NCBI RefSeq assembly: GCF_900104065.1
Contig: NZ_FNLC01000002.1
Location: 664,995 to 728,994, forward strand
Source: Natronobacterium texcoconense
Lineage (GTDB): Archaea > Halobacteriota > Halobacteria > Halobacteriales > Natrialbaceae
DNA: 64,000 bases
Direction of reading: 5' to 3'
Shown here one piece after another: positions 1-64,000 of this stretch. The notes under the pieces are model-generated. The model did no database searches, had not been told where the DNA came from, and saw only the letters and a program-made list of their open reading frames with translations. Position numbers and translations under genes: made by a program. Within the stretch, counting starts at the first letter, position 1. Each line of letters opens with the position of its first letter.

Positions 1-107
1 CCGGCCATGGTGGGGGCGAGCGCGTGACCCGCCGAGATGAGCAGCCACGGTGCGTAGCAGCACAGAACGACGTCGAGTCCTCGACGGTCGCGCGCTCGGA
101 GAACAAA

Positions 108-1286
108 ATGTCAACTCCCAATTCCAACAATTCTGAATCACATCAGCCGAACAGCTCCAAAGAGAAGCCCCACACCGACACGCCACACGTGCCTGAGCCT
201 ACACAGGAGTACCTCGGCGAGCGCCAGGCAATGCTCTACGAGAAGCAGCGTGAGCGCTTCATTGAGTGGCTCGCGACCGAGGACGCTTGCGAGGGCGACG
301 GGACGCTCTCTGAGCAGAGTCGGTCGAACTACGCTAGCCGGTTGGACCAGATCCACCGCTGGGTCTGGCGGCACGAGACCGATGGGTTTGTCTCCACGCT
401 CACGACCGACCACGCTGACGCGTTCGTCGAGGCACTTGATGAGGACAAATTCACGAAACGTACCGGAGAACCATACGCTGCTGACAGCAAGAAGAAGTTC
501 GTGAACGCACTCAAAAAGCTGTTCCAGTGGCAGTCCGACGGTGAGGACGAACCGTGGGAACCGGAAACCAAGTTCTCGCAGAATGAGTACGACCAATTCG
601 ACCCCCTCACCCGCGAGGAGCGCGGTCGGCTCCGCGAGGCTGCCACGACCTTCGGTAGCATGCCGGTCTACAACGATCTCTCTCCAGAAGAACGGAGCCG
701 TAAAAAAGCATTGCTCGCGCAGCGGCTCGGCAAGCCCAAGGACGAGGTCACCATGGACGATTGGAAGCGCCAGAACCAGACGTGGAAGTTCGCGTCCCTC
801 GTGATGGTCGCACTCGACGCCGGACTTCGCCCTTGCGAAGTCGAGCGTGCGCGGACATCTTGGTACCAGCCGGGTGCCAAGATCCTCTCCATTCCCAAGG
901 AAGACGCCGCGAAGAACCGGAAATACTGGGAGGTCGCGTTACGAGACGAAACTACTGACGCGCTCGACCTCTGGCTCGACGAGCGGGACGCCTGTCCGAA
1001 ATACGATGATACAGATAAACTCTGGCTCAATCGGAAGAGCAACCCGTACAACTCGAAGACGCTGAATCATTTGTTCCGGCAGCTCTTGGAGGAAGCGGGG
1101 ATTGACGACACGAACCGGAAGCTTACGTGGTACTCTATTCGCCACTCACTCGGTACTTATATGACCCAGGAGGGGGACCTCGAGCAGGCACGGGAGCAGA
1201 TGCGTCATAAGTCGGCCGAATCCACCCAGCGCTACGTCCACGCCCCACCCGAAACTCGTCGGAACACCCTCGATCGGATGGAGTAA
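108..1286 (+). CDS. Tyrosine-family site-specific integrase (left copy)
   Basis: Phage/plasmid-type integrase that would cut and rejoin DNA at attachment sites. The C-terminal catalytic half shows the arginine of box I (GLRPCEVERA), the box II motif WYSIRHSLGTYM with Arg-His, then RHKSAEST and the presumed nucleophile tyrosine in QRYVH. The N-terminal half is the usual core-binding SAM-like region. The frame opens at base 24, but ATG 108 gives a normal N-terminus (392 aa), so I chose it. It is clearly related to the integrase at 30421-31527 and is oriented as its mirror image, with the gene start nearest the outer end. Its attachment site would lie at or left of base 1 and is not visible. Confidence 0.9.
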   Translation: MSTPNSNNSESHQPNSSKEKPHTDTPHVPEPTQEYLGERQAMLYEKQRERFIEWLATEDACEGDGTLSEQSRSNYASRLDQIHRWVWRHETDGFVSTLTTDHADAFVEALDEDKFTKRTGEPYAADSKKKFVNALKKLFQWQSDGEDEPWEPETKFSQNEYDQFDPLTREERGRLREAATTFGSMPVYNDLSPEERSRKKALLAQRLGKPKDEVTMDDWKRQNQTWKFASLVMVALDAGLRPCEVERARTSWYQPGAKILSIPKEDAAKNRKYWEVALRDETTDALDLWLDERDACPKYDDTDKLWLNRKSNPYNSKTLNHLFRQLLEEAGIDDTNRKLTWYSIRHSLGTYMTQEGDLEQAREQMRHKSAESTQRYVHAPPETRRNTLDRME

Positions 1287-1316
1287 CCCGACAGACTACT
1301 ATCTAAAAAAGCACCT

Positions 1317-1403
1317 ATGAAGATACGCACGAATCCTAACGAACCAGATCACTCCTCAAACGATCAGTATTACAAATCTCGGACAGTGGAGGGCGATAAC
1401 TAA
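1317..1403 (+). CDS. Very small ORF (28 aa) coupled to the next gene
   Basis: ATG at 1317 opens 28 codons whose TAA shares its last base with the ATG of the zinc-ribbon gene (TAATG at 1401-1405). The peptide is hydrophilic (starts MKIRTNPNEPDHS) with no recognisable domain. Its only support is the tight stop/start overlap. It may be a leader peptide or noise. Confidence 0.35.
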   Translation: MKIRTNPNEPDHSSNDQYYKSRTVEGDN

Positions 1404-1735
1404 TGACGTCCAGAGTGCTGGCCAATTCCGAGATCAAACTATGTATCGGCTGTGACCGTTCCGTCGTCGATGAAGATACTGTAATTTTGTACCAGTGCTG
1501 GGATAACCGCGAAACGGATCTCCAGTCGGGATATCTGTGTGCGGACTGCCGACAGCATATTGAAGCTATTCTCGGGCGCGGGCCTGTTCGCGAGTGTGAC
1601 AGTCTTGACTGTGCTAATCCGTTTCCCGAGTCGGGTCGGGTTGACGTGAGAGAGTACGACGACGACGGATACCTCCAAGATATCTCGAGCATTTGTCGCG
1701 ACTGTCTGCGCAGAAGGTACTGCAGTAACAACTGA
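1403..1735 (+). CDS. Small zinc-ribbon protein, function unknown
   Basis: A 110-aa protein with paired cysteines: CIGC near the N-terminus, CADC at about residue 47, then a CDSLDC pair and CRDC followed by a final YC near the C-terminus. This suggests two zinc-binding knuckles and a DNA-, RNA- or protein-binding role. It lies just downstream of the integrase on the same strand, where small accessory proteins are common. No family recognised. Confidence 0.6.
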   Translation: MTSRVLANSEIKLCIGCDRSVVDEDTVILYQCWDNRETDLQSGYLCADCRQHIEAILGRGPVRECDSLDCANPFPESGRVDVREYDDDGYLQDISSICRDCLRRRYCSNN

Positions 1736-1870
1736 CGGAGGGTCCAAGGCGGACACCCGTCCTGCCCTATAATCTACCCTTGGGACAATGACTTTTGGGG
1801 ACAGGAGGGGATGAACACTCTTCCAGTCCTCGTTCCGTCGACAGTCGTAGGGAGGAAAATGAGACGGAGC

Positions 1871-2608
1871 CTACGTACTCGTTTCAGACTCGTCCAGTTG
1901 GCGTTCGATCGATGCGACTCGACGGGCGATATCGCTTAGATCTGGTTCACTTCCAGATATAGGTGGAACTGGCGGGTCGAACGCCCGTGCACGATTTGCT
2001 GCAACGGGGATCGTACGCTCGTCGAGATTGACTATTTCAGCAATTTCAGCATGGGACATTCCGGCGTCACGCATCCGCCGAATGACGTCATCTCGCGCGA
2101 AACGGGCCGCCCGCTCAGGGTCGTCGGGTAGTTGACCTCGGGCCGGTTCCTCTACCCGGTCTGCGAGATCCCACTGACCGTCGACGTCACGGGCGACCAC
2201 GTTCGCAGCGGCGAGTGCATACAAGCGACGCCGCGCGTGGACACAACTGATGCAGGCTTCATCGGCGATTTCCCCAGTTGACGCTGGACCGACGGACTCG
2301 ATCGAGTCGAGAATCTTATAGTCCGCAGGCGTAGTCGAGAGGTCGTACTCGTCGAGATTAGTTTGGACTTGGTCCGGGTCCGTTCGGCTACTGTGGTGGT
2401 GATGGTGACACTCATCGCAAAGCGTCAGGATATTCGACGGTTCGTTCGATCCTCCTTCGAGCGGGGAGCGCCGGTGATGGAGGTGAAGGGTCGTTTCACC
2501 ACCTGCTCGTTCGCCGAGATTCCCGCAGAGTTGGCATTCATGGTTGTCGCGCTCGAGCACGACTCGCCGAGTTTGTGGGGGGATCTGGTCCCGTTGGTGT
2601 TCGCTCAT
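1871..2608 (-). CDS. HNH endonuclease with C-terminal helix-turn-helix
   Basis: Probable HNH-family DNA nuclease of 245 aa. The N-terminal 60 residues carry the zinc-held fold: CQLCGN, then LHLHHRRSPLEGGSNEPSN and LTLCDECHHHHH. The middle has a winged-helix-like stretch (IESVGPASTGEIADEACIS). Near residue 190 is a second helix-turn-helix segment (DVIRRMRDAGMSHAEIAEIV). Its ATG overlaps the stop of the 45-aa gene upstream (2605-2742), so the two are likely translated together. Typical of haloarchaeal mobile DNA; it may be a restriction or homing-type nuclease. Confidence 0.8.
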   Translation of the reverse strand: MSEHQRDQIPPQTRRVVLERDNHECQLCGNLGERAGGETTLHLHHRRSPLEGGSNEPSNILTLCDECHHHHHSSRTDPDQVQTNLDEYDLSTTPADYKILDSIESVGPASTGEIADEACISCVHARRRLYALAAANVVARDVDGQWDLADRVEEPARGQLPDDPERAARFARDDVIRRMRDAGMSHAEIAEIVNLDERTIPVAANRARAFDPPVPPISGSEPDLSDIARRVASIERQLDESETST

Positions 2609-2742
2609 AAAGACCACCTCGAAGACAATTCGATCGATTTGCCTGGCAAGTCATCGGCAGAATCGCCTAAGTCGATACTGTTCGTCTGGAGAATACCACG
2701 GGTGCGGGAACACTCGTAGTGCTTGGGTTTGTTCTTGTGCAT
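2605..2742 (-). CDS. 45-aa protein translationally coupled to the HNH nuclease
   Basis: ATG at 2742 is preceded five bases upstream by a strong Shine-Dalgarno (AAGGAGGA), which is unusual in a window where most starts look leaderless. The 45-codon frame (begins MHKNKPKHYECSRTRG) ends in a TGA that overlaps the ATG of the HNH gene (ATGA). A TATA-like AT-rich stretch lies near 2840-2856. No domain recognised. A partner or inhibitor of the nuclease is possible but untested. Confidence 0.65.
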   Translation of the reverse strand: MHKNKPKHYECSRTRGILQTNSIDLGDSADDLPGKSIELSSRWSL

Positions 2743-3013
2743 GCTTCCTCCTTGGAAGCGCGGGTCGGCGCACCAACCGCCGATCCACTACCCGGAATTC
2801 TTGGAAGTTGTACCGCGCTTCGCAGTGTATTGGCCTAGAATTAATCACTTAAATACCGACTACAGTTAAGATTGTTAGACCGATCCTGTATAACGCTATG
2901 AACTAATTCTCCTAAGACAAGAGTTAGTCTAACGTAAGTGGCTGTCACTTGCCTCAACGACAGCAACAGGATATTCATTTTCATCTATATTGATCGATGA
3001 CTCGCACGTCTTG
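2743..3013. other. Non-coding stretch with two small inverted repeats
   Basis: No convincing gene. It holds the leader and probable promoter of the 45-aa gene and two adjacent short dyads, GTTAG-T-CTAAC at 2923-2933 and AAGTG-GCTGT-CACTT at 2936-2950. These may act as a terminator for the decayed genes to the right or be mobile-element debris. Confidence 0.4.
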
Positions 3014-3252
3014 TTAAATCAGGGCATCTGGCTGTCGACTATCACCCATCGATAAGTAAGTTATCGGCCGCAATCGTTCCACGACGTCCTCTGGAATCTC
3101 CTCGTTATCGACCCACTCATCTTTCGTGAATTGCGTGTCAACGACAGCGTAGCCCCTTGTCCCGCCTCCGGGAGCAAATGTTTCTTTGATTGGGCCAATA
3201 CTTCTGGCTCGATGAGGGTCGTCATAGCACTTCTTGGCTCGATTTAAGCAGG
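3014..3252 (-). pseudogene. Start-less coding remnant
   Basis: A minus-strand frame reads about 80 residues with good coding character (for example IGPIKETFAPGGG then YAVVDTQFTKDEWVDNEEIP) to a TAA at 3014-3016, but has no start codon. Upstream it runs in a different frame through the end of the TPR/zinc gene at 3253. It is probably the tail of a gene truncated by deletion, or part of that gene after a frameshift. Family not recognised. Confidence 0.5.
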
Positions 3253-4074
3253 TTATCCGACGTCCCCATCTCGGAGGCTCTCAATGTTTTCTCTGACAGT
3301 TTGCTGTTCGACGGCAATGTCTCGAGGACTCGGTAGGTTCCCAGCTGAACCAAAGCGTGCACATGCTGGGCATACCTGCAACGTCACACCCAGTTCAATC
3401 TGCCAGAAATCAAGTTCTCCGCCAAACTGTTGCTGACAAACGTCACAAACCTCGGAACTATTCAATGGTTCTTCAAACGAAAACTCGTCAAGCGTGGTCG
3501 CGAGGAATTCATATCGGTCGTATGCCTTCTCGTACTCTTCTAACGCGATGTCGTACTTCGAGTCGTGGAACGCCTGATCGCCTGCGGCAGCGTGTTCTCG
3601 AGCTTTGGTTACGATTTCACGAACCTTTTGGCGAGTATCAGACAGGTCGAGGCTCTGTTGGCGAACCCGGACTCTACGTAAGTGCTGGTCAATTTTCTCT
3701 ACCTGATCAGACTCTAAATTTGCTGCGACTTTTCGAGCCTCAGATAGCGCTTCGACGCCGTCTTCGTACTCTTGTGCGGCTTCGTCTGGAGCACCAGCAA
3801 AGTGTTTGTCGTCACCAGCATCGATGGTGTTCTCCGCCCGATCAACGAGCTCGTCGATCACTTGGTCTTGTGCGGCAGTCTCGAGATCGTCAATGGTCCC
3901 CAGTACGGCTCAACGTTTGTCTTCGAGAGGGGCAACATCGGTCGAAAACGATTCTGCACGCTGAAAGTGGGAGAGTTCCTTATATTCCCAATGACGCCAG
4001 CAGAATGACAAGCGAGTCCGTACGTAAGGCAGGTGAAATCCTGCTTCAGATACGACGTGTTTGAAACTCTCCGA
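3253..4074 (-). pseudogene. TPR-like/zinc-ribbon gene with an in-frame TGA
   Basis: One reading frame is open from 4074 to 3253 except for a single TGA at 3912-3910. Before the stop it reads coding-like sequence (VSEAGFHLPYVRTRLSF, then HWEYKELSHFQRAESF). After it are about 215 residues of amphipathic helices (EARKVAANLESDQVEKI, SKYDIALEEYEKAYDRYEFL) and a zinc pair CDVCQQQFG ... CPAC. The downstream part alone could be translated from GTG 3861 as a 202-aa protein. No start codon is seen at the 5' end, so I regard the gene as truncated and nonsense-mutated. Confidence 0.6.
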
Positions 4075-4092
4075 TCATCGGATATAGTAATT

Positions 4093-5466
4093 CTAGTGAC
4101 TTTCCACGGAGGAAGTCGAGAGAGCACCCGCCATATTTTGTAGCCACTCTGACTCCTGATCGGAATTCTCCGCAGCCAATACTAGATCTTTCCCGTTCAG
4201 GTGCGTAACGACATCACTGACTCCACTTGTCTGAACACCGTTAGTGATGAGGAGATTACTCACAGAAACATCCGAACTCTCGATGAGATACCCCTCATGA
4301 GTGGCAAACTGCCGATATCGCAGAAGTTCTTCGAGTCCCTGTTTGAAGACCTGGTAGTCTTCGGATTCTTTGATTTCGCCGATGAGGACTGACTGGAGTT
4401 GATCGACAGTGTCGCCTGTCTCGTAGATTTCGATAATGACGTCAGGACGACCGCGGTAAAGCACTGGGTCTGACTTGTCACCAGTCAATTCGCTGAGGAC
4501 GTCTCGGTAGTCGAATACCGAGTCGTAGTATCGTTTGAACGCCGAGTGTTCTGGCGGGTCATCGGCATCAAGTACTTCGTGAAAACTGAGGTTACCAGTC
4601 GCATCGTGGTATATTTCGATACGTTGGTCGTCGGTTTTGAGCGTTGCTAACGCTCCCGTGTCACCGTCTATTGGTTGGAGTTGGAAGCCAGGAACGTATT
4701 CGTTGAGAAGACGCGTGATGCGGAAAACACAGAAGAGCTCGAAGAGGCGAGGCGTAGATGTCGGGGCAATGAGTGTCTCCCCAAGAAGTTCGACGATGTC
4801 TGGATCGAACCGGTCTGCGTGGAGCCGTTCGAACGTATCGTAGAGGGCGTGGGCGTCGTTGTAGAGGGTGAGACGAGATCGTCTGGCAGCCGTAAGGTCT
4901 TGCCCGGTGACTGTGAGACGCTGCCCGTCGGTGATGCGGTTCAGGTGGACATTTTGCTTGTAGAGCCGGGAGAACTGGTTGATTTGCTCGTCGGTCCAGT
5001 ATTCGCGGCGCCAGTCGTAATCAATGTCTTCCAACTCAGTTGTAACAGTCCGATGGATTTTCCAGAGGAGGCGTTTCAGAACACGGTTCTCTGGGATGTT
5101 ATATTCGGTGTAGGGTGTATCACAGACATACCGACTCTGGTCGGCGTATCCAGTATCAGACCAGTCTCGGAGGGTCGAACTCCAGTCGATCGAACCCCGG
5201 ACTTCGCCCTGTGTCTCGACGTGCTCCCGCTGATGTTCTGTTTTGATTCGCCTGATTCGATCGGGAAGCGCCGTGATAAAGTCCTGGACGTCCTCGGTGA
5301 GACAGAAATGAATGCGTTTGATGCGATCCCAGTCACGGATATCGAGCCCTTCGTAGTCGAGTGACTGGGTGAGTGCAGTCGTGTTTATCTCGCCGTTGAG
5401 AAGATACGCAAGTAACTCCGCAGTGGTTTCCTCGACGAGCGTCTCTCGAGTGAGACTACGTTTCAT
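4093..5466 (-). CDS. McrC-like nuclease subunit of a type IV restriction system
   Basis: Predicted partner nuclease of the McrB-like motor upstream. The C-terminal third contains a PD-(D/E)XK core: GRPDVIIEIYE supplies the Asp and VLIGEIKESED the Glu-x-Lys, followed by helix FKQGLEELLRY. The N-terminal two thirds (DWSSTLRDW, NRVLKRLLWKIH, LFELFCVFRITRLL) resembles the McrC/DUF2357-type scaffold. The frame is open to 5541, but ATG 5466 (MKRSLTRETL) overlaps the McrB stop by 11 bases and is the natural coupled start, giving 457 aa. Known McrBC systems cut DNA carrying modified cytosines; this specificity is inferred only. Confidence 0.75.
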   Translation of the reverse strand: MKRSLTRETLVEETTAELLAYLLNGEINTTALTQSLDYEGLDIRDWDRIKRIHFCLTEDVQDFITALPDRIRRIKTEHQREHVETQGEVRGSIDWSSTLRDWSDTGYADQSRYVCDTPYTEYNIPENRVLKRLLWKIHRTVTTELEDIDYDWRREYWTDEQINQFSRLYKQNVHLNRITDGQRLTVTGQDLTAARRSRLTLYNDAHALYDTFERLHADRFDPDIVELLGETLIAPTSTPRLFELFCVFRITRLLNEYVPGFQLQPIDGDTGALATLKTDDQRIEIYHDATGNLSFHEVLDADDPPEHSAFKRYYDSVFDYRDVLSELTGDKSDPVLYRGRPDVIIEIYETGDTVDQLQSVLIGEIKESEDYQVFKQGLEELLRYRQFATHEGYLIESSDVSVSNLLITNGVQTSGVSDVVTHLNGKDLVLAAENSDQESEWLQNMAGALSTSSVESH

Positions 5467-8203
5467 CGTCGAACGTGATGCCGAAGAAGTCCGTCGCTTT
5501 GCTTCGTAGCAACGCCCCATCGAGCGGGAGATCGACGTCACCGTTTTCAGTAGGAACGTTACTGTCGGTCAGCGACTGGATCACCCGATTTTGCTGTTCG
5601 GGTCGCATTCCCTCGAGTTGCGGATAGACGAGAGAGATGACTGCAGACGTCAGCGCGTCGCTTCGCGTGTCGTCTGTGTAATCGTAGGAGTCGAGATATC
5701 GGATGATGTCGTAGACGATCGATGGACCGATAACTCGGTCTTCGTTGATGCGCTGCCACAGCACCGCAACGACGGGATATACGTCTTCGAGAACTGGGCG
5801 GAGCGTATCGTCGTCTTCGAGCCATGCCGTCGCGTAATTGTCGTCGGCATTTGGATCAAGCAATGATGTTCGGACGCGACCGTTCTCGGTGGTAAGATCC
5901 GGAACACCGACGTGGATGAAGTTGAAGCGACGCATGAACGCGTACGACATTTCGTATAGCGAGGTTTTGTCATACGTGTTCATTGTCGCGATGAGCCGCC
6001 AAGACGGCGTGACTGGGAACGCGTCCGGGTTCGAAATCACGTCTTCGAGATCCTCACGTGACGTGGATTCAGAGAGCGAGAGGAGTTCGACGGTTCGGTC
6101 GCGTTCGTAGGGAAGTTCCGTGGAGTCACCGGACAGCACTGAAAAGAGCTGTCCGAAGGCCTTGTCGATGTCTGACCGGTTGATTTCGTCGATGATGAGC
6201 CACTCGTTGACGATACGGTCCTGCCGGAAGCATTTCAGGAACAGCCGGGGTTCGAACTGTAACTCTTGACCGCCGTCACTGGTGGACGGAACGTATCCAC
6301 CGATCGTATCGAACGCGGTCCATTCCGAGGTCGCAGTCGTGAATCGATATCCATCGATCTGATCGTAGGAGGTGGCAGATTCGGAGATCGCTTTGGCGAG
6401 TTTTGTTTTTCCGGTGCCGGGTGGGCCAGTGAGGATGATGTGTTTTCCAGAGCGAAGCGAGGCTTCGATCTCTCGTTCTAATCGGTCGTCGTCTTCGAAG
6501 TACAACTCGTCAGGAACCGAGATGTCGACCTGTGGTGGGGTTAGTTTCTGGGCGAGTCTGTCGATAGCGTCCTGTGAGACGCCGTCCGTGACGGGTTCCT
6601 CTAATGCCAGTATCGTTTCGAATTCGTCTTCGGTAAGCGGGAAGAGACTTCCCTGAGCACGGTTCGAGATCGGTGCTGCATCTTCGAGATCTGGAACGGC
6701 ATTGAGTTCTTCCCAGCTAATCCCGTCGATACGCCGATCGACGCGGATTCGAATCCCTGCATCCGTTTCAGGAGTGTTCTCGGTAGCAGATTCGACTGTT
6801 CCGTCGACGCTGTTGGAATTAGGATTGAATCCGTCGATCACAGTGCCTTCAGCAACGATCTCCTTGACGGGGGTAGACTCGTAAAAGAGTACACGATCAC
6901 CAGGAGATGCCGACGTAAACGCGTCGAACAGTCGTTTTTTGTTCCCCTTCTCGTTGTACGCAGTATAGTAGACCTCGCCGTTGTCGTCGATATCTGTAAC
7001 GGACCAGATCGAGGGATCTGCTGTCGCCCAGAAGTAATTCGTGGGTTGCTCTTCGCCAGATGTCGGAACCTCAATATCAGCTGGTGTTACGTCGGAAGCG
7101 GCGAATAGGTACTCTCCGGCACTACGAGAAAGATGACACAGATACGCTTGAATGATATCGCCGTTTTTATCGATCGGATATCGATTCTGTTCTTGTTTGA
7201 GTTTCGAATTCCGGAGTGTTGGCTTGATATCAGACAATTCAAGCGGGTCATCGAGTTCCGTGATATCGACTTCAACCCGGTAGTACTCTCCGTCCTCCAT
7301 TTCGGTTTTAGTAGCAGTACTCTCGACGACAGAGACACCGCGTATTTCTTGGTCTCTCTTGTGGAATACGACGTCACCCGGCTCGAGAACAGTCAGATCT
7401 CGTTGCCATGCCGTATCCCGTGAGCGAAGATACTCGTTCTCGAATTCGATAGACCGATTCTGGTTTACCCAGTAAAACTCGACATTGTCAGCGATATCTT
7501 GAGCTTGCGTCGTGTCGACGCGTAAGTGCTGATTCTTGTCGATCCAGTTGAAGAAACTATCCAGATGCCGGAAATCGTCCTCGAACGGATACTTTTCTTT
7601 CACCGTTCGGAACTTTTTAATGTCATTAATGTACTCTGTGAGTGCTCGAGATGTACGGTATCCGAAGTACTTCTCCATTCCTGCTCTGGAACGGTCGTTA
7701 CTGATCGGATATTTTGTTGGGTGTAGAAAATAGAGTATCGGAGAAACGATACCGGCTTGTACTCGATCGATGTTCAGCGCGGCGAACTCCTCGATTGCAG
7801 TGTCGATTTCGTCCCGCTCATCTGCAGTAACAGCAGACTCGAGAAACGCAAAGGCTTCATCTTCATAGCCGTCGATCGGGACACTATAGGTTCCTTTCCC
7901 GACGATACCGGTCCCCTCCTCGATTCGTTCTTTGAGTTCTGTTTTCGTCTCCTGATCAATATCTAACTCGTCGATCCGCTCTTTCTTCGATCCAGGCTTG
8001 AACGCTTGATCGTTCTGGCAGATATTATAGATCGTCCGCATCTCTGTTTCATCGATACTGCCGGTTTCCACGAGACTGGTTACAAGCACCTGTACTGCCT
8101 GCGACGTATTCTGAACATGTGCTTTGTCTTGTTCCCAATCGTGATCTGCAATATATTTCTCAACCAGCTGGTCAGTATCTAGTGCTGGACCTGCTTCGAT
8201 CAT
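5456..8203 (-). CDS. McrB-like AAA+ motor with EVE-type modified-base reader domains
   Basis: A 915-aa AAA+ NTPase of the McrB branch. Walker A is GPPGTGKT at about 593-600, Walker B/sensor WLIIDEINRSDIDKAFGQL at about 668-686, and the MNTYDKTSLYE signature lies near 741. Ahead of the motor are two PUA/EVE-like modules. One is at about 241-365 (VEFYWVNQNRS, LEPGDVVFHK). The clearer one is at about 389-510 (NYFWATADPSIWSVTDI, ASPGDRVLFYESTPVKEIVA). Such domains bind modified bases in known McrB relatives. The first 230 residues are helical with no named domain. It is the first gene of the pair with the McrC-like nuclease and is divergent from the HNH gene at 8338. Confidence 0.85.
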   Translation of the reverse strand: MIEAGPALDTDQLVEKYIADHDWEQDKAHVQNTSQAVQVLVTSLVETGSIDETEMRTIYNICQNDQAFKPGSKKERIDELDIDQETKTELKERIEEGTGIVGKGTYSVPIDGYEDEAFAFLESAVTADERDEIDTAIEEFAALNIDRVQAGIVSPILYFLHPTKYPISNDRSRAGMEKYFGYRTSRALTEYINDIKKFRTVKEKYPFEDDFRHLDSFFNWIDKNQHLRVDTTQAQDIADNVEFYWVNQNRSIEFENEYLRSRDTAWQRDLTVLEPGDVVFHKRDQEIRGVSVVESTATKTEMEDGEYYRVEVDITELDDPLELSDIKPTLRNSKLKQEQNRYPIDKNGDIIQAYLCHLSRSAGEYLFAASDVTPADIEVPTSGEEQPTNYFWATADPSIWSVTDIDDNGEVYYTAYNEKGNKKRLFDAFTSASPGDRVLFYESTPVKEIVAEGTVIDGFNPNSNSVDGTVESATENTPETDAGIRIRVDRRIDGISWEELNAVPDLEDAAPISNRAQGSLFPLTEDEFETILALEEPVTDGVSQDAIDRLAQKLTPPQVDISVPDELYFEDDDRLEREIEASLRSGKHIILTGPPGTGKTKLAKAISESATSYDQIDGYRFTTATSEWTAFDTIGGYVPSTSDGGQELQFEPRLFLKCFRQDRIVNEWLIIDEINRSDIDKAFGQLFSVLSGDSTELPYERDRTVELLSLSESTSREDLEDVISNPDAFPVTPSWRLIATMNTYDKTSLYEMSYAFMRRFNFIHVGVPDLTTENGRVRTSLLDPNADDNYATAWLEDDDTLRPVLEDVYPVVAVLWQRINEDRVIGPSIVYDIIRYLDSYDYTDDTRSDALTSAVISLVYPQLEGMRPEQQNRVIQSLTDSNVPTENGDVDLPLDGALLRSKATDFFGITFDDET

Positions 8204-8337
8204 CTTGTTACAAGTGACACACGTATTCGATAAAGAAATACCGACGGTTGAACGGTTTTAGGTGGAAAAGAATTTACTTCGTCCTGGAAACATAATATAG
8301 GGAAAGAAACAATAGCTGGCTCTCTCACTTTTTCTCC

Positions 8338-9327
8338 ATGCCTCCAGAACGGCTCCGCTCGATCGTCCCGATGTTCGGCGGAGCAACGAGTTACGTCGGG
8401 ACACTCGAGGCTATCATCGAATACGTCGACGAACAACACCCCACAACGGACGAGCTCGTAGGCTGGCATCGGGGGAGTTTCGCTCGTGTTTCGAGCCAAG
8501 ACTCGATCATGCGCCGTGTCGAGTACCTCGAGGATGTCGGCTTTCTCGCAACCAGTGATGACCGCTGGGTGCTTGGTCCCGAAGGCGAGCGATACGCTGC
8601 TGATCCGACGACGGAAACACTCCTCGAGCTCATGTGTCGGCGAAACGTCGGTTTGCGAAGTTTGCTCTATGCGCTCTCGGTGGGTCCAATGACGATTGAA
8701 GAAATTGGCTGCCAACAACTCGAGACGCATCCTGAACTGGGCTGGAATCCAGAGAATCCGGACATGGCTCTCCAGCGTGTGAACTGGCTGCGGAGCCTCG
8801 GACTCGTCGAGAAAGATGGTGAACAGTACGTACTCTCAGACGAAGGACGCCAGTTCACCGATACTGCCGTCGAAGCATGGGCCGATTCTGAAGTCGAGAT
8901 TACGTCAACGACAGCAAATCCGATGACAGCAGGAACGTACGAGACGGCTGTCGAAGCTCGGGCAATTGATCCGGAGTTTCGAGCGACTGCATTGGCGCGG
9001 TTCGATCGTACCTGTCCAATCTCGGGTGTAGACCACCCAGGGCTATTGGACGTGGCACACGTTTTATCCTGGAGCGACTATCCCGAGTATCGGGCCGATC
9101 TGTCTAACGTTCTACCACTCAGCAAAACCCATCACGCAGCGTTCGACCGAGAGCTCTTCACCATCGATCAAGACTACCGACTACGAGTGAATCCGGACTT
9201 CGACACGGAGAGTGACCTGCTACAGCGAACGATCGTGGATCAAGCTGGAGAACAGCTACCACTACCAGATGGGAGTGTCGACACAGACTACGTTGTCAAG
9301 CACAACGCGGCGCTCGAGTGGGTATGA
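8338..9327 (+). CDS. Winged-helix repeat protein with C-terminal HNH nuclease
   Basis: A 329-aa protein with two similar winged-helix units (about 15-105 and 105-185: DSIMRRVEYLEDVGFLATSD and MALQRVNWLRSLGLVEKDG), then an HNH domain from about residue 215 (TCPISGVDHPGLLDVAHVLS, NVLPLSKTHHAAFDREL). This HNH type, with CPxxG and DVAHVLSW, is common in prokaryotic restriction-associated nucleases. It is divergent from mcrB with 134 bp between starts, which suggests shared control and one defence cassette. The reaction is presumed double-strand DNA cleavage; specificity unknown. Confidence 0.75.
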   Translation: MPPERLRSIVPMFGGATSYVGTLEAIIEYVDEQHPTTDELVGWHRGSFARVSSQDSIMRRVEYLEDVGFLATSDDRWVLGPEGERYAADPTTETLLELMCRRNVGLRSLLYALSVGPMTIEEIGCQQLETHPELGWNPENPDMALQRVNWLRSLGLVEKDGEQYVLSDEGRQFTDTAVEAWADSEVEITSTTANPMTAGTYETAVEARAIDPEFRATALARFDRTCPISGVDHPGLLDVAHVLSWSDYPEYRADLSNVLPLSKTHHAAFDRELFTIDQDYRLRVNPDFDTESDLLQRTIVDQAGEQLPLPDGSVDTDYVVKHNAALEWV

Positions 9328-9384
9328 GGAATACTACAGGAATCAAACAAAGGTATTTAGATTTGTGTATGAAATATAAGTAAT

Positions 9385-9924
9385 ATGCCTCGGTTTGAGT
9401 GTGAGACATGTGGGGAGAGTTTCAACAGCAAAATGAATCTTGAGTACCATCAGGATCTGGTCGACTGTAGCGCTCCCGAGCCATCACCGAACGAAGAATC
9501 ATCCTCGCAGTCATCTCCACGGGAATTAGTCGAAGCAGAGGCAACAGGGACCGTAATCACATATGACGAGGACCGGGGTTTCGGGTTTGTCGCAACTACA
9601 GACGTCACACGAACTCTCTCGAATGGTGACGAACTCATGGAGGAAGCCTTCTTTCACATCTCCGATATCGATTCAACATGGATCGAAGAAGGAGATCGGC
9701 TACAATTTGACGTCATTAGGAACGAAAAGGGATTGAAGTGTGAAGACATCGAGATCGTCTCTCGTAATCGGGATCGAGAGTCTTACGATAAGCCAGAGGA
9801 CGATTACACGAAATCCCGTCTGGGCTTCGGTCACCAAAAGGACGATACAAAATATGGTCCTGGGAAGGCATCCCCGACCGAACTCGATATTGAGAACTTC
9901 CGAGATGAACGTAAGTTCCGATGA
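9385..9924 (+). CDS. C2H2 zinc finger plus cold-shock domain protein
   Basis: A 179-aa protein. Residues 4-29 form a C2H2-like finger (FECETCGESFNSKMNLEYH followed by a cysteine). After an acidic linker, residues about 53-132 are a cold-shock/S1-like OB fold with the RNP1-type motif RGFGFVATTD and the RNP2-like AFFHISDID. It probably binds single-stranded RNA or DNA. A TATA-like AAATATAA lies just upstream. The tail is charged and disordered. The combination is uncommon; the role on this island is unknown. Confidence 0.75.
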   Translation: MPRFECETCGESFNSKMNLEYHQDLVDCSAPEPSPNEESSSQSSPRELVEAEATGTVITYDEDRGFGFVATTDVTRTLSNGDELMEEAFFHISDIDSTWIEEGDRLQFDVIRNEKGLKCEDIEIVSRNRDRESYDKPEDDYTKSRLGFGHQKDDTKYGPGKASPTELDIENFRDERKFR

Positions 9925-10016
9925 CCGACAGTCGAAGGAGCACTACGGGCGTTCGACCGACCCACCCCTTCTGCTTACCATAAACGTCTTCAATACCTAC
10001 TAGTAAATATAAATTC

Positions 10017-10484
10017 ATGTCCGGCACTATTGATAGTTCTACAACAATATACACGATCGGTTTTACGAAGAAAGATGCACGTACATTTTTTGGCCTCCTT
10101 GAGGACGCAAACATCCAACGTCTTTTCGATGTACGTCTCAATAACCGCTCTCAGTTAGCCGGCTTCGCCAAGCGAGATGATCTGAAATACTTCCTCGACT
10201 CGCTGCTCGAGATAGACTACGACCATCGTGAATCACTGGCTCCGACAAAAGAACTGCTCGATGCATGGCGTGATGATACTATCAGCTGGACCGAATACGA
10301 ACGAAGGTTCGAACAGTTGTTACGTGACCGCGAGATCGAGAAGACCCTAGATCCAGCTCTATTCGAAGAACCGACTGTGCTGCTTTGCAGTGAACATAAG
10401 CCTGAGTACTGTCACCGACGGCTTATTGTCGAGTACTTGAACGACCATTGGGGGAATGTCGAAGGTGTTCACCTAACGGGGTAG
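10017..10484 (+). CDS. DUF488 family protein
   Basis: A 155-aa protein with the DUF488 hallmarks: N-terminal TIGF, LFDVRLNNRSQLAGFAKRD, and C-terminal VLLCSEHKPEYCHRRLIVEYL with conserved Cys and His-Arg-Arg. The biochemical role of the family is not established. It starts a compact cluster with the next plus-strand gene five bases on and a DUF4326 gene after that, families I recall seeing together. An AT-rich TATA-like stretch directly precedes the ATG. Confidence 0.85.
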   Translation: MSGTIDSSTTIYTIGFTKKDARTFFGLLEDANIQRLFDVRLNNRSQLAGFAKRDDLKYFLDSLLEIDYDHRESLAPTKELLDAWRDDTISWTEYERRFEQLLRDREIEKTLDPALFEEPTVLLCSEHKPEYCHRRLIVEYLNDHWGNVEGVHLTG

Positions 10485-10488
10485 TCTT

Positions 10489-11190
10489 ATGCCAGACGCT
10501 ATCGAGATGGTTTGCCTAGCCAATTCGGAGAAGCACGGGGACCGCTGTGTAGCCGGGGTGCGGCTTGATACAGGCGGCTGGTTACGCCCTGTTTCGGACG
10601 ATACCGGTGCAGGACTCTTAGAGTCCCAATATGAGACTGTCTCGGGACATCATCCTGAACCGCTTGATACTGTCCGAGTTAAGCTTGATCACCAGTGGCC
10701 GAAGTACCATCAACCCGAAAACTGGGTCATCTCATCTGAGTCGTGGGAGCTCATTGATACTGAGTTGCACGATCGAGCGATATTAGCAATCAACGCTGCC
10801 CTCCAACGTGAAGGCACTATTTTGCATGATACAGCACATGCTATCCCGAAACGTGAGCTAACGAATACTCCTGTTTTTCGTTCTCTCACGCTTATTTCTC
10901 CAACTGAACCTACGTTTTACGTTCGTGAGAAGGACGATGGTACCATTCAACCACGAACAGCTTTTGAATTTGACGGACACGAATACGACCTCCCTATTAC
11001 TGATCCGACATGGCGACAGCAAGCCCGAACAGCAGGCGTCGGGTCACTTCCTTCCGAAGAGATTGTTAGCGACCACGAGGAAATCCTCTTCACGATTAGC
11101 CTAGGTGAAGCAAGTGACGAAAATAAGATGTGTTATAAAATTGTGGCTGCAGTTTTCTCTCTGCAGGCATCTCACCTGATTGGGTTTTAA
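10489..11190 (+). CDS. Dual OB-like domain protein
   Basis: A 233-aa protein starting MPDAIEMVCLANSEKHGDRC, followed by GGWLRPVSDD and repeated beta-strand stretches (DTVRVKLDHQWPKYHQPENW, PTFYVREKDD). This matches my memory of the dual OB-containing family. Such folds suggest nucleic-acid or nucleotide binding. It begins four bases after the DUF488 stop, so it is almost certainly cotranscribed, and it overlaps the convergent DUF4326 stop by four bases. Family assignment is from memory. Confidence 0.6.
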   Translation: MPDAIEMVCLANSEKHGDRCVAGVRLDTGGWLRPVSDDTGAGLLESQYETVSGHHPEPLDTVRVKLDHQWPKYHQPENWVISSESWELIDTELHDRAILAINAALQREGTILHDTAHAIPKRELTNTPVFRSLTLISPTEPTFYVREKDDGTIQPRTAFEFDGHEYDLPITDPTWRQQARTAGVGSLPSEEIVSDHEEILFTISLGEASDENKMCYKIVAAVFSLQASHLIGF

Positions 11191-11525
11191 TCTTCTTCTG
11201 GTTCCACTTCCAAATTTCCTCGGAGGTAAGCCAATATCACGTCCCCATGACAGGCTTTGGGCTTGCACCAACAGCCAAGTGTTTCTCCGCGCAGTTCCTC
11301 AACTGCCGCTCGGAAGTCGGGATCTGTTCTAATTTTCTTCTTGAACCATTTTTCATAGCGGTCAACACTCTCTTGCCGCGTATAGTCGCCACCGTCTTTT
11401 TTCAGCCTAAATGGGTTCCCGAATCGAGTATCTCGGTCAATCATCTGAACTCCCTCCTTCCCATATCGACTCACATTCACAAGCTCGGTCTTTGGCTCAC
11501 CTGTTAGTGTAGACTGATAACCCAT
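11187..11525 (-). CDS. DUF4326 family protein
   Basis: A 112-aa protein with typical DUF4326 elements: TELVNVSRYG, DRDTRFGNPFRLKKDGGDY, and GETLGCWCKPKACHGDVILAYL with a Cys-x-Cys and Cys-His pair. A catalytic role has been suspected for the family but is not shown. It is convergent with the dual-OB gene (four-base overlap of stops) and belongs to the same cassette as DUF488. Confidence 0.85.
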   Translation of the reverse strand: MGYQSTLTGEPKTELVNVSRYGKEGVQMIDRDTRFGNPFRLKKDGGDYTRQESVDRYEKWFKKKIRTDPDFRAAVEELRGETLGCWCKPKACHGDVILAYLRGNLEVEPEED

Positions 11526-11715
11526 GATTGGAGATCCTTGACGATGTTCTGTTCAGCTATATGGTGGTCCTGATACTAAACACTTACAACATCACCGAGA
11601 TGAGGATAGTTTGATCGCTATTGTACTACCAACCTTACTGCCTCAGAACGACTCTCAACCACCAAACCAAAACCATAATTTTGGCTATCTGACTATACAA
11701 CGTTACTGGAAATCT

Positions 11716-12660
11716 ATGGGAGCTCCATGGGTTGGGCGGTTTGCTCCGACATCAGAGATTCAATTGACTAATCATTCCGGTCGGGTTGGCGCTGTGGATG
11801 CATTGAATTGGGTGACAAAGGTAGCGAGCGCTGTGAAAGCGGACGTTCCGTATCAGGTATGGTCGTACTCAGACGGTGGGAGTATAGCGCACGTGATTGG
11901 GACACTTCGCGGTGTTAGAAAGTACATTCGGGCAGATATTCCGTTAATCTTTGTGTTTGATGGAGAGTTTTCGAGTTCGGTTCGCCAGATGACTGATCCA
12001 GAACGGTCGACCGAGGATACACCTTACCCACAAAATGAATTTTTCAGAGAGTCGATGGCAAAAACGTTGGACGCTCTTGATATCCCGTTTGTTAAGGAAT
12101 ATCCATTCGATGGAGAAGCTGGAGCAGCCATGTTGAATCGGGAGGGATACGCTGATTTTGTACTGTCAGATGACTGGGATGCACTTTTGTATGGAGCTGA
12201 AATCCAGATACGTGGTTTCACAGGCCAAGGTCCAGAGGAATTGATTAATCGGCGGGCACTTGAGGCCGAGACCGAATTTTCTCGAAGAGATTTAATCGAT
12301 ATTGCCATTCTTGTTGGGACGGATTATAATGATGGACTTCAAAACGTGAGTGCCGAGTCCGCGATGGATGCTCTCGAAATGTACGGTTCTCTTGAAGCCG
12401 TCTACGATCGTGTTAACGATCGAATGCCAGAAATTATATACGATTTGCGCGATCTATATCTTGATCCGCCCTCTTTTGACGGAGCAAACCTTCCGATTCT
12501 TACTGATCCACCGACACCCACTCCTAAACTAGATACTATTGAATCCTTGTTGACGGAATATGAAGTTCCACCTCAGCTAATTGAACAGGAACTATCTCAC
12601 CTTGAACGAGCACTAGCCCACAGTAAATCAAACAAGACATGCAGGCGTGGGGACAAGTGA
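11716..12660 (+). CDS. FEN1/XPG-type nuclease (flap endonuclease-like)
   Basis: A 314-aa protein in the 5' nuclease superfamily. Signatures in order: VGAVDALNW, the metal Asp of LIFVFDGE, the acidic cluster of FDGEAGAAML, SDDWDALLYGA (FEN1: SEDYDALLFG) and DIAILVGTDYNDG of the helix-hairpin-helix region. Cellular FEN1 cuts 5' flaps in replication and repair. This copy is divergent and, with no visible PIP-box tail (it ends in a Lys/Arg-rich stretch), is unlikely to be the housekeeping enzyme. The frame opens at 11611, but ATG 11716 (MGAPWVGRFA) aligns with the usual FEN1 start. Confidence 0.75.
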   Translation: MGAPWVGRFAPTSEIQLTNHSGRVGAVDALNWVTKVASAVKADVPYQVWSYSDGGSIAHVIGTLRGVRKYIRADIPLIFVFDGEFSSSVRQMTDPERSTEDTPYPQNEFFRESMAKTLDALDIPFVKEYPFDGEAGAAMLNREGYADFVLSDDWDALLYGAEIQIRGFTGQGPEELINRRALEAETEFSRRDLIDIAILVGTDYNDGLQNVSAESAMDALEMYGSLEAVYDRVNDRMPEIIYDLRDLYLDPPSFDGANLPILTDPPTPTPKLDTIESLLTEYEVPPQLIEQELSHLERALAHSKSNKTCRRGDK

Positions 12661-12837
12661 AAGCCTTCGAGTTTCTCGGAGAAGACTCACAATAGACTGG
12701 ATACGTTGAGCTACGAATGAGATTGCTCTGGCTGCTATAATGCTCGTAGTTTTCAATTTCACTAGGTTCGAGAACACAGCTATACAACACGCTCCCGTAT
12801 CAGCCTCAAAGGATTCTAATTGCTCGCTGAACCCTGT

Positions 12838-13881
12838 TCATAGTTCCTCGAATTGCTCAACTAGCGCGAGATCGCGTTCGAGACGCGGTTCGACGACGGG
12901 GCTACGAATATCGATGTCAAGTTGTTCTTGCTGCCATTCCAGTCCTCTTTTCCCAGACCAAACGCCATACAGCGTGACTTTTGGAAGGGTGAGAACGCCG
13001 AACATCACTGCCATCACGTAGAGCGTGTTCGCGATGTCCGTCCAGGAGGCAGTCACTTTCCGTGGGAGATCGACCGGAAAGGTAACGTGTTGGGCCCAGA
13101 TGTCCTGTGCTCGTGCGTTGTCGACGAATTCGTAGTCGTTGCTGAACAAGAGCACGCGTTTCCGGTTGCCTTTGTCGTATCGTTCGTATGCATCAATGAT
13201 GTCGTCGTCACCGGTATCCGACGGGACGATGTCCACTGCTCGATTCGCCATGCGATTGCGGAACTCGTAGAGCCCGAGAACCCCTATTCGGTTTGCACCT
13301 GCTGGCTGGTCTTTGGTTCGAGCGAACTCCTGGCCGAACGCGTCCTCGAGGGTCTGCGTGGAAAACCGGTTATAGTACCAGTCCAGCTCTTCTTTGACGC
13401 CACCCGATAACGCGTATCCGTTCGTCGGTGGTCGTCCTTCGTCGTCAGTCGACCCTGTCACCGGATCGATATCGAGGATTTCCGGCAGACGGAAGCCGAA
13501 GAGGTTGGTGTCGTACGCGACCATGACAGGGTTGTGACCTGCCGTCAGGTCGGGGTGGGTGTGCCGGTCGAGAAACGTCTCGATCTCGTCGGCGTTCTCC
13601 GGTTCGACGAGGCCACCTGCAACAGCCGCTTTGACGTATTCGTTGTGCCCGGGAAGATCCTCGTATGGATCTTCTCCGAACTGCTGACGGACTGCGTCCC
13701 TGCTCTCTCGATAGCTGATCGTCCCCTGCGTGAACCGGACCGTACTCCGACGGCGTTTCTCGAGCTCGATTCGAAACAGTTCACCGACTGTATTGCAGGG
13801 GTGTTCCACGGAGATACTCGTTTTACCCGCGTCGTATAGCGCGTTGAGGACGGTCGTGAGATGGCGACGTGCGACCTCCAT
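12838..13881 (-). CDS. PIN-domain nuclease partner of the CARF protein
   Basis: A 347-aa protein. From residue about 118 it shows the acidic set of PIN-fold RNases: D124 in VMVAYDTN, E164/E165 in GGVKEELDW, an Asp run with the PIN-like pattern GDDDIIDAY at about 225-232, and D249 in LLFSNDYEFVDNA. About 115 N-terminal residues and 80 C-terminal residues lie outside this core. Its ATG shares a base with the stop of the CARF gene (TAATG), so the two are coupled. I infer an RNase whose activity is gated by the CARF partner. PIN is read from motifs, not a search. Confidence 0.65.
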   Translation of the reverse strand: MEVARRHLTTVLNALYDAGKTSISVEHPCNTVGELFRIELEKRRRSTVRFTQGTISYRESRDAVRQQFGEDPYEDLPGHNEYVKAAVAGGLVEPENADEIETFLDRHTHPDLTAGHNPVMVAYDTNLFGFRLPEILDIDPVTGSTDDEGRPPTNGYALSGGVKEELDWYYNRFSTQTLEDAFGQEFARTKDQPAGANRIGVLGLYEFRNRMANRAVDIVPSDTGDDDIIDAYERYDKGNRKRVLLFSNDYEFVDNARAQDIWAQHVTFPVDLPRKVTASWTDIANTLYVMAVMFGVLTLPKVTLYGVWSGKRGLEWQQEQLDIDIRSPVVEPRLERDLALVEQFEEL

Positions 13882-14348
13882 TAGACCACCTCCGTGAAAT
13901 CGATGAGATCGACCGCTGGACGCGGAATGTCGGGGAACAGCTGGCCGTAGAACTCGCTCGAGTCCAGCAACAGGTAGAACACGTGGTCGGCACCGTATCG
14001 AACACCTGCCTGGAACGCGATTGCCGACATATACTTGCGACCGGGTGTGATATCAACGGCGACCTGTTCGTTTGCTCCCGCATCCTCGATTCCTTCCCGA
14101 AAGAAATCGACTATCTCTGTGAAGGCCGTCTCTTCGGAGACGGTGTGAACGTCGACTGTCGTGTCTGCGTCGTACTCCTCACCGATCGTCTCCAGAAGTG
14201 GAACGACAGATGAGATGTCGTCTTCGACAGTCGGATTCGACAAGATTTGAACCGAGTCGGGGACGTAGCCGTCTTCACAGGCGGCCAGTAAGGGATTGGT
14301 CATCGCCTCGGTTGTGGGACTGGCAATTGTCAGCCAGTGACGGTCCAT
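13881..14348 (-). CDS. Stand-alone CARF-domain protein
   Basis: A 155-aa Rossmann-like protein. It starts with a beta strand and loop, WLTIASPTTEAMTNPLLA, and ends with the CARF hallmark VAVDITPGRKYMSAIAF followed by strand HVFYLLL. CARF domains bind cyclic oligoadenylates made by type III CRISPR complexes, and some degrade them. Here CARF is a separate polypeptide at the head of a two-gene operon with a PIN nuclease. No CRISPR array, Cas10 or other cyclase is in the window, so the ligand source is unknown. Alternative: a ring nuclease or a sensor of another nucleotide. Confidence 0.7.
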   Translation of the reverse strand: MDRHWLTIASPTTEAMTNPLLAACEDGYVPDSVQILSNPTVEDDISSVVPLLETIGEEYDADTTVDVHTVSEETAFTEIVDFFREGIEDAGANEQVAVDITPGRKYMSAIAFQAGVRYGADHVFYLLLDSSEFYGQLFPDIPRPAVDLIDFTEVV

Positions 14349-14476
14349 GCCTTTGTCACGTCGCCCAAACTACAAGTAACTATCCGTGCTGATTCTACGC
14401 AGGAAGCCTCCCCCGAATTTGCGGGAACACTTCGGTGATACATACTTTATTGTGGATGTGTATTTACCGATGTTTT

Positions 14477-15520
14477 ATGGACAGTTCTGGGAGTGACCTA
14501 ACGGATCGAGCGAAAAAACTCCGTCAACTGGCGTTGACAGACCCGGAACAGATCGATCCGGAGAAGTTGGCCGAAATTACCTCGACGCCAGTTGCACCGC
14601 CGGCGGCACACGGAGCTGCAATCGTCGCGTTGCTCAACGTGGCTCGCACTCGAGACGACATCGCCGAGCCGTTCGTCGAGCATCTGGGGCGGCTGCTCGG
14701 TCGTCCCTCACTCGAGACGCCGCTCGTGCTTCGCTGTCTTCGAGAGCTCGCACGGAACGATCCAGCTGCGGTACTCGAGCTTCGAGACGAGATTTCGGAT
14801 CGTATTTCGACCGATAGCACCGACGTCACGCAAGCAGCTACTGGCGTTTGTGTCGAGTTGGTGAACGAAGATCCGTCTTCGTTCGTCGATTTAGTTCCAA
14901 CGCTCGCAGCACTGCTCGAATCCGAGAACGAGCAAATCCGCAAGAATTCGGTGTACATCCTGTCAGAGGTGGCTCACGAGTATCCGGAGCAGGTGAAACC
15001 AGTCGTTCCCCAGTTGACCGACGGCGTCGTCGATCGAGATCGCACGTATCAAACCAATGCTCTCTCTGCGCTCGGTGCGATCGTCTCCAGCTATCCCACC
15101 GCCGGGACGAAGGCGACAGAGACGTTGGCCGATATCGCTGACTCGACAGCACCACCGAAAGTTCGTGCCAACGCCATCGGGCTTCTCGGAGACGTCGCGG
15201 TCGAGTATCCAGACGAGATCGTGGACCACGTACCGGTGCTCGTCGACTGTCTCCAGAGCAACGACGAGTTCGTCACAGGCAATGCAGCCGCTGCAATACT
15301 CCATATCGGCGCGGAGAACCCAGACGCAGCCGAAGACGCAATACCGGCTCTAGCCGAGTTAACCGATCACTCGTCACCGGTCGTTCGCCGAAACACGTGT
15401 CGAGCACTCGGCCAACTCAACGCTACAGTCGCCCTCGAGCAGTTGAAATCGACCGCTGAATCCGATCCCGACGAGACAGTTCGGTCAGTTGCCGCTCAGG
15501 CCGTCGATCGGATATCCTGA
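14477..15520 (+). CDS. HEAT-repeat protein
   Basis: A 347-aa protein built almost wholly of HEAT-like helical pairs, for example SENEQIRKNSVYILSEVA, APPKVRANAIGLLGDVA, NDEFVTGNAAAAILHIGA and SSPVVRRNTCRALGQL, repeating every 38-42 residues. Such solenoids bind other proteins or nucleic acids. The frame is open from 14435, but ATG 14477 (MDSSGSDLTDRAKKL) starts the soluble protein. It is divergent from the CARF-PIN operon (129 bp between starts); a functional link is possible but not shown. Confidence 0.75.
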   Translation: MDSSGSDLTDRAKKLRQLALTDPEQIDPEKLAEITSTPVAPPAAHGAAIVALLNVARTRDDIAEPFVEHLGRLLGRPSLETPLVLRCLRELARNDPAAVLELRDEISDRISTDSTDVTQAATGVCVELVNEDPSSFVDLVPTLAALLESENEQIRKNSVYILSEVAHEYPEQVKPVVPQLTDGVVDRDRTYQTNALSALGAIVSSYPTAGTKATETLADIADSTAPPKVRANAIGLLGDVAVEYPDEIVDHVPVLVDCLQSNDEFVTGNAAAAILHIGAENPDAAEDAIPALAELTDHSSPVVRRNTCRALGQLNATVALEQLKSTAESDPDETVRSVAAQAVDRIS

Positions 15521-15524
15521 GCGT

Positions 15525-16832
15525 TCATCCGCCTATCCCATAGACGGTAACCTCGCGTTCATCGACGCTTTCGGCAGCTTCGACGCGGACGGGGAACGAG
15601 TCGTCCTGTTCTACCGGATACGTTTCGAACTCGAGCGTAACCTGCTCGGTCGAACCAGCAGCAACCGAGACGGATCGCGTATCCACGACCTCTGGGTCCT
15701 CGCCCACAACGAGTGCCACCTCCATCGTGGCAGTTTGGTCGCTCCCGTTCTCGAGCATGGCAGTCACCTCGAGAGTTTCACCACCTGTTATGGGCTCGTT
15801 CGTCTCGAGGATCGTCACATCGACCGCGTCGATACCATCGTCTCCGTTCTCTGTGTCATCGTCGAGCGACGCATCCTCGTCGTACACCCACTGGTCGCTA
15901 ATCGTCAGCAGATTGTTTTCGTCACGCACCCAGGCTTCGGTTTCACAGGTGTGGCAGCCCCCTCCTTCTGTCGTAGCTGTATCAGTGGTACCGCTCACTT
16001 CGGAGAGCGTGAACTGATCCGTCTGTGTCATCCACCAGATAACGCGGTCGAGTTCTGCATCACCTGCCGAGACCTCGACCTCCAGTTCGTAGTCCCCCTC
16101 AGTGGGGACCTCGGTCCTCTCGGGATATGCGGCGTCAATAGAAGGTGGTGCTTCTCCATCCGCGGATACCGTGACTTCCCACTGGGTCATCAGACGTGGG
16201 TCGTCGCCGACTGTTGTGGCGATGTCGTAGGTCCCTTCGGACTCGAACGTGTGCGTCGCGAACTCGACACCCTCTTCAGCAGCGTATACGTCGGACCACG
16301 CACTCATTGCAGGTCCTCGATGTTCGGTGTCGAAGTACCAATTCAATCCACCGTCCCAGGGATCGGTATTGACCTCGAACATGACCGTCGTCTCCGGCTG
16401 GATCGTGAGTTCTCGGGCCGGCTCGGCATACTGCTCGTCGAACTCGTCGAGACCGAATACCTCGACGGACGTTTCGGCTCGACTATCCCCCATCTCGACG
16501 GCTACGGGAAACTCACTGTCTTCCCGTACGGGAAACGTGTAGTACGAGAAGGAATCAACCGTCGTCGTCTCGCCGGGACCAAGCGTCACGATTCGTCTGC
16601 TCATCGTTTCCTGGCCCTCTCCGACCACCAGTTCGACTTCTCGTGAAATTTCAGTCGAACCCGTATTCTCGATTTCCGCAGTTACAGAGAGAGGTTGTCC
16701 TGCTTCAACCGGTGAGTCCGTTTCGAGAATCTCGATGGAAACGTCGTCGCTCTCGGGGCCGACGTTGGTCGGCCCTACAGCAACTATGCCGAACCCCGCT
16801 CCCACTCCCGACAGGTACTGTCTCCGGCGCAT
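15525..16832 (-). CDS. Exported protein with two CARDB-like domains
   Basis: A 435-aa protein. ATG 16832 gives a twin-arginine-type N-terminus (MRRRQYLSGVGAGFG), so it is expected outside the cell. Two related beta-sandwich domains, near the N-terminus (VSIEILETDSPVEAGQPLSV) and the C-terminus (VDVTILETNEPITGGETLEV), flank a PKD-like middle (TYDIATTVGDD). They resemble CARDB adhesion modules. The frame extends upstream to 17108 but there overlaps the neighbouring gene; the 16832 start leaves a five-base gap. Probably one operon with 16838-17371. Substrate unknown. Confidence 0.7.
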   Translation of the reverse strand: MRRRQYLSGVGAGFGIVAVGPTNVGPESDDVSIEILETDSPVEAGQPLSVTAEIENTGSTEISREVELVVGEGQETMSRRIVTLGPGETTTVDSFSYYTFPVREDSEFPVAVEMGDSRAETSVEVFGLDEFDEQYAEPARELTIQPETTVMFEVNTDPWDGGLNWYFDTEHRGPAMSAWSDVYAAEEGVEFATHTFESEGTYDIATTVGDDPRLMTQWEVTVSADGEAPPSIDAAYPERTEVPTEGDYELEVEVSAGDAELDRVIWWMTQTDQFTLSEVSGTTDTATTEGGGCHTCETEAWVRDENNLLTISDQWVYDEDASLDDDTENGDDGIDAVDVTILETNEPITGGETLEVTAMLENGSDQTATMEVALVVGEDPEVVDTRSVSVAAGSTEQVTLEFETYPVEQDDSFPVRVEAAESVDEREVTVYGIGG

Positions 16833-16837
16833 ATTTC

Positions 16838-17371
16838 TCAGCCAGAGCAATCCATCGATTCCTCGGCTGACCGCTGGGCGATTCCTATGTTGATGTCTCC
16901 TTCTTCGACAGCCATTTGCCGGATAGACCCGCGGAACCAGATCGATTGCCGTTCTCCTGATTCGAGGGTAATCTCTGTTTCCGAATCTAGCAGCTCGACA
17001 TTTCGTTCGTCGAGACAGTGATCGTGGCTGTTCGGTCCAGTCGTCGAGAGGTACAGCCGAGCAGGTCTTTCTGTACAGTTGTACGCTGTGAGGACGCCCG
17101 CTGACCACTCTTCACATTCGGGACATGCGTCTCGATCGAGTTCGCTGTCGTCACAGCTCCGGGTACAAACGACCTCCTTGGAATCGTCTGCTTCGGATAT
17201 TTCCTCAATATCCACGTCGTCGTGGTAGTTTGGTTCTTCGTCGTAGTCGTACGGATACGTCTGATCCTCGTGATCGGCTCCAACACTGCTTGCCCCAACT
17301 GCACCAGCACTGACCGTCCCCACCGTCGCCAGGATGACTCGCCGTAGAACCCCGTGATTGCTGTCGGACAT
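16838..17371 (-). CDS. Tat-exported cysteine-containing protein
   Basis: A 177-aa protein with a signal peptide of the Tat class (LRRVILATVGTVSAGAVGASS). The mature part is very acidic and has cysteines in CTRSCDDSELDRDACPECEEW and YNCTERPARLYLSTTG, possibly for metal or disulphides. It ends five bases before the CARDB gene and is probably cotranscribed with it. No family recognised. Confidence 0.65.
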   Translation of the reverse strand: MSDSNHGVLRRVILATVGTVSAGAVGASSVGADHEDQTYPYDYDEEPNYHDDVDIEEISEADDSKEVVCTRSCDDSELDRDACPECEEWSAGVLTAYNCTERPARLYLSTTGPNSHDHCLDERNVELLDSETEITLESGERQSIWFRGSIRQMAVEEGDINIGIAQRSAEESMDCSG

Positions 17372-17544
17372 TGTGGCACTCTATATCGCCCTTCGACCCC
17401 ATATGAAAAATACCTAACAATATTTCAAAAAAGTGAAGATCATAATGAGTGGTGACGAGTTGGCTGAGTCGGCTTTATTGAAACGATCATAATATGATAA
17501 GAGTAGGCTGCTGAATAGAGAGTGTCTTCAGCACCAGATTGTAG

Positions 17545-17694
17545 GATCGACTATACCAAGTTGAAGTCTACCATACACATCGCCGAAGCGATGGAGGCCC
17601 AAATCATCCTGAGAACGTGATTACGCTCTGTTCTAACTCTTACCGACAGGTTCACCACGATGCTGATGAAGACAAGTTCAATCGAGAAGTCTGA
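17545..17694 (+). pseudogene. HNH nuclease C-terminal remnant
   Basis: A 49-codon open stretch with no start reads the second half of an HNH domain: YHTHRRSDGGPNHPENVITL, then CSNSYRQVHH. The second zinc cysteine is replaced by serine and the following histidine by tyrosine. It ends in TGA at 17692-17694. The rest of 17372-17769 has no gene; it holds only the promoter region of the gene at 17770. Confidence 0.6.
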
Positions 17695-17769
17695 GAGCGG
17701 AACTTAAAACATACTTGAGTAAATTGACCGTTACTCAAATTTATATGTTTGCAGTGTATCACATACGCT

Positions 17770-18945
17770 GTGGCAGAGCAGGATACTGCTGAGTGGATAA
17801 GCACACTCACGAAGCGGTTAGATGAGATAGAGGAGAATAGGTATACCCTTCTGGAAATTCTCGGGAAATCGGAAGACGAGAGGTCTTGGCAATCTATGTT
17901 GACCTATTTTCTTAATCCAAATAAGCCACACGGGTTTGATGAAACTGTGCTTCAGGCGTTTACCAAGGCCATAGAGACGCATCCTGAAACGGATGCATCA
18001 GACCTAAACGTCGATTCTGACGGAGTCAAAGTTGAAACAGAAGTACCGACCCCGCCAAGAGGTTCTGCTGATATACTGATTTACGCTCAAAATGAATGGT
18101 TTATTTGTATCGAAATGAAAGTTGATTCGGGCGAAACAGGTGACCAGACCGAAAGATATTATCACTCTCCAAGACTCGGCAGTTTAGTCAAAGCCCGGCA
18201 TAGCGCCCGTGGCGGGGAAAGTGAATACGTTTACCTCGCGCCAGAAAGTGCTTCAGCCCCATATAAACATGAATTTGTTCACGTCTCATGGAGAGATGTC
18301 GTTCCGCATATCGAGGACTGTTTGTCCTCGAACTCAGGAGACCCCCGAAGTGAGATTCAATTGGCTGACTTCATCCGTAATATCAAGAAACACCTTACCA
18401 TGAAAGACTTCGACGCCATTTCAGAAGAAGCACAGTTGTACGCCGATCACAAATCGAAACTCGAAGACGCCAGAGATGAGTTCAGAGAAGAGAGAGACAG
18501 ATTAAAAACAAATATCAAGAGCGGTCTGAGGAAAGCATTTGAAGAAGAGAGTTGGAAAACACGTAAATCCGGAAAATCTTCAACATGGATACAACTGTAC
18601 AAAAAAGGGTGGCACAATGAAGATTTTAATATCGAATATGAGCCACATGTGCTCCTAGATGATCAACCAGCTAAAATTGGACTATACGTAGACATAGAAC
18701 GGGGGGATAAAAGCATAAAAAGTGATGTCAAAGATTATATTTACGAACATGCTGATGAGGCAGAATTAAAGAGACTGGGATGGACCATGACCGGAGATGT
18801 GAAACCCTGTCTGGAAAAGCATCTTAGCCTGGATATGGAATCACCTGCTGATACCATTGATGAGGCCATTCAGTCACTCAAGGCGCTCGATGCAGAAATA
18901 GGGGTCGAGATCGACGATGCTGTACGCATGTACTCGTCTGAATAA
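17770..18945 (+). CDS. PD-(D/E)XK nuclease-family protein
   Basis: A protein of about 391 aa. The N-terminal half carries a nuclease-like core: RSWQSMLTYFLNPNKPHGF, PRGSADILIYAQNEWFICIE with MKVDSGETGDQTERY (Asp, Glu-x-Lys, downstream Gln). This looks like the PDDEXK_4-type family often found in defence islands. A coiled-coil (ARDEFREERDRLKTNIK) leads to a second domain. GTG 17770 is my preferred start, because TTTATATG at 17740-17747 sits about 25 bases before it; TTG 17749 is the alternative. The gene is AT-rich compared with its neighbours, suggesting recent transfer. Confidence 0.7.
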   Translation: MAEQDTAEWISTLTKRLDEIEENRYTLLEILGKSEDERSWQSMLTYFLNPNKPHGFDETVLQAFTKAIETHPETDASDLNVDSDGVKVETEVPTPPRGSADILIYAQNEWFICIEMKVDSGETGDQTERYYHSPRLGSLVKARHSARGGESEYVYLAPESASAPYKHEFVHVSWRDVVPHIEDCLSSNSGDPRSEIQLADFIRNIKKHLTMKDFDAISEEAQLYADHKSKLEDARDEFREERDRLKTNIKSGLRKAFEEESWKTRKSGKSSTWIQLYKKGWHNEDFNIEYEPHVLLDDQPAKIGLYVDIERGDKSIKSDVKDYIYEHADEAELKRLGWTMTGDVKPCLEKHLSLDMESPADTIDEAIQSLKALDAEIGVEIDDAVRMYSSE

Positions 18946-19076
18946 ATCAAATGAGGCTGAGATAGCTAGTGCGCGACTCGGTCGCTGACGGCTATTGGCA
19001 CCCTTCCGAGAACGCCGTTACCCCGCCACGACCACCCGATAGTCGGGCTAGATATATTCGTATTGCTGACCCCGCA

Positions 19077-19160
19077 ATGACCCCATACACGGCGTCCGAA
19101 CTCGCGGCTCCACGGCCACTCACGAATTTCGAGGCACTGATGGTACGATTGGGTTACTAA
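19077..19160 (+). CDS. Possible 27-aa leaderless ORF
   Basis: ATG 19077 follows a good TATA-like GATATATTCG (19051-19060) at leaderless spacing. The 27 codons end at 19160, overlapping the convergent polymerase stop by four bases. A longer in-frame GTG start exists at 18969. Weak evidence; nothing else recognisable lies in 18946-19156. Confidence 0.25.
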   Translation: MTPYTASELAAPRPLTNFEALMVRLGY

Positions 19161-21322
19161 GCAGATTCTTCACCCTGATACATCGTCAGGTCCATATCTC
19201 GCCCTGCGGCAAGTTCGCGTCTGATATCAGTCCGGTCCCAGCCAAGTGGCGAGAGTACGCTCTCGACAGCCCGCACAAGTTGTGTCTCGTAGTACGAGGC
19301 ATCGTACGTCTCGACATCCTCGTGGACGAGAGCAACGCGGTCTCGAGTCGATTTCTCGTCGTCGACGACGACGTACTCGATATCCTGTCCCGGATGGACA
19401 GCCAGCCCCTGATCGCTGGCGCGTTCGAGCGCAGCGACGTTGTGGGTGTATTGCGTGTACGCTTCGCGGGGTTTCGATACGCGGTTGCGTTCGGCGAGCC
19501 GGTCAGTGTCTACGTCTCCATCCCGTAGCTGCTCGAGCGCTCGAGAGAGATAGCCGAGTACTGCCTCCGGTGACCGGGTTTCGGCGAGTCGCTCGAGACA
19601 CTCTTGCTGGACGTCTGCGACGAATGGTGGTGTCGACCGCTGCCGAGATTCGATTCCTCGAATCTTGAACTCGTCTTCGCCGGCGACCTTTCCGAAGTAC
19701 TTCGTCAATGCGCCGGTATCACTCTCTCGCTGTGGCACGAACGCCACCCACTCGTAGTGTGCTTCGTGCTCGAGTCGAATCTCGACGCGATCCGTAATCT
19801 TGGCGGCGAGTTCCTCGAGTGGTACTCTGTCTTCGTCGTCAATGTCCGGATCTGGCGTGACCCAGATCGAGTCGACGATCCCGTGGACGACGCGCCAGCC
19901 ACCGTCCTCCAGTATTCGTTTCGCGGTGAGGAGGATCTCGCGAGCGAAGGCGTTGATGGCTTCGTGACACTCGATACGACCGAATTTTGCATTGTTGAAT
20001 CCCTGGTAGCCGAAACAGGCGACCAAGATCCACTTCAGCGCCTCCGATCGCCCCTCGAGTTCCTCGAGGCGGTCCTGGTCGGGGTCGTCTCGCTGTCGTT
20101 CGCGACGAATTGTGGCTTTGATCTCGTCGCGATCGTCGATGATCGGCTGGAGGACGTCGACGAGGTAACCACGTTCGTCACAGATTGCGTATCCCAGGCC
20201 GGGAACGTCCTCGCGGTGTCGGTGGCACGAACACCGGATCACGTCCGGTGAGACGTTTCGTGTACAGATGATGTTCGGATACAGACTCGAGAAGTCGAGT
20301 TCGTGGACGTTCTCGTGGAGGCCGACGTCGGGAGCGAAGATGAACCCGCCACGGTCTGCGTCGTGAAGCGTCCCCATCGGCTTGTAGAACTCGTGACGCC
20401 AGGAGTTCCACGGCACTAGGACACCTCGGTCGTGGGCCTCACAGATCTGGATGGCGGTGAGGACGTTTCCGATCGACGCCCAGGCGAGTTCCTGGACTGG
20501 CTTTTTTGATCGGGATACGAGGTCGATGACGCCGTCGAGATTCGTCTCGCCGTAGAAGAACGTATTCGACTCGTCGATGATTGCCCGACCGGGAACGTTG
20601 TACCGGGCAGGGGAGTGACCGACGCGTCCATAACTCGAGTAGGTTGATCGGCTAGCGAGTTGCTGGTAGTCTACGCCGGGCCAGCGACTCAGAGTGAAGT
20701 CGTCGACGCCAGCGTGGTCGGCCATCTCGTAGAGGGTTGGCACGATTTCACTCGTCGAACAGACGAGGACGTCCGGATCACGTTCGTCGATCATAGTCCG
20801 AACGGCTCTCACGAGGTCACCCGGTTCTCCGGTTATCGTCTCACCGGCGACGTCGAGTTCGGTGTACTGTTCGCTAGCCGTCTCGGTTACGGGCACACTG
20901 AGCCGAAGCGTCGACAGATCTCTCGCCGGTGTCGGGTCGACATCGGTCTCGAGACAGTAACGAAACTCCTGCGTGAAATCGACGTTGAAGCAGGCGAGGT
21001 CTCCGACGGGAGCCGACGGCAACTGTCGCACTTGCCGGGCGAGCGGTGCGACCCGATCGACGTGGTCGACGTCGACGGCGAGGACGGATTCTTCGTCGCG
21101 GCGAAAACTGGGACGCCGGTCAGCGTACTCGGTCGTAACGACGTCCGGATGTCGATCGTAGAGGGTCTGAATCCTCGCGAGATTGACCTCGGCATCGGGC
21201 GACCGGGCAGCGACGTAGAACCGCGGCGTGTAGTCGTCCCGCTCGGTTACGACGGCACCATCAGTCGTCGTCTCCCACTCGAGGACGCGTCTATCGTCGA
21301 GGAAGTCGATCGTGAACGGCAT
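19157..21322 (-). CDS. PolB2-type family B DNA polymerase, probably altered active sites
   Basis: A 721-aa family B polymerase relative. Motif A DFSSLYPNIICTRNVSPDVI is intact, and motif B appears as ALKWILVACFGYQGFNNAKF. Motif C, normally YGDTDS, reads HGIVDSIWV: the essential second Asp remains but the first is lost. No 3'-5' exonuclease Exo I motif (DxE) is seen in the N-terminal half (RDLSTLRLSVPVTE stands there), so proofreading is probably absent. Haloarchaeal PolB2 genes are known to be divergent and often accessory. It is last in an operon with a coiled-coil protein and a RecA-like protein; a translesion or mobile-element repair role is an inference. Confidence 0.85.
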   Translation of the reverse strand: MPFTIDFLDDRRVLEWETTTDGAVVTERDDYTPRFYVAARSPDAEVNLARIQTLYDRHPDVVTTEYADRRPSFRRDEESVLAVDVDHVDRVAPLARQVRQLPSAPVGDLACFNVDFTQEFRYCLETDVDPTPARDLSTLRLSVPVTETASEQYTELDVAGETITGEPGDLVRAVRTMIDERDPDVLVCSTSEIVPTLYEMADHAGVDDFTLSRWPGVDYQQLASRSTYSSYGRVGHSPARYNVPGRAIIDESNTFFYGETNLDGVIDLVSRSKKPVQELAWASIGNVLTAIQICEAHDRGVLVPWNSWRHEFYKPMGTLHDADRGGFIFAPDVGLHENVHELDFSSLYPNIICTRNVSPDVIRCSCHRHREDVPGLGYAICDERGYLVDVLQPIIDDRDEIKATIRRERQRDDPDQDRLEELEGRSEALKWILVACFGYQGFNNAKFGRIECHEAINAFAREILLTAKRILEDGGWRVVHGIVDSIWVTPDPDIDDEDRVPLEELAAKITDRVEIRLEHEAHYEWVAFVPQRESDTGALTKYFGKVAGEDEFKIRGIESRQRSTPPFVADVQQECLERLAETRSPEAVLGYLSRALEQLRDGDVDTDRLAERNRVSKPREAYTQYTHNVAALERASDQGLAVHPGQDIEYVVVDDEKSTRDRVALVHEDVETYDASYYETQLVRAVESVLSPLGWDRTDIRRELAAGRDMDLTMYQGEESA

Positions 21323-21325
21323 CGT

Positions 21326-21631
21326 CTACTCGTCAGAGTCGCATTTCTGATCTTGTAGGTCTCGGAGCGATTCCAACTCGTTCTCGAGATCCTCGAGACG
21401 TTTCTCGTGGTCGTCGAGCCGGGATTCCTGCTCGAGATCGATGCTCAGAAGCGCTGGGAGCAATGGGTTCTGATGGTTCAGGAGACCGCTCGCATCGGCG
21501 TGTTCACAGGCGTAGGCGAACAGCTGGTCGAACCGTGGCTGGTCGCGACGCCGGAGCGCACGCCGGTACTCCTGCCAGCGATCCTCGATCGCCCGGAGGG
21601 CGTCCCGAAACGTCGGATTAGTTCGCCCCAT
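21326..21631 (-). CDS. Small helical/coiled-coil protein of the PolB2 operon
   Basis: A 101-aa protein from ATG 21631 (MGRTNPTFRDALRAIEDRW). The N-terminal helix block is basic, the middle reads LFAYACEHADASGLLNHQNP, and the C-terminus is a heptad coiled coil (DDHEKRLEDLENELESLRDL). It lies between polB2 (three-base gap) and the RecA-like gene (a few bases), a trio I remember from other haloarchaea. Likely an accessory subunit. Confidence 0.7.
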   Translation of the reverse strand: MGRTNPTFRDALRAIEDRWQEYRRALRRRDQPRFDQLFAYACEHADASGLLNHQNPLLPALLSIDLEQESRLDDHEKRLEDLENELESLRDLQDQKCDSDE

Positions 21632-21636
21632 CGTTA

Positions 21637-22599
21637 TCACCCTCTCGTGCCACTGACAGCCGTCCAGGCGTCGAGCATCGGATCAGCAGTTAGCGACGTG
21701 GACGTTCCGTCAGCCATCGTCCCGTGTCCGATACCGTCTTCGTCGGCTACCGGCTCTGGTGACGCCGGCTGGAGGCCCAGCTGACTGGCACGCGTCTCGA
21801 GAATCTCTCGCCAGTACGCGAACGTCGTCTGGTAGTAGGAGCCGCCCTCGACGGGGTAGACGAGCGTCTCGAACTCCTCGCCCACAAACCGTGGCCCCAT
21901 CCGGGTCTGTTCGCAGCGGAGATGATGAGTGGCAGCCGTCTCGATCGGTTCGGTGAACTCGTCGGGAGCCGTCCGTGTGACGAGCACCGGAACGTCGTAG
22001 CCCTCCGCGTAAGCGGTGAGTCGAGCGAGCGCTCGAGCCTGCAACGTTCGCGCTTGCTCGGCACCGAGTGCATCGGCAGATCGATATCGTGCGTCGAGTG
22101 CCGGAGCCACGATGAGCGAGGGCATGTGCACCCCTCCTTGCTGGTCGCTGTGGGTCGAACTTCGCCGCGATGTCGTACTCTCTGCTGTTTCCTCCCGAAC
22201 ATACCTGTTTACTGCAACCGGAAGATCACAGAGTGCCCCGTAGTGCTGATATGGAGTGAACCCACGAGCGACGTGAATCCGATCGAGCAACCGTCGACTG
22301 GGCGCGAGTCGGCCAAGCGACGTCGTCGTCGCATACCCGTTCGCATCGACCCAGAAAGCCGGCCCATCGTTTACAAGCAGATGGTCGACGGCTAGCGACT
22401 GGAGAATCGCCACGCCTCGATCCCCTTCGATATCCAGGAGTGTGATGCCGTTCTCGAGCGACGGTAGTAAAATATCCTCGCTCGCCCGATCGACACCTTC
22501 AGCGAGAGCGTTCCGGTTCCTATCTGCTCCCCGCGATGGCTGCTCCACTGCGAACTGACTCGACGTGCCGTTCGACTGCTGTGGGGATTCCTCGAGCAT
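21637..22599 (-). CDS. RecA/RadA-like protein without a clear Walker A
   Basis: A 320-aa protein resembling the core of RecA-family ATPases: LLDIEGDRGVAILQSLAVDH where the P-loop should be, strand AFWVDANGYAT, SLIVAPALDARYR, and AEGYDVPVLVTRTAPDEF. The Gly-x4-GKT/S lysine is missing, so ATP binding may be lost. It is the first gene of the operon with the coiled-coil protein and PolB2, and is likely a recombination mediator for that polymerase. Its N-terminal 35 residues look disordered. Confidence 0.65.
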   Translation of the reverse strand: MLEESPQQSNGTSSQFAVEQPSRGADRNRNALAEGVDRASEDILLPSLENGITLLDIEGDRGVAILQSLAVDHLLVNDGPAFWVDANGYATTTSLGRLAPSRRLLDRIHVARGFTPYQHYGALCDLPVAVNRYVREETAESTTSRRSSTHSDQQGGVHMPSLIVAPALDARYRSADALGAEQARTLQARALARLTAYAEGYDVPVLVTRTAPDEFTEPIETAATHHLRCEQTRMGPRFVGEEFETLVYPVEGGSYYQTTFAYWREILETRASQLGLQPASPEPVADEDGIGHGTMADGTSTSLTADPMLDAWTAVSGTRG

Positions 22600-22726
22600 A
22601 TCTAATTAGACGAGAACGCTTCGAATAAGCCGTCGCGTGTCGTTTCCGTGTTTCAAGAGTCCTCCAGATTTCTGGTGTCACCTGTTCTACTTGCCTTTGC
22701 AGCTGGCAGCCTTGATTTCCAGAATT

Positions 22727-22745
22727 GGTTCTGCTTCACAGAACC
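22727..22745. terminator. Hairpin between the RecA-like operon and small genes
   Basis: GGTTCTG-CTTCA-CAGAACC, a perfect 7-bp stem with a 5-base loop. It lies upstream of the RecA-like gene and upstream of the next plus-strand genes, so it could be a regulatory hairpin rather than a terminator. Nothing else is recognisable in 22600-22883. Confidence 0.3.
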
Positions 22746-22883
22746 GAGACAGGATAGGAAGGCTCTGATACTACTGATCTCACGCGTCTAAACAAGCCCC
22801 TGATTTGTGTCGTGGATGGCAGAGATGCGGAATCCCTCGTTGTGAGTGAACTTATTACCGACGCGATGCAAGTAACTGGCACC

Positions 22884-23000
22884 ATGACCTACTTCGAGCT
22901 CGGCCCTGAGAGATACGAGGACGGGAGCGAAGTGGAGAAAGAAGAAGATGGACGCCAAGTTACCGCCAGACCGGAAGCCGCACAGGGAGGACAACAATGA
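22884..23000 (+). CDS. 38-aa acidic protein
   Basis: ATG 22884 (MTYFELGPERYEDGSEVEKE) opens a 38-codon frame whose TGA overlaps the ATG of the next small gene (ATGA at 22997-23000). The overlap and acidic haloarchaeal composition support it. No function recognised. Confidence 0.5.
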   Translation: MTYFELGPERYEDGSEVEKEEDGRQVTARPEAAQGGQQ

Positions 23001-23149
23001 CTGATGCAGATCGCGATCGGTTCCTGGCATCATTGCGGCGTACTGACGCAGGTCCGGATGTTAGTGATGTGATCCCGATTGATGATCATTTCGAGACATT
23101 TTCTGATGAAGAAATTGATCGGCTTTGCGAGATGGTTGACGAAGACTAA
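22997..23149 (+). CDS. 50-aa acidic protein
   Basis: A 50-codon frame (MTDADRDRFLASLRRTDAG ... EEIDRLCEMVDED) with strong acidic composition, coupled to the preceding 38-aa gene through ATGA. GGAGG lies about seven bases before the ATG. Unknown function; typical of the short accessory genes of haloarchaeal viruses and plasmids. Confidence 0.6.
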   Translation: MTDADRDRFLASLRRTDAGPDVSDVIPIDDHFETFSDEEIDRLCEMVDED

Positions 23150-23192
23150 TTAGCCGAAACGGCTAGCACGGCAGGTTAGACAGTCCGATCAA

Positions 23193-23472
23193 ATGATAAC
23201 GGAACCGGTACGCAACATCGTTGAAGAGCTTGCTGCCCATGCAGATATCAAGTACATCGATCTGACGGGGAACCAGCAGACTCATCAGAACCCCATCCAC
23301 AGTCCCCGAGGAATTCCCTATCAACTATGTGCTCGATGAAGAAGAAACCCGACTCGTGAATGTACAGAATCGACTTCGACACCAGAGTCTGTCGACAACA
23401 GAACGCGTCTATGAGCACTTCCAACGCCGCTGGTTCCTTTCACAATATTTTCTGGCTACAATGAGGCAATAA
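23193..23472 (+). pseudogene. Frameshifted small gene (about 92 aa if repaired)
   Basis: Frame one starts MITEPVRNIVEELAAHADIK and YIDLTG. At the GGGG run near 23267-23270 the coding sense passes to the +1 frame, continuing TSRLIRTPSTVPEEFPINYV, LDEEETRLVNVQNRLRHQSL and FQRRWFLSQYFLATMRQ to TAA 23470-23472. Joined, this reads as one plausible 90-residue helical protein. It is either a true frameshift mutation or an assembly error at the homopolymer. Confidence 0.55.
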
Positions 23473-23854
23473 TTGTCGCTAGTATGACTGCGCACTCATG
23501 CTGGTCATGATGACTAGGTAGTCATGCTGCGCAGTATGACTGCATACTCATACTGGTAATGGTGGGTCAGTAGTCATGTCGCACAGTATCGCTGTAGACT
23601 CATATTGGGGATGGTAGGGTAGTACTCTTCCTCGATAGGGGTGGTAGGTACCAAGAGTAGGTGACAAGAGTGGTATCAGTGGGTCAGAATCAAGAGAGGC
23701 TTCCATGCGTGGGTGCTATGGCTGGCCACTTCGGCTGGGAATCCAGGATAGTAGAGATTAGTGGGTAGGTAGCATGCTTACGGAAGGTAGCTATAATGAG
23801 TGTTTTGGATGACCGGGCTGGAATAATGATCATGAAGGGTTCAGAACTTGAGTA
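23473..23854. other. Gene-free, G-rich stretch with tandem repeats
   Basis: No coding frame is supported. The plus strand is rich in G and T/A with many TAGT/GGTAG words, and the left part is three tandem 52-bp repeats (separate entry). The look is that of an iteron or structural region, not of a gene. Confidence 0.5.
23481..23636. repeat. Three imperfect 52-bp tandem repeats
   Basis: Units begin at 23481, 23533 and 23585, exactly 52 bases apart. Each starts AGTAT, then xxCTG, xxxACTCATxxTGG, a GGTxAG-like centre and a pyrimidine-rich end. Units 1 and 2 are closest; unit 3 is more divergent. Each also holds internal short dyads around ACTCAT/ATGAxT. Possible iterons for a replication or partition protein. 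Confidence 0.75.
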
Positions 23855-24091
23855 GTGTGGGAACCTGAGAGGGCTGGATTCGTTCGTAGGTTTATCAATA
23901 ATGACGCAGCGAGATCAGCACATGTCGCTACAAAATCTCATCAACAGGACATAGCAATAATCGCTGAAGCATTCGCTCAATGGACAGGGAATCCGAACGA
24001 GATAGAAACTCCACGCGAGGAACGAGCATGGAAACTTGTTGACGACATAGCTGAAGAACGACGCATGCCAGCATCGGATCTGACCCGGTAA
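23855..24091 (+). CDS. Small hypothetical protein (78 aa)
   Basis: A GTG-started frame of 78 codons with good coding character (SHQQDIAIIAEAFAQWTGNP, ERAWKLVDDIAEERRMP). Mostly helical and soluble, no domain recognised. The start is uncertain. It is convergent with the small membrane-protein gene at 24113. Confidence 0.5.
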   Translation: MWEPERAGFVRRFINNDAARSAHVATKSHQQDIAIIAEAFAQWTGNPNEIETPREERAWKLVDDIAEERRMPASDLTR

Positions 24092-24112
24092 ATCGATGAT
24101 TCTTGGCCGCAG

Positions 24113-24217
24113 TCACAGCGGCAAGTGACCGGTGAGCCCGAGAAGTCCGACTACAACCATTAGAAACGCTAAAATCAGCGTTATCGCCTGTTTAGGGCCG
24201 ATCACAGAGTTATCCAT
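24113..24217 (-). CDS. 34-aa single-pass membrane protein
   Basis: ATG 24217 gives MDNSVIGPKQAITLILAFLM followed by VVVGLLGLTGHLPL: a short polar head and one long hydrophobic helix. The ATG overlaps the TAA of the preceding 37-aa zinc-finger gene, indicating coupled translation. Small membrane peptides paired with a soluble partner can be toxins or signal anchors; no function is assigned. Confidence 0.6.
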   Translation of the reverse strand: MDNSVIGPKQAITLILAFLMVVVGLLGLTGHLPL

Positions 24218-24323
24218 GCCGTTCCCTGAAACGTTCTTTTGAATGCTTATTGCATAACCACTCTCCGGTTTCGGGTTCTCGACGGATAGCTTCCTTCTCG
24301 CATTTTGCGCACGTCTGTCCCAT
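24210..24323 (-). CDS. 37-aa zinc-finger protein
   Basis: A 37-codon frame: MGQTCAKCEKEAIRREPETG then EWLCNKHSKERFRERHG. The CxxC ... CxxH pattern is a classic small zinc knuckle found in haloarchaeal micro-proteins. It overlaps the start of the membrane peptide gene. Both are divergent from the plus-strand pair at 24458 across the repeated operator-like sites. Confidence 0.65.
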   Translation of the reverse strand: MGQTCAKCEKEAIRREPETGEWLCNKHSKERFRERHG

Positions 24324-24360
24324 ATAGGGTGTTCTCGAAGGAGATGGATAAAAATAGACG

Positions 24361-24407
24361 CCGTTATCGAAGTGTATCGAAGGAACACACCGTTATCGAA
24401 GTGTATC
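24361..24407. promoter_or_regulatory. Two direct copies of an 18-bp operator-like site
   Basis: CCGTTATCGAAGTGTATC occurs at 24361-24378 and again at 24390-24407 with no mismatch, 29 bases apart. Both lie in the divergent promoter interval between the small genes starting at 24323 (minus) and 24458 (plus), the expected place for a repressor or activator site. Confidence 0.6.
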
Positions 24408-24457
24408 TACCATCCTGCCAAAGTATTATGACGTTTTCCCTCAATCTATGTTACAAG

Positions 24458-24577
24458 ATGCGCACATACTCTGCGGAGGAGATCGCCGAGATGACTAGGA
24501 CGGATCGTGGAATTATCGAGGAGGGCGACCAGGCCTTGTTGCGGCTAAGCCCGACGGAATCAGGCGCTGAATCGTAA
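24458..24577 (+). CDS. 39-aa protein
   Basis: ATG 24458: MRTYSAEEIAEMTRTDRGII then EEGDQALLRLSPTESGAES. The N-terminal part looks like a short helix-turn-helix-like segment. It is followed eight bases later by another small gene on the same strand. Function unknown. Confidence 0.5.
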   Translation: MRTYSAEEIAEMTRTDRGIIEEGDQALLRLSPTESGAES

Positions 24578-24585
24578 GAGTACCC

Positions 24586-24720
24586 ATGTGCGAAAGCATC
24601 AAGGACGCCTGCTGGTCGTACATCCAGCTGCAAGTTGCCTGGGAGATCAGCGACGATAACACCGCCCCGGAAGAAATTGAAACACCTGACGTCGAGGACT
24701 TGCCCGCACCAGACGTCTAA
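24586..24720 (+). CDS. 44-aa acidic protein
   Basis: ATG 24586: MCESIKDACWSYIQLQVAWE then a strongly acidic tail ending EDLPAPDV. It has two N-terminal cysteines. Probably one transcription unit with 24458-24577. Function unknown. Confidence 0.5.
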   Translation: MCESIKDACWSYIQLQVAWEISDDNTAPEEIETPDVEDLPAPDV

Positions 24721-24802
24721 GGCTGATGAGCGCCACATAAATTGATTCTCGCACAGACATTCAGTTTCTATTCATCAGACTCAAGTACTCCCATGCGTTC
24801 AG

Positions 24803-24874
24803 CCGACGTTCCTTCGAGTCGAGACGTTGTCTCGAGTGCTTATTGAATACGTCTGAAGCTACCGACGTTCCTTC
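24803..24874. terminator. Hairpin between convergent genes, with flanking direct repeats
   Basis: TCGAGAC-GTT-GTCTCGA at 24819-24835 is a perfect 7-bp stem between the end of the 44-aa gene and the end of orc1/cdc6. Directly outside are two identical 13-mers, CCGACGTTCCTTC at 24803-24815 and 24862-24874. Confidence 0.5.
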
Positions 24875-24905
24875 TTATCGAGTACAAAATCCTTTTGCGG
24901 CAGAG

Positions 24906-25934
24906 TTACTCTACCGGGGAAGAGACACCACCCTCCAAGAGCGTGTACTCCCGGTCGCGGCTCGTCCCCTCGGCCTCGAGTAGATTGTACTGAACCATCT
25001 TCGAGAGATACGACCGAATCGTCCGTTTCGTCCGGGGATCGTCGACTTCCTGGGCGTACCGATCGTGAATCTCGCTCGGGCCGAGCGGACCGTGATCGCG
25101 GACGATATCGAAAACGACCCGCTGGTGAGGAGTGAGCGAATCGATGTTTTTCTGCTGGATCTGCGTGCGGGCGTCGTTCATCGCTCCGCGGATGATCTGG
25201 TCGGTGATTCGCTCCTCGTTTTCTCGATCAGCAGTACTCGCAGCAGAACGGAGGATTCCGATTGCGAGACGTGCATCACCAGCAGCTGCATCCGCGATAC
25301 GGTACAGTTGATCGTCGGTGATGACGTCCTTCTCGAGTCCCCACCGCACCCGGGCAGACAGGATGTCGTAGAGTTGCTCGTCGTGGTACTTGTCCATCCG
25401 GACGTGCTCGCTGGAGCGAAGCCGGCTCACGAGACGATCGTCGACGCGGCTGAATAGATCCTCCTCCCTGTTAGCGATACAGATGATCGCGAACTGCGAG
25501 AGACTGTGCAGATCGTAGAGGACGCGTGGGTCCTCGAGTTGGTCGGCCTCGTCCAGGATGACGACCCGTCGAGGACCGTCGTACTGCTGGAGACGACCAA
25601 TGAGTTCGTCGTGGGGCGTCGACTGCCGATGGATATCGATTGTTTTCCCGATGTCATCGAGGATCTGGTAGAGAGTTCGAAAGCGCGTATAGTTCCGCCA
25701 GCAGTTCACGTAGGTTGCCTCGACCTCGAGGACTGCTTCCCGGAGTCGTTCGGTGACGAACTGCGAAATACACGTCTTCCCGGCACCACTGGGTCCTGTC
25801 ACGATCGCGGTGTCGGCAGGCTCCCCACTCGTGATGGGTTCGAGGACGCTCGAGAGGTGATTGACTTCGGCATCGCGATGCTCTACTTCTCGTGGAACGA
25901 ATCCGGCACGCAGGACACGAGCATCGCGGATCAT
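24906..25934 (-). CDS. Orc1/Cdc6-type replication initiator
   Basis: A 342-aa AAA+ initiator that should bind origin repeats and help load MCM helicase. From ATG 25934 (MIRDARVLRAGFVPREVEHR) it shows Walker A TGPSGAGKT, Walker B RVVILDEADQL, sensor I ICIANREED, and the C-terminal winged helix with TPHQRVVFDIVRDHGPLGPS. The frame extends to 26051, but ATG 25934 aligns with family N-termini. One of many orc paralogues expected in a haloarchaeon; the accessory location suggests it serves this element. Confidence 0.88.
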   Translation of the reverse strand: MIRDARVLRAGFVPREVEHRDAEVNHLSSVLEPITSGEPADTAIVTGPSGAGKTCISQFVTERLREAVLEVEATYVNCWRNYTRFRTLYQILDDIGKTIDIHRQSTPHDELIGRLQQYDGPRRVVILDEADQLEDPRVLYDLHSLSQFAIICIANREEDLFSRVDDRLVSRLRSSEHVRMDKYHDEQLYDILSARVRWGLEKDVITDDQLYRIADAAAGDARLAIGILRSAASTADRENEERITDQIIRGAMNDARTQIQQKNIDSLTPHQRVVFDIVRDHGPLGPSEIHDRYAQEVDDPRTKRTIRSYLSKMVQYNLLEAEGTSRDREYTLLEGGVSSPVE

Positions 25935-26296
25935 CTTGTGACTATCCAGAGAGTCCGGTAGCGAGTCATAAAATAATAACTGGGTCGTTTCCGGAAAGAT
26001 CTCCAGTCGTGAGATCGGGTGAAAATAGACTCGTAAGAAAGTGGACTCCACGTTTTGTTTTCTCTTTGTGGAAACTCACTGACTCTCCAAAGAATGGTGT
26101 CCTGTGTAAAATCATTCAATCGGAGTAACACAGAATCAGCAATTAGTAAACACGAAGGAAGCGCGATGAATCCCCACATTCTCCAGAGATCGGGTGCTGG
26201 TCCAAGAATATTTTACTAGCCGCTGAGAAGAAGGAGGTAGAGACGGTCGGTGACAGAAAAGGTATCCCGTCTACCGACCGCTCGCTACCCAAAACA
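25935..26296. other. Candidate replication origin upstream of orc1/cdc6
   Basis: The gene-free interval contains an AT-rich tract and short sites resembling haloarchaeal origin recognition boxes. On the minus strand CTTTCCGGAAACGACCC lies at about 25982-25998; on the plus strand TTTGTGGAAACTCACTGACTC lies at about 26068-26090, in opposite orientation. A TCCAC ... GTGGA dyad spans about 26048-26075. Origins typically sit next to their orc gene with inverted boxes around an unwinding element. The box consensus is from memory. Confidence 0.45.
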
Positions 26297-26740
26297 ATGA
26301 CGACCTCAAAAATTACGCCGCAAGAGACATCTCCGTTCGTGAAGCCACTGCAGACGCTCGTTCGGTTCTTCGATGATCCGTCTAATTCACGGATCGACTC
26401 AAACGACGAAGACACCCTTACCGTGGACGAATCCCTCGATCTACTCTCGTCGTCTCGTCGCCGAGCCGTCATCGAACAACTCGCCGCCTCTGAGCAAGAT
26501 CATGTTCGAGTCGCCGACCTCGCCGAGCGTGTAGCCGGAACCGAGTATGGATGTGAACCTTCGGAGATCTCGTCCGATGAGCGCAAGCGGGTCTATATTT
26601 CACTGATACAATCACACCTGCCTCGTCTTGCCAATGCTGGAGTCGTTAGCTACGCTGAAGACACGAAAATCGTCTCGCCAGGCCCGCAATACGGAAATAT
26701 CTATCAGGCCCATATTGCTCTTCAGGAGACGCTGTCGTAG
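26297..26740 (+). CDS. DUF7344-like winged-helix regulator
   Basis: A 147-aa protein. The core LDLLSSSRRRAVIEQLAASE, VADLAERVAG and ISLIQSHLPRLANAGVVSY is the haloarchaeal winged-helix domain seen again at 38994-39413. It is probably a DNA-binding regulator. It sits just beyond the presumed origin, divergent from orc1/cdc6. Confidence 0.75.
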   Translation: MTTSKITPQETSPFVKPLQTLVRFFDDPSNSRIDSNDEDTLTVDESLDLLSSSRRRAVIEQLAASEQDHVRVADLAERVAGTEYGCEPSEISSDERKRVYISLIQSHLPRLANAGVVSYAEDTKIVSPGPQYGNIYQAHIALQETLS

Positions 26741-26791
26741 ATTTTCGAGAGACAGCTATATTTCGTAAGAAGATCAGATCGGTAACTACAT

Positions 26792-27832
26792 TTAAAAAAC
26801 GTCTGGCGGATCGAATAGCAATGGATAATGACTCTTTATATTTCGGTGGAGCATCGTGTAACTGTGTACTTCAGTCAGCGGTGTGCTCAACGGTGAACCA
26901 GGCACGTTTGGGCAAAACTCACTCTCAGTGAGGCGCTCGTTCGTTGATCGAATCCCTGAATTGGAATTCGTCTCCAGTGCCAGAGTTTCCGGAACCTCAT
27001 CCAACGAATACCACTCCCGTATCGCAGCGATGTTCACGATCTTATTGAGAAGATCCCTCTTGGGTGCGATCCAGTGTTTGTGGTTACAGCGGACACCTCC
27101 CATTTTGTGCATCGCAGTAATCGCTTCATTTTCGGCGCTCAGCGCAGTTTTCACTTCACCTACAGCATAGAGCTCCTTCTTATGGGACTCACCAGATGGA
27201 TAGACGAAGATTGCAACATCGAGATCGTAGTCGTCGAGAACGATATCTGTATAGTGTTCCGCTGTTGCTGATTTCCCGGTTTCGCGCACGGCCCGTATTC
27301 GCATATACATGCTATAAAGTTGGACTCCGAGGGCGTGAACGACGGATTCTCCGAGATCGCCAACGTTTGGGCCGACCACTCCTTTATCGATACAATCGGT
27401 CGCTTCGGGAGTGAGCACGAAGAAGGGCTTGTTGAGAATTCGTCGACGTTCGGCGCCACAGACACGGGGATAGCGGAGGAGTCCAGCCTCGTGCAAGCGA
27501 TCAGTATTAGCACCGTAGAAATCTCGGATGGGTCCGTGTCCTTTGAGCAGATTCATCCCAATACTTTCTCGAGAATTTCCATCGCTGCGTGAGAGGAATG
27601 TCGGAGCAAGACTCGGCACCCGTACCGCAGCGAGCCCATCGAGAAATTTCCATTCTGCGTGGGTAATCCCGAAACACTTCTCGTACAGCCGTTTTAGACG
27701 TTTCCGTGCTCGGTCGTATTGTTTCGCTTGGATGTCCTGAACGATAGATGCCCGCGAAGTCGAACAACGATGGTGCGTGAACAATTCCTCGTGATCTGCC
27801 AGAGTGTCGTTTGATATTTGTTCTCCAGTCAT
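26792..27832 (-). CDS. Probable PD-(D/E)XK-fold protein of mobile elements
   Basis: A 346-aa protein. The middle carries DYDLDVAIFVYPSGESHKKE then LYAVGEVKTALSAENEAI, compatible with an Asp ... Glu-x-Lys nuclease core, and HKMGGVRCNHKHWIAP follows. The N-terminal part has a helical region with HAEWKFLDGLAAVRVPSLAP. An AT-rich TATA-like element near 27850-27860 sits about 25 bases before the ATG. No named family recognised; virus or plasmid protein likely. Confidence 0.55.
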   Translation of the reverse strand: MTGEQISNDTLADHEELFTHHRCSTSRASIVQDIQAKQYDRARKRLKRLYEKCFGITHAEWKFLDGLAAVRVPSLAPTFLSRSDGNSRESIGMNLLKGHGPIRDFYGANTDRLHEAGLLRYPRVCGAERRRILNKPFFVLTPEATDCIDKGVVGPNVGDLGESVVHALGVQLYSMYMRIRAVRETGKSATAEHYTDIVLDDYDLDVAIFVYPSGESHKKELYAVGEVKTALSAENEAITAMHKMGGVRCNHKHWIAPKRDLLNKIVNIAAIREWYSLDEVPETLALETNSNSGIRSTNERLTESEFCPNVPGSPLSTPLTEVHSYTMLHRNIKSHYPLLFDPPDVF

Positions 27833-28254
27833 ATTTCCAGATAGTATTTATTAAAATAAAACACTTACCCATCTACGAATGAAGTTGGGTGGTTAGGCTT
27901 ACAGAGATCCTTGACTAGAAAATCATCATTTCAATATCATACCTTACATCGTTTTTAGATTGTGTTTACGCCCAATCTTGTTCAGAGCTAAACCCTACTA
28001 ATCGGCGAAATATCTTACATGGCAAACTCGGCCTTACAGTTTCGTCTATTAGTTTTGAACCTGCTATTTTTGGACCTTACACAGTCAGAAGAAAACACGG
28101 GACTAGAGAACAGGAAGAACAGGATTGCTATTCAGAACACATTTGGAGGGGATATGGGGAATAATCAGAAATATTTCATAGTAGGGGTCGAACGCAGATG
28201 GGAATTAAATCAGGATTCAGTAGTTCTACTTAGTATTTGAACGAAATCGATGAT
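27833..28254. other. AT-rich gene-free stretch
   Basis: It holds the promoter of the minus-strand gene at 27832. A 73-codon plus-strand frame at 28019-28240 has poor coding character and is not called. Nothing else seen. Confidence 0.4.
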
Positions 28255-29427
28255 CTACTCGTGTCCCTCCAATGTGGTCCACGGATACAGATCATCCGAA
28301 ACTAAGAAATCCTCAAATTGTCTGAGAAGCTCGTTTTTGGCGTTTTGGACTGTTTCAGAGGGATCTGAGTCTGAGCATTCGTTAACGAAGATTGCCTTCT
28401 TGAAATTTGTCCCATCGACTCTCACAGAGTTCTTATTCCCTCCTTTGAGCCAACTGCGCATCTCAGATGGATCATCCGTTCTCGGTACGCCCGCTTCCCA
28501 CTGATTGAGGCTGTTCATGGAGGCCCAGAGTTGCAAGTCTCGGTCGGACGCATACCCAACAAGCTCGTCCAATGAGTCAGCGACGTAATTGCGGTGAGAT
28601 TCGACTTCTCTTAGATTAAATACTATCCCAGCATGGACCTCGTGGGTCTCCGTATCCACGATTGTCGTCAGATAGGACCGCTGGCGTTTCCAAGTATCTT
28701 CACGCGACTCACGGACGAATGGCACGTCAAGCCGTTTCGGTACGAGTCGCTTCCAGGAGGTCGGGTCTGGATCGTTCGTCGTTGAGGTATTCACTTTCCC
28801 AGGATTTTTGAGTTCTGTTTGGACCAGTTCTTGACGAAGGTCCCTGATGAAGTACCGATACTGTAACTTGTCATGGTGATTGAAGCCTGTGAATGGATGC
28901 ATGTCTTCTGCCTCGAAGAGGTCCCGCAGCATTCTGAGAATAGGGCGTTGTTCTGATTGGATCTCGGTCTCCTCGATTTGATGGAGACGGCGAGAGATGG
29001 TGAACCAGCTTATCCAATGGACCGGCTCATTTTCAAATCGGTCCATAATCAGCGGTGGCGTCGTATGTGGAGTAACGACAATTAGTATAAAATCCCGCCC
29101 GTCTACGTTCAATTCCAACTTTTCGAGTTCATCTTGCAACTGATTACTACTGAGAGAGTCTCCATACTTCGACTCGTAGCCAACAAGTTTGTCTCTATCA
29201 GAAATGACCCAGTCGAGTTCCCGATCGGTCCCACTTTCAGTGTATCGTGGTAACGGTGAGTTCTGATGGGCAACGACCGTCGCCTCCTTCGAAAATGAAA
29301 TGCCCAGATTTTCATGTAGGGTGTTGAGTATCTTTGGGCTGATCTGTAGGCTATAATAGAGGTACCCAGAAAATTGCTGGTTGAGACGTTCTTCGTAACC
29401 GTTCGGTGATGAGAACGGATATACCAT
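28255..29427 (-). CDS. PD-(D/E)XK nuclease-like protein
   Basis: A 390-aa protein. At about residues 65-105 it reads TDRELDWVISDRDKLVGYES then KYGDSLSSNQLQDELEKLEL, giving Asp and Glu-x-Lys with a following Gln, and FILIVVTPHT is the next core strand. The C-terminal half (HAGIVFNLREVESHRNYVAD) is unassigned. A TATA-like AATTTAATC at about 29452-29460 lies at leaderless distance. AT-rich, so probably recently acquired; likely a defence or DNA-processing nuclease. Confidence 0.6.
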   Translation of the reverse strand: MVYPFSSPNGYEERLNQQFSGYLYYSLQISPKILNTLHENLGISFSKEATVVAHQNSPLPRYTESGTDRELDWVISDRDKLVGYESKYGDSLSSNQLQDELEKLELNVDGRDFILIVVTPHTTPPLIMDRFENEPVHWISWFTISRRLHQIEETEIQSEQRPILRMLRDLFEAEDMHPFTGFNHHDKLQYRYFIRDLRQELVQTELKNPGKVNTSTTNDPDPTSWKRLVPKRLDVPFVRESREDTWKRQRSYLTTIVDTETHEVHAGIVFNLREVESHRNYVADSLDELVGYASDRDLQLWASMNSLNQWEAGVPRTDDPSEMRSWLKGGNKNSVRVDGTNFKKAIFVNECSDSDPSETVQNAKNELLRQFEDFLVSDDLYPWTTLEGHE

Positions 29428-29595
29428 CCGTTTGAACCAGTCTTGTATTACTGATTAAATTTTTCGGGCATTAGATTGCTGACTACACCCTCTGAGTCGG
29501 TCACGTAAGTCCTAACAGCAGCTACGAGAATGAAAGACGAGTGCTGTCCATGATACCCTGAGTTATATTTAATATAAGCTTCCAAATGTCTTGAC

Positions 29596-30063
29596 ATGGT
29601 TGACGTAGGACCGATAGTTGCACTTCTTGTAGTGGGATTGATACTGGTTTTGTTGTCAGCAGACAGCAATAATGAAAGGCCAGGACATTACAACCGTGGA
29701 GTGTTACAACAAACGTCTCCTGAAAAACTTAGGAAGTATGTGGCAATATTATACGAAAATGAAGGATACACTACTGAAGTCAGCCGTAACAGTGCCGAAT
29801 ATATCGACGTAGTTGCCAAGTCTGATGAAGAATTAGTTGCGATAAGCGTCAGACGGAGACAAGAAGAGGATAGAGTTAGTGCTAATGCAGTGAAACGGTT
29901 TGCAGACTCTTTACAGAAATTTGGAGCTGATAGTGCTATCATGGTGTCCACCTCATATTTCACTAAGCCAGCCCGTGATACAGCGAAACAGTCTGACATC
30001 AAGTTACTGAACGGGGACGAGTTGGCAGAACACTTTACAAAATGTAATGATATTCCAAAATAG
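29596..30063 (+). CDS. Membrane-anchored Mrr-like restriction domain protein, degenerate site
   Basis: A 155-aa protein. Residues 5-22 form a membrane helix (GPIVALLVVGLILVLLSA). From about 45 on it follows the Mrr catalytic fold: YENEGYTTEVSRNSAEYIDV, VAISVRRRQEEDRVSANAVK, FGADSAIMVSTSYFTKPARD. The Asp (YIDVV) is present, but the usual (E/Q)-x-K strand reads ISVRR, so cutting may be lost. TTATATTTAATATAAG about 25 bases upstream is a strong TATA region. It could be a membrane-bound sensor. Confidence 0.65.
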   Translation: MVDVGPIVALLVVGLILVLLSADSNNERPGHYNRGVLQQTSPEKLRKYVAILYENEGYTTEVSRNSAEYIDVVAKSDEELVAISVRRRQEEDRVSANAVKRFADSLQKFGADSAIMVSTSYFTKPARDTAKQSDIKLLNGDELAEHFTKCNDIPK

Positions 30064-30127
30064 ATCTCGCTGTTGAGAGAGTTACCCCCTATATTCAGCA
30101 GGCGGCTCCTACCAGTTGCAGAGGGGA

Positions 30128-30424
30128 TTAACAGAGCCCCAAATCATTATCGGATCGGTGCTTCTCGAGAACGACGACACCGGTGTTGGTGAGCGAGTAT
30201 AACCACGCGTAGCCAGCGTCAATCTCTTCGACGAGTTCGAGCGTCCGAACGCGCTGAAGGGCCTCCGCGTATTCACTAGGATGTATCTCGGGAATGGTTT
30301 CTTCGACGCGTGCATGAAGCACTCGTCCGGAGAGAGTCCCGAATCTGTCGAGCGCCTCCAGAATGGCCAAGGCGAGCGTTCGCACTCGAGAGTCCGTATT
30401 CATCGATTTCCGGCCTCCGTTCAT
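30128..30424 (-). CDS. Winged-helix protein coupled to the right integrase
   Basis: A 98-aa protein; ATG 30424 overlaps the integrase stop (ATGA). The sequence VRTLALAILEALDRFGTLSG, YAEALQRVRTLELVEEID and YSLTNTGVVVLE is a typical haloarchaeal winged helix. Proteins in this position in integrase operons can act as repressors or recombination directionality factors; that role is inferred. Confidence 0.7.
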   Translation of the reverse strand: MNGGRKSMNTDSRVRTLALAILEALDRFGTLSGRVLHARVEETIPEIHPSEYAEALQRVRTLELVEEIDAGYAWLYSLTNTGVVVLEKHRSDNDLGLC

Positions 30425-31527
30425 CCCATTCGGTCCAGAGCGTCTCGTCGGTCCTCTGGCGGTGTTTGATCGTACTTCATCGTCGTCTGTTCGGACTTGT
30501 GACGAAGTTGTGCTTGAGCGGCAGCGAGCCCCTCTTCGCGTGCCATGTACGTGCCCACCGAGTGTCGGATACAGTACCAGCTCATCTGGCGCCCCTCGAT
30601 CTCGATGTCTGCAATCTCGCAGAGTCGTTCGAGCAAGTGCTTGAGCGCTCGCGTCTGATAGGGATTCGCCTGCCGAGTCAGCCACAACGCGTCCGTGTCC
30701 GCGTACATCTCGTAGTGGTCCCGCTCGGTAAGCCATCGCTCGAGCATCTCGGCAGTCCGATCCTGAATGCTCACGACCCAGTTCTCCGTATTCTTCGAGG
30801 ACTCGTCTTTCGGGATACGCAGTACTCGGTTCGGCACGTCGACCCAGTAGGTCTTGGCCCGCTCTACCTCGATCGGGCGAAGACCAGCATCGAGACTCGC
30901 CGACACCAGAGACGGGATCTTCCAGCCGTTGGCTCGGTCCCAGTCCTCGGGTGATACCGCGGACTTCGGTTTCTCGAACCGTTGGGCGAGGTACGCCTTC
31001 CAGCGGTCGCGCTGGTCGGGAGACAGATCGTTGTATGCCGGGATGCTGCCGTACTCCAGCGACGCTTCTCGGATTTTGGACCGTTCCTCGCGGGTCAGAT
31101 AGTCGCGAGGCTGGGAGGCGCTGTCGTCGGAGTAGAACGTGACCGAGGGCTCGTACTTGTCGAGGCCGTGCTCGTGGTGGCGCCATTTGAACAGCATCTG
31201 AACCGCCTTCTGGTAGTTCGACCGATCGGCGTTCGATCGATCCTCGTACGCCAACTGCTTCAGGAACGCGTCGGCGTGCTCGTGGGACGGATCGGACACG
31301 TACCGATCCTCCTCGTCCCAGACCCAGCGGTAGAATTTGTCCATCCGGCTAGCGCGGGCGCTCACCGTCGTCCGGGCGTATCCCTCGACCTGCTCGGGGT
31401 CTTTACCGAACGTGAGCAGCCACTCGAGACAGGCCTCCCGCGTCGAGCGGTAGTCCATCAGCTGGCGCTGATTGAGGTACTCGCGACTCGGTTCCGTGAC
31501 GACAGTGATGCCGTCCAGATCGGTCAT
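30421..31527 (-). CDS. Tyrosine-family integrase (right copy)
   Basis: A 368-aa integrase from ATG 31527. Catalytic motifs: Arg in GLRPIEVERAKTYW, box II MSWYCIRHSVGTYM, QLRHKSEQTTMKY with the tyrosine. It aligns throughout with the left copy (shared PAYNDLSPDQR and RIPKDESSKNTENW-type segments). Its start lies 185 bases from the tRNA-Glu 3' end, the usual place for an element that integrates into a tRNA gene. It is followed by an overlapping winged-helix gene, an arrangement like that of SNJ2-type haloarchaeal proviruses (from memory). Confidence 0.9.
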   Translation of the reverse strand: MTDLDGITVVTEPSREYLNQRQLMDYRSTREACLEWLLTFGKDPEQVEGYARTTVSARASRMDKFYRWVWDEEDRYVSDPSHEHADAFLKQLAYEDRSNADRSNYQKAVQMLFKWRHHEHGLDKYEPSVTFYSDDSASQPRDYLTREERSKIREASLEYGSIPAYNDLSPDQRDRWKAYLAQRFEKPKSAVSPEDWDRANGWKIPSLVSASLDAGLRPIEVERAKTYWVDVPNRVLRIPKDESSKNTENWVVSIQDRTAEMLERWLTERDHYEMYADTDALWLTRQANPYQTRALKHLLERLCEIADIEIEGRQMSWYCIRHSVGTYMAREEGLAAAQAQLRHKSEQTTMKYDQTPPEDRRDALDRMG

Positions 31528-31711
31528 CTGTGACCCCCGCGCTGTCCGGCGAGTGTGGTTGCCGTTCCGGCGAACGTAACGACCGGGCAATCAGCCGAAA
31601 TCGCCAGACGGCGGTACGATACGGTCTTCCGAGCTTCGTAATAGTCCTGTGGCGGCAATGCGGATCACCATCTTGCCACGGACGAAATCACCAGACAGCG
31701 GGAGGAAGGAG

Positions 31712-31786
31712 TGCTCCGACGGGGATTTGAACCCCGGTCATTGCCTCGAGAGGGCAATATGATTGGCCGGACTACACTATCGGAGC
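31712..31786 (-). tRNA. tRNA-Glu, anticodon CTC
   Basis: On the minus strand the 75 bases fold as a tRNA: acceptor GCTCCGA/TCGGAGC with A discriminator, D arm with AGTCCGG, anticodon stem TTGCC/GGCAA enclosing CTCTCGA (anticodon CTC), and T arm CGGGG-TTCAAAT-CCCCG. Its 3' end borders the integrase gene, so it is the likely attachment site of the island. The gene remains complete, so the element's copy restores its 3' part or recombined beside it. Confidence 0.92.
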
Positions 31787-31822
31787 GGGCTTTGTCTGCA
31801 CTCTATCGTAGCGCAGTACGAT

Positions 31823-31832
31823 GTTTAAGCAT
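31823..31832 (-). promoter_or_regulatory. TATA-like box of tRNA-Glu
   Basis: Minus-strand GCTTAAACAT lies about 40 bases before the mature 5' end, a usual position for an archaeal tRNA promoter with a short leader. Confidence 0.45.
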
Positions 31833-31878
31833 TCCGTTTCGACTCGAGGGTGATTCGGGATACCACGGGACTGTCAGC

Positions 31879-33144
31879 TCACTCGTCGAAGGGAGACTTC
31901 GTCGCTTCGGGTTCGAAGCCTTCGAGGCTGATGATGTTTTCGCGGCCGACTCGGAGTTTGCTGATGGTGCCGTCGTCTTCCATGTCGGAGAGTAGCATGC
32001 TGACTTTGGACTTCGACCAGCCGGTTTCCTCGACGATGTTGACCTGTTTCATTCGGCCGCCGTTTTCGCGGATGAGTTTGACGACGCGGTCTTCGTCGGT
32101 GAGGAGTTCGTCGTCTTCGAGGGGGGTAGTCGATTGCTCGCCAGCGGTAGTATCGGGACTGGATTCCGTTTGCGGGCCGGTTGGTGATTCATCGGCTGTC
32201 GGGGGCGTGGGTACTGGTCTGGCAGTGTCTCCGTCACGAGTACCCTGCCGACGATACCAGACGGCCAGTGTTGCCAGGGCGAGTACCAGTATTCCGACAC
32301 CGATAGCGGCTATCCACGGCGTTCCGTCGCCGTCGGTCTCTGGCCAGACCGAACCCGAGCTACCGACGATTCCGCCGCCGTCGCCACCCTCGGGTTCGAG
32401 GATGATTCGTGGATGGCCGTCGATGAACTCGCGTTGGCCGCTCCAGCGGATGGAAGAGGCCCCCTCGAGGGAGGTGCCGACGTACTGTGGGTCGGGGTTA
32501 GCGGTCTGGAACTCGAGGCCGTCGTCCGGCCGGACGATGATCGTCTGATCTTCGGTGAGGTAGATGCCCTGGAAGACGTCGCCGACGGCCAGTTGGTTCT
32601 GCTGGTCGTCGACTGCGGCGAATCCGTGCCACGTAAACGACATCTCTACGACGCCGACCGGATTGAGCTGGCCCTCGATTCGTGCGGATCGGTTGAAGTT
32701 CGTGGCGTCCATCTCGCGGTCGGTTTCGTCGATACCGGTGTTGGTCATCGACTGGGCCTGGCTCTGAAAGCGATCGTAGAGGCCGGTGTCGTCGGATTCA
32801 GATTCGAACTGTTCGGCAAACGCTTCGAAGTTTTCGCGTTGTTCGGTTTCGTCGTCGCCGTCGAACCGCTGTTCGTACCGGAAGGTCCAGGTTGCGCTTC
32901 CGTTCTCGTGGACGGTGATATCGAACGTCGTCGTATCGAAGTCACGGGAGTCGACGTTCGGTTGCCCTGGGCGGACGGTGTCCGATTGCAGGCTGTGGGT
33001 GTCCTCGGTCGGCTGGCCCTGGACGCTGGAGACGGAGAGGCTGTCTCCAGTCCCGACACCCATCGCCGCCGCCGAGCCGGTAGCGCCGACGATCACGACG
33101 AGGATGGCGAGTGCGAGTAGCCCGACGGAGACCGACCGGTTCAT
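31879..33144 (-). CDS. Membrane-anchored winged-helix regulator
   Basis: A 421-aa protein. It has an N-terminal signal/anchor (VGLLALAILVVIVGATGS), a large outer beta-rich domain (DITVHENGSATWTFRYEQRF), one transmembrane helix near residue 285 (WIAAIGVGILVLALATLAVW), a disordered Pro/Thr linker, and a cytoplasmic winged helix (DRVVKLIRENGGRMKQVNIV, GWSKSKVSMLLSDMEDDGTI). This family is common in haloarchaea and probably links an envelope signal to transcription. It is the first chromosomal gene beyond the tRNA. Confidence 0.8.
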   Translation of the reverse strand: MNRSVSVGLLALAILVVIVGATGSAAAMGVGTGDSLSVSSVQGQPTEDTHSLQSDTVRPGQPNVDSRDFDTTTFDITVHENGSATWTFRYEQRFDGDDETEQRENFEAFAEQFESESDDTGLYDRFQSQAQSMTNTGIDETDREMDATNFNRSARIEGQLNPVGVVEMSFTWHGFAAVDDQQNQLAVGDVFQGIYLTEDQTIIVRPDDGLEFQTANPDPQYVGTSLEGASSIRWSGQREFIDGHPRIILEPEGGDGGGIVGSSGSVWPETDGDGTPWIAAIGVGILVLALATLAVWYRRQGTRDGDTARPVPTPPTADESPTGPQTESSPDTTAGEQSTTPLEDDELLTDEDRVVKLIRENGGRMKQVNIVEETGWSKSKVSMLLSDMEDDGTISKLRVGRENIISLEGFEPEATKSPFDE

Positions 33145-33337
33145 TGGTTTTCAACTACGTGCCGTAGCTAAAAATGCTTGTGAATACGCGGAGTGGCCGA
33201 TGCCACACGCCGTCAAGTCCTCTTTCGGCGACCGAGAGCGGCCTGTTCGGACGATACACCGTCCGGTCGCAGTCGTTCCCCACTCTGAGCTACGAGATGT
33301 CGACACGCACAAACCGCCCGGTGGCGTATTCGATCAC

Positions 33338-33916
33338 ATGATAGCGAACCTCGCACAGGGCGTCCAGGCCTTTACGAGCAACGTCTTTCTCGTCGACGGC
33401 GAACGGACTGTCGTGATCGATACGGGAGCGAACTTCGACGTCGTCGCCGCGATCGAGTCCCGGGTCGACGACCTCGATGCCGTTGTTCTCACCCATACGC
33501 ATCGCGACCACGTCGACAACCTCGAGGCAGTCAAAGACGCCTTCGACGTCGAAGCGTGGGGGTACGACGCTTCGATTGACGGCGTCGACCACGAACTCGA
33601 GGACGGAGAGCGTCTCCTCCTGGGCGACCACGAGTACGTCGCGCTCCACACGCCCGGCCACAAGGACGATCATCTCTGTTTTTACTCCGAGGACACCGGC
33701 GTCCTCTTCGCCGGTGATCTCGTCTTCCAGAACGGGAGTTTCGGCCGGACGGACCTCGAGGAAGGCGACCGGGGAACGCTCGTCGAGAGCATCGATCGCG
33801 TCCTCGAGCGGATCGACGAGGAACTCTCGGAAATGCACACGGGGCACGGACCGAGCGTGGCCACCGAACCGTACGATCACGTCGAACTCGCGTCCCGGAT
33901 GGCGCGTCAGGCCTGA
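33338..33916 (+). CDS. MBL-fold metallo-hydrolase
   Basis: A 192-aa protein from ATG 33338 (MIANLAQGVQAFTSNVFLVD). Metal motif HTHRDHVD (HxHxDH), further ligands in LHTPGHKDDHL and FAGDLVF, and a final HTGHG. This is the glyoxalase II/lactamase-like branch; the substrate cannot be read. The frame extends upstream over the divergent gene without support. The end overlaps the convergent ATPase gene by ten bases. Confidence 0.85.
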   Translation: MIANLAQGVQAFTSNVFLVDGERTVVIDTGANFDVVAAIESRVDDLDAVVLTHTHRDHVDNLEAVKDAFDVEAWGYDASIDGVDHELEDGERLLLGDHEYVALHTPGHKDDHLCFYSEDTGVLFAGDLVFQNGSFGRTDLEEGDRGTLVESIDRVLERIDEELSEMHTGHGPSVATEPYDHVELASRMARQA

Positions 33917-34755
33917 GGCTCGGAACCGACGGTCGCCGCTGCGGAGAGTAACGCGTCGTAGGCGTCCTCGTAGGCGTCAGCGACGGTGGTGGGATCGCTC
34001 CGCTCGTTGCTCCCCAGCGGTGGCAGCGGGACGCGTTCGAACGGATCGAGGTAGTCGAGGACGTCCGCCACCCGTTTCTCGAGCGAGCCGTCTCGTGGAC
34101 TCGAGCTAGCGATCTCGCAGGCTCGGCAGTACCGATCGCCGCGATAGACGGTCGCGCGACCGGGCTCGACGGCCGCGACAGCGGTAACGGTCGACGGCTC
34201 GAGCGACGTCAGCGGCTGTGCGATGTCGCTGTAGGATTCGACGACTGCGATCTCGCTCTCTTCGATCTCGGTAGCGAGAGCATCGAACGCCGGAACGTGA
34301 TGTCGCGAGGCGACTTCGTTGAGTTCCTCGACGGTCGCGACCGGGATCGCTGCCTCGAGCGGGAGCGCTTCGGCGACGTCGTCCGGAACCGTCGCAGTAG
34401 CGTTCCGGACGTAGGTTGGGTCTCCGTTCGGACGGCCAACGCGGTCGACCAGGAACTCCCGGTCACCACGGCCCAAGAGCCCGTTTCCACCGCCGGGTGC
34501 CGGACGCCACAGTCGGTGGACAGGATTGAGCGTTTCGGGCCTCCGTCCGCGCTCTTCTGCACTCGCGAGCCGTGCCGCGTCCTTCCCGTAGAGGCGACCG
34601 TCCGCGAGTGCACGCCGGCAGTCGTCGTGGTCGAACCAGTAGTCGTTGCCCGCACGTGGCTTGTAGCCGGCCGCGCCGGTTCGCTCGAGCAGTCCGACCG
34701 AAAACGTGGTCTTGCCGGCGTCGACGCGGTCGGCACCGACGACGAGCAGGAGCAT
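33907..34755 (-). CDS. P-loop ATPase, haloarchaeal conserved
   Basis: A 282-aa protein beginning LLLVVGADRVDAGKTTFSVG, a dethiobiotin-synthetase-like P-loop. Later YCRACEIASS carries a Cys pair. No partner enzyme is evident. The start lies two bases from the stop of the upstream DUF5827-like gene, so the two are probably cotranscribed. Confidence 0.7.
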   Translation of the reverse strand: MLLLVVGADRVDAGKTTFSVGLLERTGAAGYKPRAGNDYWFDHDDCRRALADGRLYGKDAARLASAEERGRRPETLNPVHRLWRPAPGGGNGLLGRGDREFLVDRVGRPNGDPTYVRNATATVPDDVAEALPLEAAIPVATVEELNEVASRHHVPAFDALATEIEESEIAVVESYSDIAQPLTSLEPSTVTAVAAVEPGRATVYRGDRYCRACEIASSSPRDGSLEKRVADVLDYLDPFERVPLPPLGSNERSDPTTVADAYEDAYDALLSAAATVGSEPQA

Positions 34756-34757
34756 GC

Positions 34758-35024
34758 TTACTCGGCGATTCCGTAGTAGCCCGGTTCGTCGTCGGTTCGC
34801 GGTTCGGCGACGACGAGGTCGTCGGCGTTGAACATGATCCAGGGGATCGCCCAGTCCAGCAGAACGCTCTCGGTCTCGGCTTCGATCTCCGCGTCGGGGT
34901 CGAGTCCCTGGAGCAGGCGAGCGATCTCGTAGACGCTGTACATCTGGTCGTCCTCGAGTAGCTCTTCGGGAGTGTAGAAGTCACACGGTGGAAGTCTGTC
35001 GAACTCGGATTTCGGCACTGGCAT
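34758..35024 (-). CDS. DUF5827-like small protein
   Basis: An 88-aa acidic protein from ATG 35024 (MPVPKSEFDRLPPCDFYTPE; a longer frame starts at 35051). The reading FYTPEELLEDDQMYSVYEIA and LLDWAIPWIMFNADDLVVAE matches a conserved haloarchaeal family of unknown function (name from memory). It precedes the P-loop ATPase. Confidence 0.65.
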   Translation of the reverse strand: MPVPKSEFDRLPPCDFYTPEELLEDDQMYSVYEIARLLQGLDPDAEIEAETESVLLDWAIPWIMFNADDLVVAEPRTDDEPGYYGIAE

Positions 35025-35090
35025 GGTCGCTAGTACCGGATCCTCCTTCAAGGACCCACTGGTACGCGGCGACGCTCGCGAGTGACGACG

Positions 35091-38090
35091 CTACGCCCCT
35101 CGAGTGGCCTCCGAATCGAGTGCGCGCGCGATCGCCTCGATCGGATGGTCGGGCCGGGGGCGGCTCTCGAAGTCGCCGATCTGGGTGCGACAGGAGACGC
35201 CGGGTGCGACGACGCTCGTCCCGTCGCTTTCGTCGAGTTGCGCCGAGAGGATGGCTCCGATCGCCTTCGAAAGGTCGTGGTGTTCGGCCTCGTAGCCGAA
35301 GCTACCGGCCATCCCACAGCACGTCGAATCGAGCGGGTCGACGGTGTAACCGGCCCGCCTGAGCACGCCCACCGCGTGGTGGTCCGTGCCGCGGGCCTTC
35401 TGGTGACAGTGGCCGTGGTAGGTGAGGTGGTCTCGCTCGGTGACCGCGAACGAAATCTCCTCGTCGAGTCGCCGCTCGTCGAGATACTCACAGACGTCGT
35501 AGGCGTTCGCCATCAACTGCTCGAGAGGGGTGCTGGCCGGAAGCAACGAGCCGTACTCGTCGACGACCATCGAGGCGTCCGAGGGCTCGACGAAGACGAG
35601 CGACCATCCTGCTTCGAGATACGGCTCGAGGTCCGCGAGCAACTCCCGTCCCCGATCTCGGGCCTCCTCGAGCAGCCCCTGCGAGTAGGCCGCCCGTCCG
35701 GTCGGTCCGAGGTCGGGGATCGCCACGTGGACACCGGCCGACTCGAGCACCTGAACCGCCGCCTTTCCGGGCGTCGGATTCGAGTAGTTCGTGTAGGTGT
35801 CGGGGTAGAGCACGACCCGGTCGACCGCTCGGTCGGGATCGACGCGGGAACCGCGGTTGGCGAACCACTCGACCAGCGACTCCCGGCGAAACGTCGGCAG
35901 CGTACGGTCGGAAGCGATCCCGACGGTTCGCTCGAGGACTGTCCTGGCGCCGGGTACTGCCGTCGCACCGTTCGCGATCGGTGCGAGCCTACTGCCGACC
36001 GCGGCGAGTCGATCGACGTTAGCGAACAGCCGATCCCGCAGACTCGTTCCCTCGCGTTCGTGATACTGGTGTTTCACTTCGGCCTTGAGCTTCGCGAGGT
36101 CGACTCCGGTCGGACAGTCGCTCTGACAGCCCTTGCAGCCGATACAGAGGTCGAGCACCTCCGACTGGAACCGCTCGTCGTAGAGTTCGTCGGCCTCGAG
36201 TTCGCCGCTGATCGCCGCCCGTAGTAGGTTCGCCCGACCGCGGGTCGTCGTAATCTCCTCGTCGGTCGCCCGGTAGGTCGGACACATCACGTCGCTGCCG
36301 GTCTGCCGGCAGGTACCACAGCCGTTACAGAGTTCGACGAGATGCGAAAAGCCACCCTCCTCGTCGAAGTCGAGCATCGTCTGTGGCTCGAGGGCGGCGT
36401 AGTCGGCACCGTACCGCAAGTGCTCCCTGATGTCCGTCGGATCCTCCTCGTGGTAGACGACCTTCCCCGGATTCATCAGCCAGTCGGGGTCGAACACGGA
36501 CTTGACCTCTCTGAACGCCTCCCACAGATCGGGGCCGTACAGCTTCGGGTTGAACTCAGTGCGGGCGAGTCCGTCGCCGTGTTCGCCCGAGAAAGCGCCG
36601 TCGTGCTCGAGCGCCAGGTCGGTCACGTCCTCGGCGATAGAGCGCATTTTCTCGATGCTGTCCTCCTCCTTGAGATTCAATACGGGCCGGATGTGCAGCG
36701 TCCCGGCGCCGGCGTGAGCGAAATAGGCCGCTGTCGTGTCGTGTTCCTGGAGGACGTCCTCGAACCGTGCAACATATTCCGCGAGTTCTTCGGGTGGCAC
36801 GGAGGCGTCTTCGACGAAGGGGTACGGTTTCGGATCGCCCTCCATGCTCATCAACAGCGGGATGGCGGCCTTCCGGAGCTTCCAGAGACGCTCCTGTTCG
36901 GCGGGGGTGAAGGCCGACAGTGACCCGAACGCCGACCCGCCGTCGACCAGATGCGCCCGCGCGTCGTCGACGGCCTCCGCGAGATCGTCGAACAATTCCG
37001 AGTCGAACTCGAGCATCAGCGCCGCCGTCGTGTCGTCGGGAATCGGCTCTGCGTACTCGGCGTACTCCTGTGAGTCGGCAGCCAGCCGGAACACCTCGTC
37101 GTCCATCAGTTCGACCGCGCTAGCCTCGAGGTCGAGGGCTGCAGGGACGGCCGACAGCGCCTCGAGCAGGTCGTCGTAACAGGCGACGACGAGCGCCGTC
37201 TTCTCGGGTCGAGTGACGAGCGAGAGTTCCGCCTCGACGACGACGCCGAGCGTCCCCTCGGCGCCGACGAGCAGTTTCGAGAGGTTAACGACCCGGTCAC
37301 CGTCCGCGTTCGTTCGAATTACTTTCTGGAGGTTGTAGCCGCTGACACAACGCTCGAGGTCGGGGTACCGCTCCTCGATCACCTCCGCGTTGTCCTCGAC
37401 GATCGCCCGCACCGTCCGGTAGATCTCGGCCTCGCGGTCGTCCTTCGAGACGATCCGATCCCACTCCTCGCTGTCGAGGACGACGTCGCGCGTCTCGATG
37501 ATCGAGCCGTCACTGAGGACGGCCCGACAGCGATCGACGTACGCGTCCGTGATTCCGTACCGTACCGAGTGGGCACCGGTCGAGTTGTTCCCGATCCCCC
37601 CACCGATCGTCGCCCGGTTCGACGACGCGGGATCGGGCGCAAACTTCAGTCCGTACGGCTCGAGGGTCTCGTCCAGATCGTCCTGGACGACCCCTGGCTG
37701 GACGACGGCTCGGTGCTCGTCGGGATCGACCTCCAGAATCTCGTCCATGTGACGCGAGAGATCGAGCACGACACAGCCCGGGCCGACGGTCTGACCGGCG
37801 AGCGAGGAGCCCGCACCCCGTGGGAGGATCGGTGCGCCGTGATCGGCCGCTACCTCGACGGCAGCGCGGACGTCGTCCGTGTCCCGTGGAAAGACGACGC
37901 CGGCCGGCTGTGCACCGTAGATACTTCCGTCGGTCGCGTACAGTACTCGCGTGTACTCGTCGAATCGCACGTCGCCGCGACAGGCGTCCTGGAGGTCAGC
38001 CGCCAGCCGCTGCGACCGCTCCGGAGGTTCCGGCGTCGGCGTTCGATCCCGTGTCGGTTCACCTGTGAGCTCGGTGTCCTCGACGGCCAT
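35091..38090 (-). CDS. FAD-linked D-lactate/glycolate-type dehydrogenase with Fe-S domain
   Basis: A 999-aa fused oxidoreductase from ATG 38090. Order: an FAD-binding PCMH domain (PILPRGAGSSLAGQTVGPGC), the FAD-oxidase C-terminal domain with AHAGAGTLHIRP and GEHGDGLARTEF, a two-cluster ferredoxin domain (CNGCGTCRQTGSDVMCPTY; CIGCKGCQSDCPTG), and two CCG-type domains (HCHQKARG; DSTCCGMAGSFG). This combines GlcD- and GlcF-like parts in one chain, probably oxidising a 2-hydroxyacid and passing electrons to the quinone pool. Substrate not determined. Confidence 0.85.
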   Translation of the reverse strand: MAVEDTELTGEPTRDRTPTPEPPERSQRLAADLQDACRGDVRFDEYTRVLYATDGSIYGAQPAGVVFPRDTDDVRAAVEVAADHGAPILPRGAGSSLAGQTVGPGCVVLDLSRHMDEILEVDPDEHRAVVQPGVVQDDLDETLEPYGLKFAPDPASSNRATIGGGIGNNSTGAHSVRYGITDAYVDRCRAVLSDGSIIETRDVVLDSEEWDRIVSKDDREAEIYRTVRAIVEDNAEVIEERYPDLERCVSGYNLQKVIRTNADGDRVVNLSKLLVGAEGTLGVVVEAELSLVTRPEKTALVVACYDDLLEALSAVPAALDLEASAVELMDDEVFRLAADSQEYAEYAEPIPDDTTAALMLEFDSELFDDLAEAVDDARAHLVDGGSAFGSLSAFTPAEQERLWKLRKAAIPLLMSMEGDPKPYPFVEDASVPPEELAEYVARFEDVLQEHDTTAAYFAHAGAGTLHIRPVLNLKEEDSIEKMRSIAEDVTDLALEHDGAFSGEHGDGLARTEFNPKLYGPDLWEAFREVKSVFDPDWLMNPGKVVYHEEDPTDIREHLRYGADYAALEPQTMLDFDEEGGFSHLVELCNGCGTCRQTGSDVMCPTYRATDEEITTTRGRANLLRAAISGELEADELYDERFQSEVLDLCIGCKGCQSDCPTGVDLAKLKAEVKHQYHEREGTSLRDRLFANVDRLAAVGSRLAPIANGATAVPGARTVLERTVGIASDRTLPTFRRESLVEWFANRGSRVDPDRAVDRVVLYPDTYTNYSNPTPGKAAVQVLESAGVHVAIPDLGPTGRAAYSQGLLEEARDRGRELLADLEPYLEAGWSLVFVEPSDASMVVDEYGSLLPASTPLEQLMANAYDVCEYLDERRLDEEISFAVTERDHLTYHGHCHQKARGTDHHAVGVLRRAGYTVDPLDSTCCGMAGSFGYEAEHHDLSKAIGAILSAQLDESDGTSVVAPGVSCRTQIGDFESRPRPDHPIEAIARALDSEATRGA

Positions 38091-38250
38091 GTCGTCTCCC
38101 GTCACCGGCCGAACCCATAAACGATGGTAGTTGTTCACACTAACCGAAGGCTATCGGCGAGGATCGGCTCGAGTGACGAACGGAGCGACGACTTCTCGAG
38201 TCGCGTTCGAAAAATTCGGGATTGACCTGGTCGTCGTTACGACCGGCAGG

Positions 38251-38853
38251 TTACTCGAAGTGGTCGAGACACGTCTGGTACTCTTCTTCGACCTTGTCCC
38301 AGTTGACGACGTCGAAGAAGCCCTCGATGAAGCTGCCACGGTCCGGACCGTAGTCGTAGTAGTAGGAGTGTTCCCAGACGTCACACGCGAGGATGGGATG
38401 AGCACCCCAGAGTGCGCCCTGGTCGTGTTTGTCGACGGCGACGTTACGAAGCTGCTTGGCGACGGGGTCGTAGACCAGCAGCGCCCAGCCACCGGCGGCA
38501 CCGGCTGCGGCCTCGAACTCGCCCTTCCAGCCCTCGTAAGAGCCGAAGTCCTCCTCGATGCGGTCGGCGAGCTCTCCCTCGGGCTCGCCGCCACCGTTGG
38601 GCGACATGTTCTCCCAGAACAGCGTGTGGAGGTAGTGTCCACAGCCGTTGTGGGTAACGTTCGAGAGCGCGCCGGGCGTCGAGCCGAACTCGCCGGACTC
38701 GCGGTTCTCCGCGAGAGTCTCCTCGGCGCTGTTCAGTCCGTCGACGTACCCCTGATGGTGGGTGTCGTGATGCCAGGTGACGACCTGCTCCGAGATCGCC
38801 GGCTCCAGTGCGTCGTAATCGTACGGCAGCGGTGGAAGTTCGTGGTCAGTCAT
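38251..38853 (-). CDS. sod: Superoxide dismutase (Mn/Fe type)
   Basis: A 200-aa enzyme that converts superoxide to oxygen and peroxide. Metal ligands are visible in order: His in TWHHDTHHQGYV, His in GCGHYLHTLFW, and Asp and His in DVWEHSYYYDYG. Length and motifs fit the Mn-containing haloarchaeal enzyme. A TTTTTAA box (minus strand TTAAAAA, 38872-38878) lies just upstream of ATG 38853, so the message is probably leaderless. Confidence 0.95.
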   Translation of the reverse strand: MTDHELPPLPYDYDALEPAISEQVVTWHHDTHHQGYVDGLNSAEETLAENRESGEFGSTPGALSNVTHNGCGHYLHTLFWENMSPNGGGEPEGELADRIEEDFGSYEGWKGEFEAAAGAAGGWALLVYDPVAKQLRNVAVDKHDQGALWGAHPILACDVWEHSYYYDYGPDRGSFIEGFFDVVNWDKVEEEYQTCLDHFE

Positions 38854-38993
38854 ATATACACACCTGTAGCGTTTTTAACGGTACGATACCTGTTAAGGTT
38901 TGAGGTGTGAAACGCTATCATAGACCATATTCAGTCGTCCGTACCACTCATCGAACGTATATTTCGAACGCAAGACTCACGAACGACACCCGA

Positions 38994-39413
38994 CTACAGC
39001 TCTTTATGCTGGGCGTGCTCGAGCCACTCTTCGATCGACGGCTGGTTCCAGTAGCGAGCGGTTTCGCTTCGCTGATCGTGCTCGAGAACCCCGACTTCCT
39101 CGAGTTTCGGTAGATGGACGTGCTGTAGTTCGGTCCGAATCCGCTGTTTTCGCTCGGCCGGGGTCCCGTCGACATCCGGATTACTGGACGTCTCGGAGCA
39201 CTCCGACCCCGTCTCGGACCCCGACTCGACACGCCTCTCGAGCGTCGCGATGTGATTCGTGAGTTCGTCGATAGTTGCAACCCCGTCTTCCCGTTCGTTC
39301 AGGTAGTACAGTGCGTACCGACGACGGCGGTCCGAAAGCAGGTCGAACACGCAATCGAGCGACGGCGTCGCATCCACCGTAAGCGCCGTCGACCCCCGTT
39401 CCGTTTCACGCAT
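38994..39413 (-). CDS. DUF7344-like winged-helix regulator
   Basis: A 139-aa protein with the core CVFDLLSDRRRRYALYYLNE, IDELTNHIATLERR and the recognition part LQHVHLPKLEEVGVLEHD. Same domain family as the island gene at 26297. A Ser/Glu-rich insert separates the helices. Probably a DNA-binding regulator; target unknown. Confidence 0.78.
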   Translation of the reverse strand: MRETERGSTALTVDATPSLDCVFDLLSDRRRRYALYYLNEREDGVATIDELTNHIATLERRVESGSETGSECSETSSNPDVDGTPAERKQRIRTELQHVHLPKLEEVGVLEHDQRSETARYWNQPSIEEWLEHAQHKEL

Positions 39414-39618
39414 CTCCGGACCACCTACCGTAAGTTACCATTCGAAACCACCAACAGTCCCTTCTGTGGCCGACACATTAGATGTTACGTCTATCCGAAA
39501 CGAGACCTGTCTTAAATGAGGTAGAAAATACAGACTCGAATTGAAGTCCCGACGCTACACGGGTGGTTTCGTCTGCAGGTCCGTTCGAAAAAAGCGACGG
39601 TCGCGACCGGGACTCGAC

Positions 39619-40083
39619 TTACTCGTAGAGCCACTCGGCGTCGTGCTGATCGTAGTCGATCAGCTCGTCCTCGTCGAAGTGGATCGCGATTTCGCGTTCG
39701 TTCGCGCCCTCGTCCTCGTGGTCGGCGGCGTGGACGACGTTTCGGCCGAGATCCAGGGCGTAGTCGCCACGGATCGTGCCGGGTTCGGCCTCGAGCGGGT
39801 CGGTCTCGCCGATCATCTGGCGGACCTGACGGGTCGCGTCCTGTCCTTCCCAGACCATCGGGACGACGGGGCCGGAGGTGATGAAGTCGACGAGGTCGTC
39901 GTAGAACGGCTTGTCCTCGTGCTCACTGTAGTGTTCCTCGGCCCGTTCGCGGGGCATGTTCTCGACCTTGATACCGACGAGTTTGAGCCCGCGGTCCTCG
40001 AGTCGGGAGACGACTTCGCCCACCAGCCCACGCGCGAAGGCGTCGGGCTTGACCATCACGAAGGTGCGTTCGTGATCGCTCAT
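39619..40083 (-). CDS. ndk: Nucleoside diphosphate kinase
   Basis: A 154-aa enzyme transferring the terminal phosphate between nucleoside tri- and diphosphates. The active-site histidine lies in [10 protein letters not shown], with the N-terminal [20 protein letters not shown] typical. Its ATG overlaps the rpl24e stop (ATGA). Last gene of the L7Ae-S28e-L24e operon, an arrangement conserved in archaea. Confidence 0.96.
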
Positions 40084-40475
40084 GATTGGGCCTCCTCTTC
40101 GTCAGCCTCTTCCTCGCCGCCAGCGACGTCGTCGGCGTCGCCTTCGGCGGCTTCCTCGGCTTCGGCCTCGACGGACTCGCCCTCGGCGACGTCTTCGTCA
40201 CCGGCCGGTTCCGAGCCCTCGTCTTCGTCGACGGCTTCGTCCTCGGTCTCGAGGTCCTCGTCCTGCTCGGCTTCCTCGTCGGTCTTTGCGGGACCCTTGC
40301 CGGCGCGACCTTCCTCGGTCCACTCGAGGTCACGCGGCTCGCGACCGAGTTTGTAGTTCTTCTCGGCCTTCGAGTCGACGAAGTGGAGCACGGAGCCGTC
40401 GTTTTTGACGTACATGATGCCCGTGCCGGGCTCGATCTCTTCGCCAGTGTAGTCGCAGGTGCGTTTCTCGACCAT
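40080..40475 (-). CDS. rpl24e: Ribosomal protein eL24 with long acidic tail
   Basis: A 131-aa protein. The first about 60 residues are the eL24 zinc-ribbon domain ([40 protein letters not shown]). From residue about 64 on there is a low-complexity tail rich in Glu, Ala and Asp that doubles the usual length. It starts two bases after the rps28e stop and overlaps ndk. Confidence 0.95.
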
Positions 40476-40477
40476 TG

Positions 40478-40702
40478 TTACTGTCCTCCGATGGAGTCTG
40501 CCTCACGAGCGGTCTCGCGAAGCTGGAGTACGTCGCCTTCGCGGACCGGCCCGAGGCAGTTTCGGGTGATGATACGTCCCTGGTTCTCGCCCTCCTTGAT
40601 TCGGCACTTGACCTGCATGGCTTCGCCGTGCATGCCGGTCTTGCCGACGATCTCGATGACCTCGGCGGGCGTTGATCCGCTTTCTTCCTCTTCAGCACTC
40701 AT
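40478..40702 (-). CDS. rps28e: Ribosomal protein eS28
   Basis: A 74-aa OB-fold ribosomal protein ([40 protein letters not shown]) with a short acidic N-terminal extension. Second gene of the operon, 11 bases after rpl7ae. Confidence 0.96.
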
Positions 40703-40713
40703 CTCTGATCACC

Positions 40714-41076
40714 TCAGTCGAGGTCCTCGACCTTGTCGGCGATGTCCTCGACGTCGCCGGAAGCGTCACCGGCGTCGACGATCGCCGCGGCAGCCGAGCC
40801 AACTTCGAGGCCGGCGGCGTGACCGACGTCGTCCTGGGTCTCGATGAAGACGACTGGAATTCCCTTCTCGTCGGCGAGATCAGGGATATGCATCACGATC
40901 TCTTCGGGGGAGACGTCTTCAGCGACGTAGACGAGGTCGGCGTTGCCACGCTCGATCGCTTTCGTCGTTTCGTTGGTTCCTTTCTTTACTCGTCCGGTGT
41001 CTCGTGCGACCTCGAGCGCCTCGAGGGCGTCATCTGCGAGGTCGGCTGGGATGTCGGTTGTAACGTAGACTGACAT
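40714..41076 (-). CDS. rpl7ae: Ribosomal protein L7Ae (K-turn binding)
   Basis: A 120-aa protein of the ribosome, box C/D RNP and RNase P. Core motif [20 protein letters not shown], then [20 protein letters not shown]. First gene of the operon. A Shine-Dalgarno (GGAGAGGTGA, minus strand of 41084-41093) sits seven bases before ATG 41076. Confidence 0.96.
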
Positions 41077-41233
41077 TGGTTGTTCACCTCTCCTACGCGC
41101 GGGCTCGCACTCCCCTGCCGTTCGGGGTGGGTTACCCCTGGCCGAATCGAGTTCGGCGGAAGTCCTGTAAGGCTAGGAGCATCATCAACCCCGCGTAGGG
41201 TGTACTACGGAGTTACGTTGCCCCCCTTAAAAG
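41077..41233 (-). promoter_or_regulatory. rpl7ae promoter and long structured leader
   Basis: A TATA-like CTTTTAAG (minus strand of 41226-41233) predicts transcription from about 41203, leaving a leader of about 127 bases, long for this genome. The leader contains GTTGATGATGC and the hairpin GCCGAA-CTCGA-TTCGGC. L7Ae is known to control its own message through K-turns in some archaea; a K-turn is not proven here. The rest up to 41358 holds no gene. Confidence 0.5.
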
Positions 41234-41358
41234 CGTGTTCAAACGGCCTTCACCGTGAGATGGCTCCGCACAGACGAAATCGTGTCCGACTCGAGCGGCG
41301 TCTGCTCGAGTCGACGCGATCCGCGACACCGGATCTCGGATCTGGATTTCCTCGTTAC

Positions 41359-41988
41359 TCACCCTCCGTTGCCGTCGTTTTTCCCGTTCTTGCGGTCTTT
41401 CTTTCCGCGTTTACCGTTCTTCCTGCCTTTCCGTCCGCGCTTCCCCTTCTTCCCGTTCTTCTTGCCTTTCCGTCCGCGCTTCCCCTTCTTCCTGTCTCGG
41501 CCTCGTTTCCGCTTTTTCTCTTCGTCGCCTTCCCCTTCGGCCTCGTCCGGTTCGTCGTTCCGATCGAACGCCTCCGCCAGCGCCTCTTCTCGCCGCTTCT
41601 CTGCGTCTTTCAGTGCCTGTTCTCTGCGTTCTTCGGCTTCTGCTAACCGCTCGTCCACCCGTTGCTGAATCTGCTCGTTGAGCGTCTCGGGTTCGTCCTC
41701 CTGATTCTCCTCGCCTTCTTCCTCCGCTTCGTCCTCCTTCTTTTTCCGGTCTTTCTGACGCTTCTTCTTTTTCCGGTCTTTTGGCCGCTTTCTGTCCCGT
41801 TTTCCTTTTCGTTTCTTGTGCTTTCGACCGTTCTTTCGCGGCCCCGACTTCCCTCGTTTCTTTCCGTCTCGTTCGCCATCGTTGCCGTTCCCCTGCTGAT
41901 CTTCCGTCGCTGCCGTCGTTCCTGCCATTCCGACGGTACCGAGTCCGACAGTTCCTGCAACCCGTAGTATAGTGCGGCGGTCGTGCAT
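41359..41988 (-). CDS. Tat-exported lysine/arginine-rich low-complexity protein
   Basis: A 209-aa protein. The start HDRRTILRVAGTVGLGTVGM is a twin-arginine signal ending near ATTAATED. The mature chain is dominated by Lys and Arg: two very basic blocks (KKRGKSGPRKNGRKHKKRKG; GRDRKKGKRGRKGKKNGKKG) flank a central acidic/coiled region (RVDERLAEAEERREQALKDA). Such basicity is exceptional in a salt-in halophile with an acidic proteome. The frame is clean with a proper signal, so I believe it is a gene. Possible roles: binding DNA or acidic polymers outside the cell. Confidence 0.65.
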   Translation of the reverse strand: MHDRRTILRVAGTVGLGTVGMAGTTAATEDQQGNGNDGERDGKKRGKSGPRKNGRKHKKRKGKRDRKRPKDRKKKKRQKDRKKKEDEAEEEGEENQEDEPETLNEQIQQRVDERLAEAEERREQALKDAEKRREEALAEAFDRNDEPDEAEGEGDEEKKRKRGRDRKKGKRGRKGKKNGKKGKRGRKGRKNGKRGKKDRKNGKNDGNGG

Positions 41989-42324
41989 GGTCGTCCAGGG
42001 CAGTTCCCTACCCGAACTCCAATTTATCGAACCGGTCTATCAACGGTGGACTTCGTTACGATCGCTCAGCCCCGGATTCCAGAATCGATCAAAGTAGATA
42101 TCTGATGACGGTTTCGGGCCGAAGAAAATAATCAAAAATTAGTTGCGGAAATAGGCACTGAAAGATCCGACATACCGCTACTACTGGACCCTCACCACCC
42201 ACGTATAGCGACCTGCCGGTCGTTCTTTCCTTCGATAACCGACGAAACCGACCGCAACGGAACCGAAACGTCTTCTTATCGTTGAAATTTAAAATGTTCC
42301 TAGTTAGCAATGGTCAAATTACAA
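41989..42324. other. Gene-free stretch before the element remnant
   Basis: No supported frame. It is AT-rich towards 42280-42330 and leads into the IS-end-like sequence at 42325. Confidence 0.4.
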
Positions 42325-42390
42325 TAGAAGTCAGCTTCATCTCACCCGTGGACGGGTGGGCTTTCGCCTCGCTACTGCTGTAAACGATCG
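42325..42390 (-). mobile_element. Remnant end of an IS200/IS605-type (TnpB) element
   Basis: The minus strand reads GCGAGGCGAAAGCCCACCCG followed by TCCACGGGTGAGATGAAGCT, with the hairpin CACCCGT-CC-ACGGGTG at 42343-42358. I remember this string as the 3' end of haloarchaeal IS1341/TnpB genes, where the guide (omega) RNA ends. No TnpB frame precedes it, so this is a solo relic. Confidence 0.5.
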
Positions 42391-42474
42391 CAACGCGAAA
42401 CAACTCGACTGTCAGCGAAAACGCCGTCGTGATAGTCCCGTTGACTATTACTCGCAGGCCCCCAACGTCAGCAC

Positions 42475-44817
42475 ATGGTCGCAGACGTCGCCAGACTCGC
42501 CGAGTCGCTGTTCGCGGAAGCAGGAGAGACGAACGAGCGACGGCTTCTGGTACTCGCAGGCGACCGGGAACGGGGATACGACGCCCTCGAGGACGTTCTC
42601 GAGACGCTCCCGGTCCCGATTACGCGAACGACACTCGTCGGCCCAGATAACCGACTGCGCTGTGAACAACTCTCCCAGCCCCACGCGAGCGAACTCCTCG
42701 GGACGACCCGGGATGTCGTGGTACTGGACGCCCACGACGGGCTCCGACCGAACGCGCTGGGGAAAGTCGCCGGTGCGGTCGACGGCGGCGGCCTGCTCGT
42801 TCTTCTGACGCCACCACTCGAGGAGTGGCCCGACCGCCGCGGCGCGTTCGACGAGTCACTCGCCGTTCCGCCGTTCGAACTCGAGGACGTCACCGGCCGA
42901 TTCCGGCAGCGACTCGTCGACACCCTCCGGGAACATCGAGGCGTTGCGATCGTCGACTTCGAAGACGACCGTGTCGAGGACGACGGACTGATCGAGCCGG
43001 CACCACGCCTGGAAGCGGCGAAACCGGATCTCGAGCCCCCAACCGATCACCGGTTTCCCGCCGCCGCCTACCAATCCTGTCTCACGACGGACCAGGTCGA
43101 GGCCGTCGACGCGTTCGAGTCGCTCCTGTCGGCCGAAGCCGACGACGACCAGCGCCGTGCTGTCGTCCTCGAGGCCGACCGCGGACGCGGGAAATCGAGC
43201 GCCGCAGGCCTCGCCGCCGGCGCGTTCGCCGCTGACGGCGAGGACGTCCTCGTGACCGCACCCGACGCCCGGAACGCACGCGAAGTACTCGAGCGCGCCG
43301 GCGAACTCTGCGAGACGCTCGAGACGGCTGAGACAGCCGATTCGCGGCGCATCGAGACCGGCGCTGGCGGACGGGTCCGGTTTCTCGAGCCTACAGAGGC
43401 GCTCGAGCACCTCGAGTCGGCCGACGTCGTAATCGTCGACGAGGCCGCCGCCCTCCCGGTCGCTCGCCTCGAGTCGTTCCTGGCGGCCGACGCGGTCGCC
43501 TTCGCGACGACGATCCACGGCTACGAGGGCGCAGGGAGGGGTTTCTCCGTCCGGTTCAGGGACCGACTCGACGAGAGCGACCACGAAGTGACCGAACGGA
43601 CGCTCGTCGAACCGATCCGGTACGCCGCGGGCGATCCTGTCGAGGTGTGGGCCTTCCGCGCGCTGTTGCTCGACGCTCGGCCGCCCGTCGAACCGCTGGT
43701 CGCCGACGCCGACCCCGAGACGGTCGAGTACCGGCGACTCGATCCTGACGACCTCCTCGACGACGAACGACTGCTTCGAGAGGCTTTCGGCCTGCTGGTA
43801 CTCGCTCATTACCGGACCGAACCCAACGACCTGGCACGCCTGCTGGACGCGCCCAACCTGGAGGCTCGCGCACTGCTTGCGGACGGCCACGTCGTCAGCG
43901 TTGCCCTGCTTGCCCGCGAAGGGAATCTCTCGGCGGCGACACGGGCCGAGATGTACGAGGGCGGTCGCGTTCGGGGCAACATGCTTCCGGACGTGCTCAC
44001 GAGCCAGCTACGTGACGAAGCGGCCGGCGAGCCGTCCGGAATCCGCATCGTCCGCATCGCGACCCACCACGCGGCTCGGTCCCGTGGACTCGGGTCGCGG
44101 CTGCTCGAGTGCGTCCGGGAAGAGTATACGAGCGAGACGCCGTGTGTCTCGAACGGCGAACGGGACCCACGGTCCCGTGAGCAAGTGGACTGGCTTGGCA
44201 CTGGCTTCGGAGCGACGCCCGGCCTGCTCGAGTTCTGGCGGCAGAACGGCTACCGGACGGTCCACGTCTCGACGACGCGCAACGACGCCAGCGGCGAGTA
44301 CTCCACGCTGCTTCTCGCCCCGGTGAGCGACGCCGGAAAAGAACTTCACGAGCGCCACGCCGACTGGTTCGCTCGCCGGTTTCCCGCGCTGTGTACCGAC
44401 ACACTCACCGACCTCGAGCCCGACGTAGCCCGGGCAGCGTTGCGGGCCGTCGATCCCGACGCCGCACCGCCGCTCGACCTTCGCGACCACGACTGGCACG
44501 TCGTCGCCGGTGCCGCCTACGGCCCAGGCTTGTTCGACGTCGATCCGGGCCCGTTCCGTCGACTCGCAGTACGGTACTTCGTCGAGAATCCCACGGACGT
44601 CGAACTGTCGACGCGTGCCGAGCGACTGCTCGTTCTGCGAGTCCTGCAGGGCCGGGACTGGTCGACCGTCGCGGATCGCCTCGAGTATCCCTCGAGCGGT
44701 CAGTGTATGCGAGCGCTCGGCGAGGCGTTCCAGCCGCTGGTCGACCGCTACGGCGTCGAAGAGGGAGTGGGCGCAGCACTCGAGGTGCGAGAGCGGTTTC
44801 TCGAGAAGGAAGCGTAA
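42475..44817 (+). CDS. tmcA: tRNA(Met) cytidine N4-acetyltransferase TmcA
   Basis: A 780-aa enzyme that uses ATP and acetyl-CoA to acetylate cytidine in RNA. Order: an N-terminal DUF1726-like domain, a helicase-like RecA domain with Walker A EADRGRGKSSAAG and Walker B VVIVDEAAALPVARLESF, a GNAT acetyltransferase domain (IRIVRIATHHAARSRGLGSR), and a C-terminal tRNA-binding domain (DRLEYPSSGQCMRALGEAF). Length is normal for archaea, where the enzyme also modifies rRNA at many sites. Confidence 0.93.
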   Translation: MVADVARLAESLFAEAGETNERRLLVLAGDRERGYDALEDVLETLPVPITRTTLVGPDNRLRCEQLSQPHASELLGTTRDVVVLDAHDGLRPNALGKVAGAVDGGGLLVLLTPPLEEWPDRRGAFDESLAVPPFELEDVTGRFRQRLVDTLREHRGVAIVDFEDDRVEDDGLIEPAPRLEAAKPDLEPPTDHRFPAAAYQSCLTTDQVEAVDAFESLLSAEADDDQRRAVVLEADRGRGKSSAAGLAAGAFAADGEDVLVTAPDARNAREVLERAGELCETLETAETADSRRIETGAGGRVRFLEPTEALEHLESADVVIVDEAAALPVARLESFLAADAVAFATTIHGYEGAGRGFSVRFRDRLDESDHEVTERTLVEPIRYAAGDPVEVWAFRALLLDARPPVEPLVADADPETVEYRRLDPDDLLDDERLLREAFGLLVLAHYRTEPNDLARLLDAPNLEARALLADGHVVSVALLAREGNLSAATRAEMYEGGRVRGNMLPDVLTSQLRDEAAGEPSGIRIVRIATHHAARSRGLGSRLLECVREEYTSETPCVSNGERDPRSREQVDWLGTGFGATPGLLEFWRQNGYRTVHVSTTRNDASGEYSTLLLAPVSDAGKELHERHADWFARRFPALCTDTLTDLEPDVARAALRAVDPDAAPPLDLRDHDWHVVAGAAYGPGLFDVDPGPFRRLAVRYFVENPTDVELSTRAERLLVLRVLQGRDWSTVADRLEYPSSGQCMRALGEAFQPLVDRYGVEEGVGAALEVRERFLEKEA

Positions 44818-44834
44818 CGACGTGATATGGCCTC

Positions 44835-45641
44835 TCAGTCGATCCCGTCGACCCACTGGGGTTCCTCGACGGTCGTCGAGCCGACGTCCGAAAGCGACCA
44901 TTCGACGACGTGGTTGTACGGGGCGTCGACACCGTTCTGGTCATCGTCTCCCTCGTAGTGTTCGATTTGCTCGAATTCGCGACAGAGTCCGTCCTCGTCG
45001 ACGAGAAACCGATTTCTGGCGTACGTCGCTTCGCCATCGTCGGGTGACGAGTCGGCATGTGGTGGCCTGGACGCGTCCGGCATGCTCTCGGTCCAGTGTG
45101 TAAAGAGGTAGTGTGTCCCTCCAGGACGCAGTTCGGTGCCGACGAACCGGGCAGCGCCGTCCAGCCAGTGCAGGTGGGTGTTGCCGGTCAGGTACGTCCG
45201 ACTCGTTCCACCCCTGCGCCCGACGCGTTCCCCCGACCACTCGCCGTCCTCTCGAATCGCCACGTAGTGACTCGAGTCGTCGAGGTACTCCTCGCGAACC
45301 AAGCCGTCGGTCCCGCCGTCGCTCGTGACGCGGTGGAAGAACACGTCGCCGTCGGTCCGTGCCTCGGTGAATGCCGTCGCGCTACCGTCGTCCGCACCGA
45401 GCGGCGACCCAGTTATCGTCCCTCGTCTCGTCGCCGATTGACTGACGACCGCGTCGTGGTGGGCGTCGGCCAGTTCGAGTACCGACTCGAGGCGGCCGTT
45501 TTCGATCCCGGGAATGTCGACGCCCTCGAGCGGCCGGTCTGTCTCGGACTCTTCGGCCGAGTCGTCGCTACAGCCCGCGAGAACGGTAGCGAATCCGGTG
45601 GCGAGCGCCGACAGAGCCCGTCTTCGCGACAGTTGCGCCAT
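44835..45641 (-). CDS. Tat lipoprotein, function unknown
   Basis: A 268-aa protein from ATG 45641 (MAQLSRRRALSALATGFATV). The twin Arg and lipobox VLAGC mark a haloarchaeal lipoprotein. The mature part is a beta-rich single domain (TYLTGNTHLHWLDGAARFVG, YLFTHWTESMPDA) of unknown family. It is read in the same direction as the SDR gene upstream. Confidence 0.7.
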   Translation of the reverse strand: MAQLSRRRALSALATGFATVLAGCSDDSAEESETDRPLEGVDIPGIENGRLESVLELADAHHDAVVSQSATRRGTITGSPLGADDGSATAFTEARTDGDVFFHRVTSDGGTDGLVREEYLDDSSHYVAIREDGEWSGERVGRRGGTSRTYLTGNTHLHWLDGAARFVGTELRPGGTHYLFTHWTESMPDASRPPHADSSPDDGEATYARNRFLVDEDGLCREFEQIEHYEGDDDQNGVDAPYNHVVEWSLSDVGSTTVEEPQWVDGID

Positions 45642-45669
45642 ACGAATACTCTCAGTCATCTCACTTCAC

Positions 45670-46407
45670 TCACGACAATACTCGTCGAAGAATCGCGTTC
45701 GGAATCAGCGACAGCGCCCACGCGACGAGTCGCCAGCGCCGCGTGACGTAGGCGTGGTTCTTCTCCTTGCGAATCGCCCGCGCGATCTGTTTGGCCGCCG
45801 TTTCGGGCGAACACTGCCAGAAGGAGCCGTAGGACATCTCGGTGTCGACGAATCCGGGTTCGATCGTCGTAATCGTCACGTTCGCGTCGTTGCCGGCCTG
45901 ACGGGTTCGGAGCCCCTCGAGATACCGCGAGACGAACGCTTTCGATGCGTTGTATGCCTGAGTGCCGCCGTTACCGAAGTGGCCCGCGACCGAGGAGATA
46001 CCGACCAGGTGGCCGTCTGTCTCGCTTGCGTGGTCCGGATTCGCCTCGAAGTACGAGAGCGCCGCTGTCGCGATCGCGGTGAAGCCACGGACGTTGACGT
46101 CGATGGTCTGTCGTTCGCTCGCCCACTCGAGGTCGTAGTTCACGTCGGCGACGCCGGCGCTGAGGACTACGAGGTCGACCGACGGCATCGCCTCGGCGAG
46201 CTCGAAAAATCCCTCGCGAGCGTCTTCAGTGTCGGTGACGTCTATCGTCGCGACGTACGACTGCGTCGGGAGTTGTTCCCCGATCCGTCGGAGTCGGTCT
46301 GTACTCCGGGCTGCCAACCCGACGACGTAGCCGTCGGCCGCGAGTTTTCGCGCTAGCGCCTCGCCGATGCCGGACGACGCGCCGACGATGATAACTCCCT
46401 GCGTCAT
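45670..46407 (-). CDS. Short-chain dehydrogenase/reductase (SDR)
   Basis: A 245-aa classical SDR: cofactor motif VGASSGIGEALARKL, NAG-like VVLSAGVADV, catalytic Ser in GISSVAGHFG and YNASK at about 156-160. The RS pair in LAARSTDRLRR suggests NADP(H). The C-terminal hydrophobic stretch (RLVAWALSLIPNAILRRVLS) could touch the membrane. Substrate unknown. Confidence 0.88.
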   Translation of the reverse strand: MTQGVIIVGASSGIGEALARKLAADGYVVGLAARSTDRLRRIGEQLPTQSYVATIDVTDTEDAREGFFELAEAMPSVDLVVLSAGVADVNYDLEWASERQTIDVNVRGFTAIATAALSYFEANPDHASETDGHLVGISSVAGHFGNGGTQAYNASKAFVSRYLEGLRTRQAGNDANVTITTIEPGFVDTEMSYGSFWQCSPETAAKQIARAIRKEKNHAYVTRRWRLVAWALSLIPNAILRRVLS

Positions 46408-46568
46408 AGATTCACGTTTTCCGACGAGAACATAACAGTGCTGGTCGTCGGCGACGGACGTGGCGTGGCGACGTTTCGTTTCCTACACCGGTCGGCTGAC
46501 TGATTTTCATCGTTGCAGAACAGATTGCGAAACCAACATTTATACGGATTCCTCGAGAGGAAACGTGC

Positions 46569-47243
46569 ATGTCCCTGCCCTCCCACCGTCGATTCATCCT
46601 CGGTTGCTTCGTCGTCCTGCTAGCGGCCCTGCTCGCGTTCACCGTCGTCGGCGTCGCCGGGACGCCGTCGCTTTCCGCGACGGAGTTCGATCCCGATACC
46701 GATCACGAGGAACTCGCGAGCGCCCCGAGTATCCACAATGCGGAGATCGGTAGCCCGCCCGGATCCGAGGTCCGCGACGCGTTCGAGGTCGCGGCAACCG
46801 ATGGACGCTACGAGGGAACGATCGAAAACGCCTCCTCGGGGTACTCGTTCATCAGGGACGACCGCTACGATTTCGTACTCTTCGACGGGTCGTTCTACGA
46901 GTTCGAGGCCGACGTCGACGGGGAATCGGTCGTCATCGAAACCGACGAACGCACCGCCAGATCCGTCGCGGACGAACTCGCAGTCAGTTTCGAGAATGCC
47001 GCCGAACCCACGCAGGAGGCAATCGAGACCGGCGACCCCGTCGAGTACCCAGGTGGTGACGGAAGAACCCCGATCGTCGTCGACAACGATACGTACTACG
47101 CGGTGACGCTCGGTCCGCCGAAACACGGATCGGGTACGACGCTTGGGTGGGTATTGCTTCCGTTCGGCGTCGCGCTGGCCGCCGGAGTCGGCGTTCTCGC
47201 AGTCGGTGGCCTCTGGCTCCGCCGACGGCGGCACGCGACCTGA
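46569..47243 (+). CDS. Two-helix membrane protein with exported domain
   Basis: A 224-aa protein with an N-terminal hydrophobic helix (FILGCFVVLLAALLAFTVVG), an outer domain (DDRYDFVLFDGSFYEFEADV, DNDTYYAVTLGPPKH) and a C-terminal helix (GWVLLPFGVALAAGVGVLAV) ending in basic RRRRHAT. CATTTATACG at about 46529-46538 could be its TATA box. Family not recognised. Confidence 0.65.
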   Translation: MSLPSHRRFILGCFVVLLAALLAFTVVGVAGTPSLSATEFDPDTDHEELASAPSIHNAEIGSPPGSEVRDAFEVAATDGRYEGTIENASSGYSFIRDDRYDFVLFDGSFYEFEADVDGESVVIETDERTARSVADELAVSFENAAEPTQEAIETGDPVEYPGGDGRTPIVVDNDTYYAVTLGPPKHGSGTTLGWVLLPFGVALAAGVGVLAVGGLWLRRRRHAT

Positions 47244-47332
47244 TCGGAATCAGGCCGAGTCGATCATCACCCCACGACGTCGAACGTGAGAGAACAACAG
47301 GCCTTTGATCCGACACGTCGTCCGAATCGAGT

Positions 47333-47818
47333 ATGGTCGAGGTCGTCGCAATTCTCGCAGTCGCGTTGCTCGTCGCCGGCATCGCCGGGACGCTGATCCC
47401 GCTCGTCCCCGGCGGGTTGCTCTCGCTGGCGGGCCTCTACCTCTACTGGTGGGACTCCGGGTTCGCCGAACCGGGATCGGTCGCCCTCGTCGTTCTCACG
47501 ACGCTCGGAGTGTTGACGCTGCTCGCCGAGTTCTTCGGCGGATCGATCGCCGCGAAAGCCGGCGGCGCTTCCTGGACGACGACCGGCGCAGCGATGGTCG
47601 TGGGTATCGTCCTCATGATCGTCACCGGCCCGTTCGGTCTGCTGATCGGCCTCTTCGGGACCGTCTTCGTCCTCGAGTACGTCCAGAACGGTGACGTCGA
47701 CGGCAGCGCACGATCGGCCGTCTACGCGACCGTGGGAATCCTCGCTTCGACGGCCGTCCAGTTCCTGTTGACGGCGTCGATCCTGCTCGGCTTTCTCATC
47801 TCGGTGTTCCTGTTTTGA
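47333..47818 (+). CDS. DUF456 family membrane protein
   Basis: A 161-aa protein of four hydrophobic helices with the DUF456 pattern: AGTLIPLVPGGLLSLAGLYL, GGSIAAKAGGASWTTTGAAM, and GPFGLLIGLFGTVFVLEYVQ. Function of the family is unknown. Confidence 0.85.
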   Translation: MVEVVAILAVALLVAGIAGTLIPLVPGGLLSLAGLYLYWWDSGFAEPGSVALVVLTTLGVLTLLAEFFGGSIAAKAGGASWTTTGAAMVVGIVLMIVTGPFGLLIGLFGTVFVLEYVQNGDVDGSARSAVYATVGILASTAVQFLLTASILLGFLISVFLF

Positions 47819-47872
47819 TCGTCGATGCGGGCCGTGGAAAACACTGTTACTGTGGACGACGTTCACACACTC

Positions 47873-48037
47873 ATGGACTGCACGGAACCCGACTGCGACC
47901 GTCCTGCGGCCGTCGAGTTGCACGTCCCATGGGCCGACAACCGACTCGTCTGTGCCGCTCACGCCCGCGTTCTCGGGCGACAGGACGGAATCGTCGCCGA
48001 TCCATTACCGGATCGGGGCGACGACCTGCTCGAGTAG
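47873..48037 (+). CDS. 54-aa zinc-knuckle protein
   Basis: ATG 47873 (MDCTEPDCDRPAAVELHVPW, then ADNRLVCAAHARVLGRQDGI). The Cys-x4-Cys ... CxxH arrangement suggests one zinc site. An in-frame start at 47825 is possible but adds no motif. Function unknown. Confidence 0.6.
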   Translation: MDCTEPDCDRPAAVELHVPWADNRLVCAAHARVLGRQDGIVADPLPDRGDDLLE

Positions 48038-48261
48038 TCGCCCCGACCCGACGGTCGGATCGCGATCTCGAGCAGTAGACGCCCTTCGACGACGGACTTC
48101 GGGGTATCACTTTCGAGTTCGAGGCAGGGTCCGTGACCGTTTCCGGAAGTGAATAGTCGAGTGATAGATCGAGGTTCCGCGGCGGACAGTGCGCACGCAA
48201 CCGCATAGAGCCTTCAATTGCCTGGTTCTCGTTTACTAGCCTCCAGCAATTAGTTCCTTCC

Positions 48262-48762
48262 ATGCGGGAAACTAATACGACCCGGCGCAAAGTCATCAAA
48301 CTAGCAGGTGCTGCAGGTGCCGCGGCCCTGGTCGCAGGGTGTGCAGACGAGGGGAACGGCGAAGAAGAGCCGGCTGACGACGAAGAAGAGCCGGCTGACG
48401 ACGAGGAGGAAGAGAACGGTAACGGCGAGGCGATCGAGCCCGGTACCGACATCGAGTTCGACGCCCAGACGCCGGGGTGGGAAGGCATCGCACCGTCGGA
48501 GATCGAAGGGGAAGAGAATCCGACGCTCACCCTGGAGGAAGGCGAGGACTACACGATCGGCTGGCCCGAGGAGAGTGACGGCGCCCAGCACAACATCGAG
48601 ATCTGGGACGAGGACGGCGAGGTCGTCGACGACCTCGAGACCGAAGTGACCGAAGAGCCAAGCGAGGATCAGGTCCTCGAGTTCACGGCAAGCGAGGAGA
48701 TGGCCCAGTACGTCTGTGAGCCACACGAGACCACGATGATCGGTGACCTCGAGATCGTCTGA
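48262..48762 (+). CDS. Halocyanin-like blue copper lipoprotein
   Basis: A 166-aa exported cupredoxin. Signal with twin Arg (TTRRKVIKLAGAAGAAALVAGC) and lipobox cysteine, an acidic linker with a duplicated seven-residue unit, then the copper domain. The ligand His is in GAQHNIEIWD, and Cys, His and Met are in YVCEPHETTMIGDL. Probably carries electrons on the outer face of the membrane. Confidence 0.85.
   Translation: MRETNTTRRKVIKLAGAAGAAALVAGCADEGNGEEEPADDEEEPADDEEEENGNGEAIEPGTDIEFDAQTPGWEGIAPSEIEGEENPTLTLEEGEDYTIGWPEESDGAQHNIEIWDEDGEVVDDLETEVTEEPSEDQVLEFTASEEMAQYVCEPHETTMIGDLEIV
48361..48402. repeat. Perfect 21-bp tandem duplication in the halocyanin linker
   Basis: GAAGAAGAGCCGGCTGACGA plus C occurs twice in a row (48361-48381 and 48382-48402), encoding two EEEPADD units. 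Exact identity suggests recent slippage that keeps frame. Confidence 0.85.
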
Positions 48763-48866
48763 TCGAGACGAAGAAAACGGAGACGGCGAATAGACGAGTT
48801 CTCGACGACGCCCGGGCGACCGACGTTGCGATGCGGTCGGCCCAGGGAATCGACGATCCTACGCGA

Positions 48867-50585
48867 TCAGTCGTGCGTGTAGTAGACGACCGTCTCGTCG
48901 TCATCGTGGCGGTCGATGCGGGCGAAGCCGACGCGCTCGAACTGCACCATTTCGTCGGCCTCGAGTTCGGCGACGCCGGGTTCGGCCTGCCCAGACACGT
49001 CGCCGTCCATCGTTCGCATTCGGACGGGGACGCTCTCCCCGGCGGGCACCCAGTGGACGACGTCGACGTCGCCCTCGCGGACCACTTCGATGTCCTCGCC
49101 GGTGTACTGGAGCGTGTCGCGAGTGTACTGGAAACAGCCCAGTCCCTTCAGCCAGACGCGGTCCTCCCGGCCGGGAACGTCGTCGGTTTCGAGCAAGACG
49201 GCGTCACTGACGGGGATTTCGCGGACGCCGCGGTCCTCGTGGTCGGGGTGAATCGGCGGGTTCGCTTCTTCGGGCGGGCTGCCGCCGAGCGGAAGCTGGG
49301 TGCCGTCCCGGACCAAAAAGCGGCGGTCGGTCTCGTCGTCGATCAGGTCGCGGTTGTTGGCGTAGATCGAACTCATCGCGAGGTCGACGTCGCTGGTCGA
49401 GGTACCGAGTTCGACCATGGCGTCGACGATGGCTTCGCCGCGGATTCCGCGGCGGCGGAGACTCTGGAGCGTGGGCGCACGCGGATCGTCCCAGCCGTCG
49501 AGTTCACCCTCCTCGATCAGTTCCGAAATCGTCGACGTGCTCATCTTCACGTCGTAGGCGTCGATCTGGACGTGGCCCCAGTGGACGACCTCCGGATACT
49601 CCCAGTCGAAGTAGTCGTAGACGAACTGCTGGCGTTTCGCGGAGTCCTGTAGGTCGATCCCGCGGATGATGTGGGTGACGCCGGTGAGCTGGTCGTCGAT
49701 CCCCGACTGGAAGTCGAGCATCGGCCAGCAGCGGTAGTCGCTGGCCTCTTCGCGTGGGTGTGGCGTGTCGATCATCCGGAAGCCGACCCAGTCACGCAGC
49801 GCGGGGTTCTTGTGCTCGATGTCGGTCTTCACGCGAAGGACCATCTCGCCGCTTTCGTACTCGCCGTCGACCATCGCCTCGAACTCCTCCTCGACGGTCT
49901 CTTTGTCCTTGTCCCGGTGTGGACAGGCCTCGCCCGAGTTCTTCAGGTCGGAGAACTCCTCGCCCGAACAGGAACAGGTGTAAGCGCCGCCGAGTTCGAT
50001 CAGTTCGCGAGCGTGATCGTAGTAGGTCTCGAGGCGGTCACTCGCCCGGTAGACCGCGTCGGGTTCGAAGCCGAGGTACTCCAGATCCTCGAGGATAGCG
50101 TCGTAGGCCTCGAGGTCGGGGCGTTTGGTCTCGGGGTCAGTGTCGTCGAACCGGACGCAGAACCAGCCGTCGTAGCGCTCCTTGTAGGTGCCGATGACGG
50201 CGGGCATCCGGGCGTGGCCGACGTGCCACGGGCCGTTCGGGTTCGGCGCACAGCGCATCCGGACCTCGTCGTACTCCTCTGCGTTTGGAAGGTCCGGAAG
50301 CGGATGGTCGTCACCTTCATCTTCGGCCTCGATCTCCTCGAGTTCCTCGGGCGCGAGTTCCTCGAGGCGTTCGCGTTTCTCCGCGTACTCGAGGTCGTTG
50401 ACCCGGCCGACGATACCGCCGATGACGCCCGGAATTTCGTCGCCGTGTGGACGGAAGTCGGGGTTGTCGCCCATCAGCGGCCCCATGATCGCACCGACGT
50501 CGGCGTCGCTTTCGTGTTTCACTGCGTTCAGCAGGGCGTGTTTCTCCGCCTCGCGCTCGACGCGCTCGCGTAGATCGTCGTCCAT
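48867..50585 (-). CDS. gltX: Glutamyl-tRNA synthetase, archaeal type
   Basis: A 572-aa class I synthetase charging tRNA-Glu (and, non-discriminating, probably tRNA-Gln). HIGH motif as PNPNGPWHVGHAR, KMSKS-like DVKMSTSTI, and the archaeal/eukaryotic C-terminal beta-barrel. The N-terminal helical extension (LRERVEREAEKHALLNAVKH) is usual in archaea. Confidence 0.94.
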   Translation of the reverse strand: MDDDLRERVEREAEKHALLNAVKHESDADVGAIMGPLMGDNPDFRPHGDEIPGVIGGIVGRVNDLEYAEKRERLEELAPEELEEIEAEDEGDDHPLPDLPNAEEYDEVRMRCAPNPNGPWHVGHARMPAVIGTYKERYDGWFCVRFDDTDPETKRPDLEAYDAILEDLEYLGFEPDAVYRASDRLETYYDHARELIELGGAYTCSCSGEEFSDLKNSGEACPHRDKDKETVEEEFEAMVDGEYESGEMVLRVKTDIEHKNPALRDWVGFRMIDTPHPREEASDYRCWPMLDFQSGIDDQLTGVTHIIRGIDLQDSAKRQQFVYDYFDWEYPEVVHWGHVQIDAYDVKMSTSTISELIEEGELDGWDDPRAPTLQSLRRRGIRGEAIVDAMVELGTSTSDVDLAMSSIYANNRDLIDDETDRRFLVRDGTQLPLGGSPPEEANPPIHPDHEDRGVREIPVSDAVLLETDDVPGREDRVWLKGLGCFQYTRDTLQYTGEDIEVVREGDVDVVHWVPAGESVPVRMRTMDGDVSGQAEPGVAELEADEMVQFERVGFARIDRHDDDETVVYYTHD

Positions 50586-50643
50586 TACCGTGGGGTATTC
50601 GCCGGGCTCTCAAAACCGCAGCGGTGTCGGACGGACGGGAGCG

Positions 50644-53007
50644 TCACTCCTTCTGCTCGCTTGCGATCGCTCGCCAGACCCGTTCCCCGGTGAGCGGCAT
50701 GTCGACGTGGTCGACGCCGATCGCGTCACAGACGGCGTTGACGGCCGCCGGTGGCGCGGCGATCGTCCCGGCTTCGCCGATCCCCTTGACGCCGAGGTCG
50801 TTCAACGGACTGGGCGTCACGGTCGCGTCGGTCTCGATCGGCGGCACGTCGGCGGCCCGCGGCACGCCGTAGTCGTCCATGGAGTCAGTCAGCAGCGTGC
50901 CGTCCTCGTCGTAGGCGACCGCCTCGTACAGAGCCTGTCCGATTCCCTGGGCGACGCCGCCGTGAACCTGCCCGTCGACGATCAGCGGGTTGACGCGCTC
51001 GCCGCAGTCGTCGACGGCGACGTACCGCTCGATCTCCACGTCACCGGTATCGGGGTCGACGGCGACGATACAGGCGTGCGTGCCGAACGTGTACGCCGCC
51101 CCCTCCGACTCGTAGAAGGTCGTCGCCTCCAGTCCCGGCTCGAGGCCGTCGGGCGTGTTCCACCCGTAGGCGACGTCGGCGACCTCTGCGAACGAGACGG
51201 TCTCGTCCCCCTCGAGCACCGTGAACGTCCCGTCTTCGTACTCGACGCGCTCCGGGTCGACGCCGAGTTCGGCGGCCGCAATCTGACGTGCCTTCGCCAG
51301 TACCTTCTCGGCGCTCTCGACGACCGCGTTCCCACCGACGAGCGTCGACCGACTCCCGAACGTCCCCGTTCCGGTAGGGATCGCCGCGGTGTCGCCCTCG
51401 GAGACGTGGATCCGCTCGAGCGGTACCTCGAGTGCGTCGGCGACGAGCTGGGCGTACGTCGTCTCGTGACCCTGGCCGTGCGAGTGAGTCCCTGCGTATA
51501 CCTCGACGTCGCCGTCGGGAAGGGCGCGGACGAGGCCGCTCTCGAACCCGCCGGCGGTCGACTCGACGTAGTTGGCGACGCCGACGCCGCGCACCAATCC
51601 GTCGTCGTCCGGCGCGTTCGTCTCTCCCGGTCGGAATTCGGGCCGATCACGGTACTCGTCGTAGCCGATCGCCTCGAGAGCCTTCTCCATTGCGGGCTCG
51701 TAGTCGCCCGAGTCGTAGGTCGCGCCGACCGGCGTCTCGTAGGGGAATTCGTCCGGCTCAAGGAGGTTTCGCCGACGAAGTTCGACGGGATCCATTCCCA
51801 GTTCGTCCGCCGCGATGTCGATCAGTCGCTCGGTGACGTAGATCGCCTCCGGGCGGCCGGCCCCGCGATATGAGTGGATCGGGGCCGTGTTGGTGAAGAC
51901 GGCCCGCGTCTCGCAGTGGATGGCGTCGATCGCGTACTGGCTCGACAGCAGTCGGCCGTACCGGACGGGCATCCTGGCACCGCCGCCGAGTCCGTAGCCG
52001 CCGACGTTGGCGACCGTCTCCGCCCTGACCCCGCGGATCGAGCCGTCGTCGTCGACCGCGAGTTCCGCCGTCGTCCGGTGGTCGCGGCCGTGTGCCCCCT
52101 CGAGGTAGTTACCGCTTCGGGTGGCGGTCCACTTGACGGGGCGCTCGAGTTCGCGCGCACACCACGCCGCCATCGCCTCGCCGGGATGGTGGTGTCCCTT
52201 GTGCCCGAAACCGCCGCCGACGCGGGGCGAGACGACCCGAATCTCGCCCTCGCGGACGCCGAGCGTGTGCGCCAGTTTCCGGCGGTGGCCGTGTGGCGAC
52301 TGGCTCGTCATCGTGACGGTGAAGCCATCGTCGGCGTCGAACTCGGCGACCGCCGCCCGCGGCTCGAGCGCGGAGGGGATCAGCCGGTTGTTCTCGAGGT
52401 CGATCTCTACGGTCCGGTCGGCCGCGGAGAAGGCCTCGTCGGTCGTGTCGGCGTCGCCCATTTCGGCCGCCGTCGCGACGTTGTCCGAGGCCGCCTCGAA
52501 CAGTTGCGGTGCGTCCGGGTCGGTCGCCGCCCGTGGATCGACGACCGCCTCACGTGGCTCGTACTCGATCTCGACCGCATCGACGGCGTCGCGTGCGCGA
52601 TACCGATCCTCGGCGACGACCGCCGCGATCGGCTGTCCGTGGTACCGAACGCGGTCGGTCGCCAGGATCGGGTGGGCGGGAACGTCCGGGTCCAGCCCGG
52701 AAAGCGGGAGGCGTCCCGGCGACGGCGACGCGTCGACGTCGGCCCACGTGTACACACCCAGTACGCCGTCCATCGCCTCTGCAGCCGACGCGTCGATTCC
52801 CTCGAGGTCGGCGTGACCGTGCTCGCTGCGGACGAACGCGAGGTGGACGGTTCCCGGCGGTTCGTGATCGTCAGTGTACTCCGCCCGGCCGGTAAGCAAC
52901 GCGGCGTCCTCGCGGCGCTTCTCGCGCCGTCCCATATACGCGTCCTCGTCGCTCCCCGTCCCCTCGACGTCGACGGGTTCGGAATCTGCGGTTTCCGCGT
53001 CACTCAT
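50644..53007 (-). CDS. Molybdenum hydroxylase large subunit (CoxL form II-like)
   Basis: A 787-aa molybdopterin-cytosine-dinucleotide subunit of the xanthine oxidase/CO dehydrogenase family. Cofactor motif GGGFGHKGHHHPGEA and active-site loop SYRGAGRPEAIYV are present. The true CO dehydrogenase loop is AYRCSFR, so the selenyl-cysteine is missing and this is a form II-type enzyme of unknown substrate. Last gene of the S-M-L operon, overlapping the medium subunit by eight bases. N-terminal acidic extension of about 25 residues. Confidence 0.88.
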   Translation of the reverse strand: MSDAETADSEPVDVEGTGSDEDAYMGRREKRREDAALLTGRAEYTDDHEPPGTVHLAFVRSEHGHADLEGIDASAAEAMDGVLGVYTWADVDASPSPGRLPLSGLDPDVPAHPILATDRVRYHGQPIAAVVAEDRYRARDAVDAVEIEYEPREAVVDPRAATDPDAPQLFEAASDNVATAAEMGDADTTDEAFSAADRTVEIDLENNRLIPSALEPRAAVAEFDADDGFTVTMTSQSPHGHRRKLAHTLGVREGEIRVVSPRVGGGFGHKGHHHPGEAMAAWCARELERPVKWTATRSGNYLEGAHGRDHRTTAELAVDDDGSIRGVRAETVANVGGYGLGGGARMPVRYGRLLSSQYAIDAIHCETRAVFTNTAPIHSYRGAGRPEAIYVTERLIDIAADELGMDPVELRRRNLLEPDEFPYETPVGATYDSGDYEPAMEKALEAIGYDEYRDRPEFRPGETNAPDDDGLVRGVGVANYVESTAGGFESGLVRALPDGDVEVYAGTHSHGQGHETTYAQLVADALEVPLERIHVSEGDTAAIPTGTGTFGSRSTLVGGNAVVESAEKVLAKARQIAAAELGVDPERVEYEDGTFTVLEGDETVSFAEVADVAYGWNTPDGLEPGLEATTFYESEGAAYTFGTHACIVAVDPDTGDVEIERYVAVDDCGERVNPLIVDGQVHGGVAQGIGQALYEAVAYDEDGTLLTDSMDDYGVPRAADVPPIETDATVTPSPLNDLGVKGIGEAGTIAAPPAAVNAVCDAIGVDHVDMPLTGERVWRAIASEQKE

Positions 53008-53920
53008 CCTGGCTCACCTCGAGTTCCCCGCCAGCGTCAGCTATGGCTGCCCGGACCGCCTGCTCCACGTAGGTGGGAAGAACACTCGTACGGTAGTCGG
53101 CCGACGCGTGAACGTCGCCGCGTCGCTCTCCCACCGGGAGATCGTCTGCGGCGTCCGCGACGGCCTCGGTCAGTCGTTCGTCCGCGTCTGAGGATTCCAG
53201 ATCGAATCCTTCGAGTACCGGCTCGACGCTCGAGAGCGCGACTGGAACGTCTGTCACGCCGTTCGTGGCGATTCGTGCCGACGAGATCGTGCCGTCCGCG
53301 ACGGCGACGCGGGTCGCGACGCCGACCATCGCGTAGCCGGAGGTCGGATGCGTCTTTCGTAGGTACGCGCCGCCGACGTCACCGCCGTCGACGTGCGGAA
53401 TCCGGACCGTAGTGACGATTTCCTCGTCTCCGACCGCGCTCTCGAACGGGCCGGTGACGAAGTCGGCGGCGTCGACCTCGCGAGTCCCGTCGGGTCCGCG
53501 GATTTGGACCGTCGCATCGGCGACGATCGCAGCGGCCGGCAGATCCGAGTCGGGGTGTGCCTCGGCGAGATTGCCACCGACGGTGCCACGATTTCGAATC
53601 TGCCGGTCGCCGACCGCACGCGTCGCCCCCACGAACGCGGGCATGCGATCCTCGAGTGACAGTTCGTCGACGGCCTCGAGCAGGGCCGCGTACGTGGTCG
53701 CCGCGCCGACGGCTGTCGCCTCGCCGTCGTCTTCGAGGCCGGAAAGCGCCGCGACGTCGCTCACGTCGACGACCGCACCGGGGTCGGCGCGGCCGTTCTT
53801 GAGGTGTGGAATCAGGGCGTGGCCACCTGCCAGTACCGTCGCGTCCGGGTGGTCCGCGAGCAACGACAGCGCCTCCGAGACGCTCGAGGCGCGATAGTAG
53901 TCGAACGACGGCGGGTACAT
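53000..53920 (-). CDS. Molybdenum hydroxylase FAD subunit (CoxM-like)
   Basis: A 306-aa FAD-binding subunit from ATG 53920 (MYPPSFDYYRASSVSEALSL). FAD motifs VLAGGHALIPHLKNG and IRNRGTVGGNLAEAHPDSDL are clear. The ATG shares its first base with the stop of the small-subunit gene. It passes electrons from the Mo and Fe-S centres to the acceptor. Confidence 0.9.
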   Translation of the reverse strand: MYPPSFDYYRASSVSEALSLLADHPDATVLAGGHALIPHLKNGRADPGAVVDVSDVAALSGLEDDGEATAVGAATTYAALLEAVDELSLEDRMPAFVGATRAVGDRQIRNRGTVGGNLAEAHPDSDLPAAAIVADATVQIRGPDGTREVDAADFVTGPFESAVGDEEIVTTVRIPHVDGGDVGGAYLRKTHPTSGYAMVGVATRVAVADGTISSARIATNGVTDVPVALSSVEPVLEGFDLESSDADERLTEAVADAADDLPVGERRGDVHASADYRTSVLPTYVEQAVRAAIADAGGELEVSQDE

Positions 53921-54444
53921 CAGGAATCCTCCCCCGAGCGTGTGGTGTTGGCGGTTTCGTTCGTCCCAGCCCCCTGCTCGAGTTCCGCGGCAGCCGACTG
54001 AACTGCACTTACGATATTCGTGTATCCCGTACACCGACAGATGTTCCCTTTGAGCGCCTGCCTGATCTCGGCATCCGTCGGGTTCGAGTTCTCTCGGAGC
54101 AGGTCGCTCACCGTCAGCACCATCCCCGGCGTACAGTAGCCACACTGGAGTCCGTGTTCCTCGTGGAACTGCTCTTGCACGACGGAGAGGACACCGTCCT
54201 CGCTCTCGCCTGCCGCAGTCCGAACGGTGGCGCCGTCGGCCTGGACCGCGAGTACCGTACACGACTTCACGACGTCGCCCTCGAGTTCGACCGTACAGGC
54301 CCCGCACTTGCTCGACTCACAGCCCACCTTCGGTGCGGTGACCTCGAGTTGGTCCCGGAGGGCGTGGACGAGCAGCGTCCGTCCCTCGACTGTCAGGGTC
54401 TCTCGCTCCCCGTCGACGGTCAGCGAGATCCGATGTTCCGACAT
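53920..54444 (-). CDS. Molybdenum hydroxylase 2Fe-2S subunit (CoxS-like)
   Basis: A 174-aa subunit from ATG 54444 (MSEHRISLTVDGERETLTVE). The plant-type cluster is held by CESSKCGACTVELEG and the cysteine of VVKSC; the second cluster by QCGYCTPGMV and GNICRCTGYTNIV. First gene of the operon. The C-terminal tail of about 20 residues is low complexity. Confidence 0.92.
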   Translation of the reverse strand: MSEHRISLTVDGERETLTVEGRTLLVHALRDQLEVTAPKVGCESSKCGACTVELEGDVVKSCTVLAVQADGATVRTAAGESEDGVLSVVQEQFHEEHGLQCGYCTPGMVLTVSDLLRENSNPTDAEIRQALKGNICRCTGYTNIVSAVQSAAAELEQGAGTNETANTTRSGEDS

Positions 54445-54617
54445 GGTTGGTCGTTTGGTGGACACGGAACTTGAAGATACCCTCGTAACGGCATATTCGT
54501 CAGTACACGCGCTCGTCGTCGACGGTACGGGTTCTACAACTGCGACCGTTGCGTCGGATACCGGGGAGACTGCAGGAGATGGTACAAATATATGTAGATA
54601 CATTTACCATATGGGGT

Positions 54618-55091
54618 ATGGAAGTGCCCTCCCTCCAGGCCAGTATCGACAGAGTCAGAACAGTAAACCAGTGGGAACAGTCCTGGCTATACTATATCGG
54701 TGGTCTGTTTGCGCTATTCAATGCGTACTTTCACTCCGGAATTGTCGTCGACGTCGGCCGCGAATTGATCCACTTCCCCGACGAGTCTCACTGGATCAGT
54801 GTCGCAACCGGTCTCTCGTTCGTAATACTCGCCACTGTCCTCTTTCTCGCCGTCGTTCTCGTGGATATCTACTGGAGTGGCTCTCTCCCGAATATCGACG
54901 TGACCGACTCCTTCGGTGTGCTATCACTCGTTTTCTTTGTACTGACCGGTTTCGTGTGGCTCGTGACTATCCTCGTCATCGAGACAGCAGTTGGATTTCC
55001 GCAAGATGGGGTGACTGGAGTCGTCGCTCACACCGTTTCGTTCAACCTGTTTCTCGTCGGTGCTGCTGCGTTTCTCCTCAAATATACCTGA
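54618..55091 (+). CDS. Four-helix membrane protein
   Basis: A 157-aa protein from ATG 54618 (MEVPSLQASIDRVRTVNQWE). Four hydrophobic helices (WLYYIGGLFALFNAYF; VATGLSFVILATVLFLAVVL; FGVLSLVFFVLTGFVWLVTI; HTVSFNLFLVGAAAFLLKYT). No family recognised. It is divergent from the molybdenum hydroxylase operon. The following 200 bases contain no gene. Confidence 0.65.
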   Translation: MEVPSLQASIDRVRTVNQWEQSWLYYIGGLFALFNAYFHSGIVVDVGRELIHFPDESHWISVATGLSFVILATVLFLAVVLVDIYWSGSLPNIDVTDSFGVLSLVFFVLTGFVWLVTILVIETAVGFPQDGVTGVVAHTVSFNLFLVGAAAFLLKYT

Positions 55092-55289
55092 GGTTTGGCT
55101 CGACGTCGACAGCCGCTGTAAGCAGCTATCGACTCACAGCTTTTCTGCCGAGCCGAGCCGTCTACAGTTCGTGAAATAGAGCATTCCGCTACTTCTCAGC
55201 ACCCAGGTCTTCGTCCCGACGACATCGGAATCAGGGGACCGAACGCGATTGCGTTCTCGGTACCCCTCGAGAATCAGCGACTGCGGTCG

Positions 55290-56345
55290 TCAGTACCCAC
55301 GCTCGATCAGATAATCTGCGATCTCGTCGAGCAGGTCGTGGGCCTCGTTGTCCGGCAGGACCTCGAGGCGTTCTTTGCCCTGTTCGACCAGTTCGCGGGC
55401 CTTCTCGTTAGCGTAGTCGATCGATCCGGTCTCCTCGAGGCGGGCGACCGCGTCGTCGATCTCGGCCTCGGTGACCGCGTCGACGTCGTCGGTGTCGACC
55501 AGATCGGCGACGTCGAGGCCGTGGTCGCGGGCGTGGACGGTGATCAGCGTCTGTTTGTTCTCGACCAGGTCGCTGCCCCGTTGTTTGCCGAGTTCCTCAC
55601 TCGGGACCGTCAGATCGAGCACGTCGTCCTGGATCTGGAACGCACGGCCGACGTCGAGCCCGTAGCCGTAGAGGGCGTCGACGACCTCGTCGTCCGCGCC
55701 CATCAGGATCGCGGGGAGACTGGCGGAGGCAGCGTACAGCACTGCAGTCTTCTGTTCGACCATCTTCAGGTATTCCTCGGGCGTGACGTCGTCGCGTTGC
55801 TCGAAGTCGACGTCCAACGCCTGCCCCTCACAGATCTGCGTGCAGGTGTTTGCCAGCACGTCCAGTGCCTCGACCATCCGAGCGGGCTCGGCGCCCGTCT
55901 CGAGCATGATCTCGAACGCCTTCGAGTAGAGCGTGTCGCCGGCGAGGATCGCCGTCTCGAGGTCGTACTCGCGGTGGACGGCCGGAACGCCACGCCGGAG
56001 GTCGTCGTCGTCCATGATGTCGTCGTGAATCAGGGTAAACGACTGGATGACCTCGACGCTGACTGCGGCGTCCATCATGTCGATCTCGTCGATTTCCTCG
56101 TGAACCGTCGGAAACGACCGGTAGTCGACCGACAGCGGTTCGACGTCTGCGAGCGCCTCCGCGGTCGCAAGCAGGATCGTCGGCCGGAGTCGCTTCCCAC
56201 CGGCGTCGAGCAGGTACCGCGAGGCCTCGTAGAGCCGCTCCGGTCGTGCAACCGGTAGCTCTTCAGGAATCGCGTCGTTGACCAGTTCCCGTCGCTTCCC
56301 GACCGCTTCGAGCACCGCCTCTTCTCGTGTCTCGGAAGTCGTCAT
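55290..56345 (-). CDS. idsA: Polyprenyl (geranylgeranyl) diphosphate synthase
   Basis: A 351-aa trans-prenyltransferase making the C20 (or C25) chain of archaeal lipids. First Asp-rich motif LIHDDIMDDDDLRRG, second FQIQDDVLD, and the GGKRLRP motif. ATG 56345 (MTTSETREEAVLEAVGKRRE) is preferred; the upstream extension overlaps rnj. It follows rnj after one base. Confidence 0.93.
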   Translation of the reverse strand: MTTSETREEAVLEAVGKRRELVNDAIPEELPVARPERLYEASRYLLDAGGKRLRPTILLATAEALADVEPLSVDYRSFPTVHEEIDEIDMMDAAVSVEVIQSFTLIHDDIMDDDDLRRGVPAVHREYDLETAILAGDTLYSKAFEIMLETGAEPARMVEALDVLANTCTQICEGQALDVDFEQRDDVTPEEYLKMVEQKTAVLYAASASLPAILMGADDEVVDALYGYGLDVGRAFQIQDDVLDLTVPSEELGKQRGSDLVENKQTLITVHARDHGLDVADLVDTDDVDAVTEAEIDDAVARLEETGSIDYANEKARELVEQGKERLEVLPDNEAHDLLDEIADYLIERGY

Positions 56346-56346
56346 A

Positions 56347-57699
56347 TCACTCGACGAGTTGAATGAGGTTACCGTTGCGCGTGACGTGGAGGTCACGTCC
56401 CATCTGATAGCCCTCGCTCTCACAGAGGTTGACGTAGCTCGAGAAGCCGCTCAGGTCCTGGTGGGCCGGGATGACGTGCTGTGGCTGGAGTGCGTCGAGC
56501 ATCTCGTAGTGGCCCTCCTGGTTGAGGTGGCCCGAGACGTGGATGTCGTCGTAGACGCGAGCGCCCTGCATTCCCAGCAGTTTCTCGGCCTGATAGCGCT
56601 GGCCCTCGTTGGTCGGCTCCGGAATGACGCGAGCCGAGAAGACGACTTTGTCACCGTCCTGTAGTTCGTACGGCGTCTCGCCGCGGGCCATCCGGGTGAG
56701 CATCGCGCGCGGCTCGCCCTGATGTCCCGTCACGACGGGGAGGTATTTCTCCTTGCCCTCGTTCATGATCCGCTTGAACGTGCGGTCGACGGACTTGCGG
56801 TGGCCGAACATCCCGAGGTCGGTCGGGAAGTCGACGAAGTCGAGTCGTTCCGCGGTACCGGAGTACTTCTCCATCGAGCGGCCGAGCAGGACTGGCTGAC
56901 GGCCGATGTCGTCCGCGAACTCGACGAGACTCTTGACGCGGGCGATGTGACTCGAGAACGTCGTCGCGACAATCCCGCCGTCGTAGTCCTCCATGCTGTA
57001 GAGGACGTCACGCAGGTGTTCGCGGGCGACCTTCTCGCTGGGCGTTCGGCCCTTCTTGCTCGCGTTGGTACAGTCTTCGATGTAACAGAGGACGCCCTCG
57101 CCTTCGCGCCCGATCTCGCGGAATCGATCCATGTCGATCGGGTCGCCGATGACGGGCGTGTGGTCCATGCGCTTGTCCAGCCCGTAGACGACGGCGCCTT
57201 CGGGCGTGTGCAGGACCGGGTTGATCGCGTCGATGATCGAGTGGGTGACGTTGACGAACTCGAGGTCGACCTTGCCGGAGTCGCCGATCGACATCGTCTC
57301 GCCGGCGTCCATCTTGATCAGGTCGTTCTCGACGCCGAACTTCTGTTCGCCCTCGATCTGCTGTTTGACGAGTTCGATCGTAAACGGCGTCGCGACGATC
57401 GGCGCGTCGTACCGGTGGGCCAGTTTCGAGATGGCCCCGATGTGGTCGAGGTGGCCGTGCGTCGGCACGATCGCCTGCACGTCGCCCTCGAGGTCGCTCA
57501 TGATCCGATCGTCGGGGATTGCGCCCATGTCGATCAGATCGAGACTGTGCATTCGCTCGGTTTCGACGTTGTCGTGGATCAGCACCTGCGAGAGGTTCAG
57601 ACCCATGTCGAAGATGACGACGTCGTCGCCGGCGCGGACGGCAGTCATCTGCCGTCCGACTTCTTCGTAGCCGCCTATGGTTGCGATTTCGATTTCCAT
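56347..57699 (-). CDS. rnj: Archaeal ribonuclease J
   Basis: A 450-aa beta-CASP metallo-beta-lactamase RNase, a 5'-3' exonuclease. The start [20 protein letters not shown], the metal motif [16 protein letters not shown], and C-terminal [20 protein letters not shown] with PAHQDLS are characteristic. It lies directly before idsA, an old haloarchaeal neighbour pair. Confidence 0.94.
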
Positions 57700-58111
57700 G
57701 GTTCGTTGTACTGAAAGCCTCGGTGGACTCGCAGTTTATCGAAACGGTCCGCGGACTCCTGCTACGGCCCCGGCATCTTGCAGCGCGTCGGCCATCCCGC
57801 TATGCGTCCGGGAACCGCCCACGACAACCGTCGTGAGCCCGAACGCACTTGCCCGCGGGTTTCGGTACTCACCACTACACGCCCGGGTGTTAAAAACACA
57901 GTGGGTTGGTCGTCTGTCCGATGAGACCCATAGGTATACCGACGTCAGCCACTCTGTTCGAGTCTGGTATCTGATACGTAATCGGAAAGAATCGTGCAAA
58001 TGTTGCAAAGGGTATCTTATTTCCGGCCGTATTTTGATTTGGCGTGAGTTATAATCACATTCGGTTCCGAAATGCAAAGGTTTCTAAACTCGCGTCCGAA
58101 AGCCTCGGGCG
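57700..58111. other. Intergenic region with divergent promoters
   Basis: Minus-strand TTTTTAAC (57886-57894) is a likely TATA box for rnj, leaving a leader of about 165 bases in which a 37-codon GTG-started frame can be read. On the plus side TTTCTAAACT (58080-58089) lies about 27 bases before ATG 58112, so the transporter is probably leaderless. No gene is called between them. Confidence 0.4.
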
Positions 58112-60418
58112 ATGACGAAGGATCTCGAGCGAGACCTGGGGTTGTTCGCCGTAATCGCGATCAGTATGGGGGCGATGATCGGGAGCGGCATCTTCATTTT
58201 GCCGGGTGTCGCGATGGCCGAGGCAGGACCGGCCGTGATTCTGGCGTTCGTGATCGCCGCAATCCTCGTGGTACCGGCGGCACTCAGCATCGCCGAACTC
58301 GGGACGGCGATCCCCGAGGCAGGTGGTGACTACGTCTTCATCGAGCGTGGTCTCGGTCCCGCGTTCGGGACGATCGCCGGTCTCGGTACCTGGTTGATGC
58401 TGATGCTGAAAGGATCGCTCGCACTCTACGGTGGCATGTTCTACATCGATTTCGTCTACTCGCTTCCCACGTGGAGTCTCGCGATTCCTGGACTCGGCAC
58501 GACGGTACCGATTCCGGGAGTCCGGGCGCTCGGGATTACGTTCGCGATTCTCTTTATCGCCATCAACCTGATCGGGGTCAAACAGACTGGCGGCATCCAG
58601 TCGATCATGGTCGTCGTCATGCTAGTGATCCTCGGAGTGTTCATCGCGACCACGATCGTCCAGGTCGACGGCGCGAACTACGACGGGTTCTTCGACGAAG
58701 GGATCGACGGTATACTCGGTGCGACTGCCCTCGTTCTCGTCTCCTATGCGGGGGTGACCAAGGTCGCCGCCGTCGCCGAAGAGATCGAAAACCCCGGCCG
58801 AAACTTGCCGCTCGGCCTGCTTATCTCGCTTATCGTCACCGCTATTCTCTACGCGCTGCTCGTCTTCGTGCTCGTCGGGGTCGTCCAGAGCGACTCGCTA
58901 ACCGGCGAGAACGAAAACGTCCCGATGGGGGTCGCAACGGAGATCGTCTACGGAGACATGGCCGTCGGCGGCGTCCCCATCGGGACCTTCGCCATCGGTG
59001 CGATCGTCCTCGCAGCCCTTCTCGCGCTCGTCAGCACCGCCAACGCCGGTATCCTGACCGCCTCGCGCTATCCGCTCGCGCTCAGCCGTGACGACCTCTT
59101 CCTGAAGAAGTTCGAATACATCCACCCGCGGTTTGCGACCCCGTTCGTCGCGATCCTGACGACCGGTGCGATCATCATCTTCATCGTCGCCACCCAGGCG
59201 GTCGACGAAATCGCGAAGATGGCCGGTGCGTTCCAGATCCTCGTCTACATTCTCGTCTGTGGCGCGCTGATCGCCTTCCGGGAACGCGACCTCGAGTGGT
59301 ACGATCCCGAGTTCCTGACGCCCGGCTACCCCTGGGTCCAGTTGTTCGGTATCGTTTCGGGCGTCTTCATCATCAGCCAGATGGACACACAGGAAATCCT
59401 TGGCTCGATCGCGATCGTGATTCTCGGCTTCGTCTGGTTCAAACTGTACGCCGAAGACAAGGTCGAGCGTGAAGGGATCGCCAAAGGACTGGCCCGACGC
59501 GAAGCGGGCAAACAGTTCGTCCGCGACACCGAACAGCAACTCGAGGACGACGACACCTACGAGATCCTTATCCCGATCCGCCAGGACGTCAGCCGCGAGC
59601 AGGAAGACGCCCTGATCCAGATGGCCGCACCGATCGTCAGCCGTCGCGGTGGCCGAATCCGCGTCGTCCGCTTCGACGAGGTTCCCGACCAGGTCCCACT
59701 GGACATTCCGGCGGCGGAACTCTCCGAGGCCGACCTCGAGTTCGAGGAGCGAACCGACGAACTCGTTCGGTATCTCGAGGTGCCGGTCGAAGTCGGTGAG
59801 ATCGTCAGTCACGATACCCGGCACGCGGTCGTCAACTTCGCCGAGCGATCCGGTGCAGATCTCATCCTCGCACGGCGGAAAGCCACGAGTCGGCTGGGGA
59901 CCCTGTTCGGCCGCGATACGGACTGGATCATGGAACACGCCCCGTGTGACGTGGCCTTCGTCCAGCACGAACAGCGGGTCGATATCGACGAGATAGCGAT
60001 CGTCACCGACCGGAGCCCGTTCAACGACCCGCTCAAGGTCGAACTCGCGGACGCGATGGCCGACGTGCTCGGCGCGCGGGTCCGGTTTCTCTTCGCGGTC
60101 TCCGCGGACGCACCCGAGGAACTGACCGAGACGATCGAGGACTACCACATCGAACTCGACGAGCTCTGTACCGTCCCCGTCGAGTCGACGATCGTCCGCA
60201 CCGACGACGCGGTCGCGGATCTCTCGCGGGAACTCGAGTCGGCTGACGTCGTCATACTGAGTACGGTCACTCACCGGCGGCTTCCGGACCTGCTGATCGA
60301 ACAGCGTTCGGATCGACTCGCCGCGGCGATCGAACAGCCCACGATGCTGGTCCACTCCAAGAAGACGCGTCGTGGATCGTTCCTCCGTCCGATCCTCGAG
60401 CGCCTCCTATTCAGGTAA
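58112..60418 (+). CDS. APC-family amino-acid transporter with UspA-type cytoplasmic domains
   Basis: A 768-aa protein. The first about 430 residues are an APC permease with 12 hydrophobic helices (ISMGAMIGSGIFILPGVAMA, ALVLVSYAGVTKVAAVAEEI). The C-terminal part holds universal-stress-like domains (YEILIPIRQDVSREQEDALI, NFAERSGADLILARRK, MEHAPCDVAFVQHEQRVDID, and a second unit EIAIVTDRSPFNDPLKVELA). The layout is common in haloarchaea. It is a putative amino-acid or cation/amine carrier with nucleotide-responsive control. It interrupts the isoprenoid/rnj cluster and is read against it. Confidence 0.88.
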   Translation: MTKDLERDLGLFAVIAISMGAMIGSGIFILPGVAMAEAGPAVILAFVIAAILVVPAALSIAELGTAIPEAGGDYVFIERGLGPAFGTIAGLGTWLMLMLKGSLALYGGMFYIDFVYSLPTWSLAIPGLGTTVPIPGVRALGITFAILFIAINLIGVKQTGGIQSIMVVVMLVILGVFIATTIVQVDGANYDGFFDEGIDGILGATALVLVSYAGVTKVAAVAEEIENPGRNLPLGLLISLIVTAILYALLVFVLVGVVQSDSLTGENENVPMGVATEIVYGDMAVGGVPIGTFAIGAIVLAALLALVSTANAGILTASRYPLALSRDDLFLKKFEYIHPRFATPFVAILTTGAIIIFIVATQAVDEIAKMAGAFQILVYILVCGALIAFRERDLEWYDPEFLTPGYPWVQLFGIVSGVFIISQMDTQEILGSIAIVILGFVWFKLYAEDKVEREGIAKGLARREAGKQFVRDTEQQLEDDDTYEILIPIRQDVSREQEDALIQMAAPIVSRRGGRIRVVRFDEVPDQVPLDIPAAELSEADLEFEERTDELVRYLEVPVEVGEIVSHDTRHAVVNFAERSGADLILARRKATSRLGTLFGRDTDWIMEHAPCDVAFVQHEQRVDIDEIAIVTDRSPFNDPLKVELADAMADVLGARVRFLFAVSADAPEELTETIEDYHIELDELCTVPVESTIVRTDDAVADLSRELESADVVILSTVTHRRLPDLLIEQRSDRLAAAIEQPTMLVHSKKTRRGSFLRPILERLLFR

Positions 60419-60537
60419 TAATCTTGTCATAATAGGTGGCGGAACTTACACGTTCGAGTTGCTGAGTCAATACAAATTCCGTATTCAATATAACTAAAGA
60501 CTGAACATTTATGAGTTATGCTAATCTAGGCGATAGT

Positions 60538-60699
60538 ATGCCAATCATTTCGAAGGACGATTTCTCCTATCACACCAACGACTGTCCCGACGTCGGTGAT
60601 GGAATGCGAACGACATCTCTCCCGGAAGAAGTAACGTCGATCGACGACCTCGAGTGTGGCTGCTGGGACGCGTACGACTCGCTCGACGAACTGGAGTGA
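60538..60699 (+). CDS. 53-aa acidic cysteine protein
   Basis: ATG 60538 (MPIISKDDFSYHTNDCPDVG) or the earlier in-frame 60511. The tail SIDDLECGCWDAYDSLDELE has a Cys-x-Cys. Short acidic haloarchaeal protein after the transporter. Function unknown. Confidence 0.6.
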   Translation: MPIISKDDFSYHTNDCPDVGDGMRTTSLPEEVTSIDDLECGCWDAYDSLDELE

Positions 60700-60822
60700 C
60701 CCGACACCGACTGCGGTAGCGGCCGATTTTACTCCCTGTGACGTCTTCTCGAGTCCGGTGAAGAATCCGTTATCGACCAGCAGGACGGGAGTCAGTTACG
60801 TCCCTGCACCAGTGTCTTCCGC

Positions 60823-61563
60823 CTACCTGATCGTCGTTCCCGACTCCGCCCCCTCGAGAAACGCCGCCAGGTCGTCGAGACCGAAGATAGCAGCGTCGGC
60901 CTCGAGTTCGAGCAGCGCCTGTACCTTCGCGGCCATCCCACCGGTGACGTCGGTTGCCTCGCTCTCCCCGAGCACGTCGGCCGCGTCGTCGAACGTCGCG
61001 ATCTCGTCGATTACCGCGTCGTCCTCGTCAAGGACGCCCGGAACCGTCGAACAGAGGCCGATCCGGTCGGCCTCGAGTTCCCGCGCGAGTTCGGCGACGA
61101 GTTCGTCGCCGCTGACGACCGTCGCCCCGGCACCGGCGTGAGGGATCATATCGCCGTGGAGAACGGGGACGAACCCTTCCTCGAGTATCGTCCGAATCCC
61201 GTCGATGGGCAACTCGAGGTTGCCGTCTTCGTCCCGCGAGGCCATCGAGAACGGATGGACGGGCACGGCGTCGACGTCCCGGTCGAACAGTCGACGGAGG
61301 ACGAACCGGTTTAGCGTCACCATCGCGCCGTGGACGTCCATCAGGGCCCCGACGTCGTGGGTACCCTCGGTCGTCGTGATACCGTGCTCACTGGCGTTGT
61401 GATGACCGAAACTACCGCCGCCGTGGACGATCACGAGGTCTCCCAGGCCGTCCTCGCTGGCGGCAGCGACGGCGTCGGCCGCCCGCTCGAGTGCGTCGCC
61501 GTCGAGCGTCTCCGGTCGATCCTTCTCGGTGATAACGCTCCCGCCGAGTTTCAGGACGATCAT
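60823..61563 (-). CDS. ipk: Isopentenyl phosphate kinase
   Basis: A 246-aa amino-acid-kinase-fold enzyme that makes isopentenyl diphosphate in the archaeal mevalonate route. VLKLGGSVITEKDRPETLDG, VHGGGSFGHHNASEHGI with the catalytic His, and VTGGMAAKVQALLELEAD are diagnostic. It overlaps the mvk stop by four bases. Confidence 0.94.
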   Translation of the reverse strand: MIVLKLGGSVITEKDRPETLDGDALERAADAVAAASEDGLGDLVIVHGGGSFGHHNASEHGITTTEGTHDVGALMDVHGAMVTLNRFVLRRLFDRDVDAVPVHPFSMASRDEDGNLELPIDGIRTILEEGFVPVLHGDMIPHAGAGATVVSGDELVAELARELEADRIGLCSTVPGVLDEDDAVIDEIATFDDAADVLGESEATDVTGGMAAKVQALLELEADAAIFGLDDLAAFLEGAESGTTIR

Positions 61564-62546
61564 TCGAGTTGCTTCACCCCCTCGTCGGCGAGTTCGGCCC
61601 GGAACGCCTTCTCACAGCCCGGCGTGAACGACAGCGCCGTCTCGGTCTCGTCGGTCGGGTCGAGCGCGACGATACAGCCACCGCCGCCGGCACCCGTCAG
61701 CTTCGCGCCGTAGGCACCGGCGTCACGGGCCGACCAGACCATCGTATCGAGCGACCGCGATGAGACGCCCAGTGCCGACAACAATCCGTGGTTGAAGTTC
61801 ATCAGGCGGCCGATCTCCGCGACGTCGCCGTCGGCGAGAACCTCCTCGCCCTGCCGGACCACGTCGCCGATCGTCTCGACGGTATCGGCCGCGAACTCGT
61901 ACTCTTCCCGCAGGTTTCGCACGCCAGCGACGAGTTCGCCGGTGTCGCCCGCACCACCGTCGAACCCGATCACGATCGGCAGATCAGGAGCCTCGATCGG
62001 TCGACAGTCGTCGCCCTCGACCCTGACCGCACCGCCAGTCGCCGAACAGAACGTGTCCGCGCGGGACGCCTGCCCGTCCTGAACTTCGTACTCGGTCCGG
62101 TAGGCTCGTTCCGCGAGTTCGTCCGTCTCGAGCGTGACGCCGAGCTCCCTGGCAGCAGCGTCGATAGCGGCGACGACGACCGCTGCCGAGGAGCCGATCC
62201 CGGCACCGAGCGGAATGTCGCTCTCGATGGTCACGTCGAATCCGACGTCGTCCTCGCCCGTTACGTCCCGGACCTGTTCGATCGCACCGTCGACGTACCC
62301 CATCGCCGCGCTGACCAGCGATTCGGAGGCATCGATGTCCGGGTGTCCGTCCGTCGGCCCGCCGTACTCGACCGTGAAGCCGTCGAGACTGAGATCCTCG
62401 GCGTGGACCCGGAGCTTGCTGTCGTCGCGCTTCTCGACGCCGACCCGCGCCCGTAACTCGATAGCACACGGGACGGCAGGTTCGCCGTAGACCACTGCAT
62501 GTTCCCCGAAGAGATAGACCTTGCCGGGGGCACTCGAAACTGCCAT
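61560..62546 (-). CDS. mvk: Mevalonate kinase
   Basis: A 328-aa GHMP kinase. Start SSAPGKVYLFGEHAVVYGEP, ATP motif DIPLGAGIGSSAAVVVAAID, and C-terminal AYGAKLTGAGGGGCIVALDP. First enzyme pair of the cluster with ipk. Confidence 0.95.
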   Translation of the reverse strand: MAVSSAPGKVYLFGEHAVVYGEPAVPCAIELRARVGVEKRDDSKLRVHAEDLSLDGFTVEYGGPTDGHPDIDASESLVSAAMGYVDGAIEQVRDVTGEDDVGFDVTIESDIPLGAGIGSSAAVVVAAIDAAARELGVTLETDELAERAYRTEYEVQDGQASRADTFCSATGGAVRVEGDDCRPIEAPDLPIVIGFDGGAGDTGELVAGVRNLREEYEFAADTVETIGDVVRQGEEVLADGDVAEIGRLMNFNHGLLSALGVSSRSLDTMVWSARDAGAYGAKLTGAGGGGCIVALDPTDETETALSFTPGCEKAFRAELADEGVKQLE

Positions 62547-62634
62547 AGGCGGCCGTTCGCACGACGACGGTTAATAGCTATCCTCTCGAGTCGGCCGCGT
62601 GTAGTTTAAGCCACCACCGTTCGAACGCGAACCC

Positions 62635-63621
62635 ATGTCTCTGGTCTTGCCGAGCGAACTCGTCGTCGATCGGTTTCTCCCGACGGTGCGTGCGATGATC
62701 GCGCGGCGCCTCGCCGATCGCGGTATGACCCAACAGGAGATCGCGACCGAACTCGGCGTCACCCAGGCCGCCGTCAGCAAGTACCTGAGCGGCGACGGCG
62801 GCGGAGACGACCGGTTTCGCAACCACTCCGAAACGGTCGCGACCGTCGACCGGATCGCCGACGGCCTCGCGAGCGACGAGATGGACGGCTACGACGCGCT
62901 CGCGGAACTACTCGCACTCGTCCGCAGCCTCGAGGACCGTGGCCCAATCTGTGAGATTCACGAAGAAGAGATGCCCGAACTCGAGGGACTGGGCTGTGAT
63001 CTCTGCGTCCGGGGCCTCGACCCCGACGTCAGAGTCGAGCGCGACGTCCTCGCGAACGTCCGGACCGCCGCGCGGACGCTCGCGTCGATCCCCCGGATGA
63101 CCGACTACGTCCCCAACGTCGGCACCAACGTCGGGATGGCACTGCCCGACGCCGAGAACGTGACCGACGTCGCTGCCGTCCCCGGACGCATCTACGCCAT
63201 GGGCGGACGGATCGAAATCCCGGCAAACCCCGAATTCGGCGCGTCACAGCACGTTGCAACCGCCGTCCTCGCCGCCAACGCCGTCGATCCGGACGTACGA
63301 GGCGCGATCAACGTCGCAACCGACGACCGACTTCTCGAGCGAGCAGCCGAACTCGGGTTCGAACCGCTCGAGTTCGACGCCGACTACGACGACCGCGGTC
63401 GGCACCTCCGGGAGCGGTTCGCCGACCACGGCGGAGTCCCGCCCGTCGCCTACCACCAGGGTGCGTTCGGCATCGAGCCCGTCACCTACGTCTTCGGGCG
63501 GACGGCACAGGAGGCAGCCGAACTACTCGAGGGACTGGTCACTGCAGCCGGTATCGACGACGTCCGGCTAGAACCCGACGAGTATCCGATACGGGATCCC
63601 GAGCGCGAAAATAGCGATTAG
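62635..63621 (+). CDS. thiR: HTH-ThiN transcription regulator (ThiR type)
   Basis: A 328-aa protein. Residues about 15-60 are a helix-turn-helix (ADRGMTQQEIATELGVTQAA, VSKYLSGDGG); a short Cys-containing link follows (LEGLGCDLCVRG). The C-terminal half is a ThiN domain (SIPRMTDYVPNVGTNVGMAL, GMALPDAENVTDVAAVPGRI). Such fusions are known to sense thiamine phosphate and repress thiamine genes; some ThiN domains are enzymes. I favour the regulator because of the HTH. It is divergent from mvk. Confidence 0.85.
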   Translation: MSLVLPSELVVDRFLPTVRAMIARRLADRGMTQQEIATELGVTQAAVSKYLSGDGGGDDRFRNHSETVATVDRIADGLASDEMDGYDALAELLALVRSLEDRGPICEIHEEEMPELEGLGCDLCVRGLDPDVRVERDVLANVRTAARTLASIPRMTDYVPNVGTNVGMALPDAENVTDVAAVPGRIYAMGGRIEIPANPEFGASQHVATAVLAANAVDPDVRGAINVATDDRLLERAAELGFEPLEFDADYDDRGRHLRERFADHGGVPPVAYHQGAFGIEPVTYVFGRTAQEAAELLEGLVTAAGIDDVRLEPDEYPIRDPERENSD

Positions 63622-63690
63622 CGCGACCGCCGCGAACACGACTACCGGCGGAATCTTCTCTTCCTCGAACTCGAACACCTTGTCGATCAT
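63568..63690 (-). CDS. 40-aa single-pass membrane protein, antisense to the thiR tail
   Basis: ATG 63690: MIDKVFEFEEEKIPPVVVFA then AVALIAIFALGIPYRILVGF. A charged head and one hydrophobic helix. The last 54 bases overlap the end of thiR on the other strand. It lies 130 bases after rpsB. The good composition supports a real micro-protein. Confidence 0.6.
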   Translation of the reverse strand: MIDKVFEFEEEKIPPVVVFAAVALIAIFALGIPYRILVGF

Positions 63691-63822
63691 ACCGGACGGT
63701 TACGACGGAACGCAGGTAACTCCTTCGTCCTGGCGAGTACACGAAACCGATCTCGAAAGCCACGGCTACACGTACCGGTCGAGACGTCACAGGAGAGAAC
63801 GGAAAACGAACAGTTCTGGAAC

Positions 63823-64000
63823 TTAGACGCCGCTCTCGAAGTCCTCGAGCGAGTAGGACGGCTCGGCACCGCGGCGGTCGAGGACCTCGTTTGCGAGCAG
63901 CCAGTAAACGACCGAGAGGGCCTTGCGACCCTTGTTGTTGGTCGGGACGACCAGGTCGACGTTGCTGACCTGGTTGTTCGAGTCACACATCGCGATAACC
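63823..64000 (-). CDS. rpsB: Ribosomal protein uS2, C-terminal part
   Basis: Cut by the window end. The visible 58 codons end [40 protein letters not shown] then DFESGV and TAA (63825-63823), matching the end of archaeal uS2. Confidence 0.92.

What the first reader, a model, noticed from the sequence alone, without database searches (positions are those of the whole stretch)
12838..14348. Two-gene CARF plus PIN operon with no CRISPR locus in sight
A stand-alone CARF-like protein (VAVDITPGRKYMSA hallmark) is translationally coupled (TAATG) to a protein with four PIN-type acidic positions (D124, E165, the DDDIID run, D249). CARF effectors normally carry their nuclease in the same chain and depend on type III CRISPR cyclic oligoadenylate. 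Here sensor and nuclease are split, and no cas gene or array is present in 64 kb. It may be a CRISPR-independent nucleotide-gated RNase system, or it may borrow signals from a distant type III locus.
Basis: partly seen in the sequence, partly recalled or inferred. Interest (0 to 1): 0.78.

Follow-up and report, generated by a model that had tools for sequence, protein, structure and literature searches.

The report
CRISPR-free split CARF–PIN effector pair
Two overlapping genes in a salt-loving archaeon encode a nucleotide-sensing protein and a predicted RNA-cutting enzyme of a kind known from type III CRISPR immunity, yet this organism and about one in seven of its relatives carry the pair with no CRISPR machinery able to make the expected signal, so something unknown must switch it on.

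Summary
Window 13881-14348 (-) encodes a CARF protein and 12838-13881 (-) a PIN nuclease, coupled by TAATG. Confident models (pLDDT 90.6 and 94.2) both match the same solved protein best: SiRe_0806, a single-chain Sulfolobus CARF-PIN crystallised with cA4. All PIN catalytic acids are invariant in 95/95 relatives. PADLOC already holds the family (CARF_m1), so the parts are known. Splitting is the rule, not an oddity: about 90 adjacent pairs were found across the phylum, including pairs inside genuine type III operons. What is unusual is independence: of 391 haloarchaeal genomes about 55 carry the family, none of those has Cas10 or RAMP genes, and this genome also lacks Cas1, mCpol and an SMODS cyclase. 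All haloarchaeal PINs form one clade whose nearest relatives mostly sit beside Cas10, so a type III effector was apparently recruited to a CRISPR-free life in defence islands and on plasmids. Most likely it is a ligand-gated RNase causing dormancy; ligand and RNase activity are inferred. An ADP-ribosylglycohydrolase gene is a strongly enriched neighbour. A distant type III locus cannot be the signal source here. New variant of a known kind.

The parts
13881..14348 (-). CARF sensor protein, 155 aa (CARF_m1 family)
12838..13881 (-). PIN-domain predicted RNase, 347 aa, with ~110-residue N-terminal domain and conserved C-terminal extension
13879..13883 (-). TAATG stop/start overlap (translational coupling)
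   Evidence: overlap of -1 or -4 in 46 of 55 loci
14022..14063 (-). CARF motif VAVDITPGRKYMSA; D99, T101, G103, R104, K105 near-invariant phylum-wide; DITPGRKYM also in cA4-bound SiRe_0806
13510..13512 (-). PIN catalytic D124 (DTN motif)
   Evidence: invariant 95/95
13387..13389 (-). PIN catalytic E165
   Evidence: invariant 95/95
13207..13209 (-). PIN catalytic D225 (in DDDIID)
   Evidence: invariant 95/95
13135..13137 (-). PIN catalytic D249 (SND motif)
   Evidence: invariant 95/95

Best explanation
The two genes make a split version of the CARF-PIN effector typified by SiRe_0806 of Sulfolobus islandicus. The CARF protein, expected to act as a dimer, binds a small nucleotide-type ligand at the DITPGRK site; binding activates the separately encoded PIN subunit in a CARF/PIN complex, which then cuts RNA and arrests or kills the infected cell. 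In haloarchaea the module probably descends from a type III CRISPR ancillary effector pair but works without Cas10, so the ligand must come from another enzyme, from the virus, or from infection-damaged RNA. Shown here: folds, catalytic and ligand-site conservation, universal pairing, monophyly of the haloarchaeal clade, absence of known synthases in this genome. Inferred: complex formation, ligand binding, RNase activity, role in defence.
For: Both models match the same solved CARF-PIN protein best, one entry of which is a cA4 complex. PADLOC CARF_m1 hits for both chains. Universal pairing and overlap; correlated divergence of the two proteins, rho 0.645, 0 of 999 permutations as high. Catalytic tetrad invariant in 95/95, CARF motif nearly so. 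Haloarchaeal PINs are one clade (100/97) whose closest relatives are mostly Cas10-adjacent; relative L105 sits in a complete type III operon with Cas6, Cas10, Csm3, Cas5-like, Csm3-like proteins, CARF, PIN, Csx1 and Cas1. No Cas10 or RAMP in any of the 55 haloarchaeal carriers. Patchy spread (1 of 5 genomes of the genus), plasmids, and neighbours such as BREX, AddAB-like, HNH and McrB-like genes fit mobile defence.
Against: No ligand source is identified; regulation could be protein-based. No complex was modelled (the tool folds single chains). Divergence from SiRe_0806 is large (about 20% and 10% identity over the structural alignments). No experiment shows RNA cleavage or anti-viral activity. 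Cas10/RAMP detection relied on two families; very divergent type III genes could be missed, although the two true haloarchaeal type III loci were found at E near 1e-23.
Confidence: 0.6

Rival explanations
1. A toxin-antitoxin-like module: the CARF protein restrains the PIN toxin in a complex and releases it when a ligand binds or when CARF is lost, rather than activating it.
For: Gene order small regulator then PIN with 1-4 nt overlap is the VapBC-type layout; strict one-to-one pairing; plasmid location and patchiness.
Against: Partner is a Rossmann CARF, not a DNA-binding antitoxin; the fused SiRe_0806 and haloarchaeal fusions L090/L091 argue for allosteric coupling; the PIN subunit is far larger than VapC (347 aa).
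Confidence: 0.2
2. The pair answers cyclic oligoadenylate made by type III systems or cyclases brought in by plasmids, viruses or neighbours (borrowed signal).
For: DITPGRKYM motif shared with SiRe_0806, which is solved with cA4; sister pairs lie in type III operons.
Against: Type III is nearly absent from haloarchaea: Cas10 in 2/391, RAMPs in 3/391, none in carriers; mCpol 0/80, SMODS cyclases 4/40 carriers v 4/40 non-carriers.
Confidence: 0.1
3. The CARF subunit is chiefly a ring nuclease (as NCBI names some members), destroying a cyclic nucleotide, with the PIN a partner of that reaction.
For: NCBI calls three plasmid CARFs 'CRISPR-associated ring nuclease'; Foldseek hits include the Sso2081/Sis0455 ring nucleases at lower rank.
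Against: NCBIfam ring-nuclease models stay far below cut-off (13 bits v 125 for Crn1); always paired with a catalytically intact PIN; no cOA producer to counteract in carriers.
Confidence: 0.07

Closest known systems
SiRe_0806 (PDB 9jxw/9jxx), Sulfolobus islandicus CARF-PIN with cA4
   Same: Best structural match of both proteins; same CARF then PIN order; DITPGRKYM motif
   Different: One chain of 429 aa versus two chains here; its host lineage has type III CRISPR (own knowledge), this genome does not
CARF_m1 family of PADLOC (PDLC01971/01972 CARF, PDLC01973 CARF_PIN), which I believe follows the published CARF classification (Makarova 2020, recalled, text not held)
   Same: P0002 and P0001 are members by profile score
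   Different: The catalogue does not by itself record the coupled two-gene layout or the absence of Cas10 in haloarchaea, as far as I could check
Split CARF+PIN in or beside type III loci of other Halobacteriota-phylum archaea (L102, L103, L105, L106)
   Same: Same two genes, same order, overlapping or abutting; L103, L105 and L106 group next to the haloarchaeal clade
   Different: Embedded beside Cas10, Csm3, Cas6, Csx1, Cas1
VapBC-type toxin-antitoxin pairs
   Same: Small upstream regulator overlapping a PIN gene
   Different: Partner is a CARF domain; PIN chain is over twice as long

Membership tests
CARF_m1 CARF-PIN effector | CARF-fold sensor of this family | tested here: met
   PDLC01972 E=6.8e-53; Foldseek to CARF proteins
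CARF_m1 CARF-PIN effector | PIN nuclease with complete acidic tetrad | tested here: met
   PDLC01973 E=4.9e-25; fold; D124/E165/D225/D249 in 95/95
CARF_m1 CARF-PIN effector | CARF and PIN in a single chain (as in SiRe_0806) | tested here: not met
   Separate overlapping ORFs; but the same split is common in the family and PADLOC has CARF-only models of it, so a single chain is not truly defining
Type III CRISPR-Cas ancillary effector | Encoded with, or in a genome holding, Cas10/type III genes | tested here: not met
   No PF22335, PF03787 or PF01867 in G000
Type III CRISPR-Cas ancillary effector | Activated by cyclic oligoadenylate | not testable with these tools
   Only motif conservation with SiRe_0806, solved with cA4
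CBASS or mCpol (Panoptes-like) system | Dedicated nucleotide cyclase in the genome | tested here: not met
   mCpol 0/80 genomes, no SMODS match in G000
VapBC toxin-antitoxin | PIN gene overlapping a small upstream gene | tested here: met
   TAATG
VapBC toxin-antitoxin | DNA-binding antitoxin of a known type and compact ~130 aa VapC | tested here: not met
   Partner is CARF; PIN chain 347 aa

The most novel reading that the evidence does not exclude
Haloarchaea run a CRISPR-free nucleotide (or RNA-end) alarm pathway in which a split CARF/PIN pair is fired by a ligand from an unknown synthase or from infection itself, often organised with VWA, HEAT and ADP-ribosylglycohydrolase proteins as a multi-gene defence system.
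Probability: 0.4. Interest if true: 0.78.

Novelty: new variant of a known kind. Interest (0 to 1): 0.58.

Why it matters
CARF domains are generally explained as readers of Cas10 products. A conserved CARF-PIN module in about 14% of sampled haloarchaeal genomes, with intact ligand motif and active site but no Cas10, mCpol or specifically associated CD-NTase, implies another ligand source and shows how a CRISPR effector can leave CRISPR. It gives a defined, testable system in genetically tractable archaea, and warns that the database label 'CRISPR-associated ring nuclease' on these CARFs may mislead.

Tried and rejected
Distant type III locus as signal source: rejected for this genome by whole-genome searches. 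Association with other CRISPR types (Cas1): 12/40 carriers v 10/40 non-carriers, no link. CBASS cyclase: 4/40 v 4/40; mCpol: none. Viral carriage: none in phage records or IMG/VR and no close viral fold. PDB sequence search with the PIN profile found nothing; only fold comparison did. Membrane anchoring of the hydrophobic segment 280-305 of the PIN protein: the model folds it as a helix and strands inside a confident globular domain. The 2020 CARF classification paper is not held, so its exact statements on CARF_m1 could not be checked. No paper on SiRe_0806 was found.

Full report
What is there. On the minus strand two ORFs overlap by one base (TAATG at 13879-13883): a 155-aa protein (14348-13881) and a 347-aa protein (13881-12838). 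The first scores E=6.8e-53 to PADLOC CARF_m1--CARF and the second E=4.9e-25 to CARF_m1--CARF_PIN; Pfam and NCBIfam give only sub-threshold CARF and PIN_4 hits. AlphaFold2 models built from natural homologues are confident (pLDDT 90.6; 94.2). Foldseek puts SiRe_0806 of Sulfolobus islandicus, whose second entry is a cA4 complex, first for both proteins. So the two genes together correspond to one solved CARF-PIN protein.

Is the pair real. A survey of 391 haloarchaeal genomes found the CARF family in 57, in 33 of 86 genera; two of these are weak or broken hits (G246, G360), leaving 55. Of 55 loci in which both genes were called, 51 have them between -4 and +4 bases apart, mostly -1 or -4; the remaining four I put down to PIN start codons called too far upstream. 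CARF and PIN distances correlate (rho 0.645; none of 999 permutations as high), which shared ancestry alone could also give. In three genomes the two are one chain (L090, L091, and a broken copy L089) with the CARF motif changed to SISSGSR. Across the phylum a further 36 or so loci carry the two genes as separate neighbouring ORFs, most overlapping by 4 bases; in three a gap of about 650 bases was measured. Splitting is thus the usual state in this phylum. The catalytic residues D124, E165, D225, D249 with N126, R198 and I228 are invariant in all 95 sequences, and the CARF residues N18, D99, T101, G103, R104, K105, Y125 nearly so.

Relation to CRISPR. The window's genome has no Cas10, no RAMP and no Cas1. 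Cas10 occurs in 2 and RAMP genes in 3 of the 391 haloarchaeal genomes, none of them among the 55 carriers; the two true loci scored near 1e-23, so the search was sensitive enough for them. Cas1 is no commoner in carriers (12/40) than in non-carriers (10/40), SMODS cyclases 4/40 in each, mCpol 0/80. Outside haloarchaea 19 of 49 positive genomes hold Cas10, and five pairs lie within a few kb of it (L102, L103, L105, L106, L121). L105 is a complete type III operon with Cas6, Cas10, Csm3, a Cas5-like protein, two further Csm3-like proteins, CARF, PIN, Csx1 and Cas1; L103 is a type III-A locus. In a PIN tree of 94 sequences the 56 haloarchaeal ones form one clade (100/97), and of the four rows grouped nearest to it three are Cas10-adjacent. 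The tree is midpoint-rooted and some long branches meet, so the direction (from type III to CRISPR-free) is likely, not proven.

Surroundings. The pair is patchy (1 of 5 genomes of its genus), present on a dozen haloarchaeal plasmids, absent from phage records and viral contigs at the sensitivity used, and set among defence-type genes: in the window an EVE-McrB-like ATPase, HNH nuclease, DUF488, DuOB, a FEN1-like nuclease and a HEAT protein; elsewhere BREX and AddAB-like helicase-nucleases. An ADP-ribosylglycohydrolase lies within 3 kb of 13 of 44 pairs; 14 of 41 such genes lie that close against 0.08 expected, though near-identical loci inflate this. In about ten loci a VWA gene and a HEAT gene precede the pair on the same strand, some with the glycohydrolase between. 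The window shares only a HEAT relative, divergently oriented, and its genome has no such glycohydrolase, so these partners are optional.

Mechanism. By homology to SiRe_0806 and to type III CARF nucleases (established knowledge), ligand binding to a CARF dimer should activate the PIN subunit to cut RNA. The strict pairing and the fused relatives favour a direct complex. The ligand is the open question: Cas10 products of the cell itself are excluded here, and no known cyclase is associated. An antitoxin-like role of the CARF is the main rival.

Known or new. The domain family and its CARF-only and CARF_PIN forms are catalogued in PADLOC, and a relative is solved with cA4. What I did not find stated in the papers available is that the two-gene form is the norm in this phylum and that a whole haloarchaeal clade lives without type III. 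The 2025 CRISPR classification (PMC12669027) notes only in general that CARF homologues are abundant outside CRISPR-Cas systems. I rate it a new variant of a known kind.

Noticed in passing
L036-L038, L041, L046, L053, L067, L079, L084, L086, L142: ADP-ribosylglycohydrolase (PF03747) genes adjoin the CARF/PIN pair far above chance (14 of 41 within 3 kb, 0.08 expected); a possible functional partner.
   Followed up: partly
L035-L038, L041, L046, L064, L076, L077, L084: Recurrent cluster: DUF4143 ATPase (opposite strand), then VWA and HEAT-repeat genes leading into the CARF/PIN pair on the same strand; may be a larger defence system.
   Followed up: partly
window 4093-12660: Defence-like island: EVE+McrB-type ATPase (5456-8203 -), weak McrC-like (4093-5541 -), HNH nuclease (8338-9327 +), C2H2/cold-shock protein (9385-9924 +), DUF488 (10017-10484 +), DuOB (10489-11190 +), FEN1-like XPG nuclease (11611-12660 +).
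   Followed up: no
window 17749-18945 +: PDDEXK_4 nuclease (E=2.8e-20) whose relatives recur near the CARF/PIN pair in L047, L078, L080.
   Followed up: no
L142 6552-7001; L143 4513-5001: NCBI names the CARF subunit 'CRISPR-associated ring nuclease' although haloarchaeal carriers hold no type III system; likely a misleading automatic name.
   Followed up: partly
L002: Contig filed as a Candidatus Sumerlaeota MAG encodes a PIN protein 83% identical to the window's; probably a misbinned haloarchaeal contig.
   Followed up: no
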